Assembly: GCA_030917925.1 (NCBI GenBank)
Contig: JAUPTV010000160.1
Coordinates: forward strand, 1-34,779
Reading direction: 5' to 3'
Origin: Pseudomonadota bacterium
Lineage (GTDB): Bacteria; Pseudomonadota; Gammaproteobacteria; Competibacterales; Competibacteraceae
Length of the DNA stretch: 34,779 bases
Shown: in pieces, positions 1 through 34,779 of the stretch
How the letters are laid out: each line of letters starts with the position of its first letter
Numbering within the stretch: the stretch's first letter is position 1
Translations under genes and position numbers: made by a program
Notes under the pieces: model-generated
What the model saw: only the letters and a program-made list of their open reading frames with translations
Told to the model about the DNA's origin: nothing
Database searches by the model: none

Positions 1-560
1 CACGCCAGTTGCTGCGTTTCCGCCAGCGCGGCGCTCTGTTCCGCCAGCGCCTGACGAAGTTCATCAAGCGTGGCGTCCACCTCCGAACGAACGCTGGCCA
101 GCGTCGCATCCATCTCCGAACGAACATGGGCCAGCGAGGCGTCCAGATCCACATTGGCGACGGCTATCGGTTCAGAGACCAGCGGCGCACTGTCAAGCGT
201 CGCTTCCGCTTCACTCAGGCGCTGCTGCAAGTCCTGAATCTGCGACCAGGCCAGTTGTTGGGTTTCCTCCAGCGCTGCGCTTTGTTCCGCCAGCGCCTGA
301 CGGAGTTCATCGAGCGTGCCGCTCACTTCCGAACGAACGCTGGCCAGCGAGGCGTCCAGATCCACATTGGCGACGGCTATCGGTTCCACTGCCGGGGGAG
401 CACTGTCGAGCGTCGCTTCCGCTTCACTCAGGCGTTGCTGCAAGTCCTGAATCTGGGACCAGGCCAGTTGCTGTGTTTCCTCCAGCGCCGCGCTTTGTTC
501 CACCAGCGTCTGACGGAGATCGTCAAGCACCGTGTCGGCATCCAGCTTCGTCGCTGAACC
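1..560 (-). repeat. Tandem repeat inside the coiled-coil gene (71-residue unit, 3 copies)
   Basis: Three near-identical in-frame copies are read on the minus strand. Landmarks: the EQSAAL segment recurs 213 bases (71 codons) apart, then 246 bases (82 codons) apart. The third interval is longer because a short SEVDATLASVR-type segment is doubled. Each unit contains EQSAALEETQQLAW, SQIQDLQQRLSEAEATLDSA, EPIAVANVDLDASLA and SVRSEV. The copies keep near-identical nucleotides, which suggests recent expansion or homogenisation. The array may continue to the left of the window. Confidence 0.85.
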
Positions 561-1913
561 GGCTTCGATGGACTGGCGGAGACCTTCGAGGTTGCTCTCC
601 AGTTCGCCGAGACGCTGTTGCACCGCCCCCAGAGGTTCCGCCAACGCGCCTTGCCATTCCGCAACATGCGCATCCTGCTGATCCAGCGTGATCTGAATGG
701 CGCTCAGTTCCCGCTCCAGCGCCATCAGCCCCTGATTATGCTGGCTGCAAGCCGTCGCCAGCGCCGCTTCCAGTGCTTCGAACCGCTCCGGATCGATGAC
801 TGGCGATGTTGAAGAGTCGGCTACTGTCGCCGGTTCGGGCAACATGACGGGCGGTGGCATGGAACCGGTCAGGCGGGCTTCAACCCGGCTCAACCGCTCC
901 TGATAATTTCCCAGGGTATCGTTCCATTGCTGGTCCAGTTCGCGCAGCGTATCGCTTTGCGTCGTCAGGTCGCTCTGCACGACATTCAGGATTTGGCGGG
1001 TCGAATTGGTGTCCCCCGCGACCTTCGTCATCAGGGTTTCCAGATGCTTCAGGCGATCCTGATTTTTCTGCACGTCCTGGCGAACCTGAACAGCGTCCGT
1101 CAACAGACCCCGCTGCGTATCCAGTTCACTTTTGAGTTGCGCCACATCTTGCTGAACGATCTGCCCCTGCTGTTCAGCCGCGGTGGCCAAAGCGGTCAGG
1201 CGATCCAGCCGGTCCTGCTGGACCTGCAGTTGCTGGCGAGCGGTTTCATCAACGCCAGACGCCTGTTTCAGCGATTTCAGCGTTTGCTCATGCCGTTCAA
1301 AGTCCGTTTTGAGTGCGCCCAGGGTTTGATTGAGCGAGCGACTGTGCTGATCAAAATTTTCCAGCGCCATGTCAAACTTGAGCAGACGCTTGTACTGGGA
1401 CTCGATAATCGTTGAGACTTGTTCAATTTGTTCATGACCGGCGCGAGCCGTTTGCTCCAACGCGCCAAAACGCTCCTGATGCTGCGCCCATTGCGATTCC
1501 AGCGCCGTTATCTGCGTTTGCAGCGTCTGCGCCTGCTGACCCAAAGTCTGAGCGAACTCCTGACGCCAGCGTTCATCCTGCGTTCGCAGATCATTGACCA
1601 CATTTGACAGAGTGTCCTGCAGACGCTGTTGATCCTGCTGGAAGCCGGTCGCCAGACCCTCAACGGTGTTCAGTTGCTGTTCGAGTACCCGGCTATCCGC
1701 CTGCAACTTCAACACCCCACTGCTCAGATGCGCCAGGGTTTGCTGATCCGCCTGCCGATCCTTTTGCAGTGTGACGAGGGTCGTGGACAGGGTCTGTAAC
1801 TGATCATGCCGGGTGACGGTCTCGGTTTCCAGCGTTCCCAGCTTGCGGTGCAGGTTCTGAAAAAAATCGATCGCACCGTTAAGGGAGGATTGAAGTTCGG
1901 TCGCGTCATTCAT
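1..1913 (-). CDS. Long coiled-coil protein, partial (3' end off window)
   Basis: Reading the minus strand from ATG at 1913 gives an uninterrupted frame of 637 codons that leaves the window at base 1, so the carboxy end is missing. The start reads MNDATELQSSLNGAIDFFQN. The protein is very rich in Gln, Leu, Glu, Ala and Asp with heptad-like spacing and almost no Gly or Pro, apart from a short Pro-rich hinge (SMPPPVMLPEP) near residue 355. I therefore predict long parallel coiled coils. No signal peptide, membrane segment or ATPase motif is visible. The distal part holds three copies of a repeat (see the repeat entry). It is transcribed divergently from pgi across a 269-bp gap. I do not recognise a family; SMC-like or cytoskeletal filament-forming proteins are possible, but similarity to those could be only compositional. 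The frame is certain, the function unknown. Confidence 0.85.
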   Translation of the reverse strand, partial: MNDATELQSSLNGAIDFFQNLHRKLGTLETETVTRHDQLQTLSTTLVTLQKDRQADQQTLAHLSSGVLKLQADSRVLEQQLNTVEGLATGFQQDQQRLQDTLSNVVNDLRTQDERWRQEFAQTLGQQAQTLQTQITALESQWAQHQERFGALEQTARAGHEQIEQVSTIIESQYKRLLKFDMALENFDQHSRSLNQTLGALKTDFERHEQTLKSLKQASGVDETARQQLQVQQDRLDRLTALATAAEQQGQIVQQDVAQLKSELDTQRGLLTDAVQVRQDVQKNQDRLKHLETLMTKVAGDTNSTRQILNVVQSDLTTQSDTLRELDQQWNDTLGNYQERLSRVEARLTGSMPPPVMLPEPATVADSSTSPVIDPERFEALEAALATACSQHNQGLMALERELSAIQITLDQQDAHVAEWQGALAEPLGAVQQRLGELESNLEGLRQSIEAGSATKLDADTVLDDLRQTLVEQSAALEETQQLAWSQIQDLQQRLSEAEATLDSAPPAVEPIAVANVDLDASLASVRSEVSGTLDELRQALAEQSAALEETQQLAWSQIQDLQQRLSEAEATLDSAPLVSEPIAVANVDLDASLAHVRSEMDATLASVRSEVDATLDELRQALAEQSAALAETQQLA

Positions 1914-2182
1914 GGAGTCACGTCGTCCAGGTTGATCTGAAGCTTGTTAATAACTAATGATTATGACTGATTTTTACCCGTTGTTGGGCGGAAGCGAAAA
2001 GAATCGCCATCGAGCGCACAGTGATTGTAGAACAGTATAAGATAGTCGGGTGATTCGACAGACATCCCCGCAGAAACTATAGTGATCAGGAACCGGGTGC
2101 GCACGGCCTGATGCCAGCGCCAGCAGTTTGATTCATCCGGTTTCGCCAGCCTTTCCACACACTGCAATAAAGGAAGCTGTCC

Positions 2183-3823
2183 ATGTCCGTTCCCAGCAAC
2201 CTGCCGGTCTGGCAAGCACTGCAAGCCCATCATGCGGCTATCGCCAACCTGCATCTGCGTGACTTGTTCGCCGCTGATCCTGGGCGTTTCAACCAGTTCT
2301 CCCGGCGTTTCGGGGACCTGCTGATCGATTTTTCCAAGCATCGCATCACCGAAGAAACGTTGCCCCTACTCACTGAACTGGCCCGCCAGGCGCAACTGCC
2401 CACCTGCATCGAGCGGATGTTCAACGGTGAGATCATCAACCACACCGAACAGCGCGCCGTACTGCACGTCGCCCTGCGTAACCGGAGCAACCGGCCGATC
2501 CTCGTCAAGGGCCAGGATGTCATGCCGGAGGTGAATAACGTCCTCGAACACATGCGCAAATTCGCCGATCAGGTTCGCCGGGGCAAGTGGCGCGGCCATA
2601 CCGGCAAACGGATTCGCGATATCGTCAACATCGGTATCGGCGGCTCCGACCTGGGACCCAAAATGGTCTGCCAGGCGCTGGAACCCTACGGCGATCCGAC
2701 CTTGCGGATGCATTTCGTCTCCAACGTTGACGGTGCACACATCAGCCACGTCCTCGCTGAATGCGATCCGGAAAGCACTCTGTTCATCATCGCCTCCAAG
2801 ACCTTCACCACCCAGGAGACCATGACCAACGCCCATACCGCCCGCGCCTGGTTAATCAAGGAACTGGGCGATGAGTCAGCGGTGGCCAGGCACTTCGTCG
2901 CGGTTTCCACCAACACGGCCGGTGTCAGCCAGTTCGGCATTGATACCGCCAACATGTTCGAGTTCTGGGACTGGGTTGGCGGGCGCTATTCGCTGTGGTC
3001 AGCGATTGGTCTGCCGATCATGGTCTATCTGGGCATGGAGAATTTCATGGAGTTGCAGGAAGGTGCCCATGAAATGGATGAGCACTTCCGCACGGCCCCG
3101 CTGGAAGAGAATCTGCCGGTGATTCTGGGACTACTGGGCGTCTGGTACATCGATTTCTTCGGCGCTGACAGCCAGGTCACGCTGGTTTACGACGATTACC
3201 TGCGCTCGTTGCCCGATTATCTGCAACAACTGGATATGGAAAGCAACGGCAAGTCCATCGACCGGGAGGGTCAAGCGGTCACGGTCAACACCGGGCCGAT
3301 TCTATGGGGCGGTCTCGGGAATAACGGCCAGCACGCTTTCTATCAACTCCTGCATCAGGGTACGCATCTGGTTCCCGCCGATTTCCTGGCCCCGGCGCAC
3401 AGCCCGAACCCGATTGGCGACCATCACGCCATTTTGCTGGCCAATTGCCTGGCGCAAGCCGAAGCGCTCATGGTCGGCAAAACCGAAGCGCAGGCTCGCG
3501 CCGAACTCGAGAAGCAGGGTCTAAGTGGCGAAGCGCTGGAGCAATTGTTGCCGTACAAGGTGTTCCCTGGCAATCGCCCCAGCACCAGCCTGTTCTACCG
3601 CCAGATGACCCCGAAGGTTCTCGGCGCACTGCTGGCGCTGTATGAACACAAGGTGTTTACGCAGGGCGTGATCTGGAATATCAATTCCTTCGATCAGTGG
3701 GGCGTCGAACTCGGCAAGCAATTAGCCAACGCGATCTTGCCGGTGTTAAAAGGCGAGAAGCCGGCGACCGGCCATGATGCGTCCACCACCGGGCTGATCG
3801 AGTTCTGCCGGGCGGCGGATTAA
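2183..3823 (+). CDS. pgi: Glucose-6-phosphate isomerase
   Basis: This enzyme interconverts glucose 6-phosphate and fructose 6-phosphate in the cytoplasm (glycolysis and gluconeogenesis). The 546 residues match the usual bacterial length (E. coli 549). Both family signatures are present: the [14 protein letters not shown] segment, and near the end the [16 protein letters not shown] segment containing the catalytic-lysine region. The phosphate-binding [10 protein letters not shown] loop lies near residue 155, and [15 protein letters not shown] holds the active-site His region. The ATG at 2183 follows an AAAGGAAG ribosome site at about 2169. It is transcribed away from the coiled-coil gene and converges on a small minus-strand gene. 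I see no anomaly. Confidence 0.97.
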
Positions 3824-3831
3824 CAACGGCG

Positions 3832-4146
3832 TCAGTACTGCTCCCGCCCCTGTCTGGGGGCGGGTTTCGACGGAACCGGCAAGCCGGCTTCACTGGACAA
3901 GTTGGGCGGCCGGCGCCGACGAATGGGCGGGCGCTCAAGGTCCGGTTCGGCATTAACCCGCGCCCGGCGCAACCAGCTTAAAACGCGACGCTCAATGGCA
4001 GCCTGACTGGCTGACGGCAAGTCCCTGAAAATGAACGCGCCAGCGCCGAGCACCAGGGTCAATCCCCCCAGAAAGGTCATCAGTGGTTGCATGAATGCAA
4101 TCGCTAACAGCGCTGCTAACGCAAGCAGAATGTGTCGGATTTTCAA
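3832..4146 (-). CDS. Small membrane protein, unknown function
   Basis: A 104-residue protein. Residues 5-45 (HILLALAALLAIAFMQPL and TFLGGLTLVLGAGAFIF) are hydrophobic and look like one or two membrane-spanning segments. The rest is basic and Pro-rich (ERPPIRRRRPPN), probably a cytoplasmic tail. It starts 26 bases after the end of the PP2C phosphatase gene on the same strand, so the two are probably co-transcribed and it may be an accessory or anchor for that pathway (inference). I recognise no family. Its 3' end overlaps the pgi hairpin. Confidence 0.6.
   Translation of the reverse strand: MKIRHILLALAALLAIAFMQPLMTFLGGLTLVLGAGAFIFRDLPSASQAAIERRVLSWLRRARVNAEPDLERPPIRRRRPPNLSSEAGLPVPSKPAPRQGREQY
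3843..3867 (+). terminator. Hairpin downstream of pgi, possible terminator
   Basis: A perfect 8-bp stem (CCCGCCCC 3843-3850, loop TGTCTG, GGGGCGGG 3857-3864) is followed by only three T residues, 20 bases after the pgi stop. It lies inside the last codons of the convergent gene at 3832-4146. The stem is strong but the U-tract is short, so the call is tentative. Confidence 0.45.
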
Positions 4147-4172
4147 GGGAACGCCTCCAGCATTGCGGGAAA

Positions 4173-5267
4173 TCAGTCAGGAGTGGGCACCGCTTCAGCC
4201 TGAGTAGATTGGCGCACCAGTATCACCGTACAGTTATCGTCCGGCTGGCTTTGCTGCTCGTGAATGGCCGTCGCCAGTTCGGCCAGTAACTCATCCAGGA
4301 GTTCCTCGAGCGGCCGTTGGGGATGCGCCAACAGCGCCGGCCAACGGCGAATAAAAGCCTGAGGATCGCGCAGATGCCAAAGGCCGTCGCTGGCCAGCAG
4401 GTAAACCCGCTCCGGTTCCAGGGTCAGACGGCGACGGTCACTGAGACCGCGCAAAAACAGGGGTAGATTGCCATCATGCAACTCATAAAGTTCTTCATCA
4501 ATCGCTTCAGCATAGAAATTCGGCGCGCCCAGGGTGCTCCCAAGAATAAATGCCTGACTAATCTGCGAACTGGTCTGCGTATGAACCTGCTGCAGCCACT
4601 GGACGCTGTCCAGCAAACCCAGCAGGGCTAGATGTGTCGCGGGTACATGATCCACGGTCAGACACTGCACATGATGCGCATCAATGGCGTAGACGCGCGA
4701 ATCGCCGACATGGAACAGCAGCGCTGGCGACCGGGGCGGAATTTCCAGCAGAATCAGCGTACAACCGGTTTCCAGCCCGGCATCCTGAAATTCCCGGTAC
4801 AAGCGCCGATGCAACCGGTTGAGGTGATCGGAAATCTGGGTGAGATCCGTCATGGCCGGCAACTCAATCAGGCCCGCGGCGGCTTTTTCCGCCGCCTCCC
4901 GCCCATGGCTGTGGCCACCCATACCATCGAGCACCGCCAGACGTCGATGCCCATGCGGCCACCCGGTTACCGACAACCGGGTTTCCTGTTCACGCCACAG
5001 GAACCGGGCGCGGCCCTGGCCATCGATCCATAAAAAATTGTCCTGATTTTCCTTGCGCCCCTGGCCGGTCGGCGAGAGTAGCGAACGCACGGCGACCTCT
5101 AGTTGAGGACCACGACAACGCGATGCGCGATGCGGCGCAGGGTTTGAAAGCGAGGGTTGAGTAGACATCTGAAGTCGGGACACTGTCGTTAAGAAACCGG
5201 ACTGATTGAGAATACCGGATGGGCACAACTCGTGCGATGGCAATGAGGTTTCCGTATGATCCGACAC
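4173..5267 (-). CDS. PP2C-type Ser/Thr protein phosphatase
   Basis: A metal-dependent phosphatase expected to reverse phosphorylation by the adjacent Hanks-type kinases. PP2C motifs appear in order: GRKENQDNF (metal-binding Asp), LDGMGGHSHG (second metal Asp), FHVGDSRVY, LLASDGLW and QPDDNCTVI near the end. All catalytic aspartates are present. There is no membrane segment or signal peptide, so it should be cytoplasmic. The frame is open from GTG at 5267 (364 aa), but the first 33 residues are not PP2C-like. An ATG at 5168 (MSTQPS, 331 aa) is an equally plausible start, and neither has a convincing ribosome site. It is divergent from the pseudokinase gene across about 100 bases, suggesting a shared control region. 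Confidence 0.9.
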   Translation of the reverse strand: MSDHTETSLPSHELCPSGILNQSGFLTTVSRLQMSTQPSLSNPAPHRASRCRGPQLEVAVRSLLSPTGQGRKENQDNFLWIDGQGRARFLWREQETRLSVTGWPHGHRRLAVLDGMGGHSHGREAAEKAAAGLIELPAMTDLTQISDHLNRLHRRLYREFQDAGLETGCTLILLEIPPRSPALLFHVGDSRVYAIDAHHVQCLTVDHVPATHLALLGLLDSVQWLQQVHTQTSSQISQAFILGSTLGAPNFYAEAIDEELYELHDGNLPLFLRGLSDRRRLTLEPERVYLLASDGLWHLRDPQAFIRRWPALLAHPQRPLEELLDELLAELATAIHEQQSQPDDNCTVILVRQSTQAEAVPTPD

Positions 5268-5363
5268 CCGGTAGTTTCATCCTTCTGCTAGACTAATCAT
5301 AATGCGCCTTGCGGCTGTTAATTCAAACAAATCTTTTGGCACCCTACGACTAAATAATAACTT

Positions 5364-8012
5364 ATGGATATCGAAACGCGTCTTGAGGAGCTTGCACAAG
5401 CTTATGTCACCGGTCAACTGAGCGAGGCCGAGTTGGCGCGTCTTCAGAAAGAAGCTCTGCGTGAGGCAGGAAACAGTTCGGCGATGGGCAGAAACTACTC
5501 AAAAGCATCGTCCGTTAACGGCTCTGCCGGTTCGGACTCGTTATCCGCCGGAAAAACGATAGGTCCTCCCGAACGACGGATGCAATTGGCGCACGACCTT
5601 AGCGGATGGCGACGTCTCTGGCTGGCGCACCCGGCATTGTCTGCACAAGGCCGGGAAAACCCCGAGGAATTCCGGGCCATCAAGATTCTGCTACCGGTTG
5701 GCCAAGAACCGGGATCAGGCGGACCGGTGCGCGATGAGCGAGCCTCACGGGTCGATATGATCAACCTGCGTTCCTACCTGGCCAAGGTCAAGGCGCGGGT
5801 CCAACTGGCAACCAGACTGGAGCATCCCGTCATCGCCCGAATTTATGGCTGGCGACAAGGCGCTGATGGGTGGCCCTTCGCTGAAATGGAATATGTCAAC
5901 CCTCACCATGGCCATACTCTGGCGCAATTGCTCGAGGAATCAGGGCGAAACGGGCAGACCTGGGAAACAATTGCCCAATGGTTGCGACCTGTCGCAATGG
6001 CGCTAGACTACGCGCATGGCGAACATCGCTTCGCTCACCAGAATATCGATGCTGATACAATCTTCATCACCGATCAGGGAACCATCCGCTTGCTAGGCTT
6101 TGGTCTGGCCACCGAGATTCGGGAACCGCGCAGTGTCCTGTTCAGCACCGGCTCAGGTCGTGACGCCTCGGGCGACGGTTCCGCCGATTCAGTGTCTACA
6201 GAAACCACTTTTCGTCGTGATGTCTTCGCTCTGGCGCTGTTAATTTACCGGTTGTTGGCTGGACGCAGCGTCCAGGAAGCCCAGGGCCAACCGCCCGGTG
6301 CCGTGCCGCGACCGCCAGGACTGACGGACGATGCCTGGCAAGTCTTGCGGCGGGGGCTGGCGTATCCTAGCGAACTGTGTCCGACTAACGCTGGCCAGTT
6401 CATTCAGATGCTGGATGCAGCCCAACTGTCCGCGATGGCGACGGCGCGCAGTGGCGCCCTGCCCAAGTGGATCTGGGGATTGGCGGCGGCCCTGGCGGCG
6501 GCGATTAGCGGCGGCGTTTACTGGTTCAACCAGCCGGTTGACCGGGTGCCGATTTCGGCAGTCGCCACCAGTGAACCCGTTCCGGAGATAAAAACTCCAG
6601 TCAGCCCCCCTGTCGATGAAGGCGTTTCGCTACAGGCGGCGGAACGCGAAATCGATCAACAAGCCTTTGAAGCGGCCCGTCGGGTCGACAGCATCGCCGC
6701 TTACCAGCTTTACCTGCAACGCTGCCCCCGGTGCGGCTATGGGAAAGAAGCGCGGATCACTATCACGGCGCTGGAAAGCCGAAAAAAAATCGAAATGCTC
6801 AAGGCGGATTTCGCTGCGCTGGCCCCAGCGTTTGAGGACGGCCACGAAGAGCGCGGCCACGAAGCGCTGACCCGATTGGAGGCCTTGGTGGAATTGACGC
6901 CGGATGATCCACTGATCCCTGAAGGTCGGCGGCGGCTGGCGCGTGGCTGGGTCAAAATGGCGCTCACCAGCCTGAATAAATCCAACCCGGAGGATGCCAG
7001 AAAATGGTTAAAAAAGGCCCAGGCCATCGACCCGGAACTGCCAGAACTGGTCCCGCTGAACCAGGCGCTTATCCAGGCCGAAGCAGTAGCGCAAGTCCGA
7101 CAGACCGATATCGAAGCCTTCGCTGCCGCCCGGCGCATTGATACCCGCCGGGCTTACTGGGACTATCTCGACCGTTGCGGGACTAATTGTGGCCACCGTA
7201 CCGAGGCGGAAACCGCTCTTGCCCGCCTGACGCCCGCCTACGCGGCGCTGCGCGACCGGCTGAATGACGGTTCACAGGGTCCGGAAATGATCGTCATACC
7301 CGCTGGCGAGTTTTCGATGGGATCGCCGCCCGCTGAAACCGGTCGCTATAGCGATGAACACCTGCAATCCGTGCGCATCGAAAAATCCTTCGCCATCGGC
7401 AAATATGAAATCATGTTTCATGAATACGACCGGTTTGCGACGGTGACCAAAAGATCTTTGCCCAGCGATCATGACTGGGGACGCAGTCGGCGTCCGGTCA
7501 TCAATATTGACTGGAACAGCGCCACAGCGTACGCCGAATGGTTATCCCAGGAAACGGGACAACGCTACCGCCTGCCCACCGAAGCGGAGTGGGAATACGC
7601 TGCACGGGCCAAAACGACAACCAGCCGTTACTGGGGCAATGACCCGAATGAGGGATGCGCTTACGCCAATGCCGGCGATCTGGACGGGAAGAAAGTATTT
7701 GTGGGCTGGACAGCGATGCAATGCCATGATGGCCAGGTTTACACCGCCCCGGTGGGCAGTTATCGGAGCAACGAGTTCGGTTTATACGACATGCTGGGCA
7801 ATGTGCTGGAATGGACGTGTTCGATCTACAACAAGGAATCGAAGGCACCAGTCCAGCGTTGCCAGGAACCGGTCGGCGAACAGGAAATGGTCGTGCGCGG
7901 CGGTTCCTGGAGCGACGAGCCGCGTAATGTGCGTTCCGCCGACCGGCATCGCAACCGTCCGGAGTTCCGGGATTATTTTCTCGGATTCCGTCTGGTGCGA
8001 GAATTGCCCTGA
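5364..8012 (+). CDS. Transmembrane pseudokinase fused to SUMF1/FGE-like domain
   Basis: An 882-residue protein. Order: a short helical start (residues 1-40, LEELAQAYVTGQLSEAEL); a Hanks-type kinase fold at about 77-360; a membrane helix at about 369-388 (WIWGLAAALAAAISGGVYWF); two Cys-containing repeats (AFEAARRVDSIAAYQLYLQR and AFAAARRIDTRRAYWDYLDR, each ending in C-x2/3-C-G); and a SUMF1-type domain from about 640 to the end (VIPAGEFSMGS, RLPTEAEWEYAAR, VVRGGSW, GFRLVRE). The kinase looks dead: Lys107 of AIK is kept, but HRDxKPxN is HQNIDADT (Asn227, Asp229, Thr232) and DFG is GFG (Gly245); no Gly-rich loop is visible. The 18-residue spacing between the two altered Asp positions is normal, so the alignment is firm. 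The SUMF1 domain lacks the catalytic Cys pair of formylglycine-generating enzymes. Probable role: a scaffold or regulator with an extracytoplasmic binding domain. Confidence 0.9.
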   Translation: MDIETRLEELAQAYVTGQLSEAELARLQKEALREAGNSSAMGRNYSKASSVNGSAGSDSLSAGKTIGPPERRMQLAHDLSGWRRLWLAHPALSAQGRENPEEFRAIKILLPVGQEPGSGGPVRDERASRVDMINLRSYLAKVKARVQLATRLEHPVIARIYGWRQGADGWPFAEMEYVNPHHGHTLAQLLEESGRNGQTWETIAQWLRPVAMALDYAHGEHRFAHQNIDADTIFITDQGTIRLLGFGLATEIREPRSVLFSTGSGRDASGDGSADSVSTETTFRRDVFALALLIYRLLAGRSVQEAQGQPPGAVPRPPGLTDDAWQVLRRGLAYPSELCPTNAGQFIQMLDAAQLSAMATARSGALPKWIWGLAAALAAAISGGVYWFNQPVDRVPISAVATSEPVPEIKTPVSPPVDEGVSLQAAEREIDQQAFEAARRVDSIAAYQLYLQRCPRCGYGKEARITITALESRKKIEMLKADFAALAPAFEDGHEERGHEALTRLEALVELTPDDPLIPEGRRRLARGWVKMALTSLNKSNPEDARKWLKKAQAIDPELPELVPLNQALIQAEAVAQVRQTDIEAFAAARRIDTRRAYWDYLDRCGTNCGHRTEAETALARLTPAYAALRDRLNDGSQGPEMIVIPAGEFSMGSPPAETGRYSDEHLQSVRIEKSFAIGKYEIMFHEYDRFATVTKRSLPSDHDWGRSRRPVINIDWNSATAYAEWLSQETGQRYRLPTEAEWEYAARAKTTTSRYWGNDPNEGCAYANAGDLDGKKVFVGWTAMQCHDGQVYTAPVGSYRSNEFGLYDMLGNVLEWTCSIYNKESKAPVQRCQEPVGEQEMVVRGGSWSDEPRNVRSADRHRNRPEFRDYFLGFRLVRELP

Positions 8013-8180
8013 ACCTTTTGGGCCGGGCCGTATGATCGGTCATCCCTTCGCATTGGCAAGATCATTGGAATCATTTCAATCAAGAGGGGCGATCCCGGTA
8101 AGATTGCCGATGGTTTGGAAGCATCGCAGCGATCACGCAGTCCGGCTGGGAACGCCCGCTGATGCCACGATTAGGACGCT

Positions 8181-10187
8181 ATGAGCAAAAAATCCAACAC
8201 ATTGCCGATTGGCCATCGTCTGCATCAATACCGCATTGAATCCGTGCTGGGCGCGGGCGGATTCGGAATTACCTACAAGGCGGTGCATGAAGCGCTGCGC
8301 ACGCGGGCCGCCATTAAGGAATATTTCCCGGTCGAATGGTCCTATCGAGATCGCGACGAGGTCAATGTTCTCTCAAATACCCAGGGCGGTTTGCCGACTT
8401 CAGAAGCGGGCGAGGATGCCTGCTACACATGGGGACTGGAGCGTTTTCTCACGGAAGCCCAGACCCTGGCCCAGGTCAACCACCCCGGCGTCGTGCGGGT
8501 GCGGGATTTCTTCGAGGCCAATGGCACCGCCTACATCGTGATGGATTATGAGGATGGGGAACCGCTGAGTCAGCTCCTCCAGCGGGACAAGACCTTACCG
8601 GAGGAACAGATTCGCCGGTTAGTCGAGGATATCTTACCCGCGCTAGAGGCTGTACATGCTCTGGGCTATCTGCATCGTGATATCAAGCCGGCCAATCTGT
8701 ACCGGCGCTCGGATGGGCGAACCATTCTGATTGATTTCGGCGCCGCCCGTCAGGCGCTAGGCCGACGCAGTAAAAGCGTGACTAGCGTGTTCTCGCCGGG
8801 CTATTCACCGATTGAGCAATATCTGGTCGATGGCAAGGGCTATGGTCCCTGGACGGATATTTATGCCCTGGGCACGGTGCTTTACCACTGTGTAGCCGGT
8901 ATAGCGCCTATCGAAGCACCGGCGCGGGTCCTGGATGATCCCCTGCAACCTGCTGAAAAAGTGGCGGCTGGACGTTATAACCCGGCTCTGCTGCGGTTAA
9001 TTGACCGAGCTATAGCCGTTCGCCCCGAGAAGCGGTTCCAAAGCATCAGCCAGATGCGCGAGGCGCTGACCGCGCCGCCGCCCGTGGTCGATGACGATGA
9101 TGAGCGCACGGTTAAACTGGAACTCCCGTTGCGCCCGGATCTGCATCGGAGCGGTGAAAAACTGCGACCCGTCGCTGTGGGCGAACTGCTGGCACCGCCC
9201 AAAGTTGCGCCGCCTTCCCGAAAACCGGGACTACCCTGGAAGCTCATCGGTGGGCTGGCGCTGACCGTCGCCATCGTCGCGGTCGGGATCGGTATCTGGA
9301 TGGCGCAGACCACCCCTTCTCCAAATGAACCCCCACCAGTCGCGCCGCCGGTTAAACCCGTTCTGCCACCGGTTAAACCCGCCGCCAGTGGACTGCCTGC
9401 CGATCCACAACCCGGCCAGGTTTACGCTGATCCCACGACGGGCATGGAATTCATCTGGATTGCGCCGGGCTGTTTTAATATGGGCAGTCCGGAGAATGAA
9501 CCGGATCGCAGCGCCAATGAAGTGTTGCACCAGGTGTGCCTGAAGGGATTCTGGATGGGCAAGACCGAGGTGACCAATGCCCAGTACCGGCAATTTGCGA
9601 GCAATCACGATAGCGGCGTTTATGAATCCTACCGCCTGAATGCGCCCGATCAACCGGTGGTCCGGGTCAGTTGGCAGGAGGCAGGCAACTATGCAGACGG
9701 GTTGTCCAGCAAGGCCGGCAGCCTGCGCTATCGCCTGCCCACCGAAGCGGAATGGGAATATGCGGCCCGCGCCGGCCAGACCGGTTCTCGTTATTGGGGC
9801 AACGATCCGAATCAGGCTTGCCGTTACGCCAATATTTACGACGAAACTGCCCGTCAGGCCAAACCGTTCAACTGGGCCAACTACCCTTGCCAGGATGGCC
9901 AGGTCGCCGCCGCGCCGGTGGGCCAGTATGCTGCGAATGCGTTTGGCTTGCACGATCTGTTGGGCAATGTTGCAGAATGGACCTGTTCCGAATATGACAG
10001 CGCCTACGCTGGCGGCGAAACCCGTTGCGCCAACCCGCAGGCCACGACGGGCGGACGGCGGGTATTGCGTGGCGGCTCCTGGTCGGATTATCCCGGACTG
10101 GTGCGCTTCGCTTACCGGTTTCCTGCTGCTCCGGAATATGGCAAATGGCGGTCCGATATTGGATTTCGCCTGGTGCTGGAACCTTGA
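8181..10187 (+). CDS. Hanks-type Ser/Thr kinase with membrane helix and SUMF1-like domain
   Basis: A 668-residue membrane kinase. The cytoplasmic domain is intact: GAGGFG loop, AIKEYFP with the ATP lysine, HRDIKPANL (Asp167), DFGAAR (Asp185), activation segment SKSVTSVFSPGYSPIEQY, and WTDIYALG. A membrane helix lies near 353-373 (LIGGLALTVAIVAVGIGIW), followed by a Pro-rich linker and a SUMF1-type domain from about 428 (FIWIAPGCFNMGS, RLPTEAEWEYAAR, YWGNDPN, LLGNVAEWTCSE, RVLRGGSW, GFRLV). Where formylglycine-generating enzymes have the C-x4-C pair after RGGS, this reads SDYPGLVRF, so it is likely a binding module rather than an oxidase. AGGA precedes ATG 8181. It lies downstream of its pseudokinase paralogue and 26 bases upstream of the PEGA protein, suggesting one signalling unit. 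Confidence 0.94.
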   Translation: MSKKSNTLPIGHRLHQYRIESVLGAGGFGITYKAVHEALRTRAAIKEYFPVEWSYRDRDEVNVLSNTQGGLPTSEAGEDACYTWGLERFLTEAQTLAQVNHPGVVRVRDFFEANGTAYIVMDYEDGEPLSQLLQRDKTLPEEQIRRLVEDILPALEAVHALGYLHRDIKPANLYRRSDGRTILIDFGAARQALGRRSKSVTSVFSPGYSPIEQYLVDGKGYGPWTDIYALGTVLYHCVAGIAPIEAPARVLDDPLQPAEKVAAGRYNPALLRLIDRAIAVRPEKRFQSISQMREALTAPPPVVDDDDERTVKLELPLRPDLHRSGEKLRPVAVGELLAPPKVAPPSRKPGLPWKLIGGLALTVAIVAVGIGIWMAQTTPSPNEPPPVAPPVKPVLPPVKPAASGLPADPQPGQVYADPTTGMEFIWIAPGCFNMGSPENEPDRSANEVLHQVCLKGFWMGKTEVTNAQYRQFASNHDSGVYESYRLNAPDQPVVRVSWQEAGNYADGLSSKAGSLRYRLPTEAEWEYAARAGQTGSRYWGNDPNQACRYANIYDETARQAKPFNWANYPCQDGQVAAAPVGQYAANAFGLHDLLGNVAEWTCSEYDSAYAGGETRCANPQATTGGRRVLRGGSWSDYPGLVRFAYRFPAAPEYGKWRSDIGFRLVLEP

Positions 10188-10213
10188 ATCGGCAAGCTGA
10201 TGGAGCAAACGCT

Positions 10214-12151
10214 ATGCGCAAAACGGTGATGAGAGGGCTGGGGCTGGTCTGGATACTGTTAATAGCGGGACTGATGCCTGCTGCACAGGCGGCAGCTCCT
10301 GAAACACGAATGAACGTAGCTGTCGTCGAATTCAGCGTGATGGGCGATATGCACGAACAGTCCGGTGCCATTATCGCTGATTTGATGATGTCGGCCATCG
10401 CCAACAGCGGGCGTTTTAACCTGAAGGATCGATTATCACTGTCCGCCGTCGCCAAAATCGCCAAGGCTCAGGACCAGGAACTGGGTTATACCGGGCTGCT
10501 CGATCCCCGAACTGCCGCTGATCTGGGCCAGCGTTATGGTTTGGACGCGGTGGTGATCGGGGCGGTCAGCAAGCCCGGCGATCTGATTACCGTCACGGCG
10601 CGACTGATTGACACGAAAACCGCGTCCCTGCTGCGCAGCGGCCAGATTCAGGGCCAGGACATCGACACCATTCAAATCAAGGTCAATGAACTGGCGGCGA
10701 TGATTACCACGCCCCCGGAAGCGCCGCCGACTTACGGATTGACCGTGCGCGCCGAACCAGCCGACGCAAAAATCCGGCTGCTGGATGATTCATCCACTTA
10801 TCAGCCGGGGATCAAACTGGTGCCGGGCCGCTATGAAATCGAAGTGGCGAAAGAGGGCTATGTTTCCCGCATGATCCCGGTGCAGATCGTCGATAGCGCG
10901 TTAACGATCCCGGTAACGCTGGAAAAACAGCCGCCGTCTCAGTATCGCTTGACGGTACAAACCGATCCTCCCCAAGCCACCGTTCGATTGTCAGACATTA
11001 AGACGCCCTATCAACCGGGCGTCGCCTTGCCGCCGGGCAGTTATACCGTGGAAATCAGCCAGTCTGGTTATGAAGCGCAGCGGATCACGGCACGGATTGT
11101 GGATAGCGATGTGACCTTGCCGGTGAAGCTGGTCAAATCGCCTGAACCGGTGGAGCCGACGGAGTATCGATTAACAGTGCGGCCTGATCCGCCGACTGCC
11201 AAGGTCAAATTGCTCGGCATTCGCGCTGCCTACCGACCCGGCGTGGCGTTGCAGCCGGGCAACTATACGGTCGAAGTCAGTCAGTCGGGCTATGAGACGC
11301 AGCGCGTCACGGTGCGGCTCGCGGATAGCGACATGACGATGCCGGTCAAACTGGTTCGGGAACCGGAACCCCAGCAATATCGATTAACGGTACGCACAGA
11401 ACCCTCGGATGCCCGGGTGCAATTGTCGGGGATTCGCACCGCGTACCGCCCCGGCGTCGCGCTGGCTCCAGGCAGTTATACCGTGCAGGTGTCCCGGTCC
11501 GGCTATGAATCGCAGCGGGTCACCGTGCGGATCGCGGACAGCGACGTGACCGTGCCGGTGACGCTGATCAAGGCACCCGAACCGGTAAAACCCACGCAAT
11601 ATCGGTTGACCGTGCGAACCAGTCCGGCGAATGCCCGGGTGCGGCTGGTTAACTCCTCCTTCACCTACCGGTCGGGTGTACTGCTGCCACCGGGCAGCTA
11701 TACGGTTGAAGTCAGCCGACGCGGGTATGAAACCCGGCAAACATCGGTCAGGGTTATCGATAGCGATGTGACGGAATCGGTGACTCTGGAACAAACCGTG
11801 AGTGCGAGCGCCACGCCGCCCTCCCAGCCGGCTACCCGTCCTGGAACATGGCGCATCGGCTCCGTACAGGTGGACAGCGCCATCAGTGGCGCAGACCGTT
11901 CCGAGGTGCAGCGGGTATTAAGCCGTTATGCCGGGCAGATCGCGACTCGTGACAGCCTGCTGGAGGGTGCCCTGCAGGTCTATCGGTCGACGGGAATTAC
12001 CTTGCGTTTCACAGTGCGGAACGCCGCGTCAGGATCAGCGGAATTGTCAGCGCGGGTCAGTCAGCGGCTACGGCGGACTTATGAAAGTTCCGTCCCACTG
12101 GTAACCCGTGGTCAGTTGGAAAGCTCCGGTTTCGGCGTGTCGGTGGAATAG
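10214..12151 (+). CDS. Secreted protein with FlgO/CsgG-like domain and five PEGA repeats
   Basis: Starting at ATG 10214 gives 645 residues with a clear signal peptide (MRKTVMRGL, hydrophobic core, AQAA-AP). The frame is open further upstream, but that would overlap the kinase gene and bury the signal, so I reject the longer start. Residues about 30-180 (MNVAVVEFSVMGD, DLGQRYGLDAVVIGAV, ITVTARLIDTKT) resemble the nucleotide-binding-like fold of FlgO/CsgG/TolB-type lipoproteins. Five PEGA-type repeats of about 70-78 residues follow, each with Y-x-LTV near the start, YxxG at its middle, PG-Y-x-V/I-x-V and a GY motif. A roughly 100-residue carboxy domain follows a Pro/Ser linker (GTWRIGSVQVDS). 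It is probably periplasmic or at the cell surface. The kinase immediately upstream may sense through it (inference). Confidence 0.88.
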   Translation: MRKTVMRGLGLVWILLIAGLMPAAQAAAPETRMNVAVVEFSVMGDMHEQSGAIIADLMMSAIANSGRFNLKDRLSLSAVAKIAKAQDQELGYTGLLDPRTAADLGQRYGLDAVVIGAVSKPGDLITVTARLIDTKTASLLRSGQIQGQDIDTIQIKVNELAAMITTPPEAPPTYGLTVRAEPADAKIRLLDDSSTYQPGIKLVPGRYEIEVAKEGYVSRMIPVQIVDSALTIPVTLEKQPPSQYRLTVQTDPPQATVRLSDIKTPYQPGVALPPGSYTVEISQSGYEAQRITARIVDSDVTLPVKLVKSPEPVEPTEYRLTVRPDPPTAKVKLLGIRAAYRPGVALQPGNYTVEVSQSGYETQRVTVRLADSDMTMPVKLVREPEPQQYRLTVRTEPSDARVQLSGIRTAYRPGVALAPGSYTVQVSRSGYESQRVTVRIADSDVTVPVTLIKAPEPVKPTQYRLTVRTSPANARVRLVNSSFTYRSGVLLPPGSYTVEVSRRGYETRQTSVRVIDSDVTESVTLEQTVSASATPPSQPATRPGTWRIGSVQVDSAISGADRSEVQRVLSRYAGQIATRDSLLEGALQVYRSTGITLRFTVRNAASGSAELSARVSQRLRRTYESSVPLVTRGQLESSGFGVSVE

Positions 12152-12172
12152 CGGACCTGGCACCCAGTTCCC

Positions 12173-13945
<1,773 letters not shown>

Positions 13946-14061
13946 CTTGCAACTTTAGTGGATGGGGTTGAAGCCAGGATGGGAATAGCCGGGGTTATAC
14001 CCAGGGCGATGAAGCGCGGCAATATGGCATTTAAAAACGGCAGGGTCAAATCACACTGTCT

Positions 14062-14067
14062 TATAAT
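14062..14067 (+). promoter_or_regulatory. Candidate -10 box for the 14136-19621 gene group
   Basis: A perfect TATAAT lies 69 bases upstream of the GTG at 14136 in an A/T-rich stretch between two divergent genes. No good -35 is visible at 16-18 bp spacing, so the call rests on the -10 alone. The downstream gene has a very strong ribosome site (GGAGGAG, 14122-14128), seven bases before its GTG start. Confidence 0.4.
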
Positions 14068-14135
14068 CTTGTGAAGCGAGACATTAAGAAAAATATCAAC
14101 GAAAATATCTGAAATACCTGTGGAGGAGCGTAACC

Positions 14136-15179
14136 GTGAAGTCGTGGATCAATGAGGACATCTTCAAAACCTGGACCGACGCCCAGAAGCGCCTGTGGGA
14201 AAGCCTGTGTTCAGCAATACCCTTCCAGCCGCCAGCCGGGGTTGAGGCCTGGCGCGAAACCTATCTGAAAAACCTGGACACCTGGGAATCTGCGGTTAAA
14301 CAGACCCTTGAACAGGAAGTCGCCTGGGTCGAACAGTGGGTGCAGCGGGTGGCTGAGGAACGGGGAACGCCGGAGATGATGGCCGCCTGGGTGCGGCAGA
14401 TGGAGGAAGTGCTGCAACGCTGGATTCAGACACAAAACCAGTGGTGGGACGAGTATTTCAGCGTTCTGCGCCGGGGTGGCTTCGCCTACCCGGACCGGAC
14501 CGGCCTGACATCATCGCCGCCGATGGTGGAACCGACGATGGAACCCATGGCTGTACAGGAGCCTGAAGTAGCCACTGAACCGGTGACTCCGGCTATTCCG
14601 ACGCCTGAACCCGCGCCTGAACCTGTGGCCGTCGCGCCTGAACCTGAACCTGCGCCTGAACCCGAACCCGCGCCTGAACCCGAACCCGCGCCTGAACCTG
14701 TGGCCGTCGCGCCTGAACCTGAACCCGCGCCTGAACCTGAACCCGCGCCTGAACCTGAATCTGAAACCGTGCCTGAACCTGAACCCGCGCCTGAACCTGA
14801 ACCCGTGCCCGAACCCGTGCCTGAACCTGCGCCTGAACCTGAACCTGAACCTGAACCCGTGCCTGTTCCTGAACCTGAACCCGTGCCTGTTCCTGAACCG
14901 GTCGCCATCATTCCCGAAGTTGCGCCGACGCCAGTCTCGGCTATTCCACCCGTTGCAACAACGCGTGACGATCTCAAACTCATCAACGGGATTGGCGCAG
15001 CGCTGGAAAAGAAACTGCGCACCTGTGGCATCACGACTTATCGGCAACTGGCGACGTTGAGCGATGCCGACATCGACCGGGTTGAGGCCAGTATCAAATC
15101 TCTCGGGCGCATTCGCCGTGATGACTGGATCGGTCAGGCTAAGGCGCGGCATTTTGAGAAATATCAGGAAACGCTCTAA
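14136..15179 (+). CDS. Trp-rich helical protein with Pro-Glu linker and helix-hairpin-helix domain
   Basis: A 347-residue protein with three parts. Residues 1-115 are helical and unusually Trp-rich ([31 protein letters not shown]); the pattern recalls phasin or PhaE-type helices that coat polyhydroxyalkanoate granules, but I cannot assign a family. Residues about 157-255 are a low-complexity PEPxPEP linker. Residues about 275-345 form a helix-hairpin-helix module ([48 protein letters not shown]), the type often fused to ribosomal or respiratory-chain proteins and predicted to bind nucleic acid. Translation starts at GTG 14136 after GGAGGAG. The stop is three bases before asnS, so the two genes are translationally linked. 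Confidence 0.82.
14604..14899 (+). repeat. Low-complexity PEP(A/V) hexanucleotide repeat
   Basis: About 300 bases of in-frame CCTGAA/CCCGAA repeats with interspersed GCG, GTG and CCT codons encode alternating Pro-Glu-Pro-Ala/Val. Larger units (the [20 protein letters not shown] block) occur twice. The stretch is an extended rod-like linker and a likely slippage or recombination spot. It also opens long shadow frames on the other strand. Confidence 0.9.
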
Positions 15180-15182
15180 TCC

Positions 15183-16583
15183 ATGGCCACTCACGCCATT
15201 TCTGCAATATTAAGCGGCCAGGTTCCGGTAGGCAGTCCGGTCGTGGTGCAGGGCTGGGTGCGTACCCGCCGCGACTCCAAGGCCGGACTGTCGTTCGTGA
15301 CGGTGCATGATGGCTCCTGCTTTGATCCGTTACAGATCATTGCGCCAGCCGATCTGCCCAACTACGCCAGTGAAGTCGTGCATCTCACTGCCGGTTGCGC
15401 GGTGCGCGTCAGTGGCGAGTTGGTCGCCTCCACCGGCAAGGGCCAGACCGTGGAACTGCGGGCCGACCGGATCGAGGTCGTGGGCTGGGTCGATGACCCG
15501 GAAACCTATCCCATCGCGCCCAAAGCGCACAGCTTCGAATACCTGCGGACGGTGGCGCATCTACGGCCCCGCACCAACAGTATCGGCGCGATTGCGCGGG
15601 TCCGGCACAGTCTGGCCCAGGCCATTCAGCGCTTTTTCCATGAGCAGGGCTATTGCTGGGTCCACACGCCCATTATCACCGGCAGCGATTGTGAAGGAGC
15701 CGGCGCGTTGTTCCGGGTCAGCACACTGGACGCCGTTAATCCTCCGCGAACTGCCGAAGGCGGCATTGATTTCGACCAGGATTTCTTCGGACATGAAACG
15801 TTTCTGACCGTCTCCGGCCAGCTCAATGCTGAAGCCTATTGCCTGGCCTTGTCCAAGGTCTACACTTTTGGTCCGACCTTCCGCGCCGAGAATTCCAACA
15901 CCAGTCGCCACCTGGCGGAATTCTGGATGGTGGAGCCGGAAACCGCTTTTGCTGATCTGCACGCCAACGCCGATCTGGCGGAAGCCTTGTTGAAATTCAT
16001 CTTCCGGGCGGTACTGGAAGAACGCGCCGATGATCTCGCCTTCTTCGCTCAGCGGATTGATAAAACCTGCATTCAACGCTTGGAACAGGTCGTCAACGCC
16101 CCGTTTGAGCGCATGGACTACAGCGAAGCCGTGCGCATCCTGGAACAGGCCGGACGAACCTTCGAGTTTCCTATTCACTGGGGCATGGACCTCCAGTCGG
16201 AACATGAACGCTATCTCGCCGAGGACCATGTGGGTCGGCCCCTGGTGTTGATGAACTACCCCAAGGCTATCAAGAGCTTTTACATGCGCGTCAATGACGA
16301 TGGCCGCACGGTGGCCGCCATGGATGTGCTGGCTCCGGGCATCGGGGAAATTATTGGTGGCAGCCAGCGCGAGGAACGACTGGACGTCCTCGATGCGCGA
16401 CTGGAAGAACTGAAAATGGACAAAAACGCCTATCATTGGTATCGGGATCTGCGCCGTTACGGCAGCGTCCCTCATGCCGGTTTTGGACTCGGCTTTGAGC
16501 GTACCGTCAGTTATGTGACCGGCATGAGCAACGTGCGGGATGTCATCCCGTTCCCACGGACGCCGCGCAGCGCAGATTTCTAA
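15183..16583 (+). CDS. asnS: Asparaginyl-tRNA synthetase
   Basis: A class II aminoacyl-tRNA synthetase charging tRNA-Asn. The 466 residues equal the E. coli length. An amino-terminal OB-fold ([19 protein letters not shown]) binds the anticodon. The catalytic domain has motif 2 ([20 protein letters not shown]) and motif 3 ([20 protein letters not shown]). ATG 15183 lies three bases after the preceding stop, and the following kinase gene starts 20 bases after this stop, so this housekeeping enzyme sits inside an operon with signalling genes. There is no sequence anomaly. Confidence 0.97.
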
Positions 16584-16603
16584 TTTTTTCCAAGGATTTG
16601 CCG

Positions 16604-18388
16604 ATGGCCATCGCTCAGCAAACCACGCCTTCCAAGAGCGGCACCCGCCGTGCTAATGCCTTGCCGGCCGCCTGTATGCTGGATGAGTACCGCATCGACT
16701 CCATTCTCGGCGCTGGTGGTTTCGGCGTGACCTACAAGGCGCTGGACACGCATCTGGAAACCTGGGTGGCCATTAAGGAATATTTCCCGGTGGAATGGTC
16801 GTTCCGCGATGCGGATGGTGTCACGGTTTACCCCAATACCCAGGGCGAGGCCAGCGGCGCAGAGGAACAGTTGTCGGATTATCTCTGGGGTCTGGAGCGC
16901 TTTCTCGATGAAGCGCGGGTGCTGGCGCGCATTCAGCATCCCTATATCGTGCGGATCAAGCGCTATTTCCGGGCGCACGGCACCGCCTATATCGTGATGG
17001 ATTACGAGGAAGGCCAACCGTTGAACGCCATTTTGCGCGACGGGGAAACCCTCGATGAAGACGCCGTGCGCCGCCTGCTGGAAGACGTGCTGCCCGCGTT
17101 GGCCGCCGTCCATGCGCAAGGTTATCTACACCGCGATATCAAGCCCTCCAATCTGTATGTCCGGGCCAGCGATCATCGGGTGATGCTGATCGACTTTGGC
17201 TCGGCGCGGGAGGCGGTCAGCCGACACAGTAAAAGCGTGACCAGTCTGGTCACACCCGGTTATTCACCGCCTGAGCAATACACCACCCGCACCGACCGTT
17301 ATGGAACCTGGACCGACATTTACGCCCTCGGCGCGGTGCTGTACCGTTGCATCAGCGGACATACGCCGCCGGAAGCCGCCGAACGGTTGCTGGACGATAC
17401 CCTGGAACCCGCGATCAAGGTTGGCACCGGACGCTATAGCATTTATCTACTGGAAGTGATTGACCGGGCGCTAGCGGTGCGTCCGGAACAGCGGTTCCTG
17501 ACGGTAGCTGACATGCAGGCGGCGCTGGTAGGTCCGCAGAGCGAAAACAACAATCGGACCGTCATTATGCCCTTGGCCAAACGGGTTAAACTGGCGAAAG
17601 AGTCCGGAAAATTACGCATCACCCAACCGCCAGCGATACCGCTGGACGCATCGATTGAGGACGACCAGGGCGACAGATTGAATATGACGCAATTGCCTAC
17701 CGTCACCACTCCCCACTCGGCAGACCCACAACCCTCTGAAGTTCCACCGGCATTGCCGCCGGGTAGCGCCGCATCCAACTGGCGACTGCCCGCTATCCTC
17801 GCTGGCGGTGTGGCGCTGATGGCGGCAGCGGTGGTCATCATCTGGCTCGGATCGCCACAACCGACGCCGACGCCAGAACCCGTGCTGGAACAAAAACCAC
17901 CGCCTCGTTATAGCTTGGGTCATGGCGAATTAACTCCATCGCCAACGCCAGCCGAAACCCCGGCGATGGCACCCCCCGCGCCTGCCGTCGCCACCCCCGA
18001 TGCTGCGCCCCCGGCGATGACGCCTGCCGCCGCAACTCCTGCGCCACCGCCTGAAACCGTGGGTGAATCACCAGCGCCGACGACTAGAGAAACCGCCAGC
18101 TCACCCGCTCCGGCTGAACCGCTGACCCTCCCGGTTACGGACTCGGGCCAGGAACTGACCGATACCACAGTGGAACAGGCCGTTACGCCAGTCACGCCCC
18201 CCAAAACCCCATCGCGCGAGGCGACGCCGAAGCGAACCCGAACCACCCGGCAAAGACCTCCCCGAAAAAGCCGGGAGCAACCAGTCGTCGCTGCGCCTGC
18301 CCAACCCGTTCAGGCGCAACCTGCGCCAGCGCCAAAGCGCAGCGAACTCTGGGATGCGCCTACTGACACGGGATTCAACCAAAAATGA
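16604..18388 (+). CDS. Hanks-type Ser/Thr protein kinase with membrane helix and Pro-rich tail
   Basis: A 594-residue kinase from ATG 16604. AAGGA at 16592-16596 gives proper spacing; a TTG two codons earlier is less likely. The kinase core is complete: GAGGFGVTYKA, AIKEYFPVEW, HRDIKPSNLY (Asp178), DFGSAR (Asp197), KSVTSLVTPGYSPPEQY and WTDIYALGAVLY. The sequence is very close to the kinase at 8181-10187 but has no SUMF1 domain. A membrane helix (LPAILAGGVALMAAAVVIIWLG) lies near residue 395, then about 180 residues of Pro/Ala/Thr-rich and finally basic sequence outside the membrane, possibly a cell-wall-spanning stalk. The stop overlaps the FHA gene by ATGA. Together with the downstream FHA and PP2C genes it forms a classic kinase/phospho-reader/phosphatase set. 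Confidence 0.95.
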   Translation: MAIAQQTTPSKSGTRRANALPAACMLDEYRIDSILGAGGFGVTYKALDTHLETWVAIKEYFPVEWSFRDADGVTVYPNTQGEASGAEEQLSDYLWGLERFLDEARVLARIQHPYIVRIKRYFRAHGTAYIVMDYEEGQPLNAILRDGETLDEDAVRRLLEDVLPALAAVHAQGYLHRDIKPSNLYVRASDHRVMLIDFGSAREAVSRHSKSVTSLVTPGYSPPEQYTTRTDRYGTWTDIYALGAVLYRCISGHTPPEAAERLLDDTLEPAIKVGTGRYSIYLLEVIDRALAVRPEQRFLTVADMQAALVGPQSENNNRTVIMPLAKRVKLAKESGKLRITQPPAIPLDASIEDDQGDRLNMTQLPTVTTPHSADPQPSEVPPALPPGSAASNWRLPAILAGGVALMAAAVVIIWLGSPQPTPTPEPVLEQKPPPRYSLGHGELTPSPTPAETPAMAPPAPAVATPDAAPPAMTPAAATPAPPPETVGESPAPTTRETASSPAPAEPLTLPVTDSGQELTDTTVEQAVTPVTPPKTPSREATPKRTRTTRQRPPRKSREQPVVAAPAQPVQAQPAPAPKRSELWDAPTDTGFNQK

Positions 18389-18738
18389 AACTCAAGTTAT
18401 GGCCTTTTTCACGCCAGCCACATGAACCACTGCCCACCATACCCGCCCGGACCCGGTTTATCCGCACCGATTCAGTAGGCAAAGGTGATTTACGGATTCG
18501 CTCCACGCTCTGTCGATTGGGTCGATCACCCAATAACGATTTTCGTTTTGATAATGATTCAGTTTCAAGCCGCCATGCTGAAGTCCATTATTTGCCCGAT
18601 GGCTCGTTTCAAATTTGCGATCTCGGTTCGACTAACGGTACCTGGGTCAACGGGCAACGTATTCAAAACCAGCTTCTTAAAAATGGCGATGTCGTTGAAC
18701 TGGGCGAGGTGCGCCTGCATTTCCGGGTCGGTGATTAA
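18385..18738 (+). CDS. FHA-domain phosphothreonine-binding protein
   Basis: A 117-residue protein that is almost entirely one FHA domain. It shows RLGRSPNNDFRF, SVSSRHAEV (conserved Ser and His of the phosphothreonine pocket) and DLGSTNGTWVNG. An amino-terminal extension of about 25 residues contains RTRFIRTDS, with threonine that could be a docking phosphosite for the kinase (inference). ATG at 18385 overlaps the kinase stop by four bases, so production is coupled. It is probably the reader that brings kinase substrates or partners together. Confidence 0.95.
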   Translation: MKLKLWPFSRQPHEPLPTIPARTRFIRTDSVGKGDLRIRSTLCRLGRSPNNDFRFDNDSVSSRHAEVHYLPDGSFQICDLGSTNGTWVNGQRIQNQLLKNGDVVELGEVRLHFRVGD

Positions 18739-18805
18739 CTCAGCAGAGGATTCTTGCTTCTATCGTTTTGGCCAGGGCACCGACAATTGACGTGGAGAGA
18801 ACGAA

Positions 18806-19621
18806 ATGGCGGCATGGATTCATGACGAAGGCATGGCGCAGGGCAATCGCGCCCACCAGGAAGACGATTACGGCGTCTGTGAATTACCGCCGACCCTGGA
18901 CGCCGGAGATCTGTTGCTGGTGCTGGCCGATGGGATGGGCGGCGAACGGGGGGGTGCACGCGCCAGCGCCCTGGCGGTGCGCAGTTTTATCACTACTTAC
19001 GATCGGGTACCGGCAGAGACAATTCCCGAACGTCTCGCTCGCACACTGACTGAGGTCAATGCACAAATGGGGCAGGAAGCCGCCACCGATCCGGAAGCGC
19101 TGAACGGCATGGGATGCACCCTGCTGGCGGTGGTGCTGGCGGAAGAAGGTCTGTACTGGGTCAGCGTCGGGGATTCACCGCTTTGGCTGTGGCGACAGGG
19201 GCGGTTATACCGTCTGAATCAGGATCACGCTTATCGCAGCGTCCTGGCGCGTCAGGTTTCCAAAGGCCAAATCAGGGCGGACGTTGCCGCCCGGCATCCA
19301 GACCGCAATGCGCTGATGAGCGCGGTCACCGGCGATGCGCTGGATTTGATCGATTTGTCGCAACAAGCTCATGTGTTGTGGAATAGCGATCAGATTTTAC
19401 TGGCCAGCGATGGCGTATTGACCCTCGATGAGCGGGAAATCACGGCAATATTGGCCCATCGGCAGGTAGACGAGACGCCTTGTCAGGCATTACTGGCGGC
19501 GATTGCCGCCCATCAACGTCCACAGCAGGATAATGCCACGGTCGTATGGGCATGCTCGGCAAATGGGTTGCCGAACGAACCGTGGTGGCGTCGTTGGCGG
19601 GCGTTGCTGGGTGCCGGTTGA
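18806..19621 (+). CDS. PP2C-type protein phosphatase
   Basis: A 271-residue phosphatase expected to oppose the kinase two genes upstream. Motifs: AHQEDDYG (metal Asp), LADGMGGERGG, GMGCTLLAVV, VSVGDSPLWLW, LLASDGVLTL and QQDNATVVW near the end. These are all the metal-binding aspartates expected for an active PP2C of the compact bacterial class. It is shorter than, and not close to, the PP2C at 4173-5267. Start ATG 18806 follows GGAGAGA. It ends the operon and converges on ubiG. A short hairpin (GTCTG/CAGAC, 19622-19635) follows, without a T-tract. Confidence 0.94.
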   Translation: MAAWIHDEGMAQGNRAHQEDDYGVCELPPTLDAGDLLLVLADGMGGERGGARASALAVRSFITTYDRVPAETIPERLARTLTEVNAQMGQEAATDPEALNGMGCTLLAVVLAEEGLYWVSVGDSPLWLWRQGRLYRLNQDHAYRSVLARQVSKGQIRADVAARHPDRNALMSAVTGDALDLIDLSQQAHVLWNSDQILLASDGVLTLDEREITAILAHRQVDETPCQALLAAIAAHQRPQQDNATVVWACSANGLPNEPWWRRWRALLGAG

Positions 19622-19650
19622 GTCTGTCTTCAGACCAGCGCAGACAACGC

Positions 19651-20370
19651 TTATGGCGCGGTGTCGGGCCGACCGTAGACCATATAATTGACCGATACGC
19701 CCGGCCCCAGCCAGTAGCGACCGGTCAGCGGGTTATGGTGCAGGCCCGTCAATTCTCTGATGTTTAAACCCGTGGCCCGCGCCCAGCCGTCCAGTTCGGA
19801 AGGGCGGATAAACTTGCGGTAGTCGTGGGTGCCTTTCGGCAACATACGCAGCACATATTCCACGCCAATAATGACGAACAGATAAGACTTGGGATTGCGG
19901 TTAATCGTCGAGAAAATCACATGCCCATCGGGTTTGACCAGTTGGGCGCAGGCGCGGATGGTCGAGGCCGGATCGGGAACGTGCTCCAGCATTTCCATAC
20001 AGGTCACGACATCGAAACCGGCAGGTTCGCGCTCGGCCAGTTCCTCCGCCGTGATGCGCTGATAGTCCAGCTTCGCGCCGGATTCGAGTTGGTGTAATTG
20101 CGCCACCGCCAGCGGCGCTTCGCCCATGTCAATGCCGAGAACCTGTGCGCCGCGCAACGCCATACTCTCGGCGAGAATGCCGCCGCCACAGCCAATATCA
20201 ACCGTGCGCTTGCCCGCCAGACCGCCCACCCGTTGGTCGATATAGTCCAGCCGCAGCGGATTGATGTCGTGCAGCGGTTTGAATTCGCTGTCCGGGTCCC
20301 ACCAGCGGCTGGCGAGTTCCTCGAATTTGGCGATTTCGTGATCATCCACGTTCGGCTGAGCTGTCGTCAT
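19651..20370 (-). CDS. ubiG: Ubiquinone biosynthesis O-methyltransferase
   Basis: SAM-dependent methylation of both hydroxyl groups of the ubiquinone head-group precursors. Motif I reads [12 protein letters not shown] and is followed by [11 protein letters not shown] and [11 protein letters not shown]. The sequences [11 protein letters not shown] near the start and [14 protein letters not shown] at the end are UbiG-typical. I chose ATG 20370 ([12 protein letters not shown], 239 aa; E. coli 240), preceded by GGAACTGAAA; the open frame extends 30 codons further but that part is not conserved. It is downstream of mtaD with a 53-base gap, the same pairing as in Pseudomonas. Confidence 0.95.
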
Positions 20371-20423
20371 TTTCAGTTCCAGTTGGGAAGAAAGGTAGCG
20401 GTTTGACCGATAGCCACGGCATT

Positions 20424-21752
20424 TTACGCCCGGTCGGCAGCGGCAATTTGCTCCCGCCAACTCCGCGCCCGCTGGACGATTTCCGCTACATCCAGAGTGG
20501 TCAACTGCCGGTCGGCCAGCAAGCGGCGACCCGCCACCCAGACATCGCTAACCTGGTGGCGGCTCGCGGCATAAACCAGCGTGGAGAGTGGATGGTAGAC
20601 CGGCTCGGTTTCCGGGGCGCTGAGATCCACCGCAATGACATCCGCGGACTTGCCCGGCTCCAGTGAACCGATTTCCGCGGCCAGCCCCAGCGCCCGCGCC
20701 CCGTGGATCGTCGCCATACTCAGCACCCGTGCGGCGGGCAATACGGCAGCATCGCCAGCCATGCTCTTGCCCAACAAGGCGGTCAGGCGCATTTCGCCGA
20801 ACAGATCGAGATCGTTATTGCTGGCCGCGCCGTCCGTACCGATAGCGACATTGACTCCGGCAGCGTCCAGCCGGGCAACCGGACAGAAACCACTGGCCAA
20901 CTTGAGATTGGATTCCGGGCAATGGGCGACATGGGCGCCCGCCTGGGCAACGCGCTCAATTTCGGCAGGTTCCAATTGGGTCATGTGGACCGCCAGCAGA
21001 TGCGGTGATAACAAGCCAAGTTGTTCCAGCCGTTCCAGAGGCCGACAACCGTGTTCAGCGACGAATTGCGCGACTTCGGCCACGGTTTCGTGAACATGGA
21101 TATGGACCGGCAGGTTCAAATCCGCCGCCAACCGGCCAATCCGCTCCAAAGTGGGTGCTGACACCGTGTAGGGCGCATGGGGCGCAAAGGCGGTATGCAG
21201 CAACGGCTCAGACTTCAGGGCTTCATGCAGCGCCAACCCCTTGGCCAGATAGTCATCCCGATCACGAGCATAGGCGGTGGGAAAATCGAGGACAATCAGC
21301 CCCAGACAGGCGCGCATACCCGCTTCGCGAGCAGCGGCAGCAGCGATTTCCGGGAAAAAATACATATCGTTGAAGCAGGTCACGCCGCCGCGCAACATTT
21401 CTGCCATCGCCAGCCGGGTGCCGTCACGCACGAAGTCCGGATTCACCCATCGCGCTTCAGCAGGCCAGATATGGTCCTGCAACCAGGTCATTAGCGGCAG
21501 ATCGTCGGCCAGCCCACGCAACAGGGTCATACTAGCGTGCGTGTGGGCGTTGACTAGACCGGGCATCAGCACATGCCGTTCCAGATTCACGCAGGTCGCG
21601 GCCGGATAACGGGTCGCGGCTTCCGCCTGGGGTAAAAGGGCAAGAATGCGGCCATCCTGAATGACCAGCGCATGATGTTCAAGAACTTGCCCTTCCGGTT
21701 CGACCGGAACGATCCAGCGGGCCTTCAGCAAGGTAGCGACGGCTTGCGGCAT
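20424..21752 (-). CDS. mtaD: 5-methylthioadenosine / S-adenosylhomocysteine deaminase (amidohydrolase)
   Basis: A 442-residue amidohydrolase of the TrzA/AtzA-type deaminase group. The metal site begins with HTH (His70, His72) in [36 protein letters not shown] and [15 protein letters not shown] supply the other His and Asp ligands. In Pseudomonas the homologue next to ubiG, mtnA and gyrA deaminates methylthioadenosine to methylthioinosine. Here it also sits between ubiG and mtnA, supporting MTA salvage over a triazine role. The start is ATG 21752. It is read in the same direction as the OmpA-like gene, but a terminator separates them. Confidence 0.93.
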
Positions 21753-21806
21753 ACGCGTTCTCCAAATAGGGATGCCGGATTTTATCGCGGCGAGTAGCCA
21801 GGGCGC

Positions 21807-21832
21807 AAAAAAAAGCCCCGGCGAACCGGGGC
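21807..21832 (-). terminator. Rho-independent terminator of the OmpA-family gene
   Basis: On the minus strand: GCCCCGG, loop TTCG, CCGGGGC, then eight T residues. A perfect 7-bp GC stem with a stable UUCG tetraloop and a U-tract lies 28 bases after the OmpA-like stop and upstream of mtaD. This is a textbook structure. Confidence 0.93.
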
Positions 21833-21860
21833 GTCGATCAGACGGTAGAACAGCCGGTGC

Positions 21861-22484
21861 TTACTGGCTGATCACCTTTTCCTTGGCAGTCACGGTGATG
21901 ACCACGCGGCGATTCAGCGCACGGCCCGCCGGGTTATCCCGGCCATTCGGCAGGGTGTTCGGCGCAACCGGCTCCGACTTGCCACGGCTGTCGGTAGTGA
22001 TCAGTCGGGCGGGAACGCCCTTGGAGGTCAGGTAGCTGGCCACGGTATCGGCGCGGCGCTGACCAAGGCGAAGGTTGTAGGCTTCAGTACCCTTGCTGTC
22101 CGTATGGCCGACGATCGACACAGAGGACACTGAAGCGACCCGGCGCAGGTCAGCCGACAGGCGATCCAGCTTGGCCATACCGGAGGGCTTCAGACTGGCC
22201 TTGTCGAAATCGAAGTAGGCGTCAGCGCCCAGGGTCATGGTCTCGACAACCGGAGCGGCCGGAGGCGGCTCGACCGCCGCAACGCCGCCACACTCGGGAA
22301 TATTCTTCGCAGCAGTCCAGAACGGGGTGCGAATGCAATTGCCATAGGGATCCTTGACGATCTTGTCGTAAGGATCAACCGCGTAAATGCAGCCGTATTT
22401 GTTGGCGGCCTGCGCAGGCAATGCGGCAAACAGGACCATCGAAGCAGCCAGACCCAGGCTGAGTTTATTCAGGTTTACTTTCAT
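21861..22484 (-). CDS. OmpA-family outer-membrane / peptidoglycan-binding protein
   Basis: A 207-residue exported protein. The start ATG 22484 (MKVNLNKLSLGLAA) has GGGAGAG upstream; a signal peptide ends near AQAA. A short Cys-containing amino segment (GCIYAVDPYDK, DPYGNCIRT, PECGG) is followed by a Pro-rich hinge. The OmpA C-terminal domain starts near residue 95 (YFDFDKASLKP, IVGHTDSKGTEAYN, LGQRRADTVASYL, NRRVVITV), with the Asp and Arg that hold diaminopimelate. No beta-barrel is present, so it is probably periplasmic, tethering to peptidoglycan. It sits between mtaD and mtnA, which adjoin each other in Pseudomonas. It has its own terminator and a long A/T-rich upstream region, so it is probably abundant and independently regulated. 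Confidence 0.93.
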   Translation of the reverse strand: MKVNLNKLSLGLAASMVLFAALPAQAANKYGCIYAVDPYDKIVKDPYGNCIRTPFWTAAKNIPECGGVAAVEPPPAAPVVETMTLGADAYFDFDKASLKPSGMAKLDRLSADLRRVASVSSVSIVGHTDSKGTEAYNLRLGQRRADTVASYLTSKGVPARLITTDSRGKSEPVAPNTLPNGRDNPAGRALNRRVVITVTAKEKVISQ

Positions 22485-22832
22485 CGGTATACTCTCCCAA
22501 TAGGCACTGAAAATTCGGTGCATGGCACGTCAAAGATTCCAGGTCGCGGGGACCGGTCCGGCTGAACCGCGATCCATCCACTCAATCAGTATACCCGACG
22601 AGCTTCCGTTGGCACGGGGAACCCGCCGGTTCTATTGTGTAATCATACAACATTGTGTCAGAATTGCAAAAAATGTTGTTTCGGCAATAAATGTCGATAT
22701 TTTGCACGCTATCTAGGCATTTTAGCAAGCATTTTTTGATCTTTCCCCGGCCTGGAATCCGTTGTGTTGTTGAATCACAACAGTCAAAATCGCCGTTTTT
22801 TCCAAAATTTCCCTAATTGAGTCGCCAAATCG
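22485..22832. promoter_or_regulatory. A/T-rich divergent control region of ompA-like gene and mtnA
   Basis: This 348-base stretch holds no gene. Its centre is much richer in A/T than the flanks. I see two inverted repeats built on a TTGTG/CACAA-like core: ACAACATT (22647-22654) with AATGTTGT (22672-22679), and GTTGTG (22761-22766) with CACAAC (22776-22781). They could be operators or transcript hairpins. Promoters must lie here, but no single -35/-10 pair is convincing. Confidence 0.5.
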
Positions 22833-23888
22833 ATGTTATCGCATGATGAAGATCAAGTGCGCGCCGTTATTTGGCGCGAGGATGCGCTGGAATTGCTGGA
22901 CCAGCGCCTGCTGCCGATGGAAACCTGCTACCGGCGGCTGACCGACGCGGCAGCGGTGGCTGAGGCGATCCACGACATGGTGGTGCGCGGTGCTCCGGCC
23001 ATTGGTATCGCGGCGGCGTATGGCGTGGTACTGGCGGCTCGTGCGCACTATGCCAGATATCCGGATCGCTGGCGGACATTGATTGATGAAGATGTGCAGC
23101 GACTGGCCGCCTCCCGTCCGACCGCTGTCAATCTGTGCTGGGCGTTGCGGCGGATGGAGGGCGTTATCGCGGAATGCGCTGACGACCCGACAGCGCGGTT
23201 ACTGGCCGAGGCGCAGGCGATTCACGCCGAGGATATTGCGGCGAATCGGCAGATGGGCGAACTGGGCGCAGCGGCACTGGGGAAACGGGGGGCGGTGTTG
23301 ACACATTGCAATGCGGGCGCATTAGCTACCGGTGGTTATGGCACGGCGCTGGGGGTGATTCGCAGCGGCTATGCGGCGGGACTGATTGAACGGGTCTACG
23401 CGGATGAAACCCGGCCCTGGTTGCAGGGAGCGCGGTTGACCGCCTGGGAGCTGGTGCAGGACCGGATTCCGGTCACGCTGCTGGCGGATGGTGCGGCAGC
23501 GGCGCTGATGCGGCAGGGTCAAGTGCGCTGGGTGATCGTCGGGGCGGATCGGATCGCGGCGAATGGCGATGTCGCTAACAAGATTGGCACTTATGGGCTG
23601 GCGGTCGCGGCCCGGCATCACGGCGTCCGGTTCATGGTGGTCGCGCCGACCTCGACGGTTGATCTGGAGATGGCTGACGGGAGAGGGATTCCTATTGAGC
23701 AGCGCAGCGCTGAGGAGTTGTTGACCTTGGGGGGGCAACCAGTGGCAGCGGCTGGGGTCGATGTCTGGAATCCTTCGTTTGATGTGACTCCGGCGGAGTT
23801 GGTGGATGTGCTGGTGACGGAACGCGGGGTGATTTGGGCACCGGATGCGGCGAAGATGGCCGGGATGATGGAACATCGCCCTTATTAG
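22833..23888 (+). CDS. mtnA: S-methyl-5-thioribose-1-phosphate isomerase
   Basis: Converts methylthioribose 1-phosphate to methylthioribulose 1-phosphate in methylthioadenosine salvage. The 351-residue length fits. Family marks: [20 protein letters not shown] near residue 50, [33 protein letters not shown] with the catalytic Cys, [40 protein letters not shown] with the catalytic Asp, and [14 protein letters not shown]. The start is ATG 22833, without a strong ribosome site. It is divergent from the ompA-like/mtaD/ubiG group and lies upstream of gyrA, as in Pseudomonas, although about 2.7 kb of accessory DNA now separates them. Confidence 0.95.
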
Positions 23889-24045
23889 GGAGGGCAGGTC
23901 AGCCGTTGCGTAAATCATGGTCTCAGACGGGCCTGTGCAACGACCTTCATACCTATAAAGTCAATGAGATAGCCGTCCATTTCTGCACAGCGAACCCCGG
24001 CTATCACAGGAAAATTTATAAGCGGAAACCTGTCTGAACTATTGT

Positions 24046-25419
24046 TTATGGTAGCAGCGCGTTAATGCGTATTAAGATTTGCTGTGCAAAATTGCGTCGA
24101 TAATTCAATGGATCCTGCCGGAAAATTTTGGTCAAGACATTGATCCACTGCGGGTCTTCCGGGTAGAGGCACGCAACCATCTGCATGGCTAAATCTGACT
24201 GGTCATCGCTTAAAACCCCGGGTTTAAAGATGGATGACAGTTGCGGGATAACTTGTCCAGCAAAGCATACCGCATTGGTTTTTTCATAAACCGTACCCCG
24301 CATTTTTTCAACGTCTCTTAAAACTTTGATGTGCCAGCCATTGAGGGTATTGTAGCTGATAATGTTCAAATAATAACTCAATTGATAAGCCATCATCCGA
24401 ATCGCAATGGGCATTCCACTTTCGCTCAATTGTAGTAATTTTTGGTGAAGATCTGAGGAAAATTCTGCACTGGCTCCGCGTAAAAAAATTACATCATTAC
24501 TATTTTTTTTGATGCTTTCCAACAATGGATATAAGTATTTATGACCATTGGTTTGCAAGAGAAGTTCGAGGTAGGCACGATACTTGTCGGTCGATGAATC
24601 TTGATAGGTTGCTCGACAAAAGCGTTCTCGGTCAATTTGAGTCTCAACTGAAAAATCCGCACCAAAGGTAAAGGCTAATTGATGGGCTTTATAAGGACTA
24701 GGTTTCAACAAACTTATCGGGGTTGGCTCTTTCAGGCTGGCAAAGTGTCGTCGCTGTTTGCGAATGGATTGATAAAACGCCGTCTCAAACGTTGGCCCCG
24801 AAGGTCCGGTCGCAGTATAACCATAGATCCAGCCGGCATTGGGAAGCAAGCGGCGCACCCGGTCACGATACGATGGTTGAAAGCGCGCAAAGGGATTATC
24901 TAAACTCAAGCTTTGCCCCTGACCATCATCAGTCGCCAGTGATCGACAGCCCAGCAGATAGACCTCTTTGGCATTCTGAAAGATTCCAGCGCAATGATTG
25001 GAACAAGCGCCACGTTCGAGAGTGGTCAATGGTAAAAGCACGGGTAAACTTTCGTGGCCGAAATAACCACTAAAATGCCCACTGATTACCACAACATCAC
25101 AGTATGTGGTTGTATTACAGGTTTCATCCAACCACTGTTCTGGCTCAAATTCGATTTGACCATCCGGCTTTCTATATTGCATAAGCTCGACCGAAGAAGC
25201 GATTGATCCCAACGCTCGACGCATCGCCTTAAATTCATTGTCCGAGTTGAGGGTAATGCCGCAAACCGTAATAGGTTCCGGGTCTGCGCTGCTGCTTGCA
25301 TCAATGGAAGACAGCGCAAAAATGATAAAAAATATCCAGACAGTGAGCCGCTTTATCCCATAGCAAGCTGTGTTATAGCCTTGCAGTGTAACTGATGGGA
25401 ATTCAGTAAGGCCGTTCAT
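24046..25419 (-). CDS. Exported protein of unknown function with possible caspase-type His/Cys pair
   Basis: A 457-residue protein. Residues 22-42 (IKRLTVWIFFIIFALSSIDA) form a signal peptide or anchor. VVVISGHFSGYFG (His115) and KEVYLLGCRSLATD (Cys158) follow strands in the arrangement of clan CD peptidases (caspase/CHAT: a His after the third strand, a Cys after the fourth). NAGWIYGYTATGPSG follows, where CHAT-like proteins have another core strand. The carboxy half (about 260-457) is helical, possibly HEAT-like. Eight or more other cysteines fit an oxidising compartment. Base composition is visibly more A/T-rich than the flanks and the gene has no operon partner, suggesting later arrival. 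The peptidase reading is inference from two short motifs; it may instead be a non-enzymatic relative. Confidence 0.75.
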   Translation of the reverse strand: MNGLTEFPSVTLQGYNTACYGIKRLTVWIFFIIFALSSIDASSSADPEPITVCGITLNSDNEFKAMRRALGSIASSVELMQYRKPDGQIEFEPEQWLDETCNTTTYCDVVVISGHFSGYFGHESLPVLLPLTTLERGACSNHCAGIFQNAKEVYLLGCRSLATDDGQGQSLSLDNPFARFQPSYRDRVRRLLPNAGWIYGYTATGPSGPTFETAFYQSIRKQRRHFASLKEPTPISLLKPSPYKAHQLAFTFGADFSVETQIDRERFCRATYQDSSTDKYRAYLELLLQTNGHKYLYPLLESIKKNSNDVIFLRGASAEFSSDLHQKLLQLSESGMPIAIRMMAYQLSYYLNIISYNTLNGWHIKVLRDVEKMRGTVYEKTNAVCFAGQVIPQLSSIFKPGVLSDDQSDLAMQMVACLYPEDPQWINVLTKIFRQDPLNYRRNFAQQILIRINALLP

Positions 25420-25590
25420 ACCGCCATCTCACTGTTGAGTTAGGTCATCATCAGCGCCATCGTTTTTCACGATACAGTACGTCCCTGGCAAGGGTTCTGG
25501 CTATTCTGACAACGGCTGGCGTGGATTTATCAGTAATTCCTCCAAGGAAATCGTGCGCACAACCGACTGGCGTTGTGCCTGGCCAATTTT

Positions 25591-26370
25591 TTAGTGATTA
25601 CAGCGGTCGTTATGGATGCCCCTGATGCCGGTTAGAAAAGCAACCAGCTTATCCAATTCCTGTTCAAGGTAGTCAGCAATTAAAGCGGTCATCGGCGTCA
25701 GGTCGCCAGGTTGATCGTTGTCCCAAGCGACATCCAGGGCTTCGTAATATCGCAACCGCGCCTCAACGGGCAGCACGACCGGCCAGTAACCGGACTTGAG
25801 CAGTTCGAGATTGAGTAGCAAGCGAGCGGTGCGGCCATTACCGTCGATAAATGGATGAATCAGGACCAGACGGGTATGAACGGCCGCAGCACGCGCTACC
25901 GGATGCAATGAACCCGCCGTATGTTGATGCCAGTCCAGAAAATCAGCCATCTGTTCCGCGACCCGATAATGCGGTGGCGGATCATGCCGCGCCCCGGCGA
26001 TCTTGACCTCCACCGTTCGGTAACGGCCCGCTTGCCCATTGTCGATATTTTTCAGCACTAATTGGTGAAGGTTCCTGATCTGCCACTCCGACAGTGCCTC
26101 TTGGCCTCGCACCAGATCCTCAACATAAAGAATCGCGTCTCGATGATTGATCACCTCGAAATGTTCACGCAGCGATTTACCGCCAATGGTGATACCTTCC
26201 AGCACGACCTTGGTTTCATTGAGCGTCAGCGTATTGCCCTCAATGGCGTTGGAATGATAAGTCCAGCGCAGCATCAGATCCTCGCGCAGACTGGCCAGCG
26301 TCGCTGCCGGCAACGGTCGATGCGCGTCCAGACACGCCTTGAGTTGGTCGATACGGGGAAATGGGGTCAT
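25591..26370 (-). CDS. Fic-domain protein (probable AMP-transferase)
   Basis: A 259-residue protein with the full Fic motif HPFIDGNGRTAR (His172 to Arg180), the signature of enzymes that attach AMP from ATP to target hydroxyl groups. The inhibitory motif (S/T)xxxE(G/N) is in the same chain at the start (Ser40-Asn-Ala-Ile-Glu44-Gly), so it is an internally inhibited class II Fic protein. LRWTYHSNAIEGNTL and LEGITIGGKSLREHFEV are typical of stand-alone Fic proteins. The carboxy segment (about 205-259) is helical and could bind targets or DNA. The start is ATG 26370 (MTPFPRIDQL). A 59-codon frame ends six bases upstream. The target is unknown. Some Fic enzymes modify gyrase or topoisomerase IV, which is notable given that gyrA is adjacent, but that is only suggestive. 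Confidence 0.92.
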   Translation of the reverse strand: MTPFPRIDQLKACLDAHRPLPAATLASLREDLMLRWTYHSNAIEGNTLTLNETKVVLEGITIGGKSLREHFEVINHRDAILYVEDLVRGQEALSEWQIRNLHQLVLKNIDNGQAGRYRTVEVKIAGARHDPPPHYRVAEQMADFLDWHQHTAGSLHPVARAAAVHTRLVLIHPFIDGNGRTARLLLNLELLKSGYWPVVLPVEARLRYYEALDVAWDNDQPGDLTPMTALIADYLEQELDKLVAFLTGIRGIHNDRCNH

Positions 26371-26376
26371 TGGCGA

Positions 26377-26556
26377 TCAGACAAATTCTTGATAAAGCAC
26401 AGCTTGCCGTTGATGGACGGCCTGCTCGAACCCGCTACGATTTCCAGACAGTTTAATGAGTTCCACCACGGTGCCCTGCAAGATCAGGTCATTTCCTCGA
26501 AGTATAGACGCCAAACCCGACAACGCGAAAATGCCCTGCCGTAAAGTCTGAATCAC
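26377..26556 (-). CDS. Possible 59-residue small protein upstream of fic
   Basis: A frame from GTG 26556 to TGA 26377, ending six bases before the Fic start. It encodes a mildly hydrophobic then charged peptide (VIQTLRQGIFALSGLASIL near the start, HQRQAVLYQEFV at the end). It has no (S/T)xxxE(G/N) motif, so it is not a VbhA-type Fic antitoxin. No ribosome site is visible before the GTG, and no family is recognised. It may be chance; it is recorded because it fits the gap and the strand. The rest of the 326-base gap to gyrA holds only the gyrA promoter. Confidence 0.3.
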   Translation of the reverse strand: MIQTLRQGIFALSGLASILRGNDLILQGTVVELIKLSGNRSGFEQAVHQRQAVLYQEFV

Positions 26557-26631
26557 GGATTAAACGGATTACCGGATGACACGGAACCCGCCAGGTTCAA
26601 GCACAATTCGACGCCGATTATGCGCCATTCG

Positions 26632-26640
26632 TGCTAAAAT
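26632..26640 (+). promoter_or_regulatory. Candidate extended -10 promoter of gyrA
   Basis: TGCTAAAAT (extended TG-n plus TAAAAT) lies 57 bases upstream of the gyrA start at 26697. No good -35 is present at standard spacing, which is usual for extended -10 promoters. The ribosome site AGAGG (26686-26690) follows. Confidence 0.45.
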
Positions 26641-26696
26641 TCGTTCTTTCGCACCACCGCCCACCGGGGCGGGTCCGGCTTGCTCAGAGGCTCATG

Positions 26697-29600
26697 ATGA
26701 CTGAAATTGCTAAAGAAATTTTGCCCGTCAATCTTGAAGACGAAATGCGGCAATCCTATCTGGATTACGCGATGAGCGTGATCGTGGGCCGGGCGCTGCC
26801 GGATGTGCGTGATGGCCTCAAGCCGGTGCATCGGCGGGCGCTGTTCACTATGAGTGAACTGAACAATGATTGGAATAAACCGTATAAAAAATCAGCGCGT
26901 GTGGTCGGCGACGCGATTGGAAAATATCATCCACATGGCGATGTAGCCGTTTACGATACAATCGTGCGCATGGCGCAGACCTTTTCACTCCGTTATATGC
27001 TTGTGGATGGACAGGGAAATTTTGGCTGTTTTACAGGCGATACCAAAATTAAGCTGGCTGATGGAAGCGAAAAGAGCTTCGCCGAACTGGCTCAATTACC
27101 TTCAGATGAAGTTTTCTACGTCTATGCGGTTGACGATAACAATAATATTGTCATCGCAGAAGGCCGTTTTTCACGAATTACGCGCTATCAGGCGGAGTTG
27201 TTGCAAATAGTTTTGGATAATGATGAGGTGATATGCTGTACCCCTGATCATCGCTTTATGTTGCGTGATGGGGTTTATAAGGAGGCAAAAGATCTGACAC
27301 CGGAAGATAGTTTAATGCCGGGAGTTTTTGACACATTGCCTATCAAGAAAGGTTTAAATGACTATCTGCGAATATTCCAACCGAATTTAGGCGAGTACCA
27401 GTTTGTTCATCATCTCGCTGATGAATTCAATGCTCGCAATGGCTCAGCGCCAAAATTTAACGGACCCTTTGTCCGTCATCATAGCAATTTCAATCGATGG
27501 GATAACACACCACCTAACATCCAACGCTTGGCTTTTCTTGAGCATCTACATCTTCATGCTGCGCACATTGGCGAATTATGGAACCAGACTGCCTTCAGGG
27601 AAGCACAGAGAGAGGGTGTACAACGCTATTATGATGAAAATCCTGATGTTCGAAAATCTCGTCAACAACGATTTATCGCCCAAAATCAGGACGAGACCTT
27701 CCGCCAGCAAAATGGGCCACGCGTAGCAAAAAGTTTGAAGGAGCTTTATGCCGAAAATCCGCATCTCGGAGCAGCTATTTCTGAGCGGATGCAGCAACTG
27801 TGGCAAGATCCGGATTATCGGGAAAAGATGTCTGAGGCTTTAACTGGAATTGAGAAGAGACCGCTTTCACCCGAAGAAAAAGCGCGTGTTGCAGAAATTA
27901 TCTCACAGAAAAGCCGAATGATGTGGAGTGATCCTGCCAAGCGAGTGGAGATTACAGAAGCTATCTGCCGCGCATTAGCCTCAGAAGATATTCGCGCCAG
28001 GATTAGTCAGCGTGTTCGCCAGAATTGGCAAGATCCCGTTTATCGAGCCAAGTTTAATGCTGACCACTTCTCTAATATGGCTAAACGCTTATGGGAAAAG
28101 CCGGAAACCCGCGCTCTGCATCAGGAAAAGGTCAGGCAGCAATGGCAGGATACCGACTTTCGTGAGGCGCAAAAACAAAGCGTTCACCATAGTAATATCC
28201 GCCGGTTACAGCAAAATCCTGACATGATGCTGGAATTGAATGAAAAAGCGGTGTCTGCTTTACACAAAAACTGGCAAAAACCGGATTATCGACAACAGGT
28301 TATGCGCCAGAAAATCGCCGGTTATGTACAAAGCCTGATAAAAGCATTTCCCGACGCAGAGATTACTCCCAATCTTTACGAGTCACAGCGTTCGCAACAA
28401 TGGATTCCACGTTTGAAAAAAGCGCTGGAATACTTTAGTAGTTTCGAAGGTATGGTAGAGGCTGGGCGGCATTATAACCACCGTATCATCTCCAAGAATA
28501 TTCTGCATGAAACTGCTGATGTTTATGATATTACGGTCGACAAATACCACAATTTCCTCTTGGCTTCAGGCGTTTTTGTCCATAATTCTATCGACGGTGA
28601 TTCACCTGCCGCGATGAGATACACTGAAGTCCGCATGTCGCGGATTGCGCACGAACTCATGGCCGATCTCGAGAAGGAAACGGTCGATTTTGTCCCGAAT
28701 TACGATGAATCCGAACACGAGCCGACGGTATTCCCTACTCGTCTGCCCAATCTGCTGGTCAATGGCTCCTCCGGGATTGCGGTCGGCATGGCGACGAATA
28801 TCCCGCCGCATAATCTCGGCGAAGTGGTCGATGCCTGCATTGCGCTGATTGACGACCCCAGCCTGACGATTCCCCAATTAATGCGCTATTTGCCGGGGCC
28901 GGATTTCCCCACCGCAGCGCTAATTAACGGTGTCAGTGGCATCCGCGACGCTTACCTGACCGGGCGCGGGCGTATTCAGATGCGCGCCAAAACCGAGGTT
29001 GAAACCGATGAAGTGCGCAATCGCCAAGCGCTGATCGTCAATGAACTCCCCTATCAGGTGAACAAGGCGCGGCTCATTGAAAAAATCGCCGAGCTGGTCA
29101 AAGAGAAGAAAATCGAAGGCATTTCCGAACTGCGCGATGAATCCGACAAGGATGGAATGCGCATCTATATTGAATTGCGGCGCGGCGAATCGCCGGAAGT
29201 GGTGCTGAACAATCTGTTCCTGCATACCTCGCTGCAATGCGTGTTCGGCGTCAACATGGTCGCACTGGTGGAAGGCCAGCCGCGCCTGCTGAATCTTAAA
29301 CAGGTGCTGGATGCGTTCCTGGCGCATCGCCGGGAAGTGGTGGTGCGGCGCACCGTGTTCGATCTGCGCAAAGCCCGCGAACGGGCGCATATCGTTGAGG
29401 GCTTGATGGTCGCTCTGGCCAATCTCGATCCACTGATCGTCACGATTCGCGCCGCTGCCGATCCGGCCGCCGCCCGCGCTGCCCTGCTGGAGCGGGCCTG
29501 GCTACCGGGGGTTGTTGCGGACCTGCTGCAACGCACCGGCGCGAATTCGTCCCGGCCTGACGACTTGGGAGCGGAGTACGGATTGAGTGAGGCGGGCTAC

Positions 29601-30860
29601 CGATTGTCGCCTGCCCAGGTTCAGGCGATTCTGGACTTGCGCCTGCACCGCCTGACCGGTCTGGAACAGCGCAAGTTGCTGGATGAATACCAGGAATTGC
29701 TGACCCATATTGCTGATTATCTGGATATTCTGACCGTGCCGGAGCGCCTGACTTCCGTGATTCGCGCTGAATTGGTTGAATTACGCGCCCAGTATGCCGA
29801 TCCGCGCCGCACCACTATTCTCCCGGATGAGCAGAACTTCAATCTGGAAGATTTGATTAACGAAGAAACCATGGTGGTGACGCTCTCCCACGCTGGCTAT
29901 GTCAAATCCCAGTCGCTGTCGCTGTATCGGGCGCAGAAACGCGGTGGACGGGGCCGGGCGGTGACGACGGTCCGGGAAGAGGATTTCGTGGACAAGCTGT
30001 TCATCGCCAGTACCCACGACACCGTGCTGTGCTTCTCCAACCGGGGCCGGGTGTACTGGAAAAAGGTTTACGAACTGCCGCAGGCCAGCCGGACCGCACG
30101 GGGTCGCCCCATGGTCAATCTGCTGCCGCTGGAAGAAGGCGAACGGATCAATGCGGTCTTGCCGGTGCGCGAATTTGATGACGGCCACTATGTGTTTTTT
30201 GCTACGACCACTGGTACCGTGAAGAAAACCCCGCTGTCGGAATATTCCCGCCCCCGCACCAGCGGCATCATCGCCATTGATTTACGCGACGGCGATCAAC
30301 TGGTGGACGTGGCGCTGACCCACGGCCAAAGCGACATCATGCTGTTCAGCGACGCGGGCAAGGCACTGCGTTTCACCGAAACGGAAGTGCGCAATACGGG
30401 CCGTTCCGCCTGTGGCGTGCGGGGCATTCGCCTGGACGAGGGCCAGAAGGTCATCGCACTGATCGTGGTGGGCGAAGGCACCATCCTGACGGTGACGGAA
30501 AACGGTTTCGGCAAGCGCACGCCGGTGGCGGACTATCCCCTGCGCGGGCGCGGCGGTCAGGGCGTCATTTCCATCCAGACTTCGGAACGCAATGGCCGGG
30601 TGATTGGCGCGGTGCAGGTGGAAAATGATGACGAAATCATGCTGATCACCGATGGCGGCACCCTGGTGCGCACGCCGGTCGAGGGCATCTCGCTGATTGG
30701 CCGCAATACCCAGGGCGTGAAACTGATTAACGTTCAAAGCGATGAGAAACTGGTCGGGGTGGAGAAGATTGAAAATATCGGGGAAGTGGGCAGCGATCTG
30801 CTGGCCGAAGACGATGACAACCTAGCGTCCAGCGCGGGCGACGACGAGGAGGCGGTATGA
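26697..30860 (+). CDS. gyrA: DNA gyrase subunit A, interrupted by an in-frame intein
   Basis: The breaking-rejoining subunit of gyrase. Starting at ATG 26697 gives 1387 residues, of which 520 are an intein (separate entry), leaving 867 for mature GyrA (E. coli 875). AGAGG at 26686-26690 is six bases before this ATG; the adjacent ATG at 26694 is too close. The N-extein carries [20 protein letters not shown] and [13 protein letters not shown]. The C-extein starts [14 protein letters not shown] with the catalytic Tyr, then [20 protein letters not shown]. The C-terminal DNA-wrapping domain has the GyrA box QKRGGRG and an acidic tail ([15 protein letters not shown]). In E. coli numbering, position 83, normally Ser, is Val; Asp87 is kept. 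The stop overlaps the pheA start (ATGA). Active gyrase depends on splicing. Confidence 0.97.
27027..28586 (+). mobile_element. GyrA intein with HNH homing-endonuclease domain and tandem W-x-D-P modules
   Basis: An in-frame 1560-base insertion (520 residues) between GNFG and SIDGD. Splicing blocks are intact: Cys1 in [18 protein letters not shown]; block B CTPDHRF (Thr72, His75); block [16 protein letters not shown]; block G VFVHN (His519, Asn520) followed by Ser+1. Between them, residues about 123-180 form an HNH-type domain ([33 protein letters not shown]). Residues about 183-430 contain roughly a dozen degenerate units of about 20 residues around [40 protein letters not shown] and NWQKPDYR, resembling NUMOD-type DNA-binding modules. 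The insertion is clearly more A/T-rich than flanking gyrA, as expected for recent horizontal arrival. All motifs look functional. Confidence 0.95.
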
Positions 30861-31942
30861 GCGAAACCAACAGCCTGCAGGCGCTGCGCGAGCGCATTGA
30901 CGCGCTGGATCGGCAAATTCAAACGCTGATTACCGACCGGGCGCGGTGTGCGCAACATATCGGAGCGCTGAAACAGGCCGCCGGGGCGACCGGCAACTTC
31001 TACCGGCCTGAACGCGAGGCGCAGGTGTTGCGGCGGGTCATCGAAGCCAATCAGGGACCGCTGAGTAATGAGGAAATGGCGCGCCTGTTCCGTGAAATCA
31101 TGTCGGCGTGTCTGGCCTTGGAAGAACCGCTAAAAATCGCCTTTCTTGGCCCGGAAGGCACTTTTACCCAAGCGGCGGCGCTCAAACACTTCGGCAAGTC
31201 GATTCACAGCATTCCGTTGCGGGCGATTGATGAAGTATTCCGCGAAGTCGAAGCCGGTTCCGCCGATTATGGCGTGGTGCCGGTGGAAAACTCTACCGAA
31301 GGCGTGGTCAACCATACTCTTGATATGTTCCTACAATCACCGCTGCGGATTTGCGGCGAAGTGCAGATGCGCATCAATCATCATCTGATTACTCGGGCGG
31401 TAGAGTTGACCGACATTCGGCGGATTTATTCGCATCGGCAATCCCTGGCGCAGTGTCGGGAATGGCTGGATTCTAATATGCCCCGCGTGGAGCAAATTGA
31501 AGTCAGCAGCAATGGCGAAGCGGCGTTGCGGGTGCGGAATGAAGCGGATGCGGCGGCGATTGCCGGGCAATGCGCGGCGGATATTTATGAACTGCCGACC
31601 CTGGTGCGTAATATCGAAGATGAGCCGAATAATACTACCCGGTTTCTGATTATTGGCACTCAGCCAATTATGCCCTCCGGCGATGATAAAACCGCGCTGC
31701 TGGCTGCTTCACTTAATCGGCCTGGTACGCTGTTTAAATTGCTGGAGCCGTTGGCCCGGCACAATGTCAGCATGAACCGGATTGAATCGCGGCCGTCGCG
31801 ACGCGGCATGTGGGATTATGTTTTTTTCATTGACCTTGATGGTCATGCTCAGGATGAATCAGTGGCCAGTGCACTCACGGAATTGCGCGATCAGGCCAGT
31901 CTGTTCCGTGTGCTGGGGTCGTATCCCAAAGGTGTGTTGTAA
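30857..31942 (+). CDS. pheA: Bifunctional chorismate mutase / prephenate dehydratase (P-protein)
   Basis: Two steps of phenylalanine synthesis in one 361-residue protein. Residues 1-90: AroQ-type chorismate mutase ([19 protein letters not shown], then [14 protein letters not shown]). Residues about 93-270: prephenate dehydratase ([41 protein letters not shown] with the catalytic Thr). Residues about 280-361: ACT regulatory domain ([15 protein letters not shown], the ESRP motif, [12 protein letters not shown]) for phenylalanine feedback. ATG 30857 overlaps the gyrA stop and follows GAGGAGG inside gyrA, so the two are coupled. In Pseudomonas serC lies between gyrA and pheA; it is absent here. 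The last 79 codons are duplicated downstream of the restriction genes. Confidence 0.96.
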
Positions 31943-31972
31943 TCAGTAGAAAAGCTGAACCGCCAAGACGCC
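31706..31972 (+). repeat. Direct repeat copy A (functional pheA 3' end and trailer)
   Basis: 267 bases matching 34042-34308 in the same orientation without gaps. By eye there are about 25 mismatches (roughly 91% identity): 21 in 79 codons, of which only two codons change an amino acid (Thr to Ala twice), and four in the 30-base trailer ending GAACCGCCAAGACGCC. Homology stops abruptly at both sides. The restriction-modification pair lies between the copies. Confidence 0.92.
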
Positions 31973-32001
31973 AGTTAGTGAATGAAGAGAAGCTATAAAT
32001 A

Positions 32002-33150
32002 ATGGAACTCTTGGACACATTAGGTGTAGATGCTTGGGCGACTTTAAATAGTTCACCCTCTACAACACGCATCTCTAAGATTTCTGGTGAAATTGTCAGC
32101 GAAAACTTCAAGAAAGCCTTTATTGCCCATCAAAGCAACACCACAAAATCTCCTTTACTGCTGAGTGGTGATGCGGCGGCTATATTGTGCGATTTGCCTG
32201 ATGCCTGCATTGATTTTGCCATGACGTCACCACCCTATTGGGGCAAGCGTGAGTACGAAAACGGCGGCATCGGCCTGGAAAGCGATTATCGGGATTTCGT
32301 CAAGCATTTGGCTACCGTTTTCGCTCAATTAAAGCGGGTGCTAAAACCAGAAGGCTCTTTCTGGTTAAACCTTGGCGATAGCTACAACGGCAAAGGTTTA
32401 GTCGGTGTGCCTTGGCGTGTTGCCTTTGAGCTTGTAGATAATCAAGGCTGGATTCTGCGTAACAGCGTGATTTGGAATAAGCTAAAAGGGGGAATGGACA
32501 ACAGCAAAGATCGCCTCGGCAATGCCCATGAAAATGTCTTTCACTTTGTGAAGCAGGCTAAGAGTTACTACTACAACGCCGATGCCATTCGCTCAAAGCC
32601 GCGCAAGTCAAAAGTTGTCAACGGTGCAATCGTATCCGCTACTGGTGTTTCCGGTGTTCGGTACAAGCGCCAGATTGAGTTGTCAACCGCCCTTTCTGAT
32701 ACCGAAAAATCAGCGGCTTTCTCGGCTCTTGAGCAAATGTTGGCCGATATAAGCTCTGGCCGTGCGTCTGATTTCAGGATGATTATTCGTGGCCAGCAAC
32801 GCGCTACACACTCAGATAGCGAAAAAGTATCCGGCCGTGCAAAGGAGCTTCGTGACAAGGGTTTTTATTTCCTTAAATACCACCCCAAAGGCAGCAAGCC
32901 CAGTGACGTATGGGACATACTCCCCGAAGATACTCAGCATCGGGAAACTCACTTTGCGCCTTACCCTGTCGATCTTTGCTACCTTCCATTGCTGGCCACT
33001 TGTCCCGAGGGTGGCACGGTGCTTGACCCCTTCTGTGGAACTGGAACAACACTTATTGCCGCACGAAATCTTGACCGGAAGTCCGTAGGAATTGATATCT
33101 CACGCCGCTACTTGGAACTAACCCAAGAAAGATGCGAGTCTTTATTATGA
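32002..33150 (+). CDS. Type II DNA methyltransferase, beta class, probably N4-cytosine
   Basis: A 382-residue modification enzyme that protects host DNA from the endonuclease encoded immediately downstream. Motif IV, TSPPYWG (Thr75 to Trp80), is near the start; the SAM-binding motif I, DPFCGTGTTLIAA (Asp342), is near the end with IGIDISRRYLE after it. This order (IV before I) defines the beta class. SPPY rather than DPPY favours N4-methylcytosine. A variable stretch of about 110 residues (about 195-305) between YYYNADAIR and KYHPKGSKPSDVW is probably the target-recognition region. ATG 32002 follows AGAGAAG. The stop overlaps the nuclease start by ATGA. The composition is more A/T-rich than the gyrA and asnS genes. 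No controller gene is visible. The modified sequence cannot be predicted here. Confidence 0.93.
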   Translation: MELLDTLGVDAWATLNSSPSTTRISKISGEIVSENFKKAFIAHQSNTTKSPLLLSGDAAAILCDLPDACIDFAMTSPPYWGKREYENGGIGLESDYRDFVKHLATVFAQLKRVLKPEGSFWLNLGDSYNGKGLVGVPWRVAFELVDNQGWILRNSVIWNKLKGGMDNSKDRLGNAHENVFHFVKQAKSYYYNADAIRSKPRKSKVVNGAIVSATGVSGVRYKRQIELSTALSDTEKSAAFSALEQMLADISSGRASDFRMIIRGQQRATHSDSEKVSGRAKELRDKGFYFLKYHPKGSKPSDVWDILPEDTQHRETHFAPYPVDLCYLPLLATCPEGGTVLDPFCGTGTTLIAARNLDRKSVGIDISRRYLELTQERCESLL

Positions 33151-33998
33151 GCAAAGTGGTTGAGCTATTTGGCCAGTCAGTGGCAAAACCCGACGTGGAC
33201 TGGAAGGCCATTGTGACCGGACAGCAATGCGTCTATTTAAATAAGAAATGCTACAAGATTCGCAAAAGTGACCCAGATACTGTCATTGGTTCATGCACCG
33301 TCCTTTATGGGCGAGAGCCAGAACCCGTCATCATTTGCCCAACTCGACTGATTGAGCGTAGACAGATATTCACGGATTGTTTTCACCTATTAACCACGCA
33401 TGAACCCGGAAATGAACTTCATGTAGTTTCTGAGGTTTCCATTCCCGGCGGCAGCGTCGATTACTTCCTTGTGTCAGTGAAGGGCGGCAAGGTAAAGGAT
33501 TTTGTGGGTATTGAGCTTCAAACGCTTGATACCACTGGCACCGTATGGCCTGAGCGTCAGATATTGCTGAAGGAGTTGGGTGTTTCTCGCGGCGACGATG
33601 GAGAAGATTCGGACAAGACCTTTGGCATGAACTGGAAGATGACAGCAAAGACCATTCTGGTTCAGATGCACCACAAGATTAATACTTTTGAGCATGTGAA
33701 TAAGAAGTTGGTATTGGTGATTCAAGACCAGTTACTGAATTATATGAGCCGCGCATTCAAATTTGACCATCTTCGCAATCCCGCAAGTATCGGCGACTCC
33801 ATGCACTTGCACGCATACCGGATGGATGTACAGGCCGACAACTCATACAAACTCACGATGCAATCACGCTTGAGTACCGATGCGGACGGAATTGGTCTTT
33901 GCCTTGGGCTTCAGGCGGAAGCACGGATTGAATTGGAACAGATTATTCAAGCTCTTCAAACGAAAATATCTACCTCTACCCTTTTTATTCCTGTTTAG
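33147..33998 (+). CDS. Probable type II restriction endonuclease, NotI-like Cys4 family
   Basis: A 283-residue protein from ATG 33147 (MSKVVELFGQ). An upstream ATG at 33132 is open, but 33147 gives the usual ATGA overlap with the methyltransferase. I see the NotI pattern as I recall it: four spaced cysteines (Cys28, Cys35, Cys50, Cys64, the last in IICPTR, compare LVCPNR in NotI), which hold iron in NotI; then Glu96, Asp105 in SVDYFLV, and GIELQTLD (Glu123, Gln125; compare LEIQTMD in NotI). This matches the PD-(D/E)xK variant active site of NotI. The downstream half (FGMNWKMTAKTILVQM, KLVLVIQDQLLNYM) is also reminiscent of it. It is about 100 residues shorter than NotI. The specificity could be GC-rich, but that is inference. 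Confidence 0.8.
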   Translation: MSKVVELFGQSVAKPDVDWKAIVTGQQCVYLNKKCYKIRKSDPDTVIGSCTVLYGREPEPVIICPTRLIERRQIFTDCFHLLTTHEPGNELHVVSEVSIPGGSVDYFLVSVKGGKVKDFVGIELQTLDTTGTVWPERQILLKELGVSRGDDGEDSDKTFGMNWKMTAKTILVQMHHKINTFEHVNKKLVLVIQDQLLNYMSRAFKFDHLRNPASIGDSMHLHAYRMDVQADNSYKLTMQSRLSTDADGIGLCLGLQAEARIELEQIIQALQTKISTSTLFIPV

Positions 33999-34014
33999 TG
34001 TACCGAACCATCCA

Positions 34015-34278
34015 ATGCATAACCTGTCGCTCAACGCGGACGCTTCGCTCAATCGGCCTGGCGCGTTGTTCAAGTTGCTGGAGCCGCTGGCTCGGCACAA
34101 TGTCAGCATGAACCGGATTGAATCGCGGCCTTCGCGGCGCGGCATGTGGGACTATGTGTTTTTCATTGACCTTGATGGCCATGCTCAGGATGAGTCAGTG
34201 GCCAGCGCACTCGCCGAATTGCGCGATCAGGCCAGTCTGTTCCGGGTACTGGGGTCGTATCCCAAGGGTGTGTTGTAA
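34015..34278 (+). pseudogene. pheA 3' fragment (ACT domain), duplicated
   Basis: Codons for [15 protein letters not shown] through to LGSYPKGVL and the TAA are an intact but isolated ACT domain corresponding to the last 79 codons of pheA, without the mutase or dehydratase parts. An ATG at 34015 in the attC-like segment gives an 87-residue frame, so a small ACT protein could be made, but no ribosome site is evident. Differences from pheA are nearly all silent, so the fragment was recently part of a working gene. Confidence 0.88.
34017..34043 (+). other. Integron attC-like half site (tentative)
   Basis: GCATAAC followed by CTGTCGCTCAACG and CGGACGC, 19 bases after the endonuclease stop, resembles the first half of a cassette recombination site (RYYYAAC, spacer, TCAA, CGGAC). 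The second half with GTTRRRY is not found; the pheA remnant begins at the end of this element. The match to the core is imperfect (GCATAAC against GCCTAAC). This is a candidate relic only. Confidence 0.3.
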
Positions 34279-34308
34279 TCAGTGAACAAGTTGAACCGCC
34301 AAGACGCC
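34042..34308 (+). repeat. Direct repeat copy B (pheA 3' end remnant and trailer)
   Basis: The partner of 31706-31972, 2336 bases downstream, same orientation, no gaps. It includes the stop codon and 30 bases of trailer, so the repeat is defined at the DNA level and not by protein similarity alone. Third positions are more G/C-rich than in copy A. Confidence 0.92.
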
Positions 34309-34345
34309 TAACTGTTTGCTGCACAGGAGACCGTGCGATTGGGTG

Positions 34346-34359
34346 TTGTAGTAATACAA
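34346..34359. promoter_or_regulatory. Short palindrome upstream of antitoxin gene
   Basis: TTGTA-GTAA-TACAA is a perfect 5-bp inverted repeat about 50 bases before the antitoxin start. Type II antitoxins often bind such palindromes to autoregulate. It is short enough to be chance. Confidence 0.3.
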
Positions 34360-34408
34360 AAGATGGCAACCCACGACTTTTACGGTAAATTTGATACTTG
34401 GAGAGAAA

Positions 34409-34609
34409 ATGCTTACAGCAGAATTTGTTGAACAATCTGTAGAGCAACTACCACCTGAAGAACTTGCCAAGTTTCGTTATTGGTATGCCCGATTCGACGC
34501 TGATGCTTGGGACGCGCAGATTGAAGCTGATGCCGCTGCGGGTAAGCTTGATGCACTGGCCGCAGAAGCGCTCGCTGAATACCACAATGGTCAGGCGCGG
34601 GAATTGTGA
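34409..34609 (+). CDS. Type II toxin-antitoxin antitoxin (small, acidic)
   Basis: A 66-residue acidic protein from ATG 34409 (GGAGAGA just upstream; another ATG six codons earlier is possible). MLTAEFVEQSVEQLPPEEL, FRYWYARFDADAWDAQIEAD and KLDALAAEALAEY are characteristic of a widespread small antitoxin family that accompanies RelE/ParE-like toxins. The stop overlaps a GTG start (GTGA) of the next frame, the usual arrangement for such pairs. The partner toxin is broken here, so the antitoxin is probably an orphan. Confidence 0.75.
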   Translation: MLTAEFVEQSVEQLPPEELAKFRYWYARFDADAWDAQIEADAAAGKLDALAAEALAEYHNGQAREL

Positions 34610-34665
34610 GGCATTTTGTTTCTCGCAAATTTTGGGAATGCTTCCAGGCATTACCACATGGGTAG
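34606..34665 (+). pseudogene. RelE/ParE-like toxin, truncated by insertion element
   Basis: GTG 34606 starts VRHFVSRKFWECFQALP, the typical beginning of toxins that follow this antitoxin type (Phe-Trp-x-Cys/His, then ALP). After 19 residues the frame meets TAG at 34663, where the IS-like end begins, so the rest was displaced. The remainder may lie beyond the right edge on the other side of the element. Confidence 0.6.
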
Positions 34666-34779
34666 TCCTGTAGAAAGTAGTGATTAATTTATGGTATGAT
34701 TTTAGTAGTAACCAATAGAGTGAGTAAAGAACGATGATTTGTCCTAATTGTCATTCCGTCAATGTTGTAAAAAATGGCA
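34661..34779 (+). mobile_element. Left part of an IS1-like insertion sequence
   Basis: The element appears to start near GGTAGTCCTGTAG at 34661, where toxin coding similarity stops. About 70 bases of A/T-rich lead follow, then a transposase start. Its other end, inverted repeat and target duplication are outside the window, so the exact boundary is unproven. Confidence 0.6.
34734..34779 (+). CDS. Transposase (IS1-type, first frame), partial
   Basis: ATG 34734 opens MICPNCHSVNVVKNG and runs off the right edge after 15 codons. C-P-x-C followed by VKNG is the zinc-binding beginning of IS1-family InsA-like proteins. The short length limits certainty. Confidence 0.65.
   Translation, partial: MICPNCHSVNVVKNG

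Follow-up and report, generated by a model that had tools for sequence, protein, structure and literature searches.

The Cys4 site of the restriction endonuclease NotI holds iron. NotI (PDB 3bvq and, bound to DNA, 3c25; Pfam PF12183) and the endonuclease described here share their fold, four cysteines in register and the D/E-x-Q catalytic residues; NotI has 383 amino acids, however, against 283 in our protein, and a direct single-sequence search fails to connect the two. Plasmid pairs of Klebsiella, Serratia and Acinetobacter NEB 394 (pBspH9), whose endonucleases NCBI already names 'NotI family restriction endonuclease', are 60-61% identical to ours and, in the two records examined, have methyltransferase followed by endonuclease, the same order as here. 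Those copies are plasmid-borne, whereas the contig that bears ours also holds gyrA and pheA.

As to genomic setting, long target duplication on insertion of a restriction-modification (R-M) system has already been published (Nobusato 2000 and Furuta 2010, as related in passages of PMC3031569 and PMC3874152), and homology-facilitated illegitimate recombination and cassette transfer by transformation are known processes as well (PMC3240628, PMC3410848). The locus studied here, in a window (the whole stretch of DNA analysed) of 34,779 nucleotides from a Competibacteraceae genome, resembles the published long-duplication systems in that its R-M pair stands between two long direct copies of the end of a host gene (267 nt, 91% identical; Table 1), but differs from them in that the two copies look like two selected alleles and one join crosses a broken attC-like site. 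Its affinity with integron gene cassettes lies in the attC-like sites that adjoin relatives at loci L002, L004 and L008, the window copy keeping part of one.

Table 1. Features of the R-M locus and its borders, in window coordinates
Feature	Position	Strand	Remarks
Intact pheA (chorismate mutase / prephenate dehydratase / ACT)	30857-31942	+	directly upstream of the R-M pair
First copy of the 267-nt direct repeat	31706-31972	+	pheA 3' end plus 30 nt, ends in AACCGCCAAGACGCC
Putative left cassette edge	31973-32001	+	before the methyltransferase start; holds GTTAGTG
N6/N4 amino DNA methyltransferase	32002-33150	+	382 aa; N6_N4_Mtase PF01555, 160.7 bits
NotI-family (PF12183) type II restriction endonuclease	33147-33998	+	283 aa; Cys4, catalytic residues assigned by homology
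Putative remnant 5' arm of an attC-like site	34017-34044	+	GCATAAC...GGACGCT, cut at the pheA-tail join
Second copy of the 267-nt repeat	34042-34308	+	pheA tail without start, ends in the same 15-mer AACCGCCAAGACGCC

The endonuclease and its family

Translation upheld what the original prediction had read from the letters, namely a 283-residue frame with cysteines at positions 28, 35, 50 and 64, a D...E-x-Q arrangement and a start that overlaps the methyltransferase stop (ATGA at 33147-33150, with TGA inside). D105 lies in SVDYFLV, E123 and Q125 in GIELQTLD, and two further cysteines occupy positions 78 and 252. An alternative, longer frame could begin at an ATG at 33132; methionine stands at the position of the 33147 start in 41 of 48 aligned rows, which were trimmed at the match start, so that this count says nothing on longer forms. 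Throughout the subfamily alignment (48 proteins out of 56 collected, eight short or stop-containing ones being left out), C28, C35, C50, C64, C78, E123 and Q125 are kept in 48/48 and D105 in 47/48. A wider alignment of 21 members, where the 20 others share 17-78% identity with the window endonuclease and 14 of the members lie at 17-25%, leaves E6, C28, C35, K37, C50, C64, R67, E96, D105, E123, Q125, G131, Q173 and K177 invariant; C78, fixed in the subfamily, varies there. Such conservation among both the 48 subfamily proteins and the 21 members indicates that the pattern of cysteines, D and E-x-Q is more than a chance resemblance.

The endonuclease scores 29.9 bits with the NotI model PF12183, whose cut-off is 22, and is also matched by a PADLOC model for type II endonucleases; none of the NCBIfam models matched it. 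Matches to PF12183 occur in 13 of 398 genomes of the phylum, at 14 places, and because our protein falls with the seven that score 22-36 bits, as opposed to the seven at 108-264 bits, it reads as a remote branch of the NotI family. The profile built from the 21 members finds NotI (3bvq) at 5.9e-16, aligning C28, C35, C50 and C64 with NotI cysteines and setting D105, E123 and Q125 on NotI D160, E182 and Q184 (residue numbers counted on that profile alignment to 3bvq). The proposed kinship with NotI was thus borne out, as was the Cys4 and E-x-Q signature, in register with NotI and invariant in 21/21, and neither of the outcomes named beforehand as refuting it was observed, although the link depended on the breadth of the profile: phmmer with the window endonuclease alone and a narrow subfamily profile each returned nothing from the PDB sequences, and one core NotI-family member used as single query missed NotI too.

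The AlphaFold model, computed from an input of 45 sequences (pLDDT 89, pTM 0.88), aligns with DNA-bound NotI (3c25) at Z 18.2 over 242 residues (rmsd 3.5, 20% identity), and the overlay spans model residues 1-255, Cys region included; the next row other than NotI reaches Z 6.6. The predicted structure therefore agrees with the homologous fold that had been proposed, although no Foldseek match reached E <= 0.001 and NotI was absent from the 50 matches listed out of 287.

The methyltransferase partner and the function of the pair

The methyltransferase carries TSPPY near its N-terminus and DPFCGTGTT near its C-terminus in an intact frame, and from the order of these motifs we take it to be of the beta class. 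Its PF01555 match and the ATGA overlap of the two neighbouring genes support the R-M pairing proposed at the outset. At 51 of 55 loci a related methyltransferase lies at most 3 kb from the endonuclease; no methyltransferase match was obtained at L010, L021, L036 and L051, three of which have only 3-63 nt upstream. Family, fold, conserved residues and gene pairing of the endonuclease are established in this analysis.

The two genes very probably form a compact type II R-M pair with a NotI-family PD-(D/E)XK endonuclease. The N-terminal Cys4 site would hold a structural metal beside the DNA, as homology with NotI suggests, and D105, E123 and Q125 would cut a palindrome that the neighbouring amino-methyltransferase protects, so that the pair would restrict unmarked incoming DNA; metal, cleavage and palindromic target we infer. 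That the endonuclease might instead be a decayed or repurposed NotI relative is extremely improbable: stops or frameshifts do appear to interrupt the gene in relatives L042, L048 and L052, but in the window it is full length and keeps its catalytic and cysteine residues, and the methyltransferase frame is intact.

Core NotI-family systems share the invariant Cys4 and E-x-Q residues but not the partner. On three plasmids the neighbours of core genes are annotated as DNA cytosine methyltransferases, and at L119, L120 and L122 they are D12/Dam-like by motif. A second endonuclease of the source genome (G000:C129:34224-34868; L121, L143) belongs to this core with 189 bits, and the open reading frame beside it, cut by the contig end, is D12/Dam-like by motif with a Pfam D12 score of 20.2 bits, below the cut-off of 22. 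The window subfamily, with its N6/N4 amino-methyltransferases, is paired with a different methyltransferase class than the core members examined.

A GC-rich or rare-cutter target, which the original prediction had raised as a possibility, found no support. Word counts over 39 family genomes give 141 sites of GCGGCCGC in the source genome against 312 of the reversed word, a ratio of 0.45, and ratios of 0.14-0.42 in five genus relatives; relative to these the source genome shows no depletion of GCGGCCGC, and the presence of the word is compatible with GCGGCCGC as the target. TCATGA, the site cut by BspHI, occurs at 211 per Mb against 260-321 in the five genus relatives, and some other family genomes are as low in it as the source genome. 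Neither count decides specificity. Acinetobacter species H, from which the BspH systems come, has a 60% identical copy. For Acinetobacter NEB 394, passages of PMC8259958 and PMC9122589 give the motifs AGCACC, CGCCC and GTAGAT, and these passages assign no target to the pBspH9 pair.

Distribution of relatives

Relatives were found at 54 genome loci, on one viral contig, in 35 plasmid records (8 of the 35 having a place that covers at least 80%) and in one phage record. As far as sequences are concerned, the suggestion of few NotI relatives accordingly fails, given the 54 loci and 35 plasmid records; our literature search, in which subscription journals were poorly covered, found no paper that characterises the subfamily. 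Identity reaches 87-91% with contigs binned as cyanobacteria and Bacillota, against a presence in 3 of 39 genomes of the source family, two of the three partial; this contrast points to spread by horizontal transfer, with binning errors in the cyanobacterial and Bacillota assemblies being possible.

The duplicated pheA tail

Between the two pheA tails 20 of 79 codons differ, 18 of the 20 synonymously, and 17 of the 21 changes fall at third positions and none at second. Drift confined to a lone free copy predicts a synonymous share of about 29% (p 2.5e-8); attributing only half of the changes to that copy raises p to 0.011, which weakens the argument for import. Because 18 of the 20 differing codons are synonymous, one tail probably arrived with the cassette, and the mostly silent differences favour two alleles rather than one resident sequence. 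The second copy is nearer than the first to all ten relatives compared (a subset of the 19 relatives' pheA loci), and the first tail was probably imported from an unsampled near relative, even if faster change in the first copy could also account for these distances. No donor emerges from the comparison: the two tails share 91% identity, more than the 86% at most that the second copy reaches with the relatives examined.

A third pheA tail, of 94 nt, stands at the end of contig C249 and leads to hisC- and tyrA-like genes (named by eye). Of the 39 family genomes searched, 37 have a pheA-tail match, and among these extra tails occur only in the source genome; a second match in G049, 31% identical, was taken as another gene. 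Among 29 relatives' loci, 10 have a hisC-like gene 25-140 nt behind pheA and 4 have one at 373-1322 nt, and it is absent from the stretch read in 15, among them four of the five genus relatives, for which reason hisC may be regarded as the native neighbour of pheA at the level of the family only. At L092, L094, L099, L101 and L115 a similar open reading frame lies directly behind pheA (approximately SPWKxVLERYFPAFLAWFFP, translated by eye), and four of these five have the hisC-like gene 373-1322 nt downstream; such a frame with a distant hisC-like gene in related genera would suggest repeated insertion into the gap behind pheA. On C249 (L078, G000:C249, approximately 4225-4861) the third tail is followed by a 101-aa frame without Pfam match, flanked by a variant of AACCGCCAAGACGCC and an inverted copy, and then by the hisC-like gene. 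The word AACCGCCAAGACGCC occurs nine times in the source genome (31958-31972, 34294-34308 and seven others in L079-L081 and L084-L087), and its reversed word not once. With seven of the nine occurrences away from the R-M pair it was ruled out as a cassette end; it is a scattered repeat also found behind pheA, and both repeat copies end exactly there.

Farther upstream in the window, gyrA (26631-30860) is interrupted by an intein in frame; residues 141-652 match Intein_splicing (PF14890) at 65.7 bits, above the cut-off of 35.8. Downstream, 34409-34779 contains a 66-aa frame without Pfam match, presumably antitoxin-like, and then the start of another frame at the window end, which we take for that of an IS1-type transposase.

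Possible traces of an integron

Sites were called attC-like on core-site words and folding, with no curated model. L002 has an attC-like hairpin at 2085-2155, the outer ends of which pair poorly, and another at 3573-3635; such sites flank the R-M pair of L008 on both sides (3740-3808 and 5859-5927), and L004 has one after the endonuclease (2621-2706). Past the endonuclease stop the window agrees with L002 at 38 of 46 positions over 33999-34044 and then at 16 of 45, and among the loci compared outside the source genome the arm finds matches beyond 13 nt only in L002. GCT at 34042-34044 is a 3-nt overlap common to the attC arm and the pheA tail. At the left edge, GTTAGTG might conceivably, judging by eye, be a remnant of the cassette's own core site.

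A rule-based scan covered the window and 54 of the 55 loci. In three of these 55 stretches it called an attC-like site after the endonuclease, against 5 of 1197 control windows; the L002 site fell below its threshold, and the one called in L042 is perhaps a plain palindrome. After the window endonuclease the scan called no complete attC, the 5' arm standing there alone. Since a complete site is missing here and complete-looking ones are seen in L002, L004 and L008, the window pair would qualify as a 'former cassette' at most. An integron integrase is encoded in the source genome and scores 469 bits, the cut-off being 265; 18 of 39 family genomes pass this cut-off and 0 of 14 control genomes do. 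The contig ends beside the integrase gene, and no array is readable there.

Flanking repeats at other loci

Direct repeats on both sides within 1 kb are found in the window and at 3 of 43 loci (L009, L042 and L045) but in none of the 165 pseudo-cassette controls, of which 38 loci supplied 111 and the window 54, an enrichment with p 0.0018 when the window is included and 0.008 when it is left out; the controls overlap by design, and the 1-kb rule was fixed after a first view of the flanking repeats. The L009 repeat duplicates the end of an ORF6N gene and fits plain duplication better; because 4 of its 5 changed codons alter the amino acid, import is not general. A duplication of a hicAB-like pair at L054 (925 nt, 96%; HicB above cut-off, HicA at 25.6 bits against 27) falls outside the 1-kb rule. 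Repeats at L003, L004, L011, L037, L039, L041, L046, L050 and L051 were left uncounted, being too far, short, inverted or other repeats; those flanking L008 are its attC-like sites, and its right flank is too short for the 1-kb test. Behind the duplicated ORF6N tail of L009, a 670-aa protein (3593-5605) with weak HATPase_c matches below cut-off and no PADLOC match is possibly a second cargo.

History of the locus

We tentatively favour the reading that the pair is a former integron gene cassette whose attC site was largely lost as its downstream side became fused to the 3' part of pheA. By the likeliest route, the incoming DNA would have carried a divergent pheA tail together with the R-M pair; on the left the incoming tail would have recombined homologously with the resident pheA, on the right a join would have formed at the 3-nt overlap, and the product would be an intact pheA with the donor 3' end, then the R-M pair, then the resident pheA tail. 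It is possible, if rather unlikely, that the R-M pair was inserted behind pheA with a long target duplication made on the spot, the copies diverging by 9% later. Insertions of R-M systems with long, variable duplications, on the order of 100 bp, are described in passages of PMC3031569 and PMC3874152, and the enrichment of flanking repeats over the controls speaks for a process of this kind, but the predominance of synonymous and third-position changes is unlike free-copy drift, and the first copy is the more distant one from all ten relatives.

Campbell-type integration, in which a circle carrying the R-M pair and a pheA tail recombined homologously with the chromosome, would yield the same product with divergent tails and would accommodate the third tail by the hisC-like gene on C249, as from stacked integrations, the order being deduced across a separate contig; it requires, however, that pheA tails flanked the cassette in the donor beforehand, and with no such arrangement found in the 39 family genomes we consider it quite unlikely. 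A chimera of two strains produced by draft assembly is very unlikely, although the draft genome counts 299 contigs and the third pheA tail is interrupted by the end of C249: with just 3 nt common to the attC arm and pheA, their join needs real reads, and both joins would depend on roughly 2 kb of R-M sequence, the endonuclease of which turned up a single time in the genome. A broader proposal is that the subfamily departed from NotI-like specificity, perhaps towards an A/T-containing target, as its copy in the source species of the BspH systems would hint, and that it exits integron arrays in the form of a bare R-M cassette carried by the tail of a donor gene. We regard this as doubtful; if true, host gene 3' ends would be homology handles, the final site would need no integrase, and cassettes could stack behind one gene.

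Conclusions

The new part of these findings is the history, which is suggestive, the R-M pair itself being already annotatable as NotI family. What the analysis confirms is a widespread NotI subfamily, the targets of which are readable by methylome sequencing. Its surroundings in the window may preserve an R-M cassette in passage from integron to chromosome, and would then make a case for the settling of defence genes without a transposase.
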